The position numbers and the translations under genes were made by a program. Below, piece after piece: positions 1 to 64,000 of a stretch of DNA of 64,000 nucleotides (positions within the stretch are counted from its first letter, which is position 1; the number at the start of each line of letters is the position of its first letter). The notes beneath the pieces were generated by a model. The model was not told where the DNA came from. It was given only the letters and a program-made list of their open reading frames with translations, and made no database searches. Source of the stretch: Prolixibacter sp. NT017 (lineage in GTDB: Bacteria; Bacteroidota; Bacteroidia; Bacteroidales; Prolixibacteraceae); NCBI RefSeq assembly GCF_009617875.1, contig NZ_BLAV01000001.1, positions 2,108,001 to 2,172,000 of the forward strand, written 5' to 3'.

Positions 1-44
1 GTTATTATGCTTTTATGGTTGTTTTTACTATCGTGAACGAAGCA

Positions 45-890
45 TCATTTTGTCTCCTGCTTCCCGGAGCTAATCTGAAGGTATTTGTCAGCGTACCGTT
101 TCCCCAATATTCGTTGCGACTTGTTGTTGAAATGGATGTAATCGGGGTTGCAGGTCAAATCGCTCGTAGGAACTACGTAGCAGTTTTTCAGATCATTCGG
201 TACGGTCTTGACAATTTCATTGATCTCCGCCCATCTTTTCGCCCGTAAGGGTGGACGCGTATATGATCCCAGCTCTCCCATAATGATGGGCAGGGAATCA
301 TCGCCGATGAATGTGCGGAAACGGGTCAGCACCGTCTCTACTTTCTTTTTGTATACCGGTATTTTGGCCGGGAAGGCATCGCTTTCGCCCTGATGCCAGA
401 GAATCCCCTTGACCACGCCGTATTTCATCGCCGTTCCGGTCTTATCCTTGAAATTGCTCCAGAGGTGGACGCCATTGAATATGGAATCATCCATCCAGTA
501 TTGAATGGAACTGCCGCCCACTGCCGTTGGAACCAGCCCGATCGTGATGGAATCGCCCACATGTTTCAGTAATTCGCGTGCAAACGAAAGGCCGGAATCC
601 ATTCCCGTTACCTTGGGCTGATACAGGTGTAACGGCTCTTTTGCCACGACCCATTTATCCTGCAGGTTCATCGCTAAAATGCGTGGATTCGGAACGGTAT
701 CCTGCGGCTCCACTACGCCACGCCCCGCCATGTTCGACTGACCGGCCATGATAAAGATCCAAAAGTTCTTCTTCGCAGGCATCTCTTTCGGATACACTAC
801 CTTCTTCGGGAAATTGGCCGTCTTGCTCTGCGCCATTCCATTCATCCACAAGGCCATTCCGGCCATCAGCAATACCAGGTATCTCTTCAT
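45..890 (-). CDS. SGNH-type carbohydrate esterase (sialate O-acetylesterase-like)
   Basis: Predicted secreted esterase that removes O-acyl groups, probably acetyl, from a glycan. The first ~21 residues form a signal peptide ending MNGMAQ. The SGNH block I motif GQSNM (nucleophile Ser near residue 52) follows, then WHQGESD (around 166-172), typical of the sialate-O-acetylesterase/DUF303 family, and a C-terminal DYIHF that supplies the Asp-His pair. The 281-residue length fits a single SGNH domain. It is the last gene of the minus-strand polysaccharide locus, 16 bp after the GH20-like gene, so it is probably co-transcribed and deacetylates the same substrate. The substrate is not readable from sequence. 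No Shine-Dalgarno is seen, as is usual in Bacteroidota. Confidence 0.85.
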   Translation of the reverse strand: MKRYLVLLMAGMALWMNGMAQSKTANFPKKVVYPKEMPAKKNFWIFIMAGQSNMAGRGVVEPQDTVPNPRILAMNLQDKWVVAKEPLHLYQPKVTGMDSGLSFARELLKHVGDSITIGLVPTAVGGSSIQYWMDDSIFNGVHLWSNFKDKTGTAMKYGVVKGILWHQGESDAFPAKIPVYKKKVETVLTRFRTFIGDDSLPIIMGELGSYTRPPLRAKRWAEINEIVKTVPNDLKNCYVVPTSDLTCNPDYIHFNNKSQRILGKRYADKYLQISSGKQETK

Positions 891-906
891 ATTTAACGTT
901 TTATAA

Positions 907-2508
907 TTACCGTACGTTCGCTACGGCTTCGTATATGTTTTTTAGTTTTTCGTTCCGGATATGATTCTGTTGTTTGATTTCATCGGGATACAGGAAACCT
1001 TTGTTCAACTCGGCGAAGCGGGCATTCAGGTCTTTCGATTCATCCAACAGCTTCTTCAGCTTCGGCAATATCACTTTTCCCATCTCCCGGTTATACTGAT
1101 CCGATTCATAGACTGATTCCACTTGTTTAAAGGCCAGATAAAAGTCCCTTAAGTCGAGCATCAGCCGCAAATGAGCGAACTCTTTCTGATGATCTTTCGG
1201 AGTCAGTGTTGCCATCATCGCTTTCGCCGCGTCAACACTCTTCCTGATGGAGTCAAGCTTCGCCACATCTTCCGGCGTATCCACTTTTACTAAATTCGGG
1301 GAGACGAGCAGTATTTTCCAAAGCTTCTCTCCCTCTGCTGCGGTCAAACCAAAGCGGTCCTGTGCATACTGCACCACAAACTTCTCCGGATTGAGCGGCT
1401 CGGCCTGCTTCAACGACTGCGCATAGGCAGCAACCAGGATGTGGAAGCCGGACAACGGATAGACATTACGAATCGCATGCATATCAATCACCTCGTAATT
1501 GGTATCCCAGGTAAAACCATAAACGCCTGAAGTGGACCAGGAGGTCATGACCATTCCCTGGTAACCGGCTTTTCGGGCATACGGGATGAAATCGTGCTGA
1601 TTATTGAAATGCTTTTGCCAATCGGTGGTGTACCAGTTATCGGGATGGCTGCGAATGGCCGGCGAGCCCCAGAACGTGAGTCCCTGGTCGAGTAACTTGC
1701 CAATATCGCCGAAGTGATTGATTTTCCAACCGTAGTTCCAATCCACATACACGGTTTGTTTGGGCAGCTGTTTGACGGCTTCGGGGTACTTCAACACGAT
1801 ATCGGACCATAGCACCGGGATTTTCCCCAGGCTTACCACAATTTTGCACATCTCGGCGATGTAATCGGCAAACAATTTGCCCTTCCCCTCTTCTGCAGCC
1901 TTGGCCGAGCAGATGGGACAATGCCCCAACAACCGGGTTTCGTCGCCACCAATGTGAATGTATTTTGACTTGTGCAGCGATGCCATATCAGCAAACAGAT
2001 CGGTGAACAGCTTCTTGTCACCTTCTATCTGCGATGGGCATACCTGCGAGATATCCTTTTTTGATTCCCTCAGCTCACTGTACCGCGCATGCCGTAAAAT
2101 GTATTCCACGTGCCCGAAACATTGCTGCAACGGGATGACATCGATACCCAGGCTATCACAGTAGGACACAAACGACTTGACCTGCTCGCGCGTGTAAGCG
2201 TACTTGCTGGAAATCGTTGCGTGCTTTTCATACGGATAGGAAGCTTCCCATTCCATCACCAGGGTGTTGATGCCCATCCCGGCCAACTCTTTGGCGAAAG
2301 CCTTCAAAGCGGGCATGGTCATCACTTCAATCCGCAAATCGATGTGAAATCCCCTTATCGGGAAAGGTTTAACAGCTTCCGTTTTCGCCTTATCGGCAAT
2401 TTTTTGCGTTTCCGCGGAAGCGAACGCCCCGGGGAAGAAAAGAATAATGATGGTCAGCCATGCAAAGAGCGCAGCTGCGGAAATCGGTTTTTGTTTCAAG
2501 CGTTTCAT
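907..2508 (-). CDS. GH20-like beta-N-acetylhexosaminidase
   Basis: Glycoside hydrolase of the GH20 type, expected to release terminal N-acetylhexosamine from oligosaccharides in the periplasm. The N-terminus has a basic start and one hydrophobic segment (about residues 12-31), a signal peptide. The TIM barrel begins at RGFHIDLR and carries HIGGDET near residue 185, the GH20 Asp-Glu pair in which Asp orients the substrate acetamido group and Glu is the acid. It lacks the usual separate GH20b N-terminal domain and has a helical C-terminal extension of about 150 residues, so it is closer to the compact hexosaminidase-D-like group than to classical chitobiases. It lies between the lyase and esterase genes of the locus. 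Class is confident, exact substrate is not. Confidence 0.82.
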   Translation of the reverse strand: MKRLKQKPISAAALFAWLTIIILFFPGAFASAETQKIADKAKTEAVKPFPIRGFHIDLRIEVMTMPALKAFAKELAGMGINTLVMEWEASYPYEKHATISSKYAYTREQVKSFVSYCDSLGIDVIPLQQCFGHVEYILRHARYSELRESKKDISQVCPSQIEGDKKLFTDLFADMASLHKSKYIHIGGDETRLLGHCPICSAKAAEEGKGKLFADYIAEMCKIVVSLGKIPVLWSDIVLKYPEAVKQLPKQTVYVDWNYGWKINHFGDIGKLLDQGLTFWGSPAIRSHPDNWYTTDWQKHFNNQHDFIPYARKAGYQGMVMTSWSTSGVYGFTWDTNYEVIDMHAIRNVYPLSGFHILVAAYAQSLKQAEPLNPEKFVVQYAQDRFGLTAAEGEKLWKILLVSPNLVKVDTPEDVAKLDSIRKSVDAAKAMMATLTPKDHQKEFAHLRLMLDLRDFYLAFKQVESVYESDQYNREMGKVILPKLKKLLDESKDLNARFAELNKGFLYPDEIKQQNHIRNEKLKNIYEAVANVR

Positions 2509-2576
2509 CAGTCGTTGTTTAGTTTACGAACTTTTATGTTTTGGTATTTATCATTTCAATCGGTGTTCAACGAAGT

Positions 2577-4532
2577 CTAAAAGACGGCCATCCAGTCGGA
2601 CGTTTGATGTCCTTTGTAGCTAACGGACGAAGCGCCCGGCTTCCGGAATAAAATGGTGTCTTTTTCGCCCGAAGGACCTTCCACTGTCAACGCCAAACCA
2701 TCGGCCAGCAGTTCCTGCTTCACGTTCCATTCCGTAGCATTCTCCTTTCCCGGAACCACCAGCAATACCGAGTGGGTATCGGCACCGGAAGTAGAATACG
2801 AGACTATGGGTGCGAATTTGTCCATCCCTTCGATGTTGACATACCCTTTGCCTACACTCAAATCATCGTAGGAATCTGCATTCGCCGGAATGATAGCCAT
2901 CGGCTGATCGGTTTTCAGCAACACACTTTTCCGGGCACCGTGAGTTTCCACTTCCGCCGGCAACAAATGAAGCAGTAGCTCGTAGTTATGTTTTTCTACT
3001 GCTTTGAAATGATCGTGAATCAACATGTATTTATTCCGGACAAAGGCCAGACTACGGGTCCACTGTACGTTCGGATTAGTCGGGTCGCTGGCCGGGGAAA
3101 CCATTCTCACTAACTTATAGTCAGGCTTTTCTTCCCAATCGGTAATCCGGTTCTTCGTCTGCCGTTTTCCGACCCACTGTCTATCACTCGAAGTCGCAGC
3201 ATCCTGTTTTCCGTCAATCAGTACGGTGTTATGTGCTCTCGATGTACGATACCATTTCACGATCAACGGATTATCGTAGTTACTGCACCCACTGTCAATC
3301 AGTACAGGTTCTTCACCATACCAAAGCACAAAGCCCAGTCGCCCGGCATGGTCGTGCGAACCAATTGTCCTGGCCGGATTGGCCAGCAAATACCAGGGCG
3401 TTAAACCGGAACCGTCCGCACGCATCACCCCGATTTGCGTTTCGGGAAGATAATAGGAACCCGGCTTTTTATCTGCGTTCGCCTTTTCATTCAGGACTTC
3501 GCGAATGATGGTCTCGGTAGGATTCACCGGCATCGGGTAAGAATCATTCACCGGAGGCATGGTGCCATCGGGCTGTGCTACCTCGAAAAGATAGTCGGCC
3601 ATCTTGTGCAGAAGCGGCAAAATATTTTTAGGCGGCGTCACGCCGTTGTCACGACACAACAAATACGTATCTCTGAAAATGGAAGCTTCGAACGGATAGT
3701 ATCCGAACATCTGCTCTACATTCCCGCCATCGGGATAGAAGGCAAAATTGATATGATGTTCCAGAATCCGAAGCGCACCGGTTCTCAACTCTTCCGCCTG
3801 CTGTAACCCGGGAAATAAAATCCCCAGGTAAATCATTGCCAAAGCTCCGTGCGCCTGGTGGTTGAATTCATTGAGCTTCTGTTGACCAAAACCTTCCGCC
3901 AAAACAAGGGCATGCTCTTTCAGCGTATCTTCAATCAGTTGTTTATCGGCATCGGACAATCCCTCACCTCCCAGGTAATAGCACCACGAAAGATGAATGG
4001 AACGCCAGGCCACCTGCATATCGTACCAGTTGTATTTCGAAGTAGGATGATCGGTTACCCGCGGATTGTCATGTATCCACACGCGAATCAACTTCATCAT
4101 ATCCTCCAGGTAACTCTGATCTCCCGACAAATAATAAAGCCGGGCAAAAGACGGCAGGTAGTAAAAGCGGTTGAGCCACACACTTTTCTCCAGCTCCGTC
4201 TTTTCCAGCTTTCCCCAACCAATGGGATCCCCATATACTCGCTGCAGCAGGCCGTTCCGGATGGCTTCCACAATCACGTGGTCATTCTCCGAATCGATTA
4301 ATTGCATTTGAATAAACTTTCCACCCTGATCTTTCGGCAAGTAATCGCCAAAATTGTATTTCTTCACGTATGGGTAGAACGGGAATTGTGCTTCCGGCTG
4401 CTTATCCTTATCACCATTTGCCTTCCGGCTGAAAGCATTCGTGGAAGAATTTCCGTATGCCATACTTCCCAACGTCACACCAGCCGCAGCAGCTGTCATA
4501 TTTTTGATAAATCGTCTTCGCCTGTTATCCAT
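2577..4532 (-). CDS. Heparinase II/III-like polysaccharide lyase
   Basis: Predicted uronic-acid polysaccharide lyase. It starts MDNRRRRFIKNM with a following Ala-rich hydrophobic stretch, a Tat-like signal, followed by an N-terminal alpha/alpha toroid (about 60-370). The C-terminal beta-sandwich begins with IGSHDHAGRLGFVLWYG and contains SRAHNTVLIDGK, hallmarks of the heparinase II/III fold shared by PL12, PL15, PL17, PL21 and PL33. A twin-arginine signal with a long lyase is common in this group. Within the locus it would make the endo- or exo-cut at uronic acid linkages, feeding the GH20-like enzyme. The PL family number, and hence heparan, hyaluronan or alginate-like specificity, cannot be fixed by eye. 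Confidence 0.8.
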   Translation of the reverse strand: MDNRRRRFIKNMTAAAAGVTLGSMAYGNSSTNAFSRKANGDKDKQPEAQFPFYPYVKKYNFGDYLPKDQGGKFIQMQLIDSENDHVIVEAIRNGLLQRVYGDPIGWGKLEKTELEKSVWLNRFYYLPSFARLYYLSGDQSYLEDMMKLIRVWIHDNPRVTDHPTSKYNWYDMQVAWRSIHLSWCYYLGGEGLSDADKQLIEDTLKEHALVLAEGFGQQKLNEFNHQAHGALAMIYLGILFPGLQQAEELRTGALRILEHHINFAFYPDGGNVEQMFGYYPFEASIFRDTYLLCRDNGVTPPKNILPLLHKMADYLFEVAQPDGTMPPVNDSYPMPVNPTETIIREVLNEKANADKKPGSYYLPETQIGVMRADGSGLTPWYLLANPARTIGSHDHAGRLGFVLWYGEEPVLIDSGCSNYDNPLIVKWYRTSRAHNTVLIDGKQDAATSSDRQWVGKRQTKNRITDWEEKPDYKLVRMVSPASDPTNPNVQWTRSLAFVRNKYMLIHDHFKAVEKHNYELLLHLLPAEVETHGARKSVLLKTDQPMAIIPANADSYDDLSVGKGYVNIEGMDKFAPIVSYSTSGADTHSVLLVVPGKENATEWNVKQELLADGLALTVEGPSGEKDTILFRKPGASSVSYKGHQTSDWMAVF

Positions 4533-4655
4533 ACGACGGATTGAGTCAGTTAAAGCGACCGGATTGAACCCGGCCGCATATTTATAATTGTATCAGGTTA
4601 GTACCTTGTTATTGGCTGCCAAAGTGAAAACGATTCACGTTCGGCTTTTGAACTA

Positions 4656-5411
4656 TCAGTTGTACTGCTCGCGGCCAAACGAATCCTCATCGAAGTAAAA
4701 CTTACAATGGGTATGCGTTCGGAGAACCGAAGCAGGACACTCTTCTGTAATCAGACCATTTAGGGTATCATACACCGCCTGACGCTTGGTTTTTCCCGGA
4801 ACCACACAGAATAAATAGTCTGCCCGCATCAATGCCGGAATGGTTAACGTAATCGCCTCAGTGGGCACTTCTTCCAACGTGGGAAAACAGCCGTCGTTCA
4901 CCTGCTGATTCCGGCAAGCCCAATCGAGTGTCACCCGTTTCACCAGCTTCAAATCATTAAAATCGGCTACCGGGGGGTCGTTAAAGGCAATGTGCCCGTT
5001 CTCGCCAATGCCCAGACAAACAATGTCGATGGGCGCTTCATTCAGTAGCTTCGAATAGCGGGCAATGGTCTCCTCCGGGTTATTGCCATCGAGCAAATGT
5101 ACTTCCCGGAAGGGTACCTGCTGAAATATCCTTTCGTTCAAAAAGCCGGCAAACGAGCGAGAATCTGCCGAATCCAGCCCAATGTATTCATCCATGTGGA
5201 ATGCGGTAATTCGCTGCCAATCAATCTTTGTGGAACGAACCAGCGAAGCCAGCACCTCGTTTTGCGACGGAGCGGCAGCAAATACCATGCGAATGGATTC
5301 CTTTTTCTCCAGCAAAGCAACAATTTGCTTCTCCACATCAGCCCCGGCAGCCTGTCCCATCTCTTCCCGTGAAGGATAAACATGCACGTCCAGGTTTTCA
5401 AATTCTTTCAT
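4656..5411 (-). CDS. Glucosamine-6-phosphate deaminase/isomerase family (NagB-like)
   Basis: Cytosolic enzyme predicted to convert glucosamine-6-phosphate to fructose-6-phosphate and ammonia. The NagB fold is evident from FAAAPSQNEVLASL (sugar phosphate loop), FHMDEYIGL with the catalytic Asp, and GIGENGHIAFNDPP with the catalytic His. At 251 residues it is slightly shorter than typical NagB (about 260-270). The loop reads AAAPSQNE rather than the classical GLATGSTP type, so this belongs to a divergent NagB-like branch seen in Bacteroidota polysaccharide loci; a related sugar phosphate cannot be excluded. Its place among GH20 and lyase genes argues that the glycan yields an amino sugar. It is separated by about 120 bp from the lyase gene downstream. 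Confidence 0.8.
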   Translation of the reverse strand: MKEFENLDVHVYPSREEMGQAAGADVEKQIVALLEKKESIRMVFAAAPSQNEVLASLVRSTKIDWQRITAFHMDEYIGLDSADSRSFAGFLNERIFQQVPFREVHLLDGNNPEETIARYSKLLNEAPIDIVCLGIGENGHIAFNDPPVADFNDLKLVKRVTLDWACRNQQVNDGCFPTLEEVPTEAITLTIPALMRADYLFCVVPGKTKRQAVYDTLNGLITEECPASVLRTHTHCKFYFDEDSFGREQYN

Positions 5412-5850
5412 ATTGAAAAATCAAATGATTTAACTTTTACAGGAATCATTTCCAATGGTTTGTCACCAACCGGTAAGTTACAATGATTGGTGGTTTTTTG
5501 CATGATGAACCATGCTGTTAGTCAATACCAAAGGAGCTAAGCCCAAACAGATAATAAAAAAAGTACCGGGAAAGACGTTCCGTCTTTCGTATGTTTTTGC
5601 TACTGTCAACCTAATTTTCAATCGGTTATCATCAGGAAGAAAACATCACCATCCAACAAGCTAACTGTCAATTCGTATACAATGGTTTCGACAGATGCCT
5701 CCCCGGATACTTATAAACCTCTGTTTAACTGGCTCTATGCGAAAGATTCCATTTCAGAGTTTACTCGTCGAGACAGACCACGTCCTTCGTCTTATGAATC
5801 GCACCGTCGACAGGCGCCGGATTCGAAGTGACCGTGATTATCTACCTTCA
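5412..5850. other. Intergenic region with hairpin and a possible decayed fragment
   Basis: No intact gene is seen in this 439-bp stretch between the GH16-like gene and the NagB-like gene. It holds a small perfect hairpin (5570-5588). On the minus strand at about 5761-5838 there is a short in-frame stretch reading ITVTSNPAPVDGAIHK and ending at a TAA, which resembles the start of an Ig-like/FN3-type domain of secreted glycanases. It may be a remnant of a lost gene or domain. The promoter of the NagB-like gene may also lie here, but no clear -7/-33 pair was found. Confidence 0.4.
5570..5588 (-). terminator. Hairpin, possible terminator
   Basis: Perfect 8-bp inverted repeat GAAAGACG / CGTCTTTC with a 3-nt loop. 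On the minus strand the hairpin is followed, after seven bases, by a T-rich run (complement of ATAATAAAAAAA). It lies about 260 bp beyond the stop of the GH16-like gene, so it could end that transcript before the NagB-like gene. The spacer between stem and T-run makes it a weak call. Confidence 0.35.
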
Positions 5851-6582
5851 TCATAATATTTTAAAATCACTCACAATCAATTCGTTGTTTTGATTGTCGC
5901 TGGGATATTTTCCGCGAAATAACCAAAGGTTGATTTTTAATCTCAGGTCCTGAGATGTTGGAATATCTTCTCCGGTATAAGTCCAGGTTTTTACCACATC
6001 TTCTTGCGGGGGCGTTAAGCTTTCACCGAGGTATGAGCCAAATTTGATTGAATCTTTCTGCCAGTCGAAAAAGTGCGTTGAGTAATCGTCTTTCAACTGC
6101 AGATTGAATCTCACTTTGTTACCCGCAGTTGTAGAGGGCTGAACGGCGAACTGACAATTATCGTTGTTCGCATCTCCCCATTTGGAAACTTCAATATCGA
6201 TTTCCTGCACATCAGTCTTGTACGCAAATAAACCGGCGACTACATTTTTGTCGAGTTGGTCTACGCGACTATCCAGGAAAAAAACATATTTGTGATAACC
6301 ATAGGTATTCCAAAGCGAGACTTTTGCACAATACCATTTTCCGTCACGTTGAGTTATTTTTAGATGCATCCGTCCCTGATCGTCGACCCAAACATTGTCT
6401 TCGGAATTCGAAAAATAGTTAGGCCCAGGCCCTACTGTATTATCGTTCGAGTCTTCAACCACCCAGTCGTATCCCGCAAATGAGATTATCCTTGCTCCTT
6501 GTTGGACAGGTAAATCACCGGACGTTTCCTTTTTGCATGAAACAAAGGCGAACAGAAATATAAGTAGCATGTACTTTACCAT
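5851..6582 (-). CDS. GH16-like surface lipoprotein
   Basis: Small secreted protein with a lipobox (FLFAFVSC, Cys16), so it is anchored in a membrane. It has a concanavalin-like beta-jelly-roll pattern and the sequence VQEIDIEVSKWGD near residues 126-138. EIDIE matches the ExDxE catalytic signature of GH16 (nucleophile Glu, assisting Asp, acid/base Glu). Aromatics expected in a glycan cleft are present (WNTYGYHKYVFFLD). The 243-residue length is near a bare GH16 domain. GH16 enzymes usually act on beta-1,3/1,4 glucans or galactans, which does not obviously match a lyase/GH20 locus, so binding or an unusual specificity is possible. It follows the fasciclin-domain gene after a strong hairpin. 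Confidence 0.65.
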   Translation of the reverse strand: MVKYMLLIFLFAFVSCKKETSGDLPVQQGARIISFAGYDWVVEDSNDNTVGPGPNYFSNSEDNVWVDDQGRMHLKITQRDGKWYCAKVSLWNTYGYHKYVFFLDSRVDQLDKNVVAGLFAYKTDVQEIDIEVSKWGDANNDNCQFAVQPSTTAGNKVRFNLQLKDDYSTHFFDWQKDSIKFGSYLGESLTPPQEDVVKTWTYTGEDIPTSQDLRLKINLWLFRGKYPSDNQNNELIVSDFKIL

Positions 6583-6598
6583 GTTACAAGAATTTAGG

Positions 6599-6636
6599 AT
6601 TAGACTACAAGAGCTCTTCAGCTCCTGTAGTCTAAT
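6599..6636. other. Strong intercistronic hairpin
   Basis: Inverted repeat with a 17-bp stem (ATTAGACTACAAGAGCT against its complement, one mismatch) around a CTTC loop. It falls between the fasciclin-domain lipoprotein gene and the GH16-like gene, on the transcribed minus strand. No T-run follows on that strand, so it is more likely an mRNA-stabilising or processing hairpin than an intrinsic terminator. It may lower expression of the downstream genes relative to susC/susD. Confidence 0.6.
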
Positions 6637-6644
6637 TTTATTAA

Positions 6645-8117
6645 TTATTGAACAGTAATTGCGACATCGAACGGATTAATGCTACCTCCATCCCTATCTT
6701 CAACAGATACGGTAAAGCTATCATCAGCCGAACTGGTACCGGAATGTACATACACAATGTTACCGGTGTCAATGTCTAACTGAGTGAATTTACTGCCGTC
6801 GGTCAATGTTTGTGTTCCCATTATCAACCATCCGTTTGAAGGAGCAGACTCAAGTGTATAGATAATGTCGGCCGGAGCGGCTCCACTCATCTCAAGTTCG
6901 CTGCTTTTCAGAACTGCGGAACCTCCGTTTTCAACCGAGAACCCGGTATTTGTGCCCATTGCGAGGTTACTGTTACCCGAAGAGAAAACACAAATCAGCA
7001 TCGGTGGTACATTTTTGGGATTTTCTTTCGAAATGAGATCGTTGGTTTCGTTTCCTCCTGGTTCACCATCAATTTTAATTGAAATTTTTCCGGGATTCTG
7101 CAGTTTTCCGGCCACATAATCGGAGCAATCCCAGCTAAACACTGAAACCTTGCTTGTGATCAGATGTGATATCTCATTCGGGTCGGAAGCGGGAGCATTG
7201 TTCCAGGTCATCGAAGTCTCAGACCATGTTGTATCCGGAACATCATACAAACTCAAACGTAATCCTTTTCCATGCGTGAAGTTCACACCCACATCGACGA
7301 AAGCCTGTCTTAAATTGCCGGTTTTAGTAATGTCCTTCAAATCGAACATCAGGAACGTTCTTCTGTCGTAATCTCCGGCGCCATCTACATCTTTCACTTT
7401 AATGAGAATATCGGAACCAAAGTTCTGATCGGCTTTTGTACCGCCATTGATATACGTGTCTTGCGTAGCATAAATGGTATCGGTTTCCAGCGACGGATTT
7501 GTAATATCCGTCGTACCGGTTACCGCCGAATAGTAAACAAGAGCAGGAGAAATATGGATAGCTCCGTTCGTGGGTTCCAGGTTAGAGGTTACAATCGTCC
7601 AGCTCTGGTTTGTTCCCTGGTTGATCACTCCCTGATAATTGTTATTCCGGGATAAATACATTTGTTGACCGTTCTCGGTCTCAAAAGCAACCGGAAAATT
7701 CACCGTATAAAATGTACTATCCGTAAACAGTATCTTTTGAGGAATAATATGATACAACAAGATGTTTTTCAATATCGGTACCGGGATATCACTGATACTG
7801 CTATAATTATTGGTTGTCAGATAATCTCTGAATGCACTGTTGCGAGGAGCGATAAATGTTTTTTTATCTGCTCCGGAATACATATCCTGCAATCCGGTAG
7901 CTGTAATGGCTTCCTTCAAGAATGACAGGGAATCTTGTTGCTGAATATACTCCCAGGCTGTCATGTTCAAATTCGGATCCGTATAACTGTGCTGATACTC
8001 AAAGTCTGGTTGAATTTCGCATCGTGTAAGAACCAGCATGAGCAAGCTTGAAGCCACCATTATTCTTACCAGGTAAGCCCCAAAGAAATATATCTTATTT
8101 TTATTCATTATACTCAT
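6645..8117 (-). CDS. Multidomain surface lipoprotein: fasciclin, DNRLRE/CBM-like and CSPG-like domains
   Basis: Probable surface-exposed glycan-binding lipoprotein located directly after SusD, where SusE/F-type proteins sit. The N-terminus is hydrophobic and ends LVLTRC (lipobox-like). Domain order as read: fasciclin/FAS1 (about residues 45-195, with FIAPRNSAF and YHIIPQKI), a DNRLRE or CBM96-like beta domain (about 215-375, from DTIYATQDTYING through RRTFLMFDL), then a CSPG/cadherin-like repeat (about 385-490). No catalytic signature is seen. An alternative ATG lies three codons downstream at 8108. The combination suggests substrate capture rather than hydrolysis, which is inference. Confidence 0.7.
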   Translation of the reverse strand: MSIMNKNKIYFFGAYLVRIMVASSLLMLVLTRCEIQPDFEYQHSYTDPNLNMTAWEYIQQQDSLSFLKEAITATGLQDMYSGADKKTFIAPRNSAFRDYLTTNNYSSISDIPVPILKNILLYHIIPQKILFTDSTFYTVNFPVAFETENGQQMYLSRNNNYQGVINQGTNQSWTIVTSNLEPTNGAIHISPALVYYSAVTGTTDITNPSLETDTIYATQDTYINGGTKADQNFGSDILIKVKDVDGAGDYDRRTFLMFDLKDITKTGNLRQAFVDVGVNFTHGKGLRLSLYDVPDTTWSETSMTWNNAPASDPNEISHLITSKVSVFSWDCSDYVAGKLQNPGKISIKIDGEPGGNETNDLISKENPKNVPPMLICVFSSGNSNLAMGTNTGFSVENGGSAVLKSSELEMSGAAPADIIYTLESAPSNGWLIMGTQTLTDGSKFTQLDIDTGNIVYVHSGTSSADDSFTVSVEDRDGGSINPFDVAITVQ

Positions 8118-8155
8118 TTTTAACTTTCATGAACTGTTATTTGCCTAACAAAGAC

Positions 8156-9544
8156 CTACTTGTAATAGTCGTTTTGCTCCATATTCGGATTCTTATTCAA
8201 AACGCTCGTACTGATAGGCCAAACCAGGTTTCCTTCATCACTCAACCCGTTTATAGGTTGCATGGTAGAAATAGCTCGTCCGGTTCTGACAAGATCGAAC
8301 CAACGGTGACCTTCAAAACATAGTTCGATTGATCTTTCGTGCAAAATGGCAGACTCCAAGTCACCATATTTGTCAGCAGCTTCCTGTTCCGTATTAAAAG
8401 CTGGCAATCCTGCCCTGGTCCGAATTTTATTTAGCAGATTCAGAGCTTCATTTATATTCTCTGCACCTCCGAGTTGCGTTAAAGCCTCGGCGCGGAGCAA
8501 CATGATATCGGCCAGCCTGATAAGAACAATATCCTGATGTGACTTGGAAGGATCTTCATCGTTCACTCCTTTACCCAAAAACTTCCAAATTGCTTTCGGA
8601 TCGGAAAGGGTTGTATCATACACATAGGGAATACGCCGATCACCCGATTCGTAAGAAGCTTTAAATTTTTCGGAAGGCGTATAAATGGCGTACGATCCAA
8701 GTGCATAAAGAACACGCAGCAGATTCGTTTGCTCATCGTTATAGCCAACTTCAAAAATGCTTTCTTTTGAATAGCCGTCGGTGAAAATCTTTCCCCAGTC
8801 ATCCATATTCGAGACTAATGAATACAAAGGGTTATTCAGCACCAACTGAGATGAAGCAACTGCTTCGCTATATTTGTGTCTCCACATATAGACCTCTGTA
8901 AGCAAGGCATTCGCCGTTCCCTGCGTAACCATGATCCGGTCCTTTTCGTTATTGAATTTTTCAACGCAATTGGTAGCGGCATACGTCAGATCCTGTTCAA
9001 TCTGATCAAGAACCTGTTCTTTATCCGTTTTTGTCACGAAAATATCCTGATCAGTAGAGGTATAAGGTTCGGTGATTAACGGGACGTCCCCCCATACGCG
9101 AACCAGATAGAAGTATGCGAGTGCACGTAAAGCTTTCGCCTGACCAATTAATTGTGTACCACCACCCGGATCGTCTTTGTATACATCGGGAATGTATTTA
9201 ATGGCATAGTTTGCCCGACTAATCATTCTATATAATGTTGACCAATCAGCAGAGCTCGCTGACTCACTTAGGTTATTCTGCATCAAAATCAATCCTTCTC
9301 CGGATTGGTCAGTTTGCACATTGTCTGCCCGTCCTTCGCCCCAGTAAGCGAAATTAACTCTAAAAACGGATTGGGCAGCGTTGTAGATTCCATAGACTCC
9401 AGCCTGTGCATCACTTTTTGTTTTATAAAATCCCTCAGCAGAAAAACTACTAACCGGGCTTTTATCTAGTATATTATCTGTACAGGCTACCACCTGGAAC
9501 AGAAGTATAATTGCGACAGTTAATTTGATATATTTCATTTTCAT
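8156..9544 (-). CDS. SusD/RagB family outer-membrane glycan-binding lipoprotein
   Basis: SusD-like partner of the upstream TonB-dependent transporter; together they import oligosaccharides across the outer membrane. It has a lipoprotein signal (LLFQVVAC, Cys near residue 21), the N-terminal SusD-like helices with TPR-like pairs (ALRALAYFYLVRVWGDVPL), and the C-terminal RagB signature where a helix ERSIELCFEGHRWFDLVRTG precedes the end. The 462-residue length is slightly below the usual ~500. It is 11 bp downstream of the SusC gene in the same operon. Confidence 0.95.
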   Translation of the reverse strand: MKMKYIKLTVAIILLFQVVACTDNILDKSPVSSFSAEGFYKTKSDAQAGVYGIYNAAQSVFRVNFAYWGEGRADNVQTDQSGEGLILMQNNLSESASSADWSTLYRMISRANYAIKYIPDVYKDDPGGGTQLIGQAKALRALAYFYLVRVWGDVPLITEPYTSTDQDIFVTKTDKEQVLDQIEQDLTYAATNCVEKFNNEKDRIMVTQGTANALLTEVYMWRHKYSEAVASSQLVLNNPLYSLVSNMDDWGKIFTDGYSKESIFEVGYNDEQTNLLRVLYALGSYAIYTPSEKFKASYESGDRRIPYVYDTTLSDPKAIWKFLGKGVNDEDPSKSHQDIVLIRLADIMLLRAEALTQLGGAENINEALNLLNKIRTRAGLPAFNTEQEAADKYGDLESAILHERSIELCFEGHRWFDLVRTGRAISTMQPINGLSDEGNLVWPISTSVLNKNPNMEQNDYYK

Positions 9545-9555
9545 TGCCTCCGGAA

Positions 9556-12500
9556 TTAAAATTTAACATTTAAACCCATAATAAATGTGCGGCTCTGTGG
9601 GTAAGCTCCATCATCGATGCCTAACTGCAAACCACTATATGAGCTCACTTCCGGGTCGTATCCGGTATAATGCGTCCATGTCACCAGGTTTTGTCCGGTT
9701 ACATAAAGACGTAAGCCACTAATTTTCAACTTGTCGGTAATCACGTTAGGAAAATCGTAAGCCAGGTTAACGTTTTTCAAACGGATGTAAGAACCATCTT
9801 CGATCCAACGATTGGACACCCGGTTGGTATTTCTCATTGGGTCGCCGCGGGTAGGTTTCGGGTAATTGGTTACATCACCCTGTTCTCTCCAGCGATTCAA
9901 TGCATCGGTCGAAACGTTGTTATATGAATTTACCCAGTTCCTCATGAAATTCAGGTTACTGTAAATGTCATTTCCGTAAGAGAACTGGAAGAAAACATTC
10001 AAACTGAAATTCTTATAACTTAACTCGTTGTTCAGACCACCCGTAAATTTGGGTTGCGCGTTTCCGATAATTTGCCGATCGTTATCATCGATGATGTGAT
10101 CACCATTCAGATCTTCCCAAATTACATCGCCGCCCATAAATTCTTTTCCGTTGGACGATCCCATTCGTACATGGTCAACATTGTCTTCATCCCTGGAATA
10201 AACGCCCATTGATTTCCATCCGTAGAAAACACCGATGGGTTCGCCTTCCTTCAGAATATGGTATGAACCGTTTTGAATAAAACCATTCGTCAATATATCC
10301 TCGGGAAGACTGACAACTTTGTTTCGGTTGAAGCTGATATTGAAACTTGTATTCCATTTAAAGGCTTTCACAAAGTTGTAGGTCGTCAGCGAAAGTTCCA
10401 GCCCCTTGTTCTGAATTTTACCAATGTTCTTAGTGATGTAGTTAAACCCGGTCGTTTCCGGAATCGGAACAGCGAACAACAGGTTGGATGTATTTTTGAT
10501 ATAGACATCGCCGACGAAGGATACCCGGTTGTTCAGCATCGTCAAATCTATACCGGCGTCATACTGTGTCGTAGTTTCCCAGTGCAGAGCTGAGTTAGGC
10601 ATCACGGTTGGAGATGCACCGGAATTATCGAGATAATTGGTCCCAATAGCAAACTCTCCCTGCGAAGTATAGTTTCCGATGGCTTCGTTACCGGTTTGTC
10701 CAACACTGAAACGCAATTTACCATCGTCAAAGAAGTTCAGATCCTTTACAAACGGCTCATCCGAAAAGCGCCACGCAGTTGAGGCTGATGGGAAATAACC
10801 GAAACGGTTGTCTTTACCAAAACGGGATGAACCGTCGGCCCTGAAGTTTGCTTCGAAGAGATATTTGCTTTTATAGTCATAAGTCAAACGACCGAAATAG
10901 GAAGCCAGACTATGTCCATAGGCTACGTTGACGGCCTGATTGGAAATGGTACCGGCACCATTCAGCGTATGAATGTTATCACTGGCAAAGTACATTCCGT
11001 CCAGACCGGTTACCTCTGTTTTCCATTCCTGCGTGCTAAATCCGGCCATGGCCGAAAGGTGATGCACATCGTTGAACGACTTGGTATAGGTCAGATAGTC
11101 GTCGTTTGCCCAGGTCAGGTTATTGGTAGAGCGAACAGCTCCGCGGTTGTATCCTGCCCGGTAATCGACGGTTGTCGGATAGAATTCGTCCTCTTTCATA
11201 TTAATGAAATCGAGACTCAGGTTAGCCCGGAATTTCAATCCCTTGAGAAGTTCGTATTCCAAATACTGGTTACCAATGATACGGTTTGTCGTATTCAGGT
11301 GCGTAACCTCTTCGGCCAATGCCACCGGGTTACGTTTTCCAAAGAAATAGTTAATGGGTGAACCATCGGGGAAGGTCAACGAATATGTCGGAGGCCTGAC
11401 CAAAATAGAGACCACCAGGCTGTTGTTCCCGGTACCACCGGCATTAATACGATTGTTAACACCATGCGTATAGGAAACACTCTGACCGATTTTCATTTTA
11501 TCGGAAACCGTAAAATCGGTGTTCAACCTGGAAGTAATTCGTTTGTAATTTGAAGCCAGGAAAATACCATCCTGATCCAATACTGATGTACTGAAGGCAT
11601 ACTTCGAAGTTTTGCTTCCTCCGGCAACCGAAAAATCTACCTGACTTTGTTTAGCAGTACGATACATTACATCTTGCCAGTCAACATCGCCGTTGTTGCG
11701 AGGGCTGAGTGAATCGATGACCGTCCAGCTTGGTTCTGTCGGAGTTGTTGCCCCGTTGTAATAGTCCAGGTTACGATATGCATCGGTAACAACCTGACGC
11801 CATTGCGTCGCATTCAAGACACTGAGGAAGCGGGTAATTTTACTGTACCCCATAGAAGCGTTGACACTTACTTGCGCTTTACCTGCTTGTCCGCGCTTGG
11901 TAGTAATCAAAATTACACCGTTAGCAGCTCGGGCACCGTAGATAGAAGTGGAAGCGGCATCTTTTAACACTTCTATTGACTGAATATCGGCCGGGTTGAT
12001 ATCGGCCAGTGGATTTAATCCGTGTGAATTCCATCCGTTTAACTGGGATAATGAATTGGTCTCAACGGGCACTCCGTCGATAACATAGAGCGGACTGTTT
12101 CCCGAGTTCAGGGAAGATTGCCCACGAACAGTTACGGTGATTCCATCACCGGGAGCTCCAGAATTGGAAACCACCTGAACACCGGCTGCGCGGCCTTGCA
12201 ATGCCGACATCACATCTTTTACTTTTGAATTCTCGACCGCCCCCATATTTACCGATACAATCGAACCGGTCAGGTCGCGCTTTTTCTGGATACCATATCC
12301 AACCGCCACAATCTCGTTCAGCGATACAGCCGAATCTTCCAACACAACATTCAGCATGTTCTTCCCGGTGATGTCCACCTCTTTGGTCTTCATCCCAACA
12401 AAGGAGAATTGCAGCATCCTGGTTTTTGAAGGCACATTGATACTGAAATTCCCGTTTGCATCGGTTATTGTACCAGTAGTGGTTCCAACCACCCGTACGT

Positions 12501-12948
12501 TGACACCGGGTATGGGTTCTCCGTTACTGTCCAGTACGACACCCGATACCTTCCTTTCCTGCGGCTGGGCAGACTGCTGTAGAGGAGCTTCTCTCTCCCT
12601 GAGAATCACCTGATGGTCGCGAATATCATAAGCGACGCCGGTCTCAGCGCAGATTTGCTCCAAAACATCATAGATATTTTTATTTTCAATGTTCAGGGAA
12701 TACTTTTTGGAGTAATCGAACAAATCGTCCTTGTAAATAAAAACATAGTCGGTTGATTGTTCTATGGCTTTGAGAACTTCCCGTATATTAGCATTTCTGA
12801 AATTGAATGTCAGATTGCTTTCCTGCGAAAAGCTTTTTCCGAAAGCCACAACTACAAGAAAAGTTAGTAGTAAGGTTAATTTCATCTTTCGAAAAGTTGT
12901 ACGATTACTTTTCAGGCATAAGATATGCCCTAATCGCGTTTTTTTCAT
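9556..12948 (-). CDS. SusC/RagA TonB-dependent transporter with STN domain
   Basis: Outer-membrane TonB-dependent receptor for glycan import. The chosen ATG at 12948 gives MKKTRLGHILCLK; an in-frame TTG four codons upstream is less likely. After a signal segment (LLLTFLVVVAFG) come a secretin/TonB N-terminal STN domain (about 45-110), a CarboxypepD-regulatory-like domain (VSGVVLDSNGEPIPGVNV), the plug with the SusC signature DPADIQSIEVLKDAAS-like region (here NPADIQSIEVLKDAAS), and a 22-strand barrel ending in Phe. The STN domain fits trans-envelope signalling to the FecR/ECF pair encoded just upstream, so expression is probably induced by its own substrate. Confidence 0.95.
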   Translation of the reverse strand: MKKTRLGHILCLKSNRTTFRKMKLTLLLTFLVVVAFGKSFSQESNLTFNFRNANIREVLKAIEQSTDYVFIYKDDLFDYSKKYSLNIENKNIYDVLEQICAETGVAYDIRDHQVILREREAPLQQSAQPQERKVSGVVLDSNGEPIPGVNVRVVGTTTGTITDANGNFSINVPSKTRMLQFSFVGMKTKEVDITGKNMLNVVLEDSAVSLNEIVAVGYGIQKKRDLTGSIVSVNMGAVENSKVKDVMSALQGRAAGVQVVSNSGAPGDGITVTVRGQSSLNSGNSPLYVIDGVPVETNSLSQLNGWNSHGLNPLADINPADIQSIEVLKDAASTSIYGARAANGVILITTKRGQAGKAQVSVNASMGYSKITRFLSVLNATQWRQVVTDAYRNLDYYNGATTPTEPSWTVIDSLSPRNNGDVDWQDVMYRTAKQSQVDFSVAGGSKTSKYAFSTSVLDQDGIFLASNYKRITSRLNTDFTVSDKMKIGQSVSYTHGVNNRINAGGTGNNSLVVSILVRPPTYSLTFPDGSPINYFFGKRNPVALAEEVTHLNTTNRIIGNQYLEYELLKGLKFRANLSLDFINMKEDEFYPTTVDYRAGYNRGAVRSTNNLTWANDDYLTYTKSFNDVHHLSAMAGFSTQEWKTEVTGLDGMYFASDNIHTLNGAGTISNQAVNVAYGHSLASYFGRLTYDYKSKYLFEANFRADGSSRFGKDNRFGYFPSASTAWRFSDEPFVKDLNFFDDGKLRFSVGQTGNEAIGNYTSQGEFAIGTNYLDNSGASPTVMPNSALHWETTTQYDAGIDLTMLNNRVSFVGDVYIKNTSNLLFAVPIPETTGFNYITKNIGKIQNKGLELSLTTYNFVKAFKWNTSFNISFNRNKVVSLPEDILTNGFIQNGSYHILKEGEPIGVFYGWKSMGVYSRDEDNVDHVRMGSSNGKEFMGGDVIWEDLNGDHIIDDNDRQIIGNAQPKFTGGLNNELSYKNFSLNVFFQFSYGNDIYSNLNFMRNWVNSYNNVSTDALNRWREQGDVTNYPKPTRGDPMRNTNRVSNRWIEDGSYIRLKNVNLAYDFPNVITDKLKISGLRLYVTGQNLVTWTHYTGYDPEVSSYSGLQLGIDDGAYPQSRTFIMGLNVKF

Positions 12949-12991
12949 AATTTTGTACAATTAGTAGGTTATACACAGAATTTGCTAATCT

Positions 12992-13024
12992 TAGGCTGGA
13001 TGAGGATGCCGCCTCACCAGCCTA
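12992..13024. other. Hairpin between fecR and susC
   Basis: Inverted repeat TAGGCTGG-A-TGAGG / CCTCA-CCAGCCTA with a 6-nt loop and a single bulge. The distal arm overlaps the TAG stop codon of the FecR gene. On the transcribed minus strand it has no T-run, so it is better read as an intercistronic stability or attenuation element separating low-level regulator expression from high-level transporter expression. A plus-strand T-run (AATTTTT) follows, so it could also stop antisense transcription. Confidence 0.55.
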
Positions 13025-14224
13025 ATTTTTCATTATCTCATAATTATCTTTTCCTATTTGAACTATTTTCACTGAAGCGGTTTGTGACAACACATCCATC
13101 ACTTCGTTTTTCTTTTCCGTTAACATCAGCTTTCCTGAAATCTTCAGCATGCCGACCATCGGATCCTGGAAAGTGATACGGATATTATAAAAGCGTTCGA
13201 GTTTTCGGGTTACCCGGTTAAAGTCGGAACTGGCAAACTTCAGCATGCCGTCTTTCCAAAGGATGTAGTTTTCCACATCCACATGCCGGACTTTCGTTTC
13301 CTTGTTATCGCGATTGTAGGCCGCCATCTGGTTCGGAACCAAATCAATCGACTTATCAAACAGCCCGGCGTTGTTTTGGCGAATGCGCACTTTTCCTTCA
13401 GCCAGTGTTGTTTCGTATACATTATCAGAAGGATAGGCTGAGACATTAAAGTGAGTTCCCAAAACTTCGACGTTGATATCGGTCGTTTGTACGATAAACG
13501 GATGTTTGGGATCTTTATGTACCTCGAAATATGCCTCACCAACGAGAAATACTTCCCGATGCTTTCCTTCGAATACATCAGGATAAATGAGGCGACTGCC
13601 AGCGTTCAGGTAAATCTTCGTTCCGTCGGATAACAGCATTTCGGATGTTTTCCCGTAAGGAACAATGAGTTGATTCATCTCATTGTTCTTTTTGCCTGGC
13701 GTGCTTTCCGATGATGCCACCTGGATGGAATCGTTAATCACCAGCTTTTTATTGCCAGCCTGATAGGCAAAAGTCGACTTATCTTCTGCCAATTTGATGT
13801 GTTGCCCATTAGGGCGAATCAGTGTTGTCATCGGTCCCGAGGGTTGACCTGAAATTTCCTCGGTAAGAAAGCGTTGATCCCGGTTATCCTTGCGGTAAAA
13901 GAGTAATGCACCAATGGAGAAGAACAGCAATGCTACTGCCGCGTAACGCGAAATAACAGTAAACAGCTTAATTGTCCGGCGACCAGATTGTCTCCGTTCT
14001 ATTTCCTTAAGAATACCGGAGAAAAGCATAATCTTTTGACTTTCGGAAAGGTCACTGTCGATGGTGCGAAACTTTCCAACCACTTTTCGGGCCAATAGAA
14101 GATTGGTTTTCTCTTCCGGATGCTCCCGAAGGTAATTCTCCCAATAGCGTTCGATGTCTTCATCGGGATGAAATACCCAATCGATAAAGCGTTTATCTTC
14201 TAAAAACTGACCAATCTTGTCCAT
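13022..14224 (-). CDS. FecR-family anti-sigma factor
   Basis: Inner-membrane anti-sigma regulator. The N-terminal cytoplasmic ~90 residues would bind the ECF sigma factor. One transmembrane helix follows (about 93-112, AVALLFFSIGALLF). The periplasmic FecR domain shows VPYGKTSEMLLSDGTKIYLNAGSRL and the AYFEVHKDPKHPFIV motif, then the C-terminal domain that contacts the STN domain of the transporter. The 400-residue length is typical of Bacteroidota FecR (DUF4974 at the C-terminus). It lies between the sigma and SusC genes, the standard arrangement for substrate-induced loci. Confidence 0.93.
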   Translation of the reverse strand: MDKIGQFLEDKRFIDWVFHPDEDIERYWENYLREHPEEKTNLLLARKVVGKFRTIDSDLSESQKIMLFSGILKEIERRQSGRRTIKLFTVISRYAAVALLFFSIGALLFYRKDNRDQRFLTEEISGQPSGPMTTLIRPNGQHIKLAEDKSTFAYQAGNKKLVINDSIQVASSESTPGKKNNEMNQLIVPYGKTSEMLLSDGTKIYLNAGSRLIYPDVFEGKHREVFLVGEAYFEVHKDPKHPFIVQTTDINVEVLGTHFNVSAYPSDNVYETTLAEGKVRIRQNNAGLFDKSIDLVPNQMAAYNRDNKETKVRHVDVENYILWKDGMLKFASSDFNRVTRKLERFYNIRITFQDPMVGMLKISGKLMLTEKKNEVMDVLSQTASVKIVQIGKDNYEIMKN

Positions 14225-14548
14225 TAACTTTTATGCTTTTAATAGAAGGGACAGCCAACTTCATTTTATGGACAGGATTTTTTAACTTTTTTTTAAGAAA
14301 CTAAATACTTTTTTCATAATCCAACCATAACACACTGATTACATGTGTATTTTAAAAACAATAAAAAGAGAGAAAAATTATGGGATATCATGGAGTATTT
14401 CATTTCCCCCCGGTTAAAAGCGTTCAGATCAGGAAAAAAACAAACACTGTTTGGCTAGCACCTCAGAAAATCAACAGCAGAACAACATGAAAATTCGAAA
14501 AGACACAACACACCCCCTTCGAAACATTGAGTTAATATAGCAGTCATT

Positions 14549-15169
14549 TCAGGCCGTATGGGGAGAACCATTCGTATGATAGGAGAGAAAGAGGAGCAGA
14601 AGTAAATCGGGGTAATCGATGCTCTCGCGAACCGACTTAATAGCACGGTAGACCTGCTTTCTGACAGATTCCACAGAAATTCCCAGCATCAAGGAAATTT
14701 CAGCATACTCGAGACTCAGATTGAATCTCAGATAAATAATCTCTTTTTGTTTGGCTGGTAAGTCGGTAATAATCTTCTTCACCTTTTCCAACACCAGGGT
14801 ACTAGCCTCCTCCTCCATATACTGCTCTTCGAAGCTGTATTGCACTTCGAACATGTCCACATCGTTAATATCACGCTTTTCCAGTCGGCGATACTTTTGC
14901 AGTTTTCTTATCAGTACTCTTTTCAATGCGACAATCAGATAGAGCCGCAGGTTTCTGGTGATGTTGGATTTCTTACGCTTGTCGTACAGATCGAGAAAAA
15001 CTTCCTGGATGGAATCTTTGACCATGCCTTCATCCGGACTCAACTTGCTTCCATAGCGATACAGATCGTCGATAAAAAGGTTATAAAGTTCAGCAAAAGC
15101 TTCTTTATCATCCTTTTGGACAATTTGCTCCCATAAAATATGAATCCTTTCCATTCCGGATAGAGACAT
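14549..15169 (-). CDS. ECF RNA polymerase sigma-70 factor
   Basis: Extracytoplasmic-function sigma factor expected to drive the downstream polysaccharide locus. Region 2 includes FAELYNLFIDDLYRYG and VKDSIQEVFLDLYDKR. Region 4 includes LPAKQKEIIYLRFNLSLEYAEISLMLGISVESVRKQVYRA as successive helices with a helix-turn-helix (described in pieces: LPAKQKEIIYLRF, then GISVESVRKQVYRA). The 206 residues are typical. The ATG at 15154 (MERIHIL) is an equally plausible start. The FecR gene begins about 325 bp downstream, a larger gap than usual that contains no gene. Confidence 0.93.
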   Translation of the reverse strand: MSLSGMERIHILWEQIVQKDDKEAFAELYNLFIDDLYRYGSKLSPDEGMVKDSIQEVFLDLYDKRKKSNITRNLRLYLIVALKRVLIRKLQKYRRLEKRDINDVDMFEVQYSFEEQYMEEEASTLVLEKVKKIITDLPAKQKEIIYLRFNLSLEYAEISLMLGISVESVRKQVYRAIKSVRESIDYPDLLLLLFLSYHTNGSPHTA

Positions 15170-15612
15170 GCTGTAGTTACCAAATTAGTTTTCCCTTTTC
15201 CAGGGTAAAGAACGCAAAATTGTTACAGATAAACAATGGTTCACTTGCTGACGCAGAACATCATTGCCACTATTTATAAAGCTTGCTGCTGAATAGAGAC
15301 AGCGAAAGAATTATTAGCATATCATTCAATATCAAACACATTACCGCAATTGACTCTTACCGCACCGGCAGGGAAAAATAGCCGGGGAGATTGCCAATTT
15401 AAGAAGTGACTACCAGTTTCTCCACAGTCTTACATGCTGGTATCAATCGGGCTTACGTACCATTTAAAAGCATTTCCTTTCTAGAGTAAAACTGAAAATT
15501 TCGAGACAGAACAGGTATCCAATTGTTAAAAGATGGTCTTTTTTCAGGATATTATGGCATTTCCTGACCTGTAGCTCTTCCATTCCTGATCTAAATTCCT
15601 TAGCTTTAGGAT
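15170..15612. other. Intergenic region, no gene seen
   Basis: About 440 bp between the divergently read sigma-factor gene and the orphan gene at 15613. No open frame of coding character, strong hairpin or repeat was recognised. It must hold the sigma-factor promoter and that of the 15613 gene, but no convincing TAnnTTTG box was found on either strand. Confidence 0.5.
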
Positions 15613-16062
15613 ATGAAGGAATTCTCCCCCCATAACAGCCACCAGCAGGAAACGCGGGTCGCTAACGAAGAACTGGATAGTTTCCGGTTGATATCGAGGC
15701 CTCACTCCCTGAAACTTCTGAAGCAGACGGAAAAGGAGAGACAGATTATTCTGCAATGTACCATCCTTCCCGGGACACTCTCCGGCGTCATTGGTCCGGT
15801 GCGTATCTGGCCAACTACTTACCTTGTCGATCGTGAAAATAACCACAGGAGTCAATTGATTGATGCCTGGAATATTGCGCTTTATCCCGATTGGCATTCC
15901 GTTCCCGACCGGAAGAAGATTCACCGGATAACGCTGATTTTCTCGGCCCTTCACAATGATTGCAAACAGTTCGATTTAGTAGAGGATATTCCTGAAAAAG
16001 GAGCATTTGTGGTAAAGAATATTATACGCAACAAACTGGGAGTTTACGAAGTACAGATTTAG
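15613..16062 (+). CDS. Uncharacterised small protein
   Basis: 149-residue soluble protein of unknown function. The C-terminal half has a pattern I associate with a recurrent Bacteroidota hypothetical family: ITLIFSALHNDCKQFDLVEDIPEKGAF, where an aliphatic beta strand is followed by CxxFDLxEDIPxxGxF (given here in short form: HNDCKQFDLVEDIP). The N-terminus is polar with a short start that could be replaced by a later Met. It stands alone on the plus strand between two minus-strand regulatory clusters. No catalytic motif is visible. The conserved-looking pattern makes it likely real. Confidence 0.6.
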   Translation: MKEFSPHNSHQQETRVANEELDSFRLISRPHSLKLLKQTEKERQIILQCTILPGTLSGVIGPVRIWPTTYLVDRENNHRSQLIDAWNIALYPDWHSVPDRKKIHRITLIFSALHNDCKQFDLVEDIPEKGAFVVKNIIRNKLGVYEVQI

Positions 16063-16138
16063 CTTACCTTAAAGAGAATTCCATCAAATCAATCGTTTCT
16101 TAACTGATTCAAATCTTCTATTGCACATTTCTTCCGGT

Positions 16139-17713
16139 TTACGACTGTTTAACCAGTTTATTTATGGCCTCCAATAAATCCTTCTTTTTGAAAGGCTTGG
16201 ATAGATAATCATCACATCCGGCAGCCAAAATACGTTCCCGATCAGTATTCAGCGCGTAGGCTGTCAAAGCCAGGACCGGAACATCGTTCTGTTTCTTAAT
16301 ACGCTGTGTTGCTTCCAAACCATCCATCACCGGCATACGAATATCCATGATAATCAAATCGAAGGACGGATAGCGGGTACGACAAAGCTCCACTGCTTTC
16401 TGACCATTCGATGCATGCGTTACCCGTCCCCCTGTGTCTTTCAGTAATTCATTGATGTAAATAAAATTATTCCGTTCATCCTCAACAACTAAAAAAGTGA
16501 GATCACTGTAGTCGACTTCCGGATTTTTAGCCAGCCTGATTTTATCCTTGATCTGCCTGTTCTTTAACGGATGTGAAAAATAGAAAACCGAACCATCGTC
16601 GGGTACCGACTCGAACCACATATATCCTCCCAGCGATTCAGCCAACGATTTAGCAATCGACAGGCCGAGACCTGTTCCGCCGTAAGTACGGGTAGTTCCT
16701 TCTTCCACCTGCCTGAAGCGTTCAAATACCAACTGATGATGATCTTCGTGAATTCCGATTCCCGTATCTTTCACATAGAATATCAGGCTATGCATGTCGC
16801 CTTTCAAACCAAACTCAACAGAGCCGTCGTGTGTAAACTTCACAGCGTTTCCTACCAAATTGGTCAGAATTTGTTTGAGCTTCGAAATATCGGAAGTGAT
16901 ATACCGGCTTTCTTCCGGAACCGGAACCATTTTCAGTTTGATATTTTTCTTCTTGCACTTCAGTTCAAACATCGAAAAGAGATAGATAAACAACTTCTCC
17001 AGATCGACTAACCCTTTCTTCACCTGGATTTGGTTCGCTTCAATCAATGATAAATCGAGTATGTTATCGATCAAGTAGAGAAGTTGGTCACACGATTCCC
17101 GGATAATCCCGGCATAAGTTTCATGTTCTTTGGGATCATCGTTGGCAAGCAATAACTCTGAAAAACCAAGAATTCCGTTCATCGGTGTTCTGATCTCGTG
17201 GCTCATGTTGGCCAGAAAAGCTGATTTCAAGCGGTCGCTTTCCTCGGCTTTTATCTTAGCAAGATACAACTCTTCATTTTGTCTCTTTAACCTCTCGTGC
17301 GCTTCCGCTAGTTTCCGCTTTTCCTCTGTTTCTTTCAATGCCCGCCGGATAGCCGGAACCAACCGGACCATTCTGTCTTTCAACACATAATCGGTAGCAC
17401 CTTGCTTTAAAAGCTCAACAGCTTTCTCCTCCCCAACCGTTCCGGAAACACAAATAAACGGTACCATCGGAGAAATTTCAGACGCAACGTCCAATGCTCC
17501 AGTGGCATCGAAATCGGGAAGGTTATAATCTGAAAGAATGAGATCGAATCTCTCATCGTGACGCAGTGCTGCTAAAAAGTCATCGCGATTATCAACATTG
17601 TACATTTCCGCATCGAATGAATCGTCCAGAATCTCACGCATAATCTCAACATCGTAAGCGTCATCTTCCAGATAGAGCACCTTTAGCTTATCTTTTGGTT
17701 CGTTTACATCCAT
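16139..17713 (-). CDS. Hybrid signalling protein REC-HisKA-HATPase-REC
   Basis: Soluble hybrid histidine kinase with a receiver at each end. REC1 (about 8-125) has phosphoacceptor Asp in [13 protein letters not shown] coiled linker precedes HisKA with [15 protein letters not shown] (phosphorylated His near 172), then a HATPase domain with the N box, DTGIGI and [16 protein letters not shown]2 (about 405-520) carries [15 protein letters not shown]. There is no membrane segment or sensor domain, so the N-terminal REC is presumably the input, receiving phosphate from the upstream kinase or its response regulator. It is the last gene of a three-gene minus-strand set, 10 bp after the response regulator. 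Confidence 0.93.
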
Positions 17714-17723
17714 AGCCAGCCAT

Positions 17724-18158
17724 TCAAATTTTAGGTGATTGATTCACAACAACCCAGAACATTCCCAGCTGTTTGATAGCCTCCATAAAATCAGCCAAAT
17801 CGACCGGTTTTACAACATAGGCATTTACTCCAAGATCATAGCTTTTCACCAAATCTTCCTCCTGCTGCGATGACGTTAACATCACGACAGGAATTGATTT
17901 CAGTTTTTCATTACTCCGAATAGCGGCTAAAGTTTCAATTCCGTCCATCTTGGGCATTTTCAAATCCAAAATAACAACGGCGGGAAGTCCCGGATTCCGG
18001 TCAGCAAACTCGCCTTCCTTCAACAGGTAATTCATTACCATTTCACCATCCTGCACCCAAATGATGTCATTTGCCAGATTATTCTCCTTCAGAGCCTCCA
18101 GGGTCAACTCGGCATCCCGGGGATTATCTTCTGCCAATAAAACCGTTTTAATTTCCAT
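17724..18158 (-). CDS. Single-domain response regulator (Rcp1-like)
   Basis: Stand-alone receiver domain of 144 residues. It has the acidic pair in [13 protein letters not shown], phosphoacceptor Asp in [15 protein letters not shown], the switch Thr/Ser in [13 protein letters not shown], and Lys in AYVVKPVD. The DNPRDAELT start and the length fit Rcp1-type regulators that work with phytochrome-like kinases as phosphorelay shuttles. No output domain is present. It lies 12 bp after the membrane kinase gene and 10 bp before the hybrid kinase gene, so it may carry phosphate between them. Confidence 0.93.
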
Positions 18159-18170
18159 CTTTTTGTTGGT

Positions 18171-20003
18171 TTATGCTTTAGGCAAACTGAATGAAAAAAC
18201 AGCTCCTTCGCCGGGGGCTCCTTCTGCACGGGTCAGACCTCCATGCCGGTTAACAATCCTCCGTACAATGGCCAGGCCAATACCTGTCCCTTCATATTCG
18301 GCATCCGAATGAAGTCGCTGAAAAGTACCAAACAGTTTATGTATATACTTCATATCAAACCCAATTCCATTATCCCTGATTGAAAACACATATTGGTTCT
18401 CGTCCACCTCACAGGTTATATCGATTTGAGTGTATTCTTTTTTCGAAGAATATTTAACTGCATTATTGATCAGGTTATACCAAACCTGCCGAAGCAACGC
18501 GTAATCGCCCTTCACTTCCGGCATCGATTCAATATGCCAACGAATATCGCGCTCTTTATTATCACGCTCTATTGCTTTTTGAACTTCTCCGACCAAAGAG
18601 CTCATATCGAACCGAACCATTTTCATTTCGGCTCTTCCCATACGGGAAAAATTCAACAGGTCATCAATCAACTTTGCCATCTCACTGCTCGCCTCTTTGA
18701 TATACCGTAAATACGTTTTTCCCTTTTCGTTCAGTTCCTCCTGATTCTTCTTTACCAGTAAATCAACAAATCCGGAAATATGCCGTAAGGGGGCACGTAA
18801 ATCATGTGAAACCGAATAGGAAAAAGATTCCAATTCTTCATTGACACTCTGAAGCTCACGATTAGCCTCGGTTAGCTCCCGGGTGCGCTCGTCAATCTTG
18901 TCCTCCAGCACTTCATTCAGCGAATTTAATTCGGCGATATACAGCTGTTCTTTATATCGATACCGGCTGATAAAGTAGGTGATAAAGAAAAGAACAAGGG
19001 CCGATAGCAAAAGTGCGCTCCACAGCAGCACACGCAGATGTAATAGCTGGGCTATATCTGTCTTTTTTAAATGAGCCACGAATACCCAATCATTCTGAGG
19101 ATCTGAAATCAGATTATTCAGGTTATTTTGCTTTCCATTGATGAAATCATTGGCGATCGAAACATGCCGGAAAACAAAAAGCCCGTTATCATTGTACACC
19201 GAGCCGGCAGCTTGTGAAGATATGGTGCCCCACGCATTCGGAAAATAATGTGCAAAATTCTGATTCGCCAGATTGTTGAACATGAAACCGAAAACAGGAA
19301 AGTTCGGAGGGCCCATCAGCCAATACCCGTCAGTATTCAAAAACATGAAATGCTTATTCACTTTTTTATTCTCGCCTGACAACTGGCTGAAATATCCGTT
19401 TAAATACTGGTTGATAACGATAATACCTAACAGCTTTTGTTTCAAACTGTACACCGGCGTAGCAAAACGAATAACGCGCTCATATGGCACTTCAATTTGA
19501 CCGCCCTCTATATTCAGATCGATGGGGGAAACATAGATCTCACCGGGCTTTAATTCCAGTGCATTCCGATAATAATAGCGGTCACTCTTATCCTGAAGAA
19601 CACTATCCGGTACACTCTGTAGCTTTCCCTCGATCCAGTTAAAGCGAATTCGCTCTCTCCCATCTGGTCCAATAAATCTTACCTGTTTGTAGTCCTGGTT
19701 GCTCATTGCCATTAACTGCATGTCTTCCTTCAGCAATTCGATGTCCCTCTTTTCCCCCGAATATTTTCGTACCGAGCGTTGCCGCGCTAAGTAACTAATA
19801 TCAGATACAGTAGGCGACAGTAAAGCGAGAATCAGGTTATTTCGCTGCTCCAGATAGTAAGAATAGTTGGCAACTGTATTTTTTAATATTCGCTCCTTTT
19901 GATCAACATAAACATACCACGTGATTGCCCCCACCAGCATATACAGGATAGCGAAAACCGGAAGAAAAACGATTAAAAACCTATTTTTCAGCAATAATCT
20001 CAT
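18171..20003 (-). CDS. Membrane sensor histidine kinase with periplasmic Cache-like domain
   Basis: Transmembrane kinase. TM1 lies at about residues 8-30, followed by a large periplasmic domain (about 35-320) with Cache-like features (IRFATPVYSLKQKLLGIIVINQY), then TM2 (about 325-345, LLLSALVLFFITYFI). A cytoplasmic coiled coil leads to HisKA with SYSVSHDLRAPLRHISGF and to a HATPase with RDNGIGFDMKY and GTGIGLAIVRRIVNRHGG. The HisKA/HATPase pair is of the phytochrome-like class that partners Rcp1-type regulators, as encoded next. The ligand is unknown; Cache domains typically sense small molecules. Confidence 0.92.
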   Translation of the reverse strand: MRLLLKNRFLIVFLPVFAILYMLVGAITWYVYVDQKERILKNTVANYSYYLEQRNNLILALLSPTVSDISYLARQRSVRKYSGEKRDIELLKEDMQLMAMSNQDYKQVRFIGPDGRERIRFNWIEGKLQSVPDSVLQDKSDRYYYRNALELKPGEIYVSPIDLNIEGGQIEVPYERVIRFATPVYSLKQKLLGIIVINQYLNGYFSQLSGENKKVNKHFMFLNTDGYWLMGPPNFPVFGFMFNNLANQNFAHYFPNAWGTISSQAAGSVYNDNGLFVFRHVSIANDFINGKQNNLNNLISDPQNDWVFVAHLKKTDIAQLLHLRVLLWSALLLSALVLFFITYFISRYRYKEQLYIAELNSLNEVLEDKIDERTRELTEANRELQSVNEELESFSYSVSHDLRAPLRHISGFVDLLVKKNQEELNEKGKTYLRYIKEASSEMAKLIDDLLNFSRMGRAEMKMVRFDMSSLVGEVQKAIERDNKERDIRWHIESMPEVKGDYALLRQVWYNLINNAVKYSSKKEYTQIDITCEVDENQYVFSIRDNGIGFDMKYIHKLFGTFQRLHSDAEYEGTGIGLAIVRRIVNRHGGLTRAEGAPGEGAVFSFSLPKA

Positions 20004-20263
20004 GAGCGGCAGTTAGTTTACTCAAAAAAGAGAATATCAACCTTAAAAAACTGACAGATAATCACAACTCATTCAAATGAACTGTAATTTTTGTATGGTT
20101 TGGATACAATTTTGGTTTCAAAAACTTTTTGAAAGTTAATAAAAGTTCGTCAAACGATAGAATAAATTCTCCAGAACTTCTGACGTGCCTCCATCCAGGC
20201 TTCCAGCAACTGCAGCACAAATTTAATTGCTATATTTCCGATACGATAAATAACTAACAACAC

Positions 20264-21019
20264 ATGACAATTATCCCCGATTCGTATCTGGAGCGAATAA
20301 GATACAATGAGCGGCTAACACCGTCGGTACTTGTTTTGTCGCAATTGCAAAAGATGCACTTACTCCATATTCCTTTCGAAAACCTGGACATTCATCAAAA
20401 CGTCCCTATCGAACTTAACATCGATCATATTTATAACAAAGTCATAGATCAACACCGGGGAGGATTCTGTTACGAATTGAACAGCTTGTTTTATGAATTG
20501 CTGAAGCATTTAGGCTTCAAAGTCCGACGAATTTCTGCCCGTGTTTACCACGACAATGAATACGCTCCCGAGTACGACCACCTGGCAATTGTAGCCACCA
20601 TCGATGGAAAAAACTACCTGGCCGATGTCGGTTTCGGTGAGTTCACTTTTTCGCCCTTGCAGCTCGACACAACGAAACCACAAAACGATGAGAGAGGTAC
20701 CTTCCGGATCGACCGGTATGAAGAAATTTACTACCGGGTGAGCAAGCAGGAAGGTAATGTTTGGCAACCAGTGTACATATTCGAAAACAGACAGCGGGAA
20801 CTCAAGGAATTTGAAGCCATGTGCCAGTATCATCAAACCAGCCCGGAGTCGCCTTTCACAAAAAGCCGCCTGATTACAAAACCGACCAACAACGGCCGCA
20901 TTACACTGACAGACGACACACTCAAAATCTCTCAAAGCGGCCAGGCAACAGAAGAAAAGCCCGTCAATTCTCCGGAAGAATTTGCCTCCTACCTGTTCAC
21001 CTATTTCGGAATCCGATGA
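20264..21019 (+). CDS. Arylamine N-acetyltransferase
   Basis: Acetyl-CoA-dependent N-acetyltransferase of the NAT family. The Cys-His-Asp triad is visible: Cys in RGGFCYELN (near residue 70), His in EYDHLAIV, and Asp in YLADVGFGE. The N-terminal helical bundle starts YLERIRYN and includes the family motif HLLHIPFENLDIH. The 251 residues are slightly shorter than the usual 260-280. It is a single gene between the kinase cluster (divergent) and the E1 gene. The physiological acceptor is unknown. A near-consensus -7 box (TATATTTC) lies about 26 bp before the ATG. Confidence 0.93.
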   Translation: MTIIPDSYLERIRYNERLTPSVLVLSQLQKMHLLHIPFENLDIHQNVPIELNIDHIYNKVIDQHRGGFCYELNSLFYELLKHLGFKVRRISARVYHDNEYAPEYDHLAIVATIDGKNYLADVGFGEFTFSPLQLDTTKPQNDERGTFRIDRYEEIYYRVSKQEGNVWQPVYIFENRQRELKEFEAMCQYHQTSPESPFTKSRLITKPTNNGRITLTDDTLKISQSGQATEEKPVNSPEEFASYLFTYFGIR

Positions 21020-21338
21020 GTCGGAACAGACTTCCCCTTTATACTCCCAAAACTGAATTCGTTCTTAATTCTGCTTTTAATAAAACATTTCCCTGCTGGT
21101 AATTACCCTGTCTGCGCGAAAGAAATTGCTTCGGACAAATGAACGAAATGAAACATTCGTTGTTTTCAGATTGGAAAAAGCTTAATCAATTCTTGTATTT
21201 ATGGTACGATTGAGTCGAATATTAAGTGAAGAATATAGGTTAAACCTGAAAAAAATGGGGCAGCGTGATATTTGTCTCTTTTATTAAGATTAAATCTTTA
21301 TAATTTTCACGTCGAAAGAAAATACTAAGCAAGCTCAT
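21020..21338. other. Intergenic region upstream of the E1 gene
   Basis: About 320 bp with no gene. It contains a 13-bp perfect palindrome AAGATTAAATCTT at 21286-21298, 41 bp before the E1 start codon, a possible operator or promoter-proximal element. No intrinsic terminator for the N-acetyltransferase gene was identified. Confidence 0.4.
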
Positions 21339-23777
21339 ATGTCAACATTAGAAATCCCTTATGGGAAAGTTCTTAAAAATTTGTCCAAAGAAGATATCCT
21401 GAATGACTACAAGCTGGCCCACCTTAGCCGGCAAATCAGTGTTATCGGACGCAAGGAGGTGTTAAGGGGTAACGCCGAATTCGGAATCTTTGGAGATGGA
21501 AAAGAGATCGCTCAGTTGGCAGCCGCCCATTTTTTCAGAGAGGGCGACTGGCGTTCAGGTTATTATCGCGACCAGACGTTTATGCTGGCTACCGGGATGA
21601 CCACTCCCGAAGAACTATTTGCACAATTGTACGGCGACACGGATGCTGAAGCCAATCCGGGCAATGCCGGTCGCTCCATGGTTAACCACTATGGTACACC
21701 CAATGTAACTCCCGACGGCCAGTGGCTCAACCTGGTCGAACAAAAAAACACTTCCTCCGACATCGCTCCCACTGCCGGTCAAATGCCTCGCATGGTCGGA
21801 CTGGCCTACGCATCGAAACTTTACCGGAACAACAAAGAACTACACGATTACACGCAGTTTTCGGATTTAGGTAACGAAGTGGTTTTTGGTACCATTGGCG
21901 ACGCGAGCTCGGCCGAAGGACATTTTTGGGAAACGATCAATGCTTCGGCAGTGTTGCAGGTTCCGCTGGCACTCTCGGTGTGGGACGATGGCTACGGTAT
22001 TTCCGTACCCGGAAAATACCAGATTGCCAAAGCCAATATCTCGGAAGTGTTGAGTGGTTTTGAAAAACGAAACAACGACGAGAACGGAATCCTGATTTAC
22101 CGTGCAAAAGGATGGGATTATCCCCGCCTGCTTGAAATGTACGGAGAAGGCGTTGCCCGTTGCCGAGAAAAACACATTCCGGTTCTTTTTCATGTGAATG
22201 AGCTGACTCAGCCGATGGGACACTCATCATCGGGTTCTCACGAGCGTTACAAGCCGAAGGAACGCCTGAAATGGGAAACCGAGTTCGATGCGATTGTAAA
22301 GATGAAAGAGTGGTTGCTGGTGGAAGGCATTGCCACTGAAGAAGAACTAAAATCGCTCGAGAAAGAGGCAGAAGATATTGCACGGAAAGCGAAAGACAAA
22401 GCCTGGAAAAACATCAAAACACCGGTGCAGAAAGAACGCGACGAACTGGTTCGCATCGTTGAAGGCCGCTCCTGTAGCTGTGTCGACTCCCGAAGCGATG
22501 TAGTGGATTCCATCACCAATTCGCTCAAAAAGCTAAAGTATCCCATCCGCAGGGATACGGTTAGCTCGGCGCGGAAAATCATGCGGAATGTTTGCCGCAC
22601 GTGCCCGGCCAAACGGAGCCTTCAGCATCAGCTTTCCAACTGGCTGAAAGAACAAGGCGTACAAAACCACGAACGATACAGCAGCAAACTATACAGTGAA
22701 ACGGATTTTGCAGCCGTTAAATCGACTGCAGTTCCGCCGGTTTTTACCGATAAATCGGAAACCATTCCGGGCCGTGAAGTACTGCTGCGCAACTTCGATA
22801 AACTCTTTGCCAAATACCCGCTGCTGGTCACCTTTGGCGAAGATACCGGCGCATTGGGTGATGTGAACAAAGGACTGGAAGGCATGCAGGCCAAGTATGG
22901 CGAACTCCGGGTAACCGACACCGGTATCCGCGAAACGACTATCCTGGGACAGGGAATCGGCCTCGCTTTGCGCGGAATGCGTCCCATTGTCGAGATTCAG
23001 TATTTCGACTATATCCTGTATGCGCTGCAAACGCTTAGCGACGATTTGGCCACGCTGCACTGGCGTACCGCCGGCGCTCAAAAAGCACCGGTGATTGTCC
23101 GTACCCGTGGTCACCGATTGATTGGTATCTGGCACTCCGGTTCACCACTCAGCATGATCATCAACTCCATTCGCGGTATTCATGTTTGCGTTCCGCGCGA
23201 TATGACCCAGGCAGCCGGCATGTACAACACGCTGCTGGAATCGGATGACCCGGCACTGGTGATCGAGTCACTCAACGGTTACCGCATTCGCGAGAAATGT
23301 CCGGAGAACCTCGGTGAGTTTAAAGTGCCACTCGGTATTCCGGAAATTATACATGAAGGAACCGACGTGACTTTGGTAACTTATGGTTCTTGTGTACGCA
23401 TTGCTCAGGAAGCAGTAAAACAACTCGATGACTTTGGCATTAGTGTAGAACTGATTGATGTGCAAACGCTGTTACCGTTCGATACAACCGGCGTTATTGG
23501 TAAGTCGCTTTCGAAGACCAACCGCATCGTCTTCTTCGACGAGGATGTACCGGGAGGGACCACGGCTTTCATGATGCAGCACGTAATGGAAAAACAGCGC
23601 GGATATTTCCAGCTCGACTCAGCTCCGAAGACCATTACCGCCGAATCACACCGACCGGCCTATTCAACCGACGGTGATTACTTCTCCAACCCGAATGCCG
23701 AAGATGTGTTTGACGCTGTATACGAGATGATGAGTGAAACCGACCCCAAACAGTTTCCGCCCATTTATCCTGAGTAA
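21339..23777 (+). CDS. Fused E1 alpha/beta subunit of a 2-oxoacid dehydrogenase complex
   Basis: Thiamine-diphosphate-dependent E1 component, probably branched-chain 2-oxoacid dehydrogenase-like. The first ~330 residues are an E1-alpha domain with the TPP/Mg motif starting IGDASSAEGHFWETINASA. A linker of about 100 residues contains a Cys cluster (RSCSCVD, NVCRTCPAK). The E1-beta/transketolase-C part follows (about 470-812), with TFGEDTGALGDVNKGLEG, GIRETTILGQGIGLALRG and FFDEDVPGGTTAFMMQHV. The 812-residue fusion is the form common in Bacteroidota. E2 and E3 genes are not adjacent. The last residues PPIYPE and the terminator are duplicated about 6 kb downstream. Confidence 0.88.
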   Translation: MSTLEIPYGKVLKNLSKEDILNDYKLAHLSRQISVIGRKEVLRGNAEFGIFGDGKEIAQLAAAHFFREGDWRSGYYRDQTFMLATGMTTPEELFAQLYGDTDAEANPGNAGRSMVNHYGTPNVTPDGQWLNLVEQKNTSSDIAPTAGQMPRMVGLAYASKLYRNNKELHDYTQFSDLGNEVVFGTIGDASSAEGHFWETINASAVLQVPLALSVWDDGYGISVPGKYQIAKANISEVLSGFEKRNNDENGILIYRAKGWDYPRLLEMYGEGVARCREKHIPVLFHVNELTQPMGHSSSGSHERYKPKERLKWETEFDAIVKMKEWLLVEGIATEEELKSLEKEAEDIARKAKDKAWKNIKTPVQKERDELVRIVEGRSCSCVDSRSDVVDSITNSLKKLKYPIRRDTVSSARKIMRNVCRTCPAKRSLQHQLSNWLKEQGVQNHERYSSKLYSETDFAAVKSTAVPPVFTDKSETIPGREVLLRNFDKLFAKYPLLVTFGEDTGALGDVNKGLEGMQAKYGELRVTDTGIRETTILGQGIGLALRGMRPIVEIQYFDYILYALQTLSDDLATLHWRTAGAQKAPVIVRTRGHRLIGIWHSGSPLSMIINSIRGIHVCVPRDMTQAAGMYNTLLESDDPALVIESLNGYRIREKCPENLGEFKVPLGIPEIIHEGTDVTLVTYGSCVRIAQEAVKQLDDFGISVELIDVQTLLPFDTTGVIGKSLSKTNRIVFFDEDVPGGTTAFMMQHVMEKQRGYFQLDSAPKTITAESHRPAYSTDGDYFSNPNAEDVFDAVYEMMSETDPKQFPPIYPE

Positions 23778-23808
23778 CGGAAGTATTCCGCTAACGATAA
23801 ACACACAT

Positions 23809-23841
23809 GCCTGATAGGTTTTCAGTACCTGTCAGGCTTTT
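23809..23841 (+). terminator. Intrinsic terminator of the E1 gene
   Basis: Inverted repeat GCCTGATAGG / CCTGTCAGGC (one G-T-type mismatch) with a 9-nt loop, followed by TTTTCTTTG. It lies 32 bp after the E1 stop codon. A near-identical hairpin is found at 29891-29919. Confidence 0.85.
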
Positions 23842-24200
23842 CTTTGTTCAAAAGTAAAAAACGAACATTTTGTCACACCTTACTAGTCCTCATTCATTTT
23901 GTTCGTCTTAGCGAGATTTATTACGTCCGACTCTCATTTTTGCTTCCTTTCAAAACAATTCACTAGTTTCTACAAGGCTTTTTCTCACTGAAGAATTTGG
24001 CAGTCTTAGGAAGCTTTTTCTGTCATATCTTTTGCTATATCGTTTTTCCCACAAAACAGAAGGATATAAATATGGTTTTACAATTATACTTAAACTATAT
24101 ATGAAAATAATTATATACAACTATTCGAAAGACCTCATATATATACTTATCGAATTTTATAAAATAGCACCAAAAAAAAGTTCATTTTTTTGAACAAACC

Positions 24201-24230
24201 TTGTATGCTTGGAAATAATAACTACCTTAG
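24201..24230 (+). promoter_or_regulatory. Candidate Bacteroidetes-type promoter
   Basis: TTG at 24201-24203 and TACCTTAG at 24223-24230 resemble the -33 TTTG and -7 TAnnTTTG elements with plausible spacing; the -7 box has one mismatch. It would start transcription near 24237, giving a long leader before the lipoprotein gene at 24470. Confidence 0.4.
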
Positions 24231-24469
24231 CTCTATCAATTCATCCTAAATGAATCTCAACCAAGAATAGACATTTTCTGAAATAAAACAAAAACTATTA
24301 TAAAGAGTTAGATATGTTATACCATTCAGTATTCATATTACTTCTCTATTATAAAAACAAGGGTAAAAAGTAACCCAGCCCTTATAACAAGAACCGGGTT
24401 ACAACAGGTATTTTAATAATCCGGAGTCGGAAGTTCCTGCTTCCATCTCCATTAAAACTCTACAAAGAA

Positions 24470-25561
24470 ATGAAAAAATTTGTTTTGTTGTGCATGGCAG
24501 CTGCACTATCGACCTTTTTCACTGGTTGCCAAAAGGATGACGTAGACAGTCAACTCCCTGGTGAACTACTACAGAAAAACGCTATGGAACCCAATGTGTA
24601 CTCAGAAAATGGCTATCTGGCATTCAAGAACGTAGAAACACTAGATAGTATCGCACAAATAAAGAATCAGGAAGATGCTTCATCGCAAATATCATGGGAA
24701 GAATACATGCACTTTGAATCAGCCAGAACCTACCGCGCTAAACTGAATGATGAAATTTTCGACACTAACGACTACTCTTCGTTCATAAAGAAAGCTAATG
24801 CAGCTGCCTCTGAGGGTTACTTTAGTAAAAGAGATTCATGCATGGATTATCCTTTTTTTAACTACAGCTGGGCATCCGTTCTTAACAAAGATGGCATTGT
24901 AAAAATTGGAGACATTCTCTATGCCTTTAATAAAGCCGGAGGAATTGCTATATACGAAGGAACTCCCGAACTTCTTTCCTTGGTAAGAAAAGGTGAAGCA
25001 TCACCGGCAGATGTTGAATACATTCAATTTGGGAATCTTCTGAAATCTGCTTCCGTAGATGGTTATGGGAAATATTTTAAGACGGAAAAAAGAAGTGGTA
25101 AATATAAATTGTCGGTTTCTTTAAGCTACGATGTCGTTAAAGTTCCCAAACGTGTCTATATTCCCGATGCTCATGATTTTAAATGGGTCGATTTACCCGA
25201 TGGAGTAAAATATGAAATATACTGCCACCAACAGAAGAAAGGAATTTTCGGATGGAGAGATTATCAGACCCACTTATCATACAAAGACTATGCAGTAAAA
25301 ATAGGAGGGAATCATATTGCGGAAGAAAATTTCACTTACCCAAAAGTAAATTATTCCGATTCAAACCCCACCTTGAAACAGCCTTCAGAGGCTCTTTCCA
25401 ATCATTTCATAAAACTGTATGCAGCCCAGTATCCTTTCCGGATAGTTAGTGATAATCCGCCGGCAGCACCAATCGCGCCGACTGTAGAACTCATTAATTT
25501 TAAAATATGGACGAGGAAGACTGGAACGGAAAACGATCCAATAAAATTTGTTGTTCAATAA
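24470..25561 (+). CDS. Uncharacterised lipoprotein
   Basis: 363-residue lipoprotein with a clear lipobox (TFFTGC, Cys near residue 20), so it is exported and lipidated. I do not recognise a named catalytic domain. The central part has a Bacteroidetes-specific look (YLAFKNVETLDSIAQIKN near the start, KIGDILYAFNKAGGIAIYEGT in the middle), similar in style to DUF4848-type proteins, but this is not a firm match. The C-terminal third is basic and Tyr-rich. It lies 17 bp before the TonB-dependent receptor gene and is probably co-transcribed, suggesting a role as a surface or periplasmic accessory of that receptor. Confidence 0.65.
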   Translation: MKKFVLLCMAAALSTFFTGCQKDDVDSQLPGELLQKNAMEPNVYSENGYLAFKNVETLDSIAQIKNQEDASSQISWEEYMHFESARTYRAKLNDEIFDTNDYSSFIKKANAAASEGYFSKRDSCMDYPFFNYSWASVLNKDGIVKIGDILYAFNKAGGIAIYEGTPELLSLVRKGEASPADVEYIQFGNLLKSASVDGYGKYFKTEKRSGKYKLSVSLSYDVVKVPKRVYIPDAHDFKWVDLPDGVKYEIYCHQQKKGIFGWRDYQTHLSYKDYAVKIGGNHIAEENFTYPKVNYSDSNPTLKQPSEALSNHFIKLYAAQYPFRIVSDNPPAAPIAPTVELINFKIWTRKTGTENDPIKFVVQ

Positions 25562-25635
25562 GTAACATCGATTAAAATATGGAATACCGGGGCACCTATT
25601 TCAATTTGTTCCGGTATTCTCTTCAGGTTTATCAT

Positions 25636-28038
25636 ATGAGCCATCTTCGCAACATTCTGCTAATTCTACTTTTCTTTTACCAACAGGTCGATGCTCAGAA
25701 ATATGCAACCATTTCAGGCTATATCCGCGATTCCATATCTTCTGAGAATTTAAATAGCGCCACCATTTACAACCTGTCTTCACTGCAGGGTACCCTAAGC
25801 AACAATTATGGCTTCTATTCCCTGAGAGTTCCTACCGGGAAAGTTAGCCTCTTCATCTCGTATGTTGGGTACCAGCCACAACATCTGAACCTAGCTGTTC
25901 AAAAAGATACAACCATCGATTTCAGGTTGAGCAGCCAAAATGAAATACAGCAGATCAAGGTTTCGGCAAAAAACAAAAATCTTGATTCCTCGTTGCCAGG
26001 ACACCAACACATCACCATGCAATCCATTGAGGCACTCCCCGGATTTCTTGGCGAACAGGATGTATTAAAAAGCCTGACTATATTACCAGGAGTGCAACAA
26101 GGGCACGAAGGAAGCGCCGGTATATTTGTGCGCGGCGGAAGTCCTGACCAGAATCTTATTTTATTAGACGGAGTACCCGTATTCAACGCATCTCATCTGT
26201 TCGGCTTTGTTTCTGTTTTCACTCCCGAAGCACTGCAAAGCGTCGATTTTTATAAGGGAGGCTTCCCCGTACGCTACGGAGGCCGTTTATCATCGGTGAT
26301 TGATGTACGGATGAAAGAAGGCAATAAAAATAAGCAGAAAACCAATCTCACTTTCGGCATTATTTCATCAAAATTCACACACGAAGGTCCCATAAAAAAA
26401 GGAAAATCATCGTATTTAATCTCTGCCCGAAGAACTCTTCTTGATGTACTGGTCACGGGTGCAGCCAAAATAAACAAACAATCGTCTGATGACGGTGCCG
26501 TTGTTCCGGGACTCAACTTTTACGACTTCAACCTGAAATTTAATTTTGATCTCAACAAGAAAAACAGGCTTTACTTTAGCTTTTATACCGGTGGTGACCG
26601 GATGTTTTCCCGTTTTTTCCAAGATGAAACTTTTACAGGTCAGGAGGGCCGGGAAATCACATCCGAACAGCGGACAAAGGTAGATCTCCGATGGGGAAAT
26701 AAGATCGGGGCTATTCGGTGGAATAGCCAGGTTGGAAATAAATTGTTCCTCAACACCACGCTCTCTTCGGGCTTATTTCAATATACCATTCACAATAATT
26801 ACAGGCAGATTCGAACAGAAGCAAATAAGAACGAGAAACAACAAACCGATATTAGATACAACACACTTGTTAATAACAACAAACTTCAGTTCCTTTTCGA
26901 CTGGTACCTAACCAATCAACATAAGATACAATTTGGCAGCAATGCTGAGGTCAACGGGTTTGTCCCCGGCAAACAGGAAATTTCGAGGAACGACGAAACT
27001 CCCTTCAAAAGAGGAAACGGATGGACTTCAAACAAAGCGCTGGCCCTGTTTGCTGACGACCATTGGACGCCGGATGAAAAACTAACGATTTACGGAGGAC
27101 TGAGATACGACTTCTATTTATTGCAGGGAGAATGGTTTACCTATTTACAGCCCCGCGTAAGCCTTTGTTTTGCCCCATCGCCAAAGTACAGTATAAACCT
27201 GTCGTACGATGAAATGGCACAACCCATCCACTTGCTCACGAACAGCAGTATCGGTCTCCCCTCCGACATATGGGTACCTGCCATCAAAAATGTACCGCCC
27301 GAATATTCCACGCAAATTGCCTTAGGAATCAATACTTCTGTAAATAATCACCTGAACTACTCTTTCGACTCATACTACAAAACAATGAAAGGTGTAATTA
27401 ATTATAAGGCAGGATACAGCTTTATGGACATATACAAAGACTGGGGAAGCCTGGTTGAAACCGGTACCGGAAGAGCATGGGGTTTCGAGCAACATCTAAA
27501 CTACGAAAAAAATCAACTGAAAGGATGGTTAAACTATACTCTTTCGTGGAACAGACGCAAATTTGCCTCCATCAACAATGGCCAACCATTTCCGTTCAAA
27601 TTCGACCGCCGGCATGACATCAATGTTGGTCTGATTTACAAACTATCAGAAAAAACTGAATTATCGGCTGTATGGACTTTCCAATCCGGAACAGCTGCTA
27701 CTATACCTCAGATAAATTATCAGGCTGCCGGACCGGTAAACTATACAATTACCGATTTTATCACCGGTAAAGATGTGGAAGATCCCGCTCGCATTCAATA
27801 CATCGATAATTACAACGGAAGCAGGCTTCCCGCTTTTCACCACCTCGACATCGGATTGACATTCAAAAAACAACGAACATCATACGAACGCGAATGGAAA
27901 ATTGGAGTATACAATGTATATGCTCGTCAAAATCCGTATATGTATTATCCATATACTGCGCCCAATGGCTACCAAAAATACAGGCAAATAAGCATTTTTC
28001 CGTTTCTCCCATCCATCAGTTACCATATTCAATTCTAG
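25636..28038 (+). CDS. TonB-dependent receptor with CarboxypepD-like N-terminal domain
   Basis: Outer-membrane TonB-dependent receptor. I place the start at the ATG at 25636 (MSHLRNILLILLFFYQQ), which gives a normal signal peptide; an upstream in-frame ATG at 25579 would add 19 residues in front of it. A carboxypeptidase-regulatory-like domain follows (TISGYIRDSISSENLNSATI), then the plug with GIFVRGGSPDQNLILLDGVP and FYKGGFPVRYGGRLSSVIDV, then the barrel ending HIQF with terminal Phe. There is no SusD partner; the next gene is a DUF4249 lipoprotein, a known pairing in Bacteroidota. The substrate is unknown. Confidence 0.92.
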   Translation: MSHLRNILLILLFFYQQVDAQKYATISGYIRDSISSENLNSATIYNLSSLQGTLSNNYGFYSLRVPTGKVSLFISYVGYQPQHLNLAVQKDTTIDFRLSSQNEIQQIKVSAKNKNLDSSLPGHQHITMQSIEALPGFLGEQDVLKSLTILPGVQQGHEGSAGIFVRGGSPDQNLILLDGVPVFNASHLFGFVSVFTPEALQSVDFYKGGFPVRYGGRLSSVIDVRMKEGNKNKQKTNLTFGIISSKFTHEGPIKKGKSSYLISARRTLLDVLVTGAAKINKQSSDDGAVVPGLNFYDFNLKFNFDLNKKNRLYFSFYTGGDRMFSRFFQDETFTGQEGREITSEQRTKVDLRWGNKIGAIRWNSQVGNKLFLNTTLSSGLFQYTIHNNYRQIRTEANKNEKQQTDIRYNTLVNNNKLQFLFDWYLTNQHKIQFGSNAEVNGFVPGKQEISRNDETPFKRGNGWTSNKALALFADDHWTPDEKLTIYGGLRYDFYLLQGEWFTYLQPRVSLCFAPSPKYSINLSYDEMAQPIHLLTNSSIGLPSDIWVPAIKNVPPEYSTQIALGINTSVNNHLNYSFDSYYKTMKGVINYKAGYSFMDIYKDWGSLVETGTGRAWGFEQHLNYEKNQLKGWLNYTLSWNRRKFASINNGQPFPFKFDRRHDINVGLIYKLSEKTELSAVWTFQSGTAATIPQINYQAAGPVNYTITDFITGKDVEDPARIQYIDNYNGSRLPAFHHLDIGLTFKKQRTSYEREWKIGVYNVYARQNPYMYYPYTAPNGYQKYRQISIFPFLPSISYHIQF

Positions 28039-28042
28039 TCTC

Positions 28043-29170
28043 ATGAAAAAGTGTTGTACGTATATAAGAGTCTCATCAATTATTACGGTTATCATACTCC
28101 TGTTCTTTTCGTGTACCCGCGATATGGATGTTCACATAAAAAACAACGAAAAAAAAATTGTTGTACAGGGATTATTCTCCGACGAGAAAGGTTGGGACAT
28201 TGTTCTGCTTACAACAAAGAATATGACCCAAAATATTGATACCTATATAAAAAATGCCACTGTGGAGATAGCATCTGGAACCGATCCAATCATTCGCTTA
28301 CATTATACAAAATTTGGACATTACCAGTCGGAACAAAAACCGGTCGCCGGTAAAGTATATACACTAAAAATAGATGTACCGGGATATGATCAAATAAACG
28401 CTCAAAGCAGTATCCCACTTCCGGTAAAAGCAAAAGTGGACGATTTCACAATTAACTGGCTCACCTACATGTATCCGAATGACTTGCTGGACTACGATGT
28501 ATTCCCCCTTACAGTCCGTTTTGAAAAGCCGGTACCCGATGCAAATATGGTCTTTCGCGCCAAAAAATTTAATCCTGAGTCAGGCTACAACCGTTATCTT
28601 CTCCCCTCTTCTGCTGTAAAAGAGCTGGAACAGCAGGGCATACCTCCACTTGCGGCCACACGTCTGCGGCAGGTTGCAGACCAATGGCAAATATCCCGGG
28701 ATGTATTTGAAAAATGCTTCAATGGTACAGAAGCATACACAGAAATAACAAACCACTACAACATGCTTAGGGAAAAACTCCGAAAGAAAACTGTCAAGCA
28801 AAGAGAATATGCCGCATTCGAGCCTACCCAATGCTTTGCCAACGACAACCGGACAAGTAATATCTCATACGATACCAATACGGTTTTTGGCCAGGGACAG
28901 CAAGTTGTAGAAGCAGGATTGCTTTATGCCGACCCGAACCTCAAATACGATATGCAGTACAACTACGGATCCAAACCCGGTATTGAGTACTGGCTCGAAG
29001 TAACACAAGGAAGCATCGATTATTACGAGTACTACCGTACCTATATTTTGCAAATAAGTCAACGACTCAATCCCTATTCCGGGCCTGTTGAGGTTTATTC
29101 CAACATCAATAACGGCGTTGGAATTTTTGCCGGCTATCACCGCCAGATGATTCACATATTAACGTACTAA
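28043..29170 (+). CDS. DUF4249 lipoprotein
   Basis: Lipoprotein with signal and lipobox LLFFSC (Cys near residue 24), followed by the DUF4249 pattern: VVQGLFSDEKGWDIVLLTTK, then VAGKVYTLKIDVPGYD. DUF4249 proteins are almost always encoded next to TonB-dependent receptors of the CarboxypepD type and are thought to be periplasmic or surface partners of them. The gene starts 4 bp after the receptor stop, so translation is probably coupled. No enzymatic motif is present. Confidence 0.88.
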   Translation: MKKCCTYIRVSSIITVIILLFFSCTRDMDVHIKNNEKKIVVQGLFSDEKGWDIVLLTTKNMTQNIDTYIKNATVEIASGTDPIIRLHYTKFGHYQSEQKPVAGKVYTLKIDVPGYDQINAQSSIPLPVKAKVDDFTINWLTYMYPNDLLDYDVFPLTVRFEKPVPDANMVFRAKKFNPESGYNRYLLPSSAVKELEQQGIPPLAATRLRQVADQWQISRDVFEKCFNGTEAYTEITNHYNMLREKLRKKTVKQREYAAFEPTQCFANDNRTSNISYDTNTVFGQGQQVVEAGLLYADPNLKYDMQYNYGSKPGIEYWLEVTQGSIDYYEYYRTYILQISQRLNPYSGPVEVYSNINNGVGIFAGYHRQMIHILTY

Positions 29171-29180
29171 TATTATTACC

Positions 29181-29774
29181 ATGAAACGATTAGCAATTAC
29201 AACAGTTTTCCTTTTGATTAGTCTTGTCTCCTTTTCGCAGTCGAAATTCAGGGCAGGAATATACGTCGAAGGAAGCCAATTTTTTCCTGAAGGAACATCT
29301 GTCAAAAAAAATGGTTTTTCAACCGGAGGAGGAGCCTATGCCTCCTATCCAATAGGAAAATTGTTCTCCGCTTCGCTCGGCGTTGGTTACAGATACAAAA
29401 CCAACAAAACGGCTTTTGAAATACCAGATGAATCGAATCCCACAACTGGTTATGCTTATAAAACCGTTGAAGAAACATACCCACAGCATTACCTTGTCGT
29501 TCCGTTGAAAGTTAAATTTACTCCCGTACAAAAGTTCTTTATCGAAGGAGGAATAGAAACATCCTGGTTACTCAATTATGACTATGTGAATGAGAAACCG
29601 GAATTTAACGGGCTACTGGGTGCAGGCTACCACCTGACTCAAAAATTAGATGCTTCTCTCTGTTATATAAGGGGCTTTAAAGACCAGGGAATGGGCAATA
29701 AAAATGATTATGGCCAGATTTACAAAAACAGAATGCTGACTTTGACCTTCTCGTATTCAGTTTTCGGTAAGTAA
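29181..29774 (+). CDS. Outer-membrane beta-barrel protein (PorT-like)
   Basis: 197-residue protein with a Sec signal peptide (AITTVFLLISLVSFSQ) and alternating hydrophobic strands typical of small 8-stranded barrels: GIYVEGSQFFPEG, GAYASYPIGKLFSASLGVGYRY, and a C-terminal LTLTFSYSVFGK. It is the last gene of the lipoprotein-receptor-DUF4249 set, 10 bp after the previous stop. The precise function is unknown; such proteins are annotated as porin family/PorT. Confidence 0.8.
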   Translation: MKRLAITTVFLLISLVSFSQSKFRAGIYVEGSQFFPEGTSVKKNGFSTGGGAYASYPIGKLFSASLGVGYRYKTNKTAFEIPDESNPTTGYAYKTVEETYPQHYLVVPLKVKFTPVQKFFIEGGIETSWLLNYDYVNEKPEFNGLLGAGYHLTQKLDASLCYIRGFKDQGMGNKNDYGQIYKNRMLTLTFSYSVFGK

Positions 29775-29833
29775 AACAGTGAAACCAGATGAAGACCTTC
29801 TCTGAAGGCTAATTTCGAATGCCGAATAAGCGA

Positions 29834-29925
29834 TTTCCGCCCATTTATCCGGAATAAAAAGAGAAGTTTTTCTATAACGATACAACACAAACCTGACAGG
29901 TTTCAAAAGCCTGTCAGGTTAACTT
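29834..29925 (+). repeat. Second copy of the E1 gene 3' end and terminator
   Basis: Starts with 17 bp identical to the E1 gene end (TTTCCGCCCATTTATCC at 23754-23770 and 29834-29850). The next codons still read Pro-Glu-stop in the E1 frame, and a matching GAAGT...AACGATA...CACA spacer precedes a terminator hairpin ACCTGACAGG / CCTGTCAGGT (29891-29919). There is no E1 coding sequence upstream of it. It is either a decayed duplicate or a junction left by insertion of the intervening block. The hairpin probably ends the 24.5-29.8 kb transcript. Confidence 0.75.
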
Positions 29926-29956
29926 TTTAGTAGCCAAACATCAAAATTTGACATTT

Positions 29957-30157
29957 TGCTACTTTTCCGTAGCACTGCCGTTCAATTTATTTGCCCTGCT
30001 CAATTTTTATGTTCCTTGCTCAATTATTTATTTCCCTGCCAAACAATTTGTCATCTCTTGCAGGGGTTTTACCCCTCTTTGCAGCTATTTTTGCTGTCTT
30101 TGCAACCTCTAGGGAGGTCTTTGCTGCTATTTTTGTAGTCTTTGCAGGATTTTGGGG
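29957..30157. repeat. Degenerate 21-bp tandem repeat array, left part
   Basis: The triplet TGC recurs at spacings of 19-22 bp from 29957 on, settling to exactly 21 bp in the last units. The clearest units begin at 30077, 30098, 30119 and 30140 with the core CTTTGC. Two units contain internal palindromes (AGGGGT...ACCCCT, ACCTC...GAGGT). The period equals seven codons, and all three plus frames and one minus frame show heptad periodicity, for example SLQLFLL SLQPLGR in plus and KNSCKEG-type units in minus. The array resumes after the insertion sequence at 31521. Confidence 0.7.
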
Positions 30158-31512
30158 GAGTCTGTTCAGCCAACTGTGTCAAGGAATAATTGAATAACAA
30201 ATTATAACTTGTAGCATTATGGAGGAACAGAAATTTGACTATGAAGCCTTTGAGAAGGAAGCTATCGAGCAACTGAAAAAGGGAAAGAAGCTTGAAGGGA
30301 AAGGCGGGGTGTTGGCTCCGTTATTGCAACGGCTGCTAAATGCAAGCCTTCATGGAGAACTTGACGCCCATCTACAGGAAGGTGAAACGCAAAATCGCCG
30401 TAACGGCAAGGGGACAAAGAAGGTAAAAACAAGTTTTGGCGAAATCGAAATCGATTCACCCCGGGATCGTGAAAGCAGCTTCTCACCGCAGATTGTCCGC
30501 AAACGGCAGCTGACCCTGGGAGATGGAATCGATCACAAAGTGATTTCTCTTTATGCCAAAGGGATGAGTTATGAGAGCATTTGTGAACACCTGGAAGATT
30601 TATATGGCATCACACTTTCTCCGGCCACATTAAGCGCAATAACCGACCGTATTATGCCCGAGGTTTACCAGTGGCAAAACCGTCCGTTGGAGGCTTTATA
30701 TCCGATTGTATGGCTCGATGCAGTCCATTACAAAGTGCGTAGTGAAGGAAGGATTGTTCACAAAGCAGTTTATCATGTTCTCGGAGTCGGTCAGGATGGC
30801 ATAAAAGAAATACTGGGGATGTATATCGGTGAGAAAGAGGGAGCTAAATTTTGGTTACAGGTGCTGAGCGACCTTCAGAACCGGGGAGTCAAAGACATCC
30901 TGATTGCCTGCATTGATAACCTGACTGGCTTTAAAGAAGCTATCGAAAGTATCTTTCCCAAAACCGATGTTCAACTATGTGTGATTCACCAAATCCGTAA
31001 TTCCTTTAAATATTTACGTAAAAAAGATTACAAGGAGTTTGTAGCTGACCTGCGATTAATTTATACCGCTCTAAATTACCAGGAAGGGGAAAGGAATCTG
31101 GACAAGTTTGATGAAAAATGGGGGAAGCAATACCCTGCTGTCATTCGTTCATGGAGGAATAACTGGGACGGACTCAGTACTTTTTTCCACTACCCCTATG
31201 AGCTCCGCAGGCTCATGTACACCACCAACATCATCGAAAGTTATCACAGCCAGTTACGTAAAATCACCAAAAGCAAGAGAATATTTCCAAACGACGCAGC
31301 TCTGTTAAAGCTGCTGTACCTGATAACAATAAGAATAACAGAAAAATGGTCGAGGCCAATTAAGAACTGGAAAAATACGTTAGCTCAACTTTCAATACTA
31401 TATGAAGAGAGAATGAATCCTGAATAATTTTTTCTTTTCCAAAACCCTGTTTTTAACTGAAGGGCTTTGAAAAAGAAAAATTTAAGACTGACACAGTTCA
31501 TTGAATAGACCC
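30158..31512 (+). mobile_element. IS256-family insertion sequence, complete
   Basis: 1355-bp element. The ends are imperfect inverted repeats: left end at 30158-30181 reading GAGTCTGTTCAG then CCAACTGTGTCA, and right end at 31489-31512 whose complement reads GGGTCTATTCAA then TGAACTGTGTCA (18 or more of 24 matching). It is flanked by the 8-bp direct repeat TTTTGGGG at 30150-30157 and 31513-31520, a target duplication of the size known for IS256. Both ends and the transposase are intact, so it looks recent and possibly active. Confidence 0.92.
30219..31427 (+). CDS. IS256-family transposase
   Basis: 402-residue DDE transposase of the IS256/Mutator class. The catalytic acids sit in YPIVWLDAVHYKVR (D1), DILIACIDNLTGF (D2) and NIIESYHSQLRKITKSKR (E), and the CxxH-type VQLCVIHQIRNSFKYL motif characteristic of IS256 is present between D2 and E. 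The gene is full length with no frameshift. The start codon precedes EEQKFDYEAFEKEA, 61 bp inside the left end. Confidence 0.96.
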   Translation: MEEQKFDYEAFEKEAIEQLKKGKKLEGKGGVLAPLLQRLLNASLHGELDAHLQEGETQNRRNGKGTKKVKTSFGEIEIDSPRDRESSFSPQIVRKRQLTLGDGIDHKVISLYAKGMSYESICEHLEDLYGITLSPATLSAITDRIMPEVYQWQNRPLEALYPIVWLDAVHYKVRSEGRIVHKAVYHVLGVGQDGIKEILGMYIGEKEGAKFWLQVLSDLQNRGVKDILIACIDNLTGFKEAIESIFPKTDVQLCVIHQIRNSFKYLRKKDYKEFVADLRLIYTALNYQEGERNLDKFDEKWGKQYPAVIRSWRNNWDGLSTFFHYPYELRRLMYTTNIIESYHSQLRKITKSKRIFPNDAALLKLLYLITIRITEKWSRPIKNWKNTLAQLSILYEERMNPE

Positions 31513-31538
31513 TTTTGGGGGGCCTTTGCAGCTCAGGA

Positions 31539-31563
31539 GGCCTTCCTGCCGGGCAGGAAGGCC
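31539..31563. repeat. 25-bp perfect palindrome
   Basis: GGCCTTCCTGCC and its exact complement flank a single G. No T-run follows. It resembles the short GC-rich palindromic units (REP-like) scattered in Bacteroidota genomes. It adjoins the tandem array just right of the insertion sequence. Confidence 0.6.
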
Positions 31564-31685
31564 GCGAAAGCCAGCCGGACAGACGAAAAATGAAACAGGA
31601 ATGCTGACAGAGATAAAAGAATTGCTTTCCGGGAAAACGGAAAACGAAAAACCAACACCGGAGGTATTGAAAGAGATAAAAAAAA

Positions 31686-31713
31686 CAGGTTGAAACCGGA
31701 AAGTTCCAACCTG
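31686..31713 (-). terminator. Intrinsic terminator of the arabinose operon
   Basis: Read on the minus strand: CAGGTTG stem, 14-nt loop, CAACCTG, then eight T (plus-strand A-run at 31678-31685). It lies about 84 bp beyond the stop of the aldose epimerase gene, the last gene of the minus-strand arabinose operon. Confidence 0.75.
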
Positions 31714-31796
31714 CCTAATCTAAACCTGATGATTATAAATTATAATCACTAACTGAATACCGAAGTCTTATCAGACTTCCACTAAAACACAATTTT

Positions 31797-32948
31797 TTAT
31801 TTCATTACCGAAAAACGGTAGATACACTCATGCTGATAGGTTTGCCCCGGCTTTAATGTTGTAGTCGGGAACTGTGGTTTGTTCGGAGAATCGGGATAGT
31901 GCTGCACTTCGAGACAGAAAGCACTGCGATGCTCGTAGGGCTTTCCTGATTTGCCAATCTCCTGACCGTTCAGGAAGTTTCCGGTGTAGAACTGAATACC
32001 GGGCTGGTCGGTTAACACATCCATTTTGATCCCCGATACCGGAGAATATACGGTTGCGGCCAATGCGACATTGCTGCTTTTGTTATTCAGCACCCAGTTG
32101 TGGTCGTAACCTTTCCCATACTTCAGCTGCGTATTATCGGCATTGATGCGCTCGCCAATCGGCGTCGGTTTTGTAAAATCAAACGGAGTTCCGGTAACCG
32201 ATTCGATGATGCCTGTCGGAATCAACGTAGAATCAACCGGCGTAATGCTGTCGGCGTTCAACATCATCACATGGTCGAGAATGGTTTTGGAACCTTCTCC
32301 CGAAAGGTTAAAATACGAATGATTGGTCAGGTTCAGCACCGTTGTCTTGTCGGTGGTTGCCTTGTAATCAATCTTCAGTCCATTTTGCGGAGTCAGTTCG
32401 TACGTTACCGTAACATCCAAATCACCCGGGTAACCTTCTTCCATATCGGGAGAATGATAGGTAAACTGAATTTTGGAATCGCTCAGTTTCCTGGCATTCC
32501 AAACCACGGCAAAGTAGCCTTTCGGACCACCATGCAGACTATTCATACCATCGTTGGCAACGAGATTGTAGTTTACGCCGTCGAGCGTAAATTTTGCATC
32601 ACCAATACGGTTGGCATAACGACCAACCGCCGCTCCGAAATAGGTTTGCGGACGGTTGATGTAGTCATTCAGGTTATCGTAACCCAGAACCACATCCGTC
32701 GGTTTTCCATTTTTATCGGGCACACAAAGTGCAACAATACGGGCACCGTAGTTGGTCACTTTCAGTCCAATGCCATTCTGTCCAACAAGGGTATACAGCT
32801 TGACCTGCTTACCATCGACCGTTTGATCGAATTTTTCGGGATTAATTTTTTGGACGGCCGGCGTAAATACCGATGGTTTCGATTGCGGCTGACAACTCAT
32901 CATCACAACCGTCAAAACCAGAGAAAGAATTGTTAAACTCGTTTTCAT
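31797..32948 (-). CDS. galM: Aldose 1-epimerase (mutarotase), lipoprotein form
   Basis: Interconverts alpha and beta anomers of aldoses, here probably L-arabinose released in the periplasm. A lipoprotein signal (LVLTVVMMSC, Cys near residue 19) indicates export, as in many Bacteroidota GalM proteins. The catalytic His is in LNLTNHSYFNLSG and the catalytic Glu in AFCLEVQHYPDSPNKP near the C-terminus; GRYANRIGDAKFTLDG and SLHGGPKGY are also family motifs. The 383-residue length is typical. It is the last gene of the arabinose operon, 28 bp after the GH51 gene. Confidence 0.93.
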   Translation of the reverse strand: MKTSLTILSLVLTVVMMSCQPQSKPSVFTPAVQKINPEKFDQTVDGKQVKLYTLVGQNGIGLKVTNYGARIVALCVPDKNGKPTDVVLGYDNLNDYINRPQTYFGAAVGRYANRIGDAKFTLDGVNYNLVANDGMNSLHGGPKGYFAVVWNARKLSDSKIQFTYHSPDMEEGYPGDLDVTVTYELTPQNGLKIDYKATTDKTTVLNLTNHSYFNLSGEGSKTILDHVMMLNADSITPVDSTLIPTGIIESVTGTPFDFTKPTPIGERINADNTQLKYGKGYDHNWVLNNKSSNVALAATVYSPVSGIKMDVLTDQPGIQFYTGNFLNGQEIGKSGKPYEHRSAFCLEVQHYPDSPNKPQFPTTTLKPGQTYQHECIYRFSVMK

Positions 32949-32976
32949 GGTGCTATATTTTAGAAATGCGTTATAC

Positions 32977-34512
32977 TTATTTCAACTGGACCAATACAAC
33001 GGAATGCGCCGGCAGCGTAATGCTCAGCTTACCGTTTTTTGGTTTTGCTACCGCGAAGTCCTTCATGGTTACTTCCGGTTTCTTACCGAAATCGTTGTAT
33101 GAATCCATAGACTGACCATCGACAATTTTTCCGGATGCTTCCTTGTATGTCACACCAGGAATATCACATTCCAGCGACTCGGCCTTTTCCGGATCCAAGT
33201 TACAAAGAGTTATGCTCAATACACCATTTTTTACCGATGCAGAAGAGCTAATGGCCGGAATACTGTCGCCTTTGTAAGTATAAGAAGCGCTTTTCAGGTT
33301 CATCGGTACCAGGCGTGCATCCTGATGTACACTGTACATTTTGTATACGTAGTAAGTGGGCGTCAGTACCATCTGCTTGTCTTTGGTCAGGATAACTGCC
33401 TGCAGTACATTTATCATCTGGGCAATGTTAGCCATCTTTACGCGATCGGCATGTTCGTTAAAGATGTTCAGGTTCACACCTGCAACCACCGCGTCACGCA
33501 TGGTATTCTGCTGGAACAGGAAGCCGGGGTTTGTTCCGGGTTCTACATTGAACCAGTTTCCCCATTCGTCGACAATTAAGCCAACCCTTTTTTGCGGATC
33601 GTAGCGATCCATGATGGCAGAGTGACGGCGAATCAGCTCGTCCATGTAAAGCGTTTTCTTCATTGAGGCGAACCAGTCATCTTCGTTGAAACCGGTCGCA
33701 TCGCCTTTATTACTCCAGGTATGAGCAATCGTATAGTAATGTAGCGAAAGGCCCTGAATGAGGTTAGGGTGGCGCATCGCTTTCTTCATCACAGTTTCTG
33801 TCCAGTTGTAGTCATTGGAATTGGGACCGCTTGCAATTTTATATTGAGCTCCCCACATGTAAGTCGAAAACTGGTTAAACAGATCGGCATAATAATCGGG
33901 CGTCATGTTGCCACCACATCCCCACGATTCGTTTCCTACGCCCCAGTATTTCACCAGCCAGGGATCCTGACGTCCGTTTTTCTTGCGAAGGCGGGTCATC
34001 GGGCTATCGTTGTTCGAAGTTGTATATTCAACCCACTGAGAGGCCTCCTCCACAGTTCCGGAACCAACGTTCACGCTGATATATGGCTCAGCTCCTACCA
34101 GCTCACAGAAGTCGAGGAATTCATTCGTACCAAAGCTGTTATCTTCGGTTACTCCACCCCAGTTCACATTCACAATGGATGGGCGCTTATCTTTCGGTCC
34201 GATTCCATCTTTCCAGTGGTACGTGTCGGCAAAACAACCGCCGGGCCAGCGAATAACCGAAACCTTCATGGCTTTCAGTGCATTCACCACATCGGTACGA
34301 TACCCGTCAATGTTCGGGATATCCGAATTCTCTCCTACATAAATTCCACCATAGATACCATGACCGAGATGCTCGGCAAACTGGCCGTAAATTTCTTTAT
34401 TGATTTTTGTCTTAGCTTCGTCAGGATATACCGTTAGCCGGTTTTCCTGGGCCATCAGTTTTGCTGAGAACAACAAAAGCAGGGCAACTACCCCAAATTT
34501 TAAATGCTTCAT
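32977..34512 (-). CDS. GH51 alpha-L-arabinofuranosidase
   Basis: Exported enzyme releasing arabinofuranose from arabinan or arabinoxylan oligosaccharides. The signal peptide is GVVALLLLFSAKLMAQ. The GH51 (clan GH-A) acid/base Glu is in YWGVGNESWGCGG and the nucleophile Glu in GLIVDEWGNWF; the family motif RWPGGCFADTYHWKDGIG is present. The C-terminal beta-sandwich ends at about residue 511. It lies between araB and the epimerase gene and supplies the sugar for the pathway. A hairpin at 34594-34624 separates it from araB. Confidence 0.95.
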   Translation of the reverse strand: MKHLKFGVVALLLLFSAKLMAQENRLTVYPDEAKTKINKEIYGQFAEHLGHGIYGGIYVGENSDIPNIDGYRTDVVNALKAMKVSVIRWPGGCFADTYHWKDGIGPKDKRPSIVNVNWGGVTEDNSFGTNEFLDFCELVGAEPYISVNVGSGTVEEASQWVEYTTSNNDSPMTRLRKKNGRQDPWLVKYWGVGNESWGCGGNMTPDYYADLFNQFSTYMWGAQYKIASGPNSNDYNWTETVMKKAMRHPNLIQGLSLHYYTIAHTWSNKGDATGFNEDDWFASMKKTLYMDELIRRHSAIMDRYDPQKRVGLIVDEWGNWFNVEPGTNPGFLFQQNTMRDAVVAGVNLNIFNEHADRVKMANIAQMINVLQAVILTKDKQMVLTPTYYVYKMYSVHQDARLVPMNLKSASYTYKGDSIPAISSSASVKNGVLSITLCNLDPEKAESLECDIPGVTYKEASGKIVDGQSMDSYNDFGKKPEVTMKDFAVAKPKNGKLSITLPAHSVVLVQLK

Positions 34513-34593
34513 GGTTGGATGTTTAATTCGTTTTTAGTTTTAACTAATTGGATTGCGTTTGATTTTGTCTGGTTGAACCAGTTCTGATAGTAT

Positions 34594-34624
34594 GGTCCGG
34601 CACGGGAAAACCCGCTACCGGACC
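34594..34624. other. Intercistronic hairpin araB-GH51
   Basis: GGTCCGG / CCGGACC with a second inner stem CGGG-AAAA-CCCG. On the transcribed minus strand there is no T-run, so it looks like an mRNA stability or processing element. It shares the GGTCCGG arm with the hairpin between araD and araA. Confidence 0.6.
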
Positions 34625-34658
34625 TTTCTAATCTCAAAACGGTTTCTATTGCGAAAGA

Positions 34659-36278
34659 TTAAAGTTTTCCTAATTCAATATACTTTTTGTAAATCTCGTT
34701 GTATTGCGCTGCATTTTCAGCAATCGGATAATAGGTCTTTTCGAAACCTTGTCCCATAGCCGCCTGCGCTTCTTCCACTGAAGAATAAACTCCCGCGGCA
34801 ACCGCAGCAAACATAGCAGCTCCCAGCGCCATCGCCTGCTCCGATACCGACACCTTTATCGGCATATTCAGCACATCGGCCATGGTCTGCATAACGAAGG
34901 GCGATTTTTTGGCCACACCGCCAATACCAACTACTTCTTTGATTTCGATTCCATGCTCAGCAAACCGATCGGTAATGGCACGTGAACCAAAGGCTGTTGC
35001 TTCTACCAGCGCACGGAAAATACGCGGAGCTGATGAGCCCAGGTTCAAACCGGCAATGGTTCCGGTAACGGTCTGGTCGGCATCCGGTGTACGACGACCG
35101 TTGAGCCAGTCGGTAGCCACAATGGTCGATTCCTCTACCGGAATCTTCGCAGCTTCTTCCGACAACACCGGCAGGATTTTATCTTCGATAGCTTTCCGCT
35201 GTTCCTCATCATCGAGGAATTGCAGCGGCCAGCTCAATACATTTTTAAACCACGCGTAAATGTCGCCAAATCCCGATTGACCTGCTTCCAGACCAACCAT
35301 TCCCGGAATAACGGAACCATCAACTTGTCCGCAAATACCCGGAATGAGCTTGTCTTTCATCTCTTCGTACGGAGCCACCAGGATATCACAAGTCGAAGTA
35401 CCAATGGCACGAACCAATGTGTTCGGCGTTATCTCAGCGCCAACCGCTCCCATGTGGCAGTCGAAGGCACTCACGCCAACGACAACATCGGTTGACAAAC
35501 CGAGTTTTTCTGCCCATTCGGGAGAAAGCGTTCCGGCGGCCGCATCGGAAGTATAGGTTTCATCGAAAAGATTATCACGTAAACCGGCCAGTTCCGGTCC
35601 TAGTGTGGTCAGGAACTTCTCGTCAGGTAGACCATTCCATTCCGGATCCCACATCGCTTTGTGGCCAGCGGCACAACGACCGCGTTTCAGGTCTTTTAAT
35701 CCAGTAGTACCGGTAATCAATGCCGGAAGCCAGTCGCAGTACTCCACCCATGAAGTAGCTTTGGCTTTTACCGCTTCATCTTCGCGAAGTACGTGCAGCA
35801 CCTTCGCCCACACCCATTCCGATGAATAAATACCGCCTTCGTATTTCACGTAATCAATGTCCCACTCTTTCGAAAGCTTGTTGATTTCATCAGCCTCTTT
35901 TACGGCTGTATGATCTTTCCAGAGAATGAACATCGCATTCGGATTTTCTTCGAAACCCGGTAGCAGTGCCAACGGAGTACCGTTCTCGTCAGTCAAAGCG
36001 GGCGTACTTCCGGTGGTATCGAACGAAATACCCACCACGTTTTCAGCCACACCAGCCGGACATTTGGCCAGCGCTTCCTTTACCGATGCTTCCAGAACTT
36101 CAATGTAATCGAGCGGATGTTGACGATATTGATTCTTCGCCGGATCGCAATATTTGCCTTCCATCCAGCGGGGATAGTTTCTTACGGCAGCCGCCAACTC
36201 TTTTCCGTTGCTGGCATCCACTACCAACGCACGGCACGAGTCACTTCCGTAATCAATCCCTATAACGTATTTTGTCAT
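34659..36278 (-). CDS. araB: Ribulokinase
   Basis: ATP-dependent kinase forming L-ribulose-5-phosphate, the second step of bacterial L-arabinose catabolism. FGGY-family kinase: the N-terminal ATPase start IGIDYGSDSCRALVVD, the region DWLNGRRTPDADQTVTGT near 390, and the C-terminal FGGY block with EATAFGSRAITDRF and GGVAKKSPFVMQTMADVL. The 539 residues match AraB. It sits between araD and the GH51 gene in the order A-D-B. Confidence 0.96.
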   Translation of the reverse strand: MTKYVIGIDYGSDSCRALVVDASNGKELAAAVRNYPRWMEGKYCDPAKNQYRQHPLDYIEVLEASVKEALAKCPAGVAENVVGISFDTTGSTPALTDENGTPLALLPGFEENPNAMFILWKDHTAVKEADEINKLSKEWDIDYVKYEGGIYSSEWVWAKVLHVLREDEAVKAKATSWVEYCDWLPALITGTTGLKDLKRGRCAAGHKAMWDPEWNGLPDEKFLTTLGPELAGLRDNLFDETYTSDAAAGTLSPEWAEKLGLSTDVVVGVSAFDCHMGAVGAEITPNTLVRAIGTSTCDILVAPYEEMKDKLIPGICGQVDGSVIPGMVGLEAGQSGFGDIYAWFKNVLSWPLQFLDDEEQRKAIEDKILPVLSEEAAKIPVEESTIVATDWLNGRRTPDADQTVTGTIAGLNLGSSAPRIFRALVEATAFGSRAITDRFAEHGIEIKEVVGIGGVAKKSPFVMQTMADVLNMPIKVSVSEQAMALGAAMFAAVAAGVYSSVEEAQAAMGQGFEKTYYPIAENAAQYNEIYKKYIELGKL

Positions 36279-36306
36279 GATGTAACGATTTTCTAAAGGT
36301 TCGTCC

Positions 36307-36321
36307 TCCGGTTAAACCGGA
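36307..36321. repeat. Palindrome between araD and araB
   Basis: Perfect 15-bp palindrome TCCGGTTAAACCGGA in the 49-bp gap between araD and araB. The same CCGGTTTAACCGG sequence occurs at 47039-47051 upstream of an unrelated gene. It may be a dispersed REP-like unit or a short mRNA hairpin. Confidence 0.55.
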
Positions 36322-36327
36322 AATGAT

Positions 36328-37011
36328 TTATTGGCCGTAATAAGCGTTTTTACCGTGCTTCCGCTCGTAGTGCTTCTTCACCAAATGCGGATTCATGGTC
36401 AGATCAGGATTATTCATGAAGGCAAAGGTTGCCATCTTGGAAATCTCTTCCATGACCACTGCATTATGAACCGCGTTGTGCGCATCTTTTCCCCACGAAA
36501 ACGGTCCGTGGTTCTTCACCAGCACACCGGGAATTTCCATCGGCTTCAGCCGGGCAAATGTCTCCACAATCACATTGCCGGTTTCTTTTTCATACTCACC
36601 AAAAACTTCTCCTTCGGTCATATCGCGTGTACAAGGAATGTCGTTGGCAAAGTAATCGGCGTGTGTTGTACCGATAATTGGGAGTGCTTTTCCCGACTGC
36701 GCCCAGGCAGTTGAATAGGTGGAATGGGTGTGCACTACCCCACCTATTTCCGGAAATTCCTTATAAAGCACCAGATGCGTGGGCATATCCGACGACGGTT
36801 TCAGATTTCCTTCCACCACATTGCCATCCATATCCACAACGACCATATCAGAGGCTTTCATCACCGAATAATCCACACCGCTCGGCTTGATAACGAACAG
36901 CCCTTTCTCCCGGTCGATGCCACTCACGTTTCCCCATGTAAAAATCACGAGACCGTGTTTTACCAGATCCAGATTCGCCTGAAAAACCTCTTCTTTTAAC
37001 TGCTCTAACAT
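36328..37011 (-). CDS. araD: L-ribulose-5-phosphate 4-epimerase
   Basis: Converts L-ribulose-5-phosphate to D-xylulose-5-phosphate, feeding the pentose phosphate pathway. Class II aldolase/adducin fold with Zn ligands in [14 protein letters not shown] and a C-terminal His in [15 protein letters not shown], plus [11 protein letters not shown] and KPSGVDY near the N-terminus. The 227-residue length fits AraD. It lies between araA and araB. Confidence 0.95.
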
Positions 37012-37038
37012 GATTCAACTTTTTTAAGGTTGAGAAAA

Positions 37039-37089
37039 CGGTCCGGAGCGTAAAACCTCAAAAACCAGAAAGCCAGAGCCTCCGGACCG
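37039..37089. other. Intercistronic inverted repeat araA-araD
   Basis: Perfect 10-bp inverted repeat CGGTCCGGAG / CTCCGGACCG with a 31-nt loop, within the 108-bp gap between araA and araD. No T-run follows on the minus strand. It shares GGTCCGG with the hairpin after araB. Confidence 0.6.
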
Positions 37090-37119
37090 CTACTTTAATT
37101 TTATCCGCTTTGCGCTAAA

Positions 37120-38628
37120 TCAGTTGATTCCGCCTTTCAGCATGTAGTACACTTCGTTCCAGCGAAGTTCTTTCTTCAGTTCCGACACTTTGGTATCCTT
37201 GTCAATCAGGATATATTCCACATCGGCCAGCTCAGCAAAATCTTCCACAAATTCAGGCGTGAGTGCCAAGGTGAAAACCGAGTGATGAGTACCGCCGGCA
37301 TAAATCCAGGCAGCTGCACCATCTTCCAGGTTTGGATGTGTCTTCCACAGCGCACGGGCTACCGGAAGCTTGGGCAAATCCTGGTAAGGTTCGATTACAT
37401 CCAGCGTATTAACGATTACCCGGAAACGGTTGCCCATATCGATAAGCGTCACGTTCATGGCATCGCCTGTTTCGCTATCGAACACCAGACGGGCCGGAGC
37501 ATCTTTACCGCCAATTCCCAACGGATGTACTTCCAGCTTTGGCTTTTTAACAGCAATCGACGGACAGATTTCCAGCATGTGCGAACCGAGAACGGCCGGA
37601 GCTGCCGGATCGAGATGGTAGGTATAATCTTCCATGAACGAGCTACCGCCCTTCAGTCCGGTTGACATCGTTTTAATGATGCGCAGCATAGCAGCCTGTT
37701 TCCAGTCACCTTCGGCACCGAAACCATATCCGGCAGCCATCAGACGCTGAGAAGCCAGTCCCGGTAACTGTGAAAGTCCGGTCAGATTCTCAAAGTTCGT
37801 GGTGAATGCCTTGAAATCACCGTCTTCCATGAAACGTTTCAACGCAATTTCGTAACGGGCCTGTACGCGAACATTCTCGTAATACTCACCGCCTTTTTTG
37901 CAGTTGTCCGCTAAATCATACAACTCGTTGTACTCTTCCACCAATGCATCCACATCAGCATCGCTTACTGCATCGACGTATTTTACTAAATCACCGACAC
38001 CAAAAGCTGAGATCTGCCAACCGAATTTAATTTGTGCTTCCACTTTGTCGCCTTCGGTAACAGCTACCTCACGCATGTTATCACCAAAACGGGCTACCTT
38101 CAGTCCCTGCGAATCGGCCCAGCCAATGGCAGTACGGCACCACGCTCCTACTTTCTCCTGCACTTTTTCATCCTGCCAGTGACCAACAACCACTTTCCGG
38201 TTCTTTCGCATACGCGCATTGATGAAACCGTACTCGCGACCACCATGTGCACTCTGGTTCAGGTTCATGAAATCCATGTCGATTTCATCCCACGGAATGT
38301 CACGGTTGAACTGCGTGTGCAAATGCATGTAAGGCTTATTCAATGTCTTCAGGCCAGCAATCCACATTTTTGCGGGTGAGAAGGTGTGCATCCAGGTAAT
38401 TACACCAATACACGATGCATCTGAATTCGCTTCTACACAAATATTCAGTATTTCGTCAGGGGTTTTTACCACCGGTTTGAAAACCACTTCTACAGGCAAT
38501 TTCCCGGAGGCATTCAAACCTTTTACAATTGTTTCGGAGTCTGTATCAACTTGCTTGAGCGTCTCCGGGCCGTACAAATGCTGGCTTCCGGTGACGAACC
38601 AAACAACTTTTTGATTGAGTTCTTTCAT
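37120..38628 (-). CDS. araA: L-arabinose isomerase
   Basis: Isomerises L-arabinose to L-ribulose. It has the AraA N-terminal signature VVWFVTGSQHLYGPETL, the metal-binding Glu and His residues in the central part (TGLKGGSSFMEDYTYHL, with Glu in the loop), and the C-terminal GGTHHSVFTLAL. The 502 residues are full length. It follows the symporter gene by 31 bp and begins the catabolic part of the operon. Confidence 0.97.
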   Translation of the reverse strand: MKELNQKVVWFVTGSQHLYGPETLKQVDTDSETIVKGLNASGKLPVEVVFKPVVKTPDEILNICVEANSDASCIGVITWMHTFSPAKMWIAGLKTLNKPYMHLHTQFNRDIPWDEIDMDFMNLNQSAHGGREYGFINARMRKNRKVVVGHWQDEKVQEKVGAWCRTAIGWADSQGLKVARFGDNMREVAVTEGDKVEAQIKFGWQISAFGVGDLVKYVDAVSDADVDALVEEYNELYDLADNCKKGGEYYENVRVQARYEIALKRFMEDGDFKAFTTNFENLTGLSQLPGLASQRLMAAGYGFGAEGDWKQAAMLRIIKTMSTGLKGGSSFMEDYTYHLDPAAPAVLGSHMLEICPSIAVKKPKLEVHPLGIGGKDAPARLVFDSETGDAMNVTLIDMGNRFRVIVNTLDVIEPYQDLPKLPVARALWKTHPNLEDGAAAWIYAGGTHHSVFTLALTPEFVEDFAELADVEYILIDKDTKVSELKKELRWNEVYYMLKGGIN

Positions 38629-38659
38629 GATAATATTACTTGTTTTGAAAAATTATTTC

Positions 38660-40321
38660 TTACCAGAAATAGATATAAAATCCAATAATAAAGGCAATTA
38701 CTATTAATGAATTGATGACGTCCCACTTATTCCAGCTGGCACGGGTCAAAGCAACCTCCTCGGCAGTAGCAGAACGGAAATAAAGTCCTTTGATTTTTGC
38801 CGGATCTTTACCTTCAGTGAAGTAACTGATGATCACCATCAGGAGAATAATAACAATAAACAGGGCAATCTCATAGTGCAACCAGTTTGGCGCTACAATG
38901 AACTTGAAGAAGAAGTTATTCGGATCGAATGAGCTGGCAAATATCTTCATAGCCAAACGCATCATTCCAAGGAAAAAGCCAATAACCAATCCCCAGTAAC
39001 CAGCGGCCGGAGTGGTCTTTTTGGAAACAACCCCCAACAGGAATACGGCGGCGATACCCGGAGCCAGCAACGACTGAACATCCTGCAGATACTGATAAAG
39101 CACCTGCCCCATACCTTTCATAACCGGAATCCAGAGGATACCCAGAACCACAATCACTGCCGTGGCAATTCGTCCCACACGTACCAACTGTTTTTCCGGG
39201 GCATTCGGACGGTATTTTTTATAAAAGTCTACCGTGAAGAGCATAGCTGAAGAGTTGAAAAGCGATGCCAGGGAACTCATCAGAGCCGCCAGGATACCTC
39301 CTACTACCACACCACGAAAACCAGCGGGCAATAATACTCTCACCAGCGTCGAAAATGCTGCATCACTACTTTTCAGGTCAATCAATCCTTTCTGATTCAA
39401 TGCAAAAGCAATCATACCCGGAATCAGGAAAAGGAATACAGGAGTCAGCTTCAGGTAGGCACCAAAAATAGAACCGCGGCGGGCCTGAGTCTGGTCTCTT
39501 CCCGAAAGGACACGTTGCACAATATACTGGTCAGTATTCCAATACCAGAAACCAATAATAGCCGACCCTAATATCACCCCGGTCCATGGGAATTCCGGGT
39601 CGTTGGCCGAGCGAATCACACTGGCCATACTGTCGCCGGTAGCCGTTTTGGCTGCGCGGGTAATCTCCATCAGCTGATCCCAGCCTCCCAGCATGTGCAA
39701 ACCGGTAACCAGAATCACTATGGAACCGATTAACAGGATGGGTGTCTGTAACACCGATGTATACAGCACGGCTTTCATTCCGCCAAAGGTGGTATACAAA
39801 CCGGTTATCACCACCAGTCCAATGGCACTCACCCAGAAGAAATCGACGTGATAGCCCAATAAAGTTATGTACTGAATATTGAACACACTTTTGAAAACCA
39901 CACCTCCGGCATAAACCGTTACGGCCACTTTTGTCAACACGTAACTTACCAGTGAGATGATGGACAGAAAAGAGCGTGATTTGGAATTGTAACGTCTCTC
40001 CAGGAATTCAGGCATGGTATACACACCGCTACGTGCATAAAGCGGAACGAACAACCATCCCAGCATTAGAATTAGCCATCCCTGCATCTCCCACGATGCC
40101 ATTGCCATTCCACTTTCAGCACCGGCGCCGGCCAGTCCTACCAGGTGTTCAGAACCGATATTGGATGCAAAAATGGATGCACCAATCGCGATCCAGGTAG
40201 CATCGCGACCTGCCAAAAAGTAATCAGATGAGGTATCGTCCTTTTGTCTAATCACCCAGACGATAATCCCTATCATCAACAGGAAGAATCCTCCCAATAC
40301 GAGCCAGTCTAATAAAGCCAT
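38660..40321 (-). CDS. Sodium/solute symporter (SSS family), probable L-arabinose transporter
   Basis: Inner-membrane symporter of about 14 transmembrane segments across 553 residues. Family motifs include ATWIAIGASIFASNIGSEHLVG, TMPEFLERRYNSKS and GGILAALMSSLASLFNSSAML. Its position between the regulator gene and araA makes L-arabinose the likely sugar, with sodium coupling expected for the family; the equivalent gene in Bacteroides is usually called araP or araT. The gap of 93 bp to the regulator gene contains no terminator. Confidence 0.9.
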   Translation of the reverse strand: MALLDWLVLGGFFLLMIGIIVWVIRQKDDTSSDYFLAGRDATWIAIGASIFASNIGSEHLVGLAGAGAESGMAMASWEMQGWLILMLGWLFVPLYARSGVYTMPEFLERRYNSKSRSFLSIISLVSYVLTKVAVTVYAGGVVFKSVFNIQYITLLGYHVDFFWVSAIGLVVITGLYTTFGGMKAVLYTSVLQTPILLIGSIVILVTGLHMLGGWDQLMEITRAAKTATGDSMASVIRSANDPEFPWTGVILGSAIIGFWYWNTDQYIVQRVLSGRDQTQARRGSIFGAYLKLTPVFLFLIPGMIAFALNQKGLIDLKSSDAAFSTLVRVLLPAGFRGVVVGGILAALMSSLASLFNSSAMLFTVDFYKKYRPNAPEKQLVRVGRIATAVIVVLGILWIPVMKGMGQVLYQYLQDVQSLLAPGIAAVFLLGVVSKKTTPAAGYWGLVIGFFLGMMRLAMKIFASSFDPNNFFFKFIVAPNWLHYEIALFIVIILLMVIISYFTEGKDPAKIKGLYFRSATAEEVALTRASWNKWDVINSLIVIAFIIGFYIYFW

Positions 40322-40414
40322 AATCTACGATTTAATTGTTTAATTGGTTCAATTTACTTTTAGATGATATTATAGGTCGTTTTGACTTTTATCCAGATTA
40401 AAAAATAATTTCCG

Positions 40415-41098
40415 TTAGAGTTCAAACGAAAAGCCGTTTGCTTCATACTCTTCGTATCGCTCTTTGTTAAAAGCGTACAGGTAAGCGCCTTTCTTCGAAT
40501 TGCTCATATCTTTTATTGGCAATCGGTCCAGTAAGTTCATGGAAATAATTTTCCGCCGAAAATTGGCTGGTTCCAGTTTTTCCTGGTAAATGGCTTCATA
40601 TAACAAACGCAACTGAGTAATCGTAAATGTTTCAGGAAGCAACTCAAATCCAATGGGTTGGTATTTTGCCCTCCTTTTCAGACGCCTCAATGCTTTATCA
40701 ACAATCTCCGAGTGGTCGAATACCAGGTTGGGAATCTCATTGATGGAGAACCACTGAGCACCATGCTTTTTCAAAAGGTCTTCGCGGTAATCCTGAATAT
40801 TAATCAAAGAGTAATAAGCCATACTAACGACACGGGCTGCGGGGTCACGATCGATTTCAGAAAATGCACTCAACTGCTCCATATAAATGTCACGCATACC
40901 TGTAATACGGGCAAGTACCCGATAAGCGGCGTCATCCAGAGTCTCTTCTTTCTGGAGGAATCCCCCCATGAGTGACCAACCACCCTTTTCAGGCTCAAAA
41001 TCACGTTTATACAGAAGTAGATTGAGATGTTCGCCGTCGAAACCAAAGATGACACAGTCGACGGCCAAATGAAACCTTTCCTTATCAGTATATGGCAT
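40415..41098 (-). CDS. araR: Nudix-domain transcriptional regulator, AraR-like
   Basis: Regulator of the NrtR-like group: an N-terminal Nudix domain (about 8-135) fused to a C-terminal winged-helix DNA-binding domain (about 150-227). The Nudix box region reads GGFLQKEETLDDAAYRVL and is degenerate relative to GX5EX7REUXEEXGU (Ala-Tyr-Arg-Val in place of the REuxEE core), fitting an effector-binding rather than catalytic role. In Bacteroides the arabinose regulator AraR is of exactly this class and senses L-arabinose as a repressor. It is divergent from nothing nearby and precedes the ara genes in the same direction, so it likely controls its own operon. Confidence 0.88.
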   Translation of the reverse strand: MPYTDKERFHLAVDCVIFGFDGEHLNLLLYKRDFEPEKGGWSLMGGFLQKEETLDDAAYRVLARITGMRDIYMEQLSAFSEIDRDPAARVVSMAYYSLINIQDYREDLLKKHGAQWFSINEIPNLVFDHSEIVDKALRRLKRRAKYQPIGFELLPETFTITQLRLLYEAIYQEKLEPANFRRKIISMNLLDRLPIKDMSNSKKGAYLYAFNKERYEEYEANGFSFEL

Positions 41099-41120
41099 AG
41101 TTGAGCTTTATTGGTGCAAC

Positions 41121-41139
41121 AAATGTCATATTTACATTT
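41121..41139. promoter_or_regulatory. Candidate AraR operator
   Basis: 19-bp near-perfect palindrome AAATGTCATATTTACATTT (arms AAATGT/ACATTT), 22 bp upstream of the araR start codon. This is where an autoregulatory AraR site would be expected, and the AT-rich ~20-bp palindrome is the kind of site known for Nudix regulators. No second copy was found before the symporter or GH51 genes. Confidence 0.5.
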
Positions 41140-41306
41140 ATTATTTACAAATAAATTTTTAATTTTTTTGGAGAACATGTTAAAGAATAGACTAACTAAT
41201 TCTCATTTGAAAGTTATTGTATCCTTCTACCACAACACAAGCGCCCGGAAACAACACCAGTACACACACCTTATACTATGCCGCAGTTGCTCTCCAACAA
41301 ACAAAA

Positions 41307-41330
41307 AAAGCCATCACTACGGATGGCTTT
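41307..41330 (-). terminator. Intrinsic terminator of the RIC-Rrf2 operon
   Basis: On the minus strand AAAGCCATC, 6-nt loop, GATGGCTTT followed by a T-run (plus-strand A-run from 41303). It lies 24 bp after the stop of the 41354 membrane-protein gene. Confidence 0.85.
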
Positions 41331-41353
41331 CGAAATAAATATTGTGTAAACAG

Positions 41354-41815
41354 CTAACTGCTGTGAATTTCCAGCTTCAGTTTCCGAACCACACCAAAAG
41401 TGGTTGAAAACAAGAGAATAACTTTAATGACCTCCAGCCCGATATAAACAAAATGTGCCGGATCTGAGGTGGGCTGCGCGCCATTAATAATTTCAACCGC
41501 ACGGTGTGTCAAAACGGGCAAAAGAACAAACGTCTGGACGGCAACAATCACTGCAAGTCCTGCAACCATAAAAGTCAACTTGTCCTTTAAAAATCCGAAG
41601 TTCCGCTTAACAAAGAATAGTAACAACAGGGTAAGCACAATCTCCACCCGGTTTAATCCCGTAAAAACCAGTTTTCCGATGCCCAATCCAATGGGGAGAG
41701 TAACACCCGGCGCCTGGAATTTCAGCCAGGCTTCCATAAAACTGATCGCACATACGAAGCCAGCCCAAAACATCAGAATGATGATGGGTGCAAATGCAAT
41801 GCGTTTATTCATCAT
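41354..41815 (-). CDS. Small integral membrane protein (DUF4149-like)
   Basis: 153-residue protein with four predicted transmembrane helices (about 7-27, 48-68, 78-100, 120-142). It has few polar residues inside the membrane and no ligand motif that I can name. The pattern FWAGFVCAISFMEAWLKFQAPGV at the start is recurrent in Bacteroidota membrane proteins located with NO-detoxification genes. It starts 4 bp after the Rrf2 gene and is the last member of the operon, so a role in NO or heme-copper oxidase physiology is plausible but unproven. Confidence 0.7.
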   Translation of the reverse strand: MMNKRIAFAPIIILMFWAGFVCAISFMEAWLKFQAPGVTLPIGLGIGKLVFTGLNRVEIVLTLLLLFFVKRNFGFLKDKLTFMVAGLAVIVAVQTFVLLPVLTHRAVEIINGAQPTSDPAHFVYIGLEVIKVILLFSTTFGVVRKLKLEIHSS

Positions 41816-41819
41816 ATAG

Positions 41820-42266
41820 TTAATTCATTAATCGATTAATGACGGCCTCCCGCTTCATCACCTTTTGAGCCAGGGAATAAATTGTCTCCTTGCGTACCAG
41901 GCGATAAAATCCGTCCCGGATAGGAAGAAACTCTTCATGCATCGGACAAGGATGTGTGTCGTCGCAATGCTTTAATCCGAATCCGCAACTGGTAAATATA
42001 TGGGCATCTCCCATTTGGCTGATGACATCATACAGAGTAGGTGAGGCCTCGGGGGTAAGCTCTTTGAAAAAGAATCCTCCTCCCCGGCCTTTCACCGAAG
42101 AAAGTACACGCGATCGGGCTAACGTCTGCAAGATTTTGGCGGTGTAGGGTTCCGGACTTTCAATTTCTTTTGCTACTTCACGAAAGCCGGGCGTTTTCCC
42201 TTCCAGATTTTTCATACAGATGTAAACCAAGGCCCTGATGGCGTATTCAGCTGCTTTTCCTACCAT
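41820..42266 (-). CDS. Rrf2-family transcriptional regulator (NsrR-like)
   Basis: Winged-helix regulator of 148 residues. The recognition region includes EPYTAKILQTLARSRVLSSVKGRGGGFFF. Three conserved cysteines occur as SCGFGLKHCDDTHPCPMH, as in Fe-S-binding Rrf2 members such as NsrR that sense NO. Its genomic setting between RIC and a membrane protein, divergent from the NO reductase, supports NO sensing. It starts 20 bp after the RIC gene. The target site is probably the shared control region at 43060-43085. Confidence 0.88.
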   Translation of the reverse strand: MVGKAAEYAIRALVYICMKNLEGKTPGFREVAKEIESPEPYTAKILQTLARSRVLSSVKGRGGGFFFKELTPEASPTLYDVISQMGDAHIFTSCGFGLKHCDDTHPCPMHEEFLPIRDGFYRLVRKETIYSLAQKVMKREAVINRLMN

Positions 42267-42286
42267 TTTTTAATATAAAAGTTCAT

Positions 42287-43015
42287 CTATTTAACCGCCA
42301 TCTTCTGTTCCAGTTCAATGGCTTTCGGAAAAAGTATGTTATTTTCCAGATGAATGTGCCGATGCAAATCCTTTTCAAAGTCGGCCAACTGCTGATAAGT
42401 TACCCGAAAGGTATTGCAGGCGTCATCCGGAATACTGTATCCGGCCGATAATTTAGCAATCTTTTCAAAACGTTCTCCTTCGTTTTGATGTTCCTGCATC
42501 ATCATTGCAACCGGATTTTCTACCTGCCCGAATGACGGCGCCTGATAAGGAACTTCTCCCTTTTTTACCGCTTCCAGACGCTTAATATGAGGAAAAAGAA
42601 CCATTTCTTCCTTTTGTAAGTGCATCGTCAAATCGCCAGCTGAACCTTCGAATAATTTTTTGATCTCAATTATCTCGGGATGGTGTTCACTGTGCTTTCG
42701 CTCTATCTTCTCCAGATTCTCCAATAAAACCGGAATGTGTTTCCTCACATACGTATGATGCCGGTCGACAATATAGTCAATCAGTTTATCCAACGCCAGT
42801 GCATTTAAATATTCAGCATCCGGATCGTTTTCCAGCAGTGCTGCATTTAACTCTTCCAGCAAAATTTCCGGTTCTACACCAGCCTTCCGGCTTGCTTCGT
42901 TCAATGGACGATTGCCGTTACAACAAAAATCAATATGGTGAGAAGCAAACACCTGGGCTGCTTTAAAGTTCTCACGTACAATCTCTCCTACGTTTGAATC
43001 ACTCGTTATCTTCAT
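42287..43015 (-). CDS. RIC/ScdA-type di-iron iron-sulfur cluster repair protein
   Basis: Repairs Fe-S clusters damaged by nitric oxide or oxidants. The N-terminal ScdA_N domain contains HHIDFCCNGNRPL with a Cys-Cys pair. The hemerythrin-like bundle provides His and Glu ligands at DRHHTYVRKHIP, HSEHHPEI, LTMHLQKEEMVLFPHI, MMQEHQNEG and HRHIHLENNILFP. The 242 residues are full length. It is the first gene of a minus-strand operon facing norZ. Confidence 0.94.
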   Translation of the reverse strand: MKITSDSNVGEIVRENFKAAQVFASHHIDFCCNGNRPLNEASRKAGVEPEILLEELNAALLENDPDAEYLNALALDKLIDYIVDRHHTYVRKHIPVLLENLEKIERKHSEHHPEIIEIKKLFEGSAGDLTMHLQKEEMVLFPHIKRLEAVKKGEVPYQAPSFGQVENPVAMMMQEHQNEGERFEKIAKLSAGYSIPDDACNTFRVTYQQLADFEKDLHRHIHLENNILFPKAIELEQKMAVK

Positions 43016-43038
43016 ATCGTTCAGAATTATTTACGACA

Positions 43039-43046
43039 CAAAAATA
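43039..43046 (-). promoter_or_regulatory. -7 box of the RIC promoter
   Basis: Reads TATTTTTG on the minus strand, matching TAnnTTTG, 24 bp before the RIC start codon. Its -33 region would fall within 43060-43072, the same segment used by the divergent norZ promoter. Confidence 0.55.
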
Positions 43047-43059
43047 TGTATTTTTCTTC

Positions 43060-43085
43060 TAAAAGGATTAAAAGGTCTTTTTATA
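43060..43085. promoter_or_regulatory. Shared candidate operator between RIC and norZ
   Basis: Contains the direct repeat AAAAGG-ATT-AAAAGG and an overlapping inverted arm (TCTTTTT). It covers the expected -33 regions of both divergent promoters, so one bound regulator could control both. The adjacent Rrf2 gene is the obvious candidate. Confidence 0.4.
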
Positions 43086-43089
43086 TTTT

Positions 43090-43097
43090 TACATTTG
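43090..43097 (+). promoter_or_regulatory. -7 box of the norZ promoter
   Basis: TACATTTG matches TAnnTTTG exactly, 28 bp before the norZ start codon. The -33 TTTG element is not obvious, as is common for activator-dependent or weak promoters in this phylum. Confidence 0.6.
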
Positions 43098-43125
43098 TTC
43101 ACACCAACTCATAAAACTTGTTGCA

Positions 43126-45369
43126 ATGAACACAAAACGATTATGGGCAGGATTTATCCTTGTCATGGTAATTTCATTTGGTGTATTACTCTACTACGGT
43201 GAAGAAATTTATCGCAAGGCACCTCCCGAACCTGAAAAAGTTGTTACGCAAAGTGGAGAAACTCTTTTTTCCGGCCAGGACATTAAGAATGGGCAAAATG
43301 TGTGGCAATCCATTGGTGGACAAGAACTGGGTACCGTTTGGGGACACGGCGCCTACAAAGCGCCTGACTGGACGGCCGATTGGCTACACAAAGAGGCTGT
43401 TTTTATTCTGAATAAATGGGCCGAAACCGACTATGGAAAAGGCTATGCCGCTCTGAACGATGAAAACAAAGCGGCACTTAAAGCCCGGCTGAAAAACCTG
43501 ATAAGGAAAAACCGGTATGATGAAAATACCGGAGTGCTAACCATTCCTGACGTTCAGGCCGAAGCAGTTAAAGCAATCAGCAAAGAATACACCGGTCTGT
43601 TTATGGATGGTCCTCAATACCAAAAACTCCGCGAAGATTACAGTATTCCACCCGGAACTGTCAAAGACCCGGAAAGGATGCACGAAATGAATGCTTTCTT
43701 TTTCTGGGCTACCTGGGCCACATCGACAGACCGCCCGGGAATGGAAATCACGTATACCAACAACTGGCCGCCCGAAAAACTAATTGACAATAAACCGACC
43801 AGTTCATTGATTATCTGGACCGGATTCAGTGTGATACTACTGCTGGCAGGAATTGGTCTGCTTGCCTGGTATTATGCTTCGAATCGCGAGGAAGAAGATT
43901 TCACGGAAGTTCCGAAAGTCAATCCCCTCTCGGGACAACACATTACACCCTCGATGCGGGCAACACTGAAATACTTTTGGGTTGTATCCCTCCTCATCCT
44001 GGTACAAATTGCCATGGGAATCATCACGGCTCACTATGGTGTGGAAGGATTGGGCTTTTACGGACTCCCCCTCGATAAAGTATTACCGTACAGCATATCC
44101 AGAACATGGCACCTGCAGCTGGCTATCTTCTGGATTGCAACTTCCTGGCTGGCTACCGGATTATTCATGGCACCAGCCGTGTCGGGGCACGAGCCGAAAT
44201 ACCAAAAACTCGGTGTTAACATTCTTTTCATTGCGCTGCTGGTAATTGTCGTCGGCTCACTGGTTGGACAATGGCTGGGAATCATGCAACGGCTTGGTCT
44301 GGTCGAAAACTTCTGGTTCGGTCACCAGGGATACGAATATGTCGACCTGGGCCGTTTCTGGCAGATATTCCTTTTCGCCGGACTTTTTATCTGGCTCTTT
44401 CTGCTGGGACGCGCCCTCTGGCCAGCCATTACCAAGAAATCGGATAACCGACAGCTGCTGATCCTCTTCCTAATCTCGTCTATTGCTATCGCGGCATTCT
44501 ATGGTGCCGGACTGATGTGGGGACGACAAACCAATCTTTCCATTGCCGAATACTGGCGCTGGTGGGTGGTTCACCTTTGGGTGGAAGGATTCTTCGAAGT
44601 ATTTGCTACAGTTGTTATTGCTTTCCTTTTTGTCCGCATGCAACTGATCAAACCGAAGCTGGCTACGGCGACGGTGCTGTTCTCCACCATTATTTTCCTC
44701 TCAGGAGGTATTCTCGGAACATTCCACCACCTCTATTTCGCCGGAACTCCTACGGCCGTTCTGGCTATTGGAGCGACATTCAGCGCCCTGGAGGTCGTGC
44801 CGCTGGTTCTTGTAGGTTTCGAGGCTTATCATAATATCCGAATGAGCAAAGCCAGCGGTTGGATTCAGACCTATAAATGGCCGATTAATTTCTTTGTGGC
44901 AGTGGCGTTCTGGAATCTCGTCGGAGCAGGAATCTTTGGATTTGTCATCAATCCTCCCATCGCACTGTATTACATGCAGGGACTAAACACGACGGCGGTT
45001 CATGCCCACGCTGCTCTGTTCGGTGTTTACGGCATGCTGGGTATCGGTCTGATGTTGTTCGTTTTGCGTGATATGAATCTTCAACCGGAGTGGAAGGAAA
45101 AGCAACTGAAGTTTGCCTTTTGGACACTCAACATCGGGCTGCTGCTGATGGTGCTTATCAGTCTTCTCCCGGTTGGATTGATGCAAACCTGGGCCAGTGT
45201 GAAGTACGGTCTTTGGTATGCCCGTTCACCCCAATTCCTGAATCATCCGCCCATGCAAACCCTCCGTTGGTTGCGCGTGATTGGCGACACAGTCTTTACT
45301 GCCGGCGCATTTGTCTTGGTATGGTTCATTTTCGGACTAAAAACCGGCTGGTCGATTAAAAAGAAATAA
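43126..45369 (+). CDS. norZ: Quinol-dependent nitric oxide reductase (qNOR)
   Basis: Single-subunit inner-membrane enzyme reducing NO to N2O with quinol. The N-terminal ~230 residues contain TM1 and a periplasmic NorC-like domain without a CXXCH heme motif, as in qNOR. The NorB part has 12 helices; the His ligands lie in RTWHLQLAIFWIATSWL, GLVENFWFGHQGYEYVDLG, WWVVHLWVEGFFEVFATV, GTFHHLYFAG and AVHAHAALFGVYGM. The Glu in WVEGFFEV fits NOR rather than oxidase. The 747 residues are typical. It is divergent from the RIC/Rrf2 operon. Confidence 0.96.
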   Translation: MNTKRLWAGFILVMVISFGVLLYYGEEIYRKAPPEPEKVVTQSGETLFSGQDIKNGQNVWQSIGGQELGTVWGHGAYKAPDWTADWLHKEAVFILNKWAETDYGKGYAALNDENKAALKARLKNLIRKNRYDENTGVLTIPDVQAEAVKAISKEYTGLFMDGPQYQKLREDYSIPPGTVKDPERMHEMNAFFFWATWATSTDRPGMEITYTNNWPPEKLIDNKPTSSLIIWTGFSVILLLAGIGLLAWYYASNREEEDFTEVPKVNPLSGQHITPSMRATLKYFWVVSLLILVQIAMGIITAHYGVEGLGFYGLPLDKVLPYSISRTWHLQLAIFWIATSWLATGLFMAPAVSGHEPKYQKLGVNILFIALLVIVVGSLVGQWLGIMQRLGLVENFWFGHQGYEYVDLGRFWQIFLFAGLFIWLFLLGRALWPAITKKSDNRQLLILFLISSIAIAAFYGAGLMWGRQTNLSIAEYWRWWVVHLWVEGFFEVFATVVIAFLFVRMQLIKPKLATATVLFSTIIFLSGGILGTFHHLYFAGTPTAVLAIGATFSALEVVPLVLVGFEAYHNIRMSKASGWIQTYKWPINFFVAVAFWNLVGAGIFGFVINPPIALYYMQGLNTTAVHAHAALFGVYGMLGIGLMLFVLRDMNLQPEWKEKQLKFAFWTLNIGLLLMVLISLLPVGLMQTWASVKYGLWYARSPQFLNHPPMQTLRWLRVIGDTVFTAGAFVLVWFIFGLKTGWSIKKK

Positions 45370-45390
45370 TCAATTAATCGCTGTACACCC

Positions 45391-45423
45391 AAAATCCCTG
45401 AGGTAAATTACTTCAGGGATTTT
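45391..45423. terminator. Bidirectional terminator norZ/deoC
   Basis: 15-bp stem AAAATCCCTGAGGTA / TACTTCAGGGATTTT (one G-T pair) with a 3-nt loop, flanked by A-run and T-run. It ends norZ on the plus strand and the deoC operon on the minus strand. Confidence 0.9.
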
Positions 45424-45434
45424 CTTATTTTGTT

Positions 45435-46148
45435 TCAGGCTCCAAACCGTTCTTTGGCTTCCTCCAGCATAGAAATCGTCGCAGTTGCTCCGCAACGGGT
45501 ACAGCCGGCTTCCTTCACTGCTAACAGTTGATCGAGTGTTCGAACACCGCCCGCCGCTTTGATTTTCACATTCGGCCCGGAATATGTTCGCATCAGCTCC
45601 AGGTTCTTCAACGTTGCCCCTTCATAGCTGTATTTTCCATCGGCTCCTTTCACAAAGCCAAAGCCGGTCGACGTCTTCACGTAATCAGCACCTGCTTCGG
45701 TACAAATTTCACACAACCGTTTGATGTCTTCTTCTTTGGCAACAAAATCGGTTTCGAAAATCACCTTCACAATCGCGCCGTGGTAGTGACATTCATCGGT
45801 AACAGTCTGGATTTCCTTCCGGATATAATCCCAGTCGCCCTGCAAAGCCTTTCCAATATTGACGACCATGTCAATTTCCACAGCCCCGTCAGAACAGGCC
45901 AGTTCAGTTTCAAAGCGCTTCACCTCAATGGTGGAATTCCCGGCAGGAAAACCGATGACACAGCCGACCAGTACACCGGTATCCTTGAGCAATTCAACAG
46001 CTTGTTTTACCATGTATGGCTTCACACAGACCGAGGCCACATCATATTTCGCGGCCACTTCGCACTCCCGCTTCAGGTCGTCATCCGTTAAAGTGGGGTG
46101 TAAAATGGAGTGATCGATCATTTTCGCCAGTTCCTTCAGTTTCGTCAT
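45435..46148 (-). CDS. deoC: Deoxyribose-phosphate aldolase
   Basis: Class I aldolase cleaving 2-deoxyribose-5-phosphate to glyceraldehyde-3-phosphate and acetaldehyde. The Schiff-base Lys is in ADYVKTSTGFG, the catalytic Asp in AVEIDMVVNIG, and the phosphate-binding GVRT and second Lys in KIKAAGGVRT. The 237 residues are typical. It lies 13 bp after the YiiX-like lipoprotein gene and is probably co-transcribed with it. Confidence 0.96.
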   Translation of the reverse strand: MTKLKELAKMIDHSILHPTLTDDDLKRECEVAAKYDVASVCVKPYMVKQAVELLKDTGVLVGCVIGFPAGNSTIEVKRFETELACSDGAVEIDMVVNIGKALQGDWDYIRKEIQTVTDECHYHGAIVKVIFETDFVAKEEDIKRLCEICTEAGADYVKTSTGFGFVKGADGKYSYEGATLKNLELMRTYSGPNVKIKAAGGVRTLDQLLAVKEAGCTRCGATATISMLEEAKERFGA

Positions 46149-46161
46149 GATGTTTTATTGG

Positions 46162-46842
46162 TTAGTTAGTTGCTTTTACATTGCTTAGTTTAACCTCACC
46201 CAATCGTTCCAGTTTATCAGAAGCGGCCATTCCGTTTGGGTTGCAACCGGGTTTTCCTTCCGGAACAGCAATGTCCAGTTTTTGATAATGAGCTACCCAG
46301 GTCGAATCGAATTGCCCGGTTTTCGGGTTCTTAAAAGTCATGGGATTCAGTTTGAAAACCGAATCGGGAGCGAATATCGTATACACAAATTCAGAGCAGT
46401 AATATCCCGTATCCGGAAGAATATACGTGTAGTTGTAAGGTTGTCCGAGCAATTGCTCTGCCCGTTTCATCGCTTCCGGAATGAACTTCCGGAACGGAGC
46501 TTTCAACCGGTACGCTACCACTTCTGATTTTTCCCCGTCAGAATGTAAAAAAGAATCGAGCGGTTGACGGAACACGCCGTGCTTCGGCTCCGAATTCAAC
46601 ACATAAATGCCATCCGGCGCCACTTCGGCAATTCCCATGTGGCTAAAATGCGTTGCCTTTCCGGTTTGCGTTACCTTGTCGATGGCCTGAGACAAATTAG
46701 CGTCGGCAGCTCCCCGAAACAGAATATCACCGGTACGGATTTCAAAGCCATTCGGCGTCGGTTTGCATCCTGCCCAGCCACTGATAAATACGAGCGTCAG
46801 TACATACATCAGAAAACGATAAGTGGTACGCATAGAATTCAT
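46162..46842 (-). CDS. YiiX/YebB-like NlpC/P60-superfamily lipoprotein
   Basis: Predicted secreted cysteine hydrolase of the permuted NlpC/P60 (YiiX) group. The lipobox is FISGWAGC. The catalytic His is in THFSHMGIAEV and Cys in DTGYYCSEFVYTIF, the usual His-then-Cys order of permuted members; RTGDILFRG is the family start. I use the ATG at 46842 because a -7 box TACATTTG (46860-46867) lies just upstream and would exclude the longer frame from 46881; the ATG at 46833 is also possible. Likely substrates are peptidoglycan peptides or lipids. Confidence 0.82.
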   Translation of the reverse strand: MNSMRTTYRFLMYVLTLVFISGWAGCKPTPNGFEIRTGDILFRGAADANLSQAIDKVTQTGKATHFSHMGIAEVAPDGIYVLNSEPKHGVFRQPLDSFLHSDGEKSEVVAYRLKAPFRKFIPEAMKRAEQLLGQPYNYTYILPDTGYYCSEFVYTIFAPDSVFKLNPMTFKNPKTGQFDSTWVAHYQKLDIAVPEGKPGCNPNGMAASDKLERLGEVKLSNVKATN

Positions 46843-46859
46843 GCTAATTGATAACCTGA

Positions 46860-46867
46860 CAAATGTA
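46860..46867 (-). promoter_or_regulatory. -7 box of the YiiX-deoC promoter
   Basis: TACATTTG on the minus strand matches TAnnTTTG exactly, 17 bp from the chosen ATG. No -33 TTTG is visible at the expected spacing. Confidence 0.5.
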
Positions 46868-47038
46868 ATCACCCACATCATGAAATAAAAAATAAATCAT
46901 GAAAACTGAAGAAGAGCGCCGATAATTAGCCGCCCGATTCATCAACAATTAATATCCTGAAAACGTTACTATTATATATATCCGGGACACTTAAAAGGTC
47001 CGATTGATATTTACCGGCCGGAGATTCCCCTCACTTTC

Positions 47039-47051
47039 CCGGTTTAACCGG
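47039..47051. repeat. CCGG palindrome
   Basis: CCGGTTTAACCGG, a perfect 13-bp palindrome that is identical to the core of the palindrome between araD and araB (36307-36321). It lies 45 bp before the start codon of the His-rich gene. Confidence 0.5.
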
Positions 47052-47096
47052 AAAAACAGCCTCCGGTCGTAGCACCCACACTAAAACATTGAAACT

Positions 47097-47933
47097 ATGA
47101 GCAACTGGACGATATTAAAACCCTTTGGAAAAGACGAACTGGAAGCCATGTACCAGCTGCACCATGCTGTTCAGTTCATTGCCCTGGCCGGCGAACACCT
47201 GATCGAGAAACATCACCACCACGAACACCGCAGCATGTCATGGCACCACGATGGCTTCTTCTACGGCGACAAAATCAAACAACATCACGAGTATTTTCAT
47301 GTGGGGCTCGACGTCACCAGCTTTACCCTCATCTTTCTGGATGAATACTTGCATATCCTGAAAAAGGTTCCGCTGACCGAGTTAACCAAAACGGAGGTAC
47401 TCAAACGCTTCAAAGCGATGTTACACCATCATCAGCTGGACGACGAGGTCATTCAGTTTCCGGTAGACCGGGAGCACCCAACTAAACTGGATGATGAGTT
47501 TACGTTTGGCCAGCATTCCGGGCATGCGCTCTGGCAGAATATCGCCTTGCGCAATAACACCGTCCTGGTGCTGGAAAAAGTGATGGAAAAGTTCGAGCAT
47601 ACCGGCGAAATCAGGACGTGGCCGCAGCATTTCAACACCGAAGCCATGATTCCCATGCGACGTGAATCACACGGCGAACTGCTGCGCTCCATTTCCATTG
47701 GATTGGCGGCACCGGGGAAAGAAATCAAAGAACCGCACTTCTACGTGATTTTGCGAAAAGACCAACCAGACGTAGTGCCAGACCGGCATACCGATGCGCC
47801 GGGACAGTGGCTGACGGACCATCAGACACACCGGGTACTATTGCTCTCAGATGTTGTTAAAGCTGAAAATCAGCAGGAACTTCTGACCCGCTTTTACGAA
47901 GAAAGTCTGGAAATATTCCTGCCTCCTGCCTAA
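47097..47933 (+). CDS. Uncharacterised His-rich protein
   Basis: 278-residue soluble protein that I cannot place in a family. It has no signal peptide. The N-terminal third is remarkably rich in His (EKHHHHEHRSMSWHHDG, KQHHEYFHVG), and a further cluster occurs at MLHHHQLDDE, suggesting metal binding or a fold with several His-mediated contacts. The rest looks like a globular alpha/beta protein with an even mix of charged residues. Its last codons overlap the end of the convergent FUSC gene by 4 bp. Confidence 0.7.
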   Translation: MSNWTILKPFGKDELEAMYQLHHAVQFIALAGEHLIEKHHHHEHRSMSWHHDGFFYGDKIKQHHEYFHVGLDVTSFTLIFLDEYLHILKKVPLTELTKTEVLKRFKAMLHHHQLDDEVIQFPVDREHPTKLDDEFTFGQHSGHALWQNIALRNNTVLVLEKVMEKFEHTGEIRTWPQHFNTEAMIPMRRESHGELLRSISIGLAAPGKEIKEPHFYVILRKDQPDVVPDRHTDAPGQWLTDHQTHRVLLLSDVVKAENQQELLTRFYEESLEIFLPPA

Positions 47934-50053
47934 CGGGAAATATCAGTCGAAGTTTGTAGCAGCTGGTCGGTAACTTCTGCCACGTTGAACAGCAGAACCA
48001 GTTGTTGCCGGTTGGTCCCGTCTTCCATCTCGGAAAGCCGTTCGCGAAGACGAACCAGTATGGGCTCCATATGACAGGTGGGTTCACCCTTTAACGAACC
48101 GGCCAGCATTTGACTGGCTTCCACCAGCGCTTCTTCAATGTTGGCAGAAAACTCTTCCATTTCCGGATGAATGAACTGCTGAATATCGCGGTGCGCACCC
48201 AACGCCGAAAGATAGGACAGCAACGCATGATTCAGGTACGTGAGCCGGAAGGCCTGCTGCCGGAAACGTTGTTGCTTACGGGGTTCCATCTGCATATCCT
48301 GCCACGCCATCGCCAACGCGTTATCTGCCTGGTGAGCTTGCCTTCGGGCGATGCGGTAGTCCAAATCATCTTCTTCCGACAGACGGTATTCTTTTAGAAT
48401 GGCTTTGAAATAAGCGGTGTTTTTCGACAATGCTTCGGAAATCAAAGCCGGTAGCCGCTTGTATTGCCAGTCGGGCCAGAGTATCCTGACGGAAATAATT
48501 GCCAGAGCTGCCCCCAACACTGTGTCCAGCATCCGCGGGCCCATCATGGCAACGCCTTTTCCCGACAGGAGATTAAAAGCGCCCAAAACAAACATCGTGA
48601 TAAAGATAACGGCAATGTAATAACGCTTCCGTAACCAGAAGAAGAAGTAAAAAGCGGCCAGTAGCATCAAAACCAGTTGCCCCATTTGTGTGGGAAGAAT
48701 CTGCACAATCGCTACCCCGGCTGCCACGCCCATAAACGTTCCCAGAATACGCTGAAACAGCCTACGACGGGTTTCGCTGTAACTGGGCTGACAGACAAAT
48801 AGGCTGGTCAGCAAAATCCACTCGCCCTTCTCGATATGCAGCCACTGCATCAATCCGAAGCCAATCACAAAACAGGTGCTCAGCCGAACAGCATGGCGTA
48901 ACCGGGGATGACGCCAGTGCAACTGTGCTTTCAGGCGCTCCCACAATGAACGGGTATCCCGGGCCAGCCGGGGAATGTATTTTCGTTGAGAGATATCACT
49001 CAGGTTCAGGAGCGAACGGTGCGATTGCGTGAGGTTATGCAACAACAGCGAAAGTCCCTGCTTTCCTGATTCGGGGCGCTGTTTCAACTGCTCATTCAGG
49101 GCATTGACAATCCAGTTCAGCGAAACAGGATGCCGGTAGGGAACGCCGGTGAGCAGTGTATCTGCCAATCGCCGGGTTGCCTGTGCCAGTTGCAGCAACA
49201 ACTGCCCGAAGCCTTCCATCAAAGCCTGGTTATCCGGGGTGCTGCTCAACAGTTCATACCGCTCATGGCTAGAAGCAGCCCGTTCGTGCAAACTCTGCAA
49301 CAACATGAACCGGCGAAGGTACGGCACCAGTTCCGTTTGGTCGTCCAGGGCATCGGCATAACTGTTCAACACCTCCTTGGTGCGCTCCAATGCATTCACC
49401 ATTTCGATATTCAGCAAAGCCAACCGATGGCGGATAGTCGTCTGCTTTTCGGCATTGCTGGGAAACAGGCGGGCTTTCTCTTCCAGGTACGCAGAAAGGG
49501 CTAAATAACCACGCGCCAACTGTTCTTCCAGTAACCGCCAGGGATGACGGTACAACAATGCCAGTGATAGCAAACCATACCCTAACGCACCCGCTGGTAA
49601 GAGAATGGGCTGCCAGTAAGGTGCAGGCCGCAGCGAATCTCCCAGCATCGTATAGATGGCAATCAGTACCGCACCGAAGCTAACGCCACGGTAACGCTCG
49701 CCTAAGCCACCAAGCAAAATGAACAGCACGGTGGAACCTGCCAAACCAACCGCAAACAACCAGGGAGTGGGACGTAAAATCTCAACGGAAGCACTGGACA
49801 AGGCAAAACTAAGCACCGTCAATACCAACGCTTTGATGCGGCCTTTGGGATGGTCATCAGTTTCGGCTAAAGCTCCTGCCAATGCACCCAACGCCAGCGT
49901 TACTCCGAAATAGGCATAACCGGTCAGAACAAAAGGCACCGACAGTAAGGCCATCGCAATGGTAGCTTTCATCGCCATCAGCCGATCGGGATAGCGCCAG
50001 AAAGTTTGCCGAACCGATTCGTACCAAATTTTATTTTTTAGCTCTTGCCACAT
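47930..50053 (-). CDS. FUSC-family membrane protein (YccS/YhfK-like)
   Basis: Inner-membrane protein of 707 residues built from two six-helix membrane blocks (about 25-165 and 395-515) each followed by a cytoplasmic helical domain. This is the fusaric-acid-resistance/aromatic-carboxylate exporter-like architecture of the FUSC family (YccS_N type in the first half, FUSC_2 in the second, with RYRGVSFGAVLIAIYTMLG and CFVIGFGLMQWLHIEKGEWILL-type segments). The substrate is unknown. A -7 box TATTTTTG lies about 56 bp upstream (50109-50116). Confidence 0.88.
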   Translation of the reverse strand: MWQELKNKIWYESVRQTFWRYPDRLMAMKATIAMALLSVPFVLTGYAYFGVTLALGALAGALAETDDHPKGRIKALVLTVLSFALSSASVEILRPTPWLFAVGLAGSTVLFILLGGLGERYRGVSFGAVLIAIYTMLGDSLRPAPYWQPILLPAGALGYGLLSLALLYRHPWRLLEEQLARGYLALSAYLEEKARLFPSNAEKQTTIRHRLALLNIEMVNALERTKEVLNSYADALDDQTELVPYLRRFMLLQSLHERAASSHERYELLSSTPDNQALMEGFGQLLLQLAQATRRLADTLLTGVPYRHPVSLNWIVNALNEQLKQRPESGKQGLSLLLHNLTQSHRSLLNLSDISQRKYIPRLARDTRSLWERLKAQLHWRHPRLRHAVRLSTCFVIGFGLMQWLHIEKGEWILLTSLFVCQPSYSETRRRLFQRILGTFMGVAAGVAIVQILPTQMGQLVLMLLAAFYFFFWLRKRYYIAVIFITMFVLGAFNLLSGKGVAMMGPRMLDTVLGAALAIISVRILWPDWQYKRLPALISEALSKNTAYFKAILKEYRLSEEDDLDYRIARRQAHQADNALAMAWQDMQMEPRKQQRFRQQAFRLTYLNHALLSYLSALGAHRDIQQFIHPEMEEFSANIEEALVEASQMLAGSLKGEPTCHMEPILVRLRERLSEMEDGTNRQQLVLLFNVAEVTDQLLQTSTDISR

Positions 50054-50417
50054 TTTGCTAATCGAAGTAAAACCAATTGAATATATCTATTTTCCAGCAA
50101 TTCTGCCGCAAAAATATGAAATCGAAAACGGAACCTGATACGAACGGAGTCGTCTTGATAAAATGATAACGCCCGGTTAACTTCACCATGATATCGCACA
50201 AAATAAACGGGTATTGACATCTTTGAATAAATCCGGTTGCTGTTTTATATTCACCTTAAGTTAAAATTGAAGGCTTTTCGTATCGTAATCATTCCCTAAA
50301 CCAATATAATTTATCATATTTACATCATCAAATAAAATATTTGGTAGATCAATACTGAGAACTTCTTTTGAGAAGCATTGAACAACGCCATCCTGCAGCG
50401 ACTATAATGAGGGAATA
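50054..50417. other. Intergenic region between divergent genes
   Basis: 364 bp with the promoters of the FUSC gene (minus) and the DUF5700 gene (plus). The minus -7 box TATTTTTG at 50109-50116 is the only clear element. The right half is AT-rich, and no repeat or hidden gene was recognised. Confidence 0.45.
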
Positions 50418-51584
50418 ATGAAAATTCGAATTCTTTTTCTTTTCACCTTTCTATTGTTCAGTGCATCGCTATACGCCCAAATCATCGGAAATAATTCTAT
50501 CGATTTCTCGGGAATGAAGCCATTCTGGCAAATCGAATCCTCGTTGATAAAAGATAAAGAACCTCCTCCCGGAGAGTGGAACGCCCTCTTCAATAGCCCG
50601 GCTTACCAGATACTATTTGCGGGAGGATTTTCACAAAAGAATTTTGAACATCAATTGCGGCTAGCCCTTATGCCTTCGATGGATTCGGCTCTTAACAAAG
50701 CGCTGAAAAAGAATGACCAACAGTCGGAATTCCTGGAACACTACCTGCAAATCAAGGGAAAAGAAAAGAAATTGAAGGAGTTACAAATCAAGTTACAGAA
50801 AGAACAGCTCATTGAAACCGCCCTGTCGATGGCCCGGAGTTTCCTGCCCGACAGCTTCCAACTGGACAACTCCTTACCCCCCGTGTCGTTTGCTGTTTTT
50901 GAGAACACCACAACGCGTGCACCTACCGGGATTATCATCGACCTGGTATTCAGCATGGATTTTGATTCGTATCTCCCCTATCTGCTGGCCCACGAAGCGT
51001 ATCATATCTACCGCGACAAAATCAAAAATGCCCATTATCCCGATAAGGATGAAACTGACTACCCGATGGTGCAGATGCTCACCCAACTAGAAACCGAAGG
51101 CATTGCCGACCTGATCGATAAAAAGAAGTTTTTCCTCAAGAAGGGATTGTTCTCCAATTGCGACTGGGCTAAGTCCTATCAGTACTACCTGGATAAAGCT
51201 CCGGGAACCATTCGTCAGCTTGACAGGTACTTTACCCAAATGGCCACAGTTCCCAACAGCGACCGCAAAATCATACAGGATTTAATTCCCATGAACGGTC
51301 ATCCCACCGGGTACTTCATGGCCAACGCCATTATGCAAAAGATGGGCAAACGCACGCTAATCAAACAAACGGCCAATCCCTTTGCTTTTTTCCGCCTCTA
51401 TCAACGGGTTGCCTTGAAGGACAAGAAACACTATCCCCCGTTTTCGTCGACCACCATGCAATACCTTCACGAAATGGAACAAAAATACGTTCCCTCCAAA
51501 AACAACGCGCCGCCTGCCCCCAAGCAGCCATCCAGTCCCAAACTAATGTGGTACGAAAAAGATAAGGTGCAGTATAATTGGTGA
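50418..51584 (+). CDS. Putative zinc-dependent peptidase (DUF5700-like)
   Basis: Secreted protein with signal peptide LFTFLLFSASLYAQ and an HExxH zinc motif in YLLAHEAYHIYRDKI (around residues 190-196). The downstream Glu in MLTQLETEGIADLID could be the third zinc ligand, giving a gluzincin-like arrangement. The overall pattern matches the DUF5700 putative peptidases of Bacteroidota. It is 388 residues long, ending in a proline-rich tail (APPAPKQPSSPK). The natural substrate is unknown. Confidence 0.75.
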   Translation: MKIRILFLFTFLLFSASLYAQIIGNNSIDFSGMKPFWQIESSLIKDKEPPPGEWNALFNSPAYQILFAGGFSQKNFEHQLRLALMPSMDSALNKALKKNDQQSEFLEHYLQIKGKEKKLKELQIKLQKEQLIETALSMARSFLPDSFQLDNSLPPVSFAVFENTTTRAPTGIIIDLVFSMDFDSYLPYLLAHEAYHIYRDKIKNAHYPDKDETDYPMVQMLTQLETEGIADLIDKKKFFLKKGLFSNCDWAKSYQYYLDKAPGTIRQLDRYFTQMATVPNSDRKIIQDLIPMNGHPTGYFMANAIMQKMGKRTLIKQTANPFAFFRLYQRVALKDKKHYPPFSSTTMQYLHEMEQKYVPSKNNAPPAPKQPSSPKLMWYEKDKVQYNW

Positions 51585-51615
51585 TGTTATTTGGACGGTA
51601 TACAAGGCTTCCCGG

Positions 51616-51623
51616 TACTTTTG
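51616..51623 (+). promoter_or_regulatory. Promoter of the 51745 gene
   Basis: TACTTTTG matches TAnnTTTG, with TTTG at 51590-51593 as a -33 element. It would give a leader of about 115 nt before the small membrane protein gene. Confidence 0.5.
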
Positions 51624-51744
51624 CAGCAACCACGACAAATGCCTTCCAGCAACCTACCTCTTTTCTTGACAAAAGACTAAAAACATGCGTAACTCTCTCT
51701 TATCAAACCGGTTTGAAACTTTCGTCTGATTAACCATAAACGTC

Positions 51745-52008
51745 ATGGAAATAATTCTATTAGTCATCGGTTTGGCAGGTGTTATCGTCTACATCGCTTC
51801 AGCCATTTTAATTTTCGACTACGTGAACGAGCGAATTCACAAACGGAGGCACTTCGTCTTCATCAACCTGTTCATCTACTCGTACGTGAAGCATTACAAA
51901 AAAACGACGCGCGAAGAAACCAGAAAGACAGGTAAATTATTCTATTCCTGGCTCCTGTCCATCAATGTGGCGCTGCTCTGTTTTATTCTCTTCCTGATTT
52001 TCCGTTGA
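51745..52008 (+). CDS. Small membrane protein
   Basis: 87 residues with two transmembrane helices (about 3-26 and 65-86) and a basic cytoplasmic loop (NERIHKRRHF, KHYKKTTREETRKTGK). No known family is recognised. It has its own promoter-like element upstream and is followed by the convergent FAH gene. The clear membrane topology and codon use favour a real gene. Confidence 0.6.
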   Translation: MEIILLVIGLAGVIVYIASAILIFDYVNERIHKRRHFVFINLFIYSYVKHYKKTTREETRKTGKLFYSWLLSINVALLCFILFLIFR

Positions 52009-52023
52009 TAACGGGCACAAGTA

Positions 52024-52881
52024 TTACGGCTTGTAATCGACAAACACCTGCTCCTGTGTTCCGAGGCCTTCAATGGTCAATTCCACTTTATCACCGTTTC
52101 TCAGGTATTGAGGCGGTTTCATTCCCATTCCCACGCCGGGCGGCGTTCCGGTCAGGATTACATCACCAGCCTCCAGCTTCATATACTGCGACATGTACCA
52201 AATCAGGCTCGACGGATGAAATATCATCGTTTGGGTATTCCCTATCTGGCGAATACTATTATTCACGGTGAGTTGTAAATCCATGTTACGGGGCTCGGCA
52301 ATGTCGTCGCGAGTGACCAGGAAAGGCCCCAACGGCGTGAATCCCGGCGAGGATTTTCCTTTCACCCACTGCCCTCCTCTTTCGAGCTGAAATTCCCTTT
52401 CCGACACATCGTTGGCAATGGTATATCCGGCAATGCATTCAAAGGCGGCCGCTTCATCTTTCAGATAGAGCGCGTTCTTTCCGATGACAATCGCCAGTTC
52501 AATTTCGTAGTCCGTCTTGATGCTGTTGGGTGGGATCACCACCGGGTCAAAAGGTCCTGATAAGGTATTGGTCGCTTTCGTGAAAATGATCGGTTCGGAG
52601 GGGACCTCCATATCGGCCTCTTTCGCATGATCCCCATAATTCAGGCCGGCACAAACGATAGCTCCGGGACGGGCCACCGGACTCGCCCATCGCTCGTGCG
52701 GATTCACTTCGGGCAACTTATCGCCTTCTTCGTCAACCAGCTTCTGCAACAGGTTGAGTCCGCCATGCTGAAAAAAAGTGTGATCCCAATCATTAAACCT
52801 CGCGGAACAATCGTACCGTTCACCGTCAATCAGGACGCCCGGCTTTTCTTTGCCCCGCTCTCCAAAACGAATCAATTTCAT
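52024..52881 (-). CDS. Fumarylacetoacetate hydrolase-family protein
   Basis: FAH-fold hydrolase or decarboxylase of 285 residues. It has the N-terminal small domain (KLIRFGERGKEKPGVLIDG) and the metal-binding core: CAGLNYGDHAKEADMEVP, DYEIELAIVIGK (acidic ligands), AGYTIANDVSEREFQ and GDVILTGTPPGVGMGM. It is closest in style to ureidoglycolate lyase/2,4-diketo-deoxysugar hydrolase members of the FAH family, which often act in fucose or uronate pathways, but the substrate is uncertain. It is 68 bp downstream of the amino-acid permease gene. Confidence 0.9.
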   Translation of the reverse strand: MKLIRFGERGKEKPGVLIDGERYDCSARFNDWDHTFFQHGGLNLLQKLVDEEGDKLPEVNPHERWASPVARPGAIVCAGLNYGDHAKEADMEVPSEPIIFTKATNTLSGPFDPVVIPPNSIKTDYEIELAIVIGKNALYLKDEAAAFECIAGYTIANDVSEREFQLERGGQWVKGKSSPGFTPLGPFLVTRDDIAEPRNMDLQLTVNNSIRQIGNTQTMIFHPSSLIWYMSQYMKLEAGDVILTGTPPGVGMGMKPPQYLRNGDKVELTIEGLGTQEQVFVDYKP

Positions 52882-52949
52882 AGCTACCGATTTTAGTCAT
52901 CATAAGTAACCGAAAATTTACCGAACACGTAGCAACTGTCGATTGAAAA

Positions 52950-54668
52950 TCAGGATTCTTTCACAGTTTCCTGAATATCCATGTTACGTAAGCGGCTTTT
53001 CTTTGTTCCGTAAGAAAAATAGAGTACCAGACCGATAATCAACCAAATCACAAAGCGCAGCCAGTTGGTCACACCCAGTTCCGACATCAGGAAGAGGTTA
53101 ATCAACAACCCGATAACCGGAATAATGGACCATTGCCTCACGATGGCGGCTATGGTGAGGACCACCGCAACCACGATAAAAATCCAGACAGGCCATTCGA
53201 CCTCTGCTAAAGACGCAAAGCTGAAAGCGATATCTTCCGAAACGAACATCACCACCAAAACAAAAGCCCAAACCGGCAACAGAAACCAGCGGCTGTTGAC
53301 ATAAGGAATCCGGAAACCGCCCTGTCCCTTGTCTTTTCCACGCGGGTTCATAATCAGAATACCGCCCGATACGAGCACAAAAGCAAACAAGGTTCCGATA
53401 CTGGTCAAATCGGTCACTTCCGTGAGATTCATAAACAACGCCGGCACGGCCACAATGGTCGCAGCAACAATGGTTGCAAATCCCGGTGTGCGGAACCGTT
53501 TGTGCAGTTTCGAGAAGCGCGGAGGCAGCAAACCGTCACGGCTCATGCTCATCCAGATGCGTGGCTGCCCTACCTGGAATACCAGCATTACACTTCCCAT
53601 GGCAATCACAGCTCCCAAAGCTATAATACCCGACAGGGCTTCCAGGTGATTTTTATGGAACACATAGGCCAACGGGTCACTCACGGCCAGGTTCTTGTAC
53701 GAAACCATCCCGGTAATCACCAGGCTGAGCGTTACATATAATATGGTAGTAATGACTAAGGCATAAATCATGGAACGGGGCAAATCGCGGCGCGGATTCT
53801 TACACTCTTCGGCCGTGGTCGAAATCGCATCGAAACCAATGTAGGCGAAAAAGACACCCGCAATTCCTTTCAGCACCCCTCCGACTCCGTTGGGAGCAAA
53901 CGGGCTCCAGTTGTCCGGTTTCACATAGAAAGCACCGACGCCGATGACCACCATCAGAATCAACAGCTTCAGCAAAACAAGCAGGTTACTTGTAATCTTC
54001 GCTTCACGAATTCCGCGGTACACCATGTACGAAATGAACAGCACGATGCCCAACGCCGGGATATCGGCAATCAGACGGAAGTCTCCTATCTGCGGTGCAT
54101 GCATCCAGGCCAGGTAGGTTTCCTGCAGATGGAAACTCAACTGATCGAGCGTTTGACCGCCCGCCAATGCTTTCACTGCTTCGGCATGACCGCGCATGGC
54201 ACTCAGGTAATCGACACTCAGAAATTCGGGAATATGAATGCCCAGCCCCCGCACCAGCCCGGTGAAGTAACCCGACCATGAAATGGCCACGGCGATGTTT
54301 CCCACGGCATATTCCATAATCAAATCCCAGCCGATAATCCAGGCCACCAGTTCGCCAAAGCTGGCATATGCATACGTATAAGCACTTCCGCTGATGGGAA
54401 TGGACGACGCAAACTCAGCATAGGCCATGGCACTGAAACCACAGGCCACCGCCGTAAAAACAAACAACAGCGAAACGGCGGGTCCGCCCTGCGCTGCTGC
54501 GGTACCAATCGTACTGAAAATTCCGGCTCCTACAATGGCGGCAATACCAAAAGCCGTTAGGTCGGCTACCGACAAATTACGCCGCATGTGTGTCTCTTCT
54601 CCGCTCCCGGCAGCATCCTTCATGATGAGTGCTATCGGTTTTTTGCGAAACAAGGGATTCCTATCCAT
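52950..54668 (-). CDS. Amino-acid permease (APC superfamily, CAT-like)
   Basis: Inner-membrane transporter of 572 residues with about 14 helices. The APC signature is clear: AIVGAGIFSTIGTAAAQGGPAVSL-type TM1 (given short: GIAAIVGAGIFSTIG), YAEFASSIPISGSAYTYAYAS and FFAYIGFDAISTTAEECKNP. The long form and the FDAISTTAEE motif match cationic-amino-acid-transporter-type (YfnA/CAT) permeases. The substrate is unproven. A -7 box TATTTTTG is at 54742-54749. Confidence 0.92.
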   Translation of the reverse strand: MDRNPLFRKKPIALIMKDAAGSGEETHMRRNLSVADLTAFGIAAIVGAGIFSTIGTAAAQGGPAVSLLFVFTAVACGFSAMAYAEFASSIPISGSAYTYAYASFGELVAWIIGWDLIMEYAVGNIAVAISWSGYFTGLVRGLGIHIPEFLSVDYLSAMRGHAEAVKALAGGQTLDQLSFHLQETYLAWMHAPQIGDFRLIADIPALGIVLFISYMVYRGIREAKITSNLLVLLKLLILMVVIGVGAFYVKPDNWSPFAPNGVGGVLKGIAGVFFAYIGFDAISTTAEECKNPRRDLPRSMIYALVITTILYVTLSLVITGMVSYKNLAVSDPLAYVFHKNHLEALSGIIALGAVIAMGSVMLVFQVGQPRIWMSMSRDGLLPPRFSKLHKRFRTPGFATIVAATIVAVPALFMNLTEVTDLTSIGTLFAFVLVSGGILIMNPRGKDKGQGGFRIPYVNSRWFLLPVWAFVLVVMFVSEDIAFSFASLAEVEWPVWIFIVVAVVLTIAAIVRQWSIIPVIGLLINLFLMSELGVTNWLRFVIWLIIGLVLYFSYGTKKSRLRNMDIQETVKES

Positions 54669-54989
54669 AACTAATCAATTTTGCTTTCGTGCTTTACTGA
54701 ACCGAAGAGGTTTTCCGATCCATTTTCAAGAATATTGCCAGCAAAAATAAACATATTGTCAGTTTACACCCCCTTTTTTTCGTTATTTATAATTTAAATT
54801 CACCGGTTTTTTACAACCTGACACTCTTTTTTCGACGATAGCAACCGATATTTTCATTATTCCACACGCGCCCGGTCATCCATAAAGAAGGATTGTTTGC
54901 TCACGACTCCGCCACAGTCGGTTACCCCGTTTTTTGTTGCCAAACAAGATATTTCCTACCGGGAATAGGGCTCATGCCGAATAGTTTCC

Positions 54990-54997
54990 TACCTTTG
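54990..54997 (+). promoter_or_regulatory. -7 box of the corA promoter
   Basis: TACCTTTG matches TAnnTTTG exactly. Transcription would start near 55004, about 128 nt before the start codon. Confidence 0.55.
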
Positions 54998-55093
54998 CAG
55001 CGCAAAACAAAGCAACAAGTATCATATGGACGATGGCCCGTATCATAGACAGGAACTTGGTATAACCTCGCATTAGGAGAGGCCGGACGTCGT

Positions 55094-55126
55094 GTGCCTT
55101 TCTTAATGAAAAAAATAAGGAGGCAC
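55094..55126 (+). promoter_or_regulatory. Hairpin sequestering the corA ribosome-binding site
   Basis: GTGCCTTTCTTA pairs with TAAGGAGGCAC across a 10-nt loop. The AAGGAGG at 55117-55123, eight bases before the ATG, is within the 3' arm. A strong Shine-Dalgarno is unusual in this genome, which supports a regulatory role. Confidence 0.6.
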
Positions 55127-55131
55127 GAAAA

Positions 55132-56064
55132 ATGATTAAAATCTTCAGAAGCTTTGGTGGTTACGTAGAACTACCCCAGGCAGAAAAAGGATGCTGGATT
55201 AACGTGACCAATCCCACTCCCGACGAAATTACTGCGCTGCGTGACCAGTACAACATGCCCGATGACATTGTTAAGGATATTCTCGACCAGGACGAGCGTC
55301 CGCGTTTGGAAAACGACGACGACTGGTCGCTGGTGATTTTGCGTATCCCCATCGAGAATCAGAACAACGGTGTGCCTTTTCACACGGTTCCGCTGGGTGT
55401 TTTCATGACACAGGACGTCACCATCACCCTCTGCTCGGTGCAGAACGAGGTGTTGCCTTCGCACCAACCGTCGCTCTACCGCGAGCCTTACCAGCAGGTG
55501 AACGACGAACTGAATTTCATTCTGAAACTGTTCCTGCGGTCGGCTACCACCTATTTACGTTACCTGAAATACATCAATCAGCAGACTTCGTTGATTGAAA
55601 CGGACCTGGAGAAATCGATCCGGAACAAGGAGTTGACCAAGTTGCTGAAGATGGAGAAATGTTTGGTCTTCTTTATCACCTCCCTCCGCTCAAACGAAAT
55701 TGTGTTGACCAAGCTGCGAAACTCTCGACGCAATACCCTCACCGAGATTAATGAAGACTTGCTGGAAGACGCGGTGATTGAAAACAAACAGGCCATCGAC
55801 ATGGCGCAAATATACTCCGACATTCAGAGCGGCATGATGGACGCCTTCGCTTCGGTTATCTCCAACAACCTGAACGTGGTGATGAAGCAGCTGACCTCCA
55901 TCTCCATCATCCTGATGATCCCGACCTTGATTGCGAGCTTGTACGGGATGAACGTACCCAACTTCATGGAGAACTCGGCCTGGGCGTTCCCGGCCATCCT
56001 GTTCTTCTCCGGCCTGGCTGCCTACATCGGCATCGTTATGTTCCGGAAACGGAAATGGTTCTAA
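55132..56064 (+). CDS. corA: CorA-family magnesium/divalent-cation channel
   Basis: Inner-membrane cation channel of 310 residues. A cytoplasmic alpha/beta funnel is followed by a long stalk helix and two C-terminal transmembrane helices (about 260-280 and 288-306), with the signature YGMNVP between them (SLYGMNVPNFME), the GMN selectivity motif. The start is set by the AAGGAGG eight bases upstream. It is transcribed alone, with a structured leader before it and a terminator after it. Mg2+ is the usual substrate; Co2+ or Ni2+ transport occurs in the family. Confidence 0.94.
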   Translation: MIKIFRSFGGYVELPQAEKGCWINVTNPTPDEITALRDQYNMPDDIVKDILDQDERPRLENDDDWSLVILRIPIENQNNGVPFHTVPLGVFMTQDVTITLCSVQNEVLPSHQPSLYREPYQQVNDELNFILKLFLRSATTYLRYLKYINQQTSLIETDLEKSIRNKELTKLLKMEKCLVFFITSLRSNEIVLTKLRNSRRNTLTEINEDLLEDAVIENKQAIDMAQIYSDIQSGMMDAFASVISNNLNVVMKQLTSISIILMIPTLIASLYGMNVPNFMENSAWAFPAILFFSGLAAYIGIVMFRKRKWF

Positions 56065-56655
56065 AGCTCAAATCAATGAGTAATGAACAATGAGAAAAGA
56101 ACAATAAAGAGGTCAGGGAAACGAGGCCTCTTTTTTTGTTTTATGTTCCTCCCAACAAATTGGGAATGATCTTCTTCTCGTCATTGCGAGGAATGACATA
56201 GGAGTGACGAAACAATCTTTGGTATCAAGGGTACCTGATAGTTTATTTCATTTTCTGTTTGTCCTTTTGGCTTGCCCCAAAAGAACGAAAAGGACAAGTC
56301 AAAGTGATCCTTCTGCCCGCGTCATGATTTTGTCTTTTCTAACCCACATCCCTGAATACCCGCACAAGATCATTCCCGCTCCCTCCTGCCCGGCCTACTT
56401 TGACTGGCCAACGCACGCTTTGCCTGACGGCAAATTTGGGGGCTCAACTGTTAACTGGGGAACTCTAGCCCGCGTGTGTCCTCCTTCGAAGAAGGATTAC
56501 TCAATGAATCCAGGTAGTTATAACAGTTAAAGATAGCCATTGTTGGATGCTGCTTTCGAGAGATTGCTTTGTCTCCGACGTTTGCCGGAACAGGCTCTTT
56601 CGAAACCTGTAACTCTCTAACAATAGAAACGATAGTAACAAGAGTAACCGCGAAG
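56065..56655. other. Intergenic region with terminator and dispersed repeat sequence
   Basis: About 590 bp without a supported gene. It contains the corA terminator (56106-56137). A sequence CGTCATTGCGAGGAATGAC...GTGACGAAACAATCT at about 56179-56217 is of a kind found repeatedly in bacterial intergenic DNA. A plus-strand open frame (56204-56530) has translated segments such as FVLLACPKRTKRTSQSDPS that look like repeat sequence, not a protein. The CPBP protease gene ends at 56656. Confidence 0.5.
56106..56137 (+). terminator. Intrinsic terminator of corA
   Basis: AAAGAGG / CCTCTTT stem with a 14-nt loop and a run of seven T. It lies 42 bp after the corA stop codon. Confidence 0.8.
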
Positions 56656-57318
56656 CTACAAATGCGCACCGGAAAGCATAAACCCAATCAGATTGATGGT
56701 GGAGTGAAACAGCATAGAATAGATGATGCCGTATTTCATCCGGACAAACCCCAACAAGGTTCCCATGATGAGCTGCGGTAGCGTAAGAAACGGTGCCAGC
56801 AACAGCACTTCCAGACTCAGGGGATGAAAGTTCGTGACATGGATAAATCCGAATGCCATCACACTCGCATAGAAGAACCAGGGAAAATAACGAACGATAA
56901 AGCGCTGCAGCTTCTTCCGGTAAACCGGCGATGAGAAGAAAGGAATGACACCGACTCCCAAAACGGCAAAGATGATCCCCAGAATCATGTCGCCCTTGAT
57001 CAAGCGCAAAACAGAAAGCCCGATGATGATAATGGAAAAAACCCAAAGGTTTTGTTTCAGCGGACGCAGCAACATCCGAAAAAGGGTTTCTTCGAAAAGC
57101 GGCGCCAGGAATACGACCGTGATAAACAGCTGCCAGAAAGGATCGTCGAATTCCGACCTGCTTAAGCCCTCCAACTGCACACAGATATGCGCAGGAATAG
57201 CTGCCGGAATGACAAGTAGAAAATACAAGAAAATCAGCAGGAAAAAGTACAATCCATCAACAGGCTCTTTCCTGATATACGAAGGATGTTTTAGGTAACG
57301 AAAAAACTCCTTTATCAT
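56656..57318 (-). CDS. CPBP-family intramembrane metalloprotease
   Basis: 220-residue membrane protein of the Rce1/CPBP (CAAX protease) family. Motif 1 is LAPLFEETLFRMLLRPL (EExxxR), motif 2 is GFIHVTNFHPL (FxxxH) and motif 3 is SMLFHSTINLIG (HxxxN). All catalytic positions are present. About six transmembrane helices. It stands alone between corA and the repeat region. In bacteria such proteins are linked to bacteriocin immunity or membrane-protein processing; the role here is unknown. Confidence 0.9.
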   Translation of the reverse strand: MIKEFFRYLKHPSYIRKEPVDGLYFFLLIFLYFLLVIPAAIPAHICVQLEGLSRSEFDDPFWQLFITVVFLAPLFEETLFRMLLRPLKQNLWVFSIIIIGLSVLRLIKGDMILGIIFAVLGVGVIPFFSSPVYRKKLQRFIVRYFPWFFYASVMAFGFIHVTNFHPLSLEVLLLAPFLTLPQLIMGTLLGFVRMKYGIIYSMLFHSTINLIGFMLSGAHL

Positions 57319-57695
57319 TTTTGTCGGTCATTAGCCAGGTTCATCACAGTAATGTAATCTCGCATCGGTCAAAATGCCTTAACGAATCTAAGGAATCGTT
57401 ACGTTAAATTCAATTTAAACTACTGACAGCAGAATCTCTCCTAACCACACCCCCCAACCTGAAACCAAGATACCGCACGGCCACGATATATCGTGGCCCT
57501 ACCAGACCGGGAACCAAGTTCAAACACGAAGGCCAACTATAATGCAGGGATAGTTAGGATTCTACCCTGTTCAAATTTCATAGGCATCATTTTTTATTTC
57601 GTGCGCATGATTTTTCGATGCCTCCGCAAACCATTCAAAACAAACCGGGACATCATTATTTTCAGCCCTGACACCGTTGAATAAAAACGGCTGTG
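57319..57695. other. Intergenic region with a 20-bp palindrome
   Basis: No gene seen. The 20-bp perfect palindrome GGCCACGATATATCGTGGCC lies at 57479-57498, of the type dispersed in intergenic regions of Bacteroidota. The right end runs into the 21-bp array at 57696. Confidence 0.5.
57479..57498. repeat. 20-bp perfect palindrome
   Basis: GGCCACGATATATCGTGGCC is fully self-complementary, without loop or T-run. It resembles dispersed palindromic repeats around GGCCACGAT...ATCGTGGCC seen in many environmental bacteria. Confidence 0.6.
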
Positions 57696-57884
57696 GGCGG
57701 ACTTCGCTGACTGGTGGGGAGTGCTCGCTATGTGGTGGGCGGACTTCGCTGACTGGTGCTGACTATCCGCTGAGCGGTGGGCAGACTCCGCTAACTGGTG
57801 GGGACCGTCCGCTAAGTGGTGGGCAGCCTCCGCTATCTGGTGGGGAGTGTTCGCTATGTGGTGAACGGACTTCGCCAGCTGCAG
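57696..57884. repeat. 21-bp tandem repeat array
   Basis: Eight units of exactly 21 bp plus one degenerate unit, with consensus close to GGSNGNCTYCGCTRASTGGTG. Units 1 and 3 are identical, and units 2 and 8 differ by two bases or fewer. Because 21 is a multiple of three, frames show seven-residue periodicity: RTSLTGG-type and GSLRYLV-type heptads on the plus strand, and HQSAKSA-type heptads on the minus strand. One plus frame has TGA or TAA in most units, the others are open. The last unit runs into a carboxypeptidase-regulatory-like fragment. The core CTTCGCTG resembles CTTTGCWG of the array at 29957-31544. Confidence 0.9.
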
Positions 57885-57998
57885 CCCGGCATGTACCAGG
57901 TGAAAGCCGGTAAGTACGGTTACACCGAGAAACTGCTCGACATTGTAGTGAACTCCGGCGAAACCACCGACCTTACCATTGCTCTCACCAAAAATTAA
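57864..57998 (+). pseudogene. C-terminal fragment of a carboxypeptidase-regulatory-like (Ig-fold) protein
   Basis: The frame reads LRQLQPGMYQVKAGKYGYTE and then ends VNSGETTDLTIALTKN before TAA. This is the usual end of a CarboxypepD_reg/peptidase-associated beta-sandwich (LxPGxYxVxAxKxGY, then GETTxxxIxL). Upstream the same frame enters the 21-bp array and meets stops, so the 5' part of the gene is missing. A strong terminator follows. I read it as a decapitated gene whose body has been replaced by the repeat array. Confidence 0.65.
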
Positions 57999-58008
57999 GC
58001 TACCGAGA

Positions 58009-58032
58009 AGCCCCGCGGAGTGCGGGGCTTTT
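58009..58032 (+). terminator. Strong intrinsic terminator
   Basis: AGCCCCGC, GGAGT loop, GCGGGGCT and TTTT. It lies just after the carboxypeptidase-like fragment and marks the end of the older gene that stood here. Confidence 0.88.
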
Positions 58033-58140
58033 GGTATGATATTATATGCAGGTTTTATTTGGTGAACAATAAGTTTTTTCAAAAAAAATAATAACTTGAA
58101 GTGCCTTAATAACCAACAAAATGAAAACAGACCAGACCAT

Positions 58141-58215
58141 ATGAAACTCAAATCGAGTAAGACAGCAGAAACTTACACCCATGCGTCAAAGCATCAAATG
58201 AAAAAGATAAAGAGT
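58141..58215 (+). pseudogene. C-terminal remnant of a tyrosine recombinase (XerC/D-like integrase)
   Basis: Reads KSSKTAETYTHASKHQMKKI after a Met-Lys-Leu start. This matches the end of Bacteroidota tyrosine integrases (GHKSSKTTEIYTHVSKxxLxxIKSP), including the catalytic Tyr within ETYTH. The upstream catalytic domain with Arg-His-Arg is absent, so it is a remnant. It sits at the left edge of the AT-rich island, as expected for an integrase that brought the island in or was deleted later. Confidence 0.7.
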
Positions 58216-58425
58216 TCTGTAGTTGAGCCTTCGAAGATTCAACGTAATAATGTACACAATACCTCCCGGCATGGATATATAACAACAATATTGATAAATA
58301 CTAGTTACCGCCAAATAAAAGACAGAAAAACGACTGACAATTTGCTACTAAAACAAAAAACAAATAAGGAAAGCCAACGCACATTAACCATTCTAATTGA
58401 TATTGTGTAATTTAGAAAAAAAGAT

Positions 58426-61400
58426 ATGCCCATTAAAATCTATAGAAATAAATTTGAACACGTTCATGAAAATATTTTTTTCAGGCAATTGGCACTTGAA
58501 TTAACAAAGCTTTATAATAACCGAAAAGAACATGCTGTTTTAATAGGAAATCCTGTAATACTTGATGAAGATGGCAACAGGGTTGCTCCCGATGCTTTGT
58601 TTCTTACGGGGAGTTCATTTAATATTATCGATTTTAAAAACTTCGAGGGTGAAATAAAGTTACCAGCATCAAATAATTTTGAGATTGAGAGTTGGAAAAG
58701 GGGAAATATCGTTGTTAAAGGTGGTAATCAAGTTAATCCCTATGTGCAACTTAAAAATCATAAACTAAAGCTTGGTGATTACCTGAATTATCATAAATCT
58801 AAATTCCTTTCAACGGCTTCAAAATTTCACACAAAATTTATTGATTGTATTGTCTGTTTCATAAACCCAGTTCAGTTGAGAGGTGATATTCCAGAACTAG
58901 AACGAAATTGGTTTTTTATTAAAGACAAAAATTCTATTACATCTGCACTTGAAGACATTACCACAACAAGAATAAATTTAAGCGATGGTGATTTAGAGCG
59001 TTTAGCGCACTTATTTAGTACAACCTTATGGAATCCAGAAGAGGCAACTTCGATATCAGATGAATCTGAAGAACAGTCTAGGGAACAGCAATATCATTTA
59101 ACTGATGAGCAGTCAAGAATATTCGCTGAAATTCAAAATTTCTTAAATAACAAAGAAGAAAACGCATTAGTCCTTTCTGGTTCATATTCATGTGGAAAAA
59201 CATTTTTAATTAATCATCTGATAAAAAACATTCCCAAAGACACGGTAAATGGCTGGCAGGTACTAGCTCCGAATAATCGTATAGCACGTAATGTACGCAA
59301 GCAGATTGAATCCGTAGGGAGTCTTTACAGTCATATATTCAAATTTTCTGAACAAATCGAAGTTCCAATTGAAAACGAAGACGAAGACGATTTAGAAGAA
59401 AATTCGAGTGAGGAAGAACCTGAATTAGTTGACACCAAATTAGTTTTTAATATAAGGGAGAATAACGATTCGGAGAATTTTCTATACATCATCGATGAAG
59501 CACATCATATCTCCGATGCAAGTTTTATAAGCCCTACAATTCAATTTGGAACAGGACAATTACTTGCAGACTTACTTACCTATGTTAACACAGAGAAGAC
59601 AAATCGAAAAATTTTATTCATCGGTGATAAATATCGTTTAGGGATTGGCAGTTATGAAGAATCAGCACTTTGTGCTTCCTACTTGCAAAGTGAATATTCT
59701 TTAAATTGCAGAGAAATTGAAATACAACCATACCCACCCACAAATACAAATATTCTTAAACAAGCTTTTAGTGTTCGAAATCAAATAATAAAAGACCAAT
59801 ACAATCAACTTAACCTAGTCGATTCAGATGTTGTTAAAGTCGCTAAATCTGATGGTAATCTTGCTCAAGCAATGCGAAAACATTTCAGTGAAGAATTGTA
59901 TAACACAAAAATTTTGGCTTTTTCTAATGAAAATATTCTGGAATCGAATAACTGGGTTAGATCAAAAGTTCTCAATAGAAATGCTGAACTTGAAAAGGGT
60001 GATATAGTAATTATAAATAACAATGTAATCGTTGCACCAGACAATCCATTTGCTGTACCACAGAAAATTTTCAAGGGTGAATTTGCAGAGGTTTTAACAG
60101 TGTCGAATGATACAGTAAATATTTCACAACCATTCAAAGGCAAAAAAACAATTCAGTTATTTTTCAGGGAGCTTAAATTGAAATTGGTTGAAAGAAATCT
60201 TGAAGTCAATGTTCTGTCATTTGAGAATTACTGGAATTCCACTGCCAATGAAATCAATCGAGAAGAATACATTGCAATTCAAGCCTATATAAATAAAAAA
60301 GTCAGTTCTCAAATTAAGGAAGAAAAAATAACCTCGAAAGAATGGCAGGAATTTATTGCCTCAGAACAATACAAAACTTTACAACACCAGATTGATAAAC
60401 TTCAACAACAACTTGCCAGCGGTGAAAAAGTAAAAACAAAACTTGAAACAAGTAAAAAGAGCTTACGAAAAGTTGAAAATAACTTCTGGCGTAATCGTCG
60501 AATTGAAATACACAGAGATATCGTTTATCACGACAAATATGTCAACGCTGTTAATTTAAGATATGGTTACGCAATTACAGTTCATAGGGCACAATCGTAT
60601 AAATGGAATCACATTTTTTTCAATCTGAATCAAGGCGATGATAGGGGTACCGACAATAAAGGTTATTTCAAGTGGGTTTATTCCGGAATTGGGTGTGCTA
60701 AGAAACGATTATATCTAGTGAATACGCCACAGATTACGCCTTATATCAAAATGGTTTGGAAGGATAATCATGCGAGTGTAGTTAAGACAGACGATAAAAA
60801 AGAGTTTTTCCCATTTACAGACGATACACCAATTGAATTACGTGATAAACCTATTTCCTTTGAATCCGTCTCAGATTTTCTATTTAACTTTTATTGTTGG
60901 TTATCTTCTGAACTTGATGCCTTAAATGTTTCCGTGAAAAAAGTTGACCATAAAAATTACGCAGAACATTATCAACTTACTGGGAAAAACAGCGAGGAAG
61001 CAAAAGTCATTATTTGGTATGACAAACAAAACCGCTTCAAAAAACACAATGTTGCAACATATAGTCCCAAAGAATTTGGAACTCAAATTGATGATTTTTT
61101 GAACAATCTAAAATCCGGTGAAATCATTGCAACAAATTCTGGAACTTCTGAATTTAGCGATTCTATAATAAAAGAACTTTTTGATATTTTAGACGATACA
61201 TTAAAAGAAAAAGGTATATCTGTTGTTTCTGTAACGCCCCAAAATTATGCTGATAGAGTTGTTCTGAAAAAAGAAGAAGCAATTCTTATTTTTGATATAT
61301 TTTTAAATTCGGAAGGCTTTATTACAACTGTTTATCCCATAAAATGTAATAATCCGGAAATCTACGATTTAATAAAAGATATTTTTAACCAGTTTATTGA

Positions 61401-61434
61401 AAAGCATGGAAAACCACTTGCAGCAGGCGAATGA
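58426..61434 (+). CDS. NERD-domain nuclease fused to SF1 helicase
   Basis: 1002-residue protein. Residues about 10-135 resemble a NERD nuclease-related domain: APDALFL (Asp near 56), IDFKNFEGEI (acidic-x-Lys at 69-71), a Trp near 90 and NPYVQLKNHKLKL. An SF1 ATPase follows: Walker A GSYSCGKT (252-259), Walker B DEAH (357-360), motif III-like IGDKYRLG (399-406), YGYAITVHRAQS near 710-722 and GCAKKRLYLVN near 750. The last ~200 residues have no recognised domain. It overlaps the next gene by 29 bp. Composition is AT-rich relative to flanking genes. A role in nucleic-acid surveillance or phage defence is likely but inferred. Confidence 0.8.
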   Translation: MPIKIYRNKFEHVHENIFFRQLALELTKLYNNRKEHAVLIGNPVILDEDGNRVAPDALFLTGSSFNIIDFKNFEGEIKLPASNNFEIESWKRGNIVVKGGNQVNPYVQLKNHKLKLGDYLNYHKSKFLSTASKFHTKFIDCIVCFINPVQLRGDIPELERNWFFIKDKNSITSALEDITTTRINLSDGDLERLAHLFSTTLWNPEEATSISDESEEQSREQQYHLTDEQSRIFAEIQNFLNNKEENALVLSGSYSCGKTFLINHLIKNIPKDTVNGWQVLAPNNRIARNVRKQIESVGSLYSHIFKFSEQIEVPIENEDEDDLEENSSEEEPELVDTKLVFNIRENNDSENFLYIIDEAHHISDASFISPTIQFGTGQLLADLLTYVNTEKTNRKILFIGDKYRLGIGSYEESALCASYLQSEYSLNCREIEIQPYPPTNTNILKQAFSVRNQIIKDQYNQLNLVDSDVVKVAKSDGNLAQAMRKHFSEELYNTKILAFSNENILESNNWVRSKVLNRNAELEKGDIVIINNNVIVAPDNPFAVPQKIFKGEFAEVLTVSNDTVNISQPFKGKKTIQLFFRELKLKLVERNLEVNVLSFENYWNSTANEINREEYIAIQAYINKKVSSQIKEEKITSKEWQEFIASEQYKTLQHQIDKLQQQLASGEKVKTKLETSKKSLRKVENNFWRNRRIEIHRDIVYHDKYVNAVNLRYGYAITVHRAQSYKWNHIFFNLNQGDDRGTDNKGYFKWVYSGIGCAKKRLYLVNTPQITPYIKMVWKDNHASVVKTDDKKEFFPFTDDTPIELRDKPISFESVSDFLFNFYCWLSSELDALNVSVKKVDHKNYAEHYQLTGKNSEEAKVIIWYDKQNRFKKHNVATYSPKEFGTQIDDFLNNLKSGEIIATNSGTSEFSDSIIKELFDILDDTLKEKGISVVSVTPQNYADRVVLKKEEAILIFDIFLNSEGFITTVYPIKCNNPEIYDLIKDIFNQFIEKHGKPLAAGE

Positions 61435-62722
61435 ATTAAGAAAACAAATGAAATTTGAGGAAGCTATTCCTCATTATGACGTGGCATATAATGACCCTGA
61501 CACTGTGTTGAACAAATGGGATATCTGGGGCTATGTGCATTCGTTAAAAAAGACTGGTAATTTGGATAAGTCAATTGAAATATCTGAGAAACATATATCA
61601 GAATACAATGATTTTGAAAATTTAGCAAATAATCTTACATGGGCATATTTTGACAAATACATTCGCACTTTTGAATCATCTGATATAGATAGTATTGAAG
61701 GAGCATTAGACCGAATTTTTGAAATAAATGGTCAGCAGGATATTACTGAACAAAACACAATCCCATGTCCTTTTACAATAGGTGTTTTTAAGGTTTTAAA
61801 GCATTATAAAAGACCAAACTTTAATACATTAAAAATTCGCTATTGGATTGATAAGATAGATCCTGAGAAATTATCCCAACGAGAACAGGTTATTGACCTA
61901 AAAGGCAAAGAAAGAAAATTAGCTTCCGATTTCGAAAACTACTATTCCTTGATGATTACTTTACTATTTAATGAAGGGAAATATTCAGAATGTATGGAGA
62001 AAGCTGAATATGCACTTGAAAATATAAATCAGCTTCATTACGATAATTCAATTTGGTTTAAAAGACGAATTGCCTTGTGTCATGTTGAATTAGGCGATTC
62101 AGAAAAAGCGGAGGAGATTTTAAAATCGTTGGATAAAGGCAAAGGTGAAAAGTGGTTTATTGAATATGAATTATCCAAGATATATTTTGAGCAAGAAAAT
62201 TTTGAAAAATCATTAGATTTTGCGCTTAAAGCAGCAAAGAATTTTGGCGATGATTTAATGAAAGTCAATCTATACACTCATTTGACAAGAATATTATATA
62301 AACAAAATAAGCTTGAACACGCCAAATCTCACGCAGAATTAGTTATTGCAATAAAACAAGCAAATGATTCAAGACTTGATGCGGGACAGCAAAAGCTTGC
62401 TTCATTCTTTAAATTAAACACGGAAGAAACAATTGATTTAAGAAATCAAAAACGTTCAGTTGAAAAAATTTGGAACGAAATCATTTATGGTACCCAAGAG
62501 AAATTAAAAGGAACTATAAACAAAATTCTACCAAACGGCAAATCTGGTTTCATCAAAGCAGAAAATGGTAAGGACTCATACTTTTTTAGGTTTAATTCTG
62601 TAAAAGCGAGAAAAGAGTTAATTCGAGTAGGTAAAAAAGTAAACTTTCTTATAACTGAAAGCTTCGACAAGAAAAAAAATAAAAAGTCATTTGAAGCAGT
62701 TGAAATATATTTAACCCGATGA
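61406..62722 (+). CDS. TPR protein with C-terminal cold-shock-like OB domain
   Basis: 438-residue protein. I use the ATG at 61406, which overlaps the helicase gene by 29 bp; a TTG three codons earlier is less likely. Most of the protein (about 5-350) is helical with TPR-like pairs, for example EEAIPHYDVAYNDPDT, GKYSECMEKAEYALENI and ENFEKSLDFALKAAKNFG. The C-terminus (about 364-438) is a cold-shock-like OB fold: KGTINKILPNGKSGFIKAEN, then DSYFFRFNSV and GKKVNFLI. This would bind single-stranded RNA or DNA. The overlap with the NERD-helicase suggests coupled translation and physical partnership. Confidence 0.8.
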   Translation: MENHLQQANELRKQMKFEEAIPHYDVAYNDPDTVLNKWDIWGYVHSLKKTGNLDKSIEISEKHISEYNDFENLANNLTWAYFDKYIRTFESSDIDSIEGALDRIFEINGQQDITEQNTIPCPFTIGVFKVLKHYKRPNFNTLKIRYWIDKIDPEKLSQREQVIDLKGKERKLASDFENYYSLMITLLFNEGKYSECMEKAEYALENINQLHYDNSIWFKRRIALCHVELGDSEKAEEILKSLDKGKGEKWFIEYELSKIYFEQENFEKSLDFALKAAKNFGDDLMKVNLYTHLTRILYKQNKLEHAKSHAELVIAIKQANDSRLDAGQQKLASFFKLNTEETIDLRNQKRSVEKIWNEIIYGTQEKLKGTINKILPNGKSGFIKAENGKDSYFFRFNSVKARKELIRVGKKVNFLITESFDKKKNKKSFEAVEIYLTR

Positions 62723-62749
62723 TTACCATTAGTTATTCCAATTGAAGTT

Positions 62750-62989
62750 ATGATGAAGTTGCCTAATTCCAGAGAGTTAATCAAAAATATTGCTTACTTT
62801 TTCTTTTTGTTTTTCATCTTTTTCTTTTCGTCGATAATCTGGGGCCCAAATTATCGTGGTTCAATGCGAAGTTTTGAACCGCTAACATGGCGTGAAGCAA
62901 TACATGCTGCCCCGCTAATGGCATTGATTTGCCTGGCCTTGACATTACTTGTATTATGGATAGAAAAAGAATCTAAAAAAAGAGAGTAG
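62750..62989 (+). CDS. Small two-helix membrane protein
   Basis: 79 residues with two transmembrane segments (about 13-30, Phe-rich FFFLFFIFFF; and 54-70) and a basic charged tail (EKESKKRE). It begins 27 bp after the TPR/CSD gene on the same strand and may belong to the same transcript. No family is recognised. The Met at 62753 is an alternative start. Confidence 0.5.
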   Translation: MMKLPNSRELIKNIAYFFFLFFIFFFSSIIWGPNYRGSMRSFEPLTWREAIHAAPLMALICLALTLLVLWIEKESKKRE

Positions 62990-63117
62990 TATTAATTCAG
63001 AGATGCATTATCTGTTTCGCTTTTGCAATTTTGAGCCCCTGGATAGATGCTGCCTGAACATATATAAGTGACCATCAGGCGCCAAATGGAAAAGCGATTA
63101 AGCATATCGACCAGGTT

Positions 63118-63939
63118 ATGAAAAAACTTGAAATAAAAGAGTCAATTACCCGAGAACGAGAAACAATGTATATCGTTGTTTTGACAATTGTTGTTTCCAC
63201 ACAATTAAAAGAGCCAAAGTTATGGTTGCTTATTCCGGTCGCTGTTCTTCTATTCCTACTCTCCCTGGTTGTTAAAAGAGTCATCGCCAGGAAGCCCCGA
63301 TTAATCATCGACGAGATTGGCATACATGACAAACGGAAACAAAAGGTTTACAAATGGGATAGCATTCGGGATGTTGAAATCAATTTTAATTCAAGCAGCT
63401 CTTTCAAATTAGTTGTTAAATGTCAAAGCACAACTGAAAGCATTGACTTAACCAACTTATATACTTCACCAAAAGAAATCAACGAATCAGTTGCATTCTT
63501 TTCAGACAAAAAGATTAAAACCGGAGATGACAGGTTTAAAACAGAAATTGAGCGTATTCTAAAAGACGATGATTCGGTTGTTGAGATAATGATGTTATTC
63601 TCAAAAGTTAAAAGTAAGTTACATTGGATTGGTCTGCCACTCTTCTTTGGAGGAGTAGCACTTTCTGTTTATTTGCAAACCAGGTTGGCTTTTCCTTATG
63701 TCTTTGCAATCGGATTCCTAATGACCGGAATTCTTCTATTCGGATTTATGCAGGTATCTGAAAAACGATTTAAGAAAAAACCTGAAATACGAAATCTAAC
63801 CGACCGGGAGTATAATCTGATTGCTATTAAATATGAATTGAAATTACCCGAAAACAAAACCAGAACAATTATAGGATATGTATTCTTTGGACTTTTAATG
63901 ATTGGAATATTTGTCATCTCCTATATTGCTTCTCTATAA
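63118..63939 (+). CDS. Uncharacterised membrane protein with PH-like domain
   Basis: 273 residues with helices near 17-33 and 36-52, a soluble segment (about 58-160) whose pattern RLIIDEIGIHDKRKQKVYKWDSIRDVEI resembles bacterial PH-like domains (shortened: DEIGIHDKR, KWDSIRDVEI), then two further helices (about 170-210) and a last one near 250-272. It has no catalytic motif. It is in the same orientation as the island genes but separated by a 128-bp gap, and its base composition is closer to the rest of the chromosome. Confidence 0.65.
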   Translation: MKKLEIKESITRERETMYIVVLTIVVSTQLKEPKLWLLIPVAVLLFLLSLVVKRVIARKPRLIIDEIGIHDKRKQKVYKWDSIRDVEINFNSSSSFKLVVKCQSTTESIDLTNLYTSPKEINESVAFFSDKKIKTGDDRFKTEIERILKDDDSVVEIMMLFSKVKSKLHWIGLPLFFGGVALSVYLQTRLAFPYVFAIGFLMTGILLFGFMQVSEKRFKKKPEIRNLTDREYNLIAIKYELKLPENKTRTIIGYVFFGLLMIGIFVISYIASL

Positions 63940-63963
63940 ATTCGTCGCACAAGAAAACAAAGA

Positions 63964-64000
63964 ATGAAACTATTTTTGAAACTTAAACATTGGCAGATTT
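63964..64000 (+). CDS. Partial gene cut by the window end
   Basis: An ATG at 63964 opens a frame reading MKLFLKLKHWQI that runs off the window. The start MKLFLKLKHWQ is common among Bacteroidota membrane proteins, often CPBP or DUF-type. It begins 24 bp after the previous stop codon, so it may share its transcript. Confidence 0.5.
   Translation, partial: MKLFLKLKHWQI

Follow-up and report, generated by a model that had tools for sequence, protein, structure and literature searches.

Near the 3' end of the 64,000-nt stretch of DNA analyzed here (the window), two overlapping genes encode a NERD nuclease fused to an SF1 helicase and a TPR protein with a cold-shock domain (CSD). The original prediction did not recognize this pairing as a named system and took it to be possibly undescribed, and we asked whether the pair belongs to a known family and what its helicase might contribute.

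The gene pair and its genomic site

An ORF check located both genes with the 29-bp overlap and the 1002-residue first product originally described, the overlap being counted from the ATG of ORF2 (an alternative TTG start nine bases 5' of this ATG would give 441 aa). The proposed NERD, SF1 helicase, TPR and cold-shock domains were all recovered by Pfam and PADLOC scans, and since the two proteins have 19 and 39 database relatives, the pair is more than a chance occurrence.

58147..64000, no strand: variable cargo stretch, from comparison with congeners
58426..61434, + strand: effector gene ORF1 (ATG start, 1002 aa; NERD, SF1 helicase, two TBP-like repeats; PADLOC PDC-M16A)
61406..62722, + strand: partner gene ORF2 (ATG start, 438 aa; TPR solenoid with DUF7017 and a C-terminal cold-shock/OB fold)

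The pair was also correctly placed in an AT-rich, variable location. The GC content falls to 0.31-0.34 from 58 kb onward, compared with 0.47-0.50 in the profile windows of 52-58 kb, and the DNA common with congeners stops at 58146 (G395) or 58288 (G396); the DNA shared with G395 resumes at 64505, outside the window, and the site of the pair carries other cargo in a congener. Exact direct repeats of at least 12 bases were absent between 58100-58430 and 62723-64700. An integrase remnant thought to adjoin the pair is not supported: the stretch in question (~58151-58240), a possible likeness of a tyrosine-recombinase tail, had no Pfam match at E 1 and no PHROGs or plasmid match, and has no second copy in its own genome. 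Of 41 relatives, G396 has a further copy (92% identity), which adjoins an intact copy of the 304-aa gene that flanks the pair in the window with its 3' end; on inspection, no integrase was recognized in the 2.7 kb of G396 around this copy. Plasmid carriage was considered and dropped, the TPR-CSD protein having no match in PLSDB. The viral and phage collections held one distant TPR-CSD relative each (the phage one in an unannotated record, at 26% identity), so that the link to phages is thin.

TBP-like repeats and kinship with TOTE

The C-terminus of ORF1 matches the Pfam family TBP-TOTE (PF22721) in two repeats, with 81.2 bits against a cut-off of 27. These repeats had been overlooked originally.

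58426..59061, + strand: NERD nuclease region of ORF1, residues 1-212 (Pfam match at residues 28-145)
59080..60825, + strand: SF1 helicase module of ORF1, residues 219-800 (Pfam, nearest folds)
60874..61089, + strand: TBP-like repeat 1 (PF22721)
61165..61383, + strand: TBP-like repeat 2 (PF22721)
62504..62713, + strand: CSD/OB fold of ORF2, residues 367-436, five-stranded in the model

According to passages of PMC12458937 that cite a 2022 source, TOTE (TPR, OB, TBP and Effector) is the name given to a family of predicted conflict systems. Because all four named elements are present in the pair, namely TPR, OB (the CSD), TBP and an effector (NERD and SF1, as predicted from sequence by Pfam and PADLOC), we assign it to TOTE as a putative two-gene member of an already catalogued kind. 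ORF1 also matches model A of the PADLOC candidate family PDC-M16 (PDC-M16A, PDLC04474; 399.6 bits, residues 1-663), while ORF2 matches the best PDC-M16B model weakly (31.8 bits, residues 211-326 only) and the model "TPR repeats containing protein fused to cold shock-like domain" strongly (228 bits, near full-length). Helicase-TBP and TPR-DUF7017 pairs of the L036 type match both PDC-M16A and PDC-M16B strongly. With these matches to an already named system, the reading of the pairing as unnamed was given up and its novelty falls. Our literature search, which lacked the defining TOTE review, found no experimental paper on the family.

The partner is a TPR protein with an OB-fold tail, as originally described. 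ORF2 scores above the Pfam cut-offs for TPR_12 (31.2 bits) and DUF7017 (34.2 bits), and its TPR solenoid is modeled with a pLDDT of 91. The Pfam CSD match (18.4 bits) lies below the cut-off of 27, and the Pfam S1CSD-TOTE models gave no match at E 1. Of 33 aligned rows, 32, 31 and 32 retain the RNP-like aromatics F382, Y392 and F394, respectively. In ORF1, the NERD match is slightly below the Pfam cut-off (E 2.4e-4, 22.0 bits against 22.1), and the NERD domains of the relatives L038 and L009 exceed it (33.9 and 46.9 bits). D56, D69 and K71 fit a PD-(D/E)xK pattern; E15, D56, D/E69, K71 and Q108 are conserved in 22 of 22 rows of alignment A3 and, in a broader set, in 15 of 15 sequences. The predicted catalytic residues are retained in the NERD lineage.

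The pairing, the conservation of which had been proposed as a check, is tight: a TPR gene lies directly downstream of the effector-TBP gene in 31 of 32 fetched loci, the remaining one being at a contig edge, whereas none of 12 related genes that lack TBP has such a neighbor. The relative L045 has NERD and TBP without a helicase, yet is paired with TPR-CSD. The neighborhoods came from all 12 (class) and 9 (order) non-own genomes with TBP matches, from 19 hand-picked genomes and the own paralogue for PDC-M16A (the M16A search matched 87 of 395 genomes, many through the SF1 part of ordinary chromosomal helicases), and from a helicase-alignment scan of genome contigs, in which L008, L009 and L010 were used out of six loci and L011-L013, with matches spanning only ~50 residues, were left out. 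L125, where the TPR gene is ~2 kb from the helicase and not adjoining, was scored as having no neighbor; L046 (G328; TBP match below the Pfam cut-off, no match to custom profiles) was left out of the tally, and the G447 match at a contig end (L083, 28.1 bits) is outside the 32. The TPR2 profile was made from nine partners later scored with it and is thus circular for those nine; the partners at L009, L036, L038, L042, L043 and L045 were independently confirmed by Pfam or PADLOC. In the Pfam search, TBP-TOTE matched in 13 of 395 class genomes and 10 of 247 order genomes, and full-length ORF1 was present in 1 of 61 relatives, its own genome. The distribution is patchy and the effectors are exchangeable.

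Two other systems share parts of this architecture. In the passages of PMC12458937, TALON uses NERD, TPR-CSD and TBP as the pair does, but it is built on a YprA-family helicase, whereas the pair has SF1 fused to NERD and TBP, and it is largely confined to Chloroflexota. No YprA helicase was found among the scanned ORFs adjoining the pair, the ORF1 helicase being SF1 and Dda/RecD2-like. RnlA (RNase LS), a weak structural match of ORF1 reported without an aligned range, also joins a TBP-like domain to a nuclease, but in the part of PMC3710099 that describes it, it is a HEPN RNase with the RnlB antitoxin and without NERD or helicase.

Motifs of the SF1 helicase module

59179..59202, + strand: Walker A GSYSCGKT, residues 252-259, K258 retained
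59494..59505, + strand: Walker B DEAH, residues 357-360
59623..59640, + strand: motif III GDKYRL, residues 400-405, R404 in place of Gln (alignment)
59728..59745, + strand: motif IV region PYPPTN, without arginine where non-NERD helicases carry the R of RQ (alignment)
60679..60711, + strand: motif VI YSGIGCAKKRL, residues 752-762, C757 in place of arginine (alignment)

The SF1 part scores above the Pfam cut-offs for ResIII (28.8 bits) and UvrD_C_2 (28.9 bits). Its nearest folds in the structure library are Dda, DSH9, RecD2 and Pif1; since these matches cover mainly residues 219-749, the NERD and TBP parts were barely probed there. A sequence search for solved-structure relatives of ORF1 gave none at E 1. 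The Walker A and DEAH motifs named in the original prediction are both in ORF1; of its motif V/VI-like elements, motif V (TVHRAQS) is intact, and motif VI is correctly positioned but lacks its arginine. In the alignment, ORF1 thus has neither canonical SF1 arginine finger, the motif IV Arg being absent and that of motif VI being Cys757. Counting near-copies, as in the other tallies (L038 with L144; L008 and P0017, identical over the helicase), the motif IV arginine is recognizable in 0 of 22 NERD members and the motif VI arginine is missing in 15 and kept in 7, all of which lack the motif V glutamine instead. Among the non-NERD helicases, both arginines are present in 26 of 27. These positions were assigned by sequence alignment; the ORF1 model has a pTM of 0.35 and a pLDDT <50 at residues 436-475 and 733-771, stretches that contain or adjoin motifs IV and VI. 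The arginine losses follow the clade structure within the helicase relatives. The motif III Gln-to-Arg change occurs in exactly the 13 window-clade sequences without the motif VI Arg, while L009, P0019 and L154 also lack this Arg, together with part of Walker B, but do not show the swap; L009 and P0019 have a broken Walker B. The Walker A lysine is invariant across the 22 rows, 20 of which retain D357.

These alignments suggest that the helicase of the NERD-lineage TOTE systems is eroding, a new observation as far as TOTE can be compared through the citing passages of PMC12458937. DndH, in the part of PMC10853773 concerned, likewise has a defense helicase-type domain without arginine fingers, predicted to bind DNA, but it is of the SF2 SWI2/SNF2 type and its system is unrelated to the pair.

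A proposed gated nuclease and its alternatives

We consider the pair to be probably a two-gene TOTE conflict system, in which a NERD nuclease is gated by TBP and TPR-CSD and the SF1 module serves as a clamp or switch more than as a motor; a role in defense, which the patchy distribution and the cargo site would fit, is plausible. Recognition would be shared between the TPR-CSD protein and the effector's TBP-like repeats, presumably in a complex. Their joint target would be a form of nucleic acid associated with invaders, most probably either an RNA-DNA hybrid or RNA or a single strand exposed in replication or transcription, and the NERD domain would then cut nucleic acid. A TBP-like domain in RNase HIII binds DNA-RNA hybrids and also occurs in some RNase LS toxins, as the corresponding part of PMC3710099 states. 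The SF1 module would bind ATP and nucleic acid and gate the nuclease in a nucleotide-dependent manner; a clamp or switch is more likely than a processive motor because both standard arginine fingers are lost in the window clade. We tentatively extend this to the lineage, where the SF1 helicase may be turning into a non-motor switch, ATP binding without normal turnover licensing the nuclease once TBP/TPR-CSD recognizes the hybrid, and where the TBP and TPR-OB head may be a general targeting unit, also used by the PrimPol of CRISPR adaptation operons. The arginine losses in motifs IV and VI, the loss of the motif V glutamine, the broken Walker B and the helicase-less relative point in this direction.

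A TOTE system with a working SF1 motor, that is, a translocating and degrading helicase-nuclease, is rather unlikely. R404 could be a compensating arginine that replaces the lost fingers, as its coincidence with motif VI loss, the conserved Walker A lysine and D357 and the intact motif V would suggest; against this, the motif IV Arg is missing too, three relatives show no swap although their motif VI Arg and part of their Walker B are gone, and a relative dispenses with the helicase. SF1 and CSD proteins widely serve repair and RNA metabolism, and the pair might accordingly be mobile, carried in a cargo site, and act in nucleic-acid repair or RNA turnover, which we find improbable given its patchy presence, its exchangeable effectors and the placement of the family among defense candidates by PADLOC.

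The least probable reading is a CRISPR-linked accessory, with TBP and TPR-OB serving adaptation or type III interference together with CRISPR-Cas elsewhere in the cell. In the CAPP_B CRISPR primase-polymerase operons, covered by part of PMC8211822, 7 of the 11 PrimPol C-termini that were scored match a TBP profile (the L174 PrimPol ORF was left out by the ORF filter) and a TPR(-OB) gene follows cas1-PrimPol-cas2 in 5 of 12 places in Bacteroidales-order genomes; helicase-TBP pairs adjoin a RAMP gene (L150) or lie near cas1/cas2-like genes (L153), and at L155, where the downstream sequence is cut off, a helicase-TBP gene has a cas1-like gene nearby. However, CAPP_B has a PrimPol effector with Cas1-Cas2 and a role in adaptation, unlike the pair, no cas gene next to the pair was recognized among the listed ORFs of the window or the scanned proteins, and 88 neighboring ORFs at NERD-type loci gave two weak cross-locus matches and no convincing third conserved gene.

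The apparently unnamed pair is now placed in the predicted immune family TOTE, for which it offers a compact two-gene test case. K71, K258, R404 and C757 are handles for asking what the helicase does, and the arginine-keeping, arginine-less and helicase-less relatives are natural experiments on the same question. The pair also raises the question of whether TBP and TPR-OB may serve nucleic-acid effectors in general, those of CRISPR adaptation included, as a recognition head.

The gene pair and its family

The pair comprises two genes that overlap by 29 bp, in DNA of 31–34% GC against 47–50% in the profile windows at 52–58 kb:

58426–61434, + strand: ORF1, effector gene (NERD, SF1 helicase, two TBP-like repeats), 1002 aa
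61406–62722, + strand: ORF2, TPR-CSD partner gene, 438 aa

Pfam and PADLOC recovered all four domains named in the original prediction (NERD, SF1 helicase, TPR and CSD), with NERD and CSD below the Pfam cut-offs in the window proteins and strong family-level support in PADLOC and the relatives. What the prediction overlooked were the TBP-TOTE repeats at the C-terminal end of ORF1, which scored 81.2 bits (Pfam cut-off 27) and were found separately at two places in ORF1 by the genome scan. In the ORF1 model, whose overall pTM is only 0.35, this part forms two helix-four-strand-helix units. The confident ORF2 model (pLDDT 91.4, pTM 0.78) shows a TPR solenoid and a five-stranded OB fold, and, among the CSD aromatic positions, F382 and F394 are each conserved in 32 of 33 rows and Y392 in 31.

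TOTE stands for TPR, OB, TBP, Effector, after Aravind, Iyer et al. 2022, in the relevant passage of PMC12458937; this was the only paper relevant to TOTE in a literature search that found neither 'PDC-M16' nor 'TOTE conflict systems'. Both protein families are in PADLOC, as PDC-M16A and a TPR-CSD protein, and we regard the pair as a further member of a predicted, already catalogued family. Counting the own genome, 13 of 395 genomes of the class (11 above the cut-off) and 10 of 247 of the order (8 above) carry a TBP-TOTE match; full-length ORF1 is present in 1 of 61 relatives, namely the own genome, the remaining matches covering the SF1 part only.

DNA common with two congeners stops at 58146 (G395) or 58288 (G396) and restarts at 64505 for G395, with differing contents between. 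The integrase remnant proposed beside the pair found no support; only the 3' end (57816–57998) remains there of a gene whose 304-aa form is present in both congeners. Downstream of the cargo stretch, at ~67008 in window coordinates and thus past the window end, lies an IS200-type Y1 transposase gene (L006:11009-11470; PF01797, 133 bits).

TBP repeats and the TPR partner

Among the fetched loci, a TPR gene was the next downstream on the same strand in 31 of 32 genes carrying TBP plus NERD and/or SF1, with −38 to +244 bp between the two, as scored with our own profiles, one of them trained on nine of the same loci; six partners were confirmed independently by Pfam or PADLOC. The 32nd gene (L155) lies 425 bp from a contig end. 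A TPR gene followed none of 12 related NERD-only or SF1-only genes in which no TBP was detected, one further such gene being at a contig edge. The TPR partner therefore tracks TBP, not the nuclease or helicase. The effectors are of NERD-SF1-TBP, SF1-TBP and NERD-TBP types, the last without helicase, as in L045 (NERD 28.9 and TBP 38.5 bits, both above cut-off).

In L157–L160, NERD is joined to a large helicase part (1116–1215 aa), with neither TBP nor a TPR neighbour; L158 and L160 match MkoA/MkoC of the Mokosh models as well as PDC-M16A in its NERD part. The TPR-CSD genes L120:8822-10138 and L121:5470-6765 adjoin no effector or TBP gene detectable with our profiles. On a viral contig (L089:7749-10381), a TPR-CSD gene (PADLOC, 224.7 bits) precedes a 476-aa gene, possibly another effector type, that matches RnlA_toxin at 26.0 bits (below the cut-off of 27) and a PADLOC 'methyl transferase' at 59.9 bits.

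Nuclease site and helicase motifs

The NERD residues E15, D56, K71 and Q108 are kept in all 22 rows of alignment A3, where position 69 is D in 21 and E in one; the five positions hold in 15/15 of a wider set, with E counted for D at 69. According to a passage of PMC10853773, the second P-loop domain supplies two arginine fingers in helicases of SF1 and SF2. By structure comparison, the folds nearest to the ORF1 helicase were Dda, DSH9, Pif1 and RecD2. The two arginine fingers are placed in motifs IV and VI. Across 49 aligned helicases, the motif VI Arg is present in 26 of 27 without NERD versus 7 of 22 with NERD, and the motif IV Arg in 26 of 27 versus a recognisable 0 of 22, motif positions resting on the alignment and the ORF1 model being of low confidence at 436–475 and 733–771. 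At the motif IV position, 20 NERD members have a gap, P0019 has E, and L009 has R in a poorly alignable context. The single exception without NERD, L154, branches within the NERD clade in a midpoint-rooted tree, with support of 100/100. Where NERD members retain the motif VI Arg, as seven do, it is the motif V Gln that is missing, replaced by Met in six and Val in one. In alignment A3, Walker A K258 is conserved in 22/22 rows and D357 in 20/22. Taken together, the nuclease site is retained while ATPase residues erode. Matching passages of defence papers retrieved for NERD, arginine fingers and helicases contained no TOTE, TPR or TBP.

In our best reading, the TBP repeats and TPR-CSD would recognise a nucleic-acid form, upon which NERD would cut, and the SF1 part would probably act as a nucleotide-dependent clamp or switch; a defence role, the substrate, complex formation and gating of the pair are all what we infer. 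The main rival is that the SF1 part is a rescued motor using R404. In all 13 members of the window clade, the motif VI Arg is replaced by Cys and the motif III Gln by Arg, an Arg found in none of the other sequences among the 49 (Gln in 35, Leu in L156). Structure comparison of the ORF1 model gave weak matches to RnlA chains, at E 0.008 and 0.012 and with no aligned range stated.

Possible TOTE parts in CRISPR-associated PrimPol operons

Within the sample of 247 order genomes, PrimPols resembling those of cas1-cas2 operons occur at 12 places in 11 genomes (Cas1-PrimPol-Cas2 operon loci L084, L085, L122, L123, L124 and L169–L175). We take them for the CAPP_B class of PMC8211822, whose main text contains neither 'TBP' nor 'cold shock'. 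The PrimPol C-terminus matches our own TBP profile (E ≤0.01) in 7 of 11 scored, and that of L084, the sole Pfam-scanned match listed, reaches 19.3 bits for PF22721, below the cut-off of 27. A TPR(-OB) gene lies downstream at 5 of 12 places and is absent downstream at two (L084, L172); at five, the contig stops no more than about 0.8 kb away. As separate observations, the helicase-TBP gene of L150 adjoins a RAMP gene, and those of L153 and L155 are near cas1/cas2-like genes.

The PrimPol operons suggest that TOTE parts occur in a CRISPR adaptation module, with TBP/TPR-OB as a shared recognition unit. This link and the helicase erosion give the pair its moderate interest.
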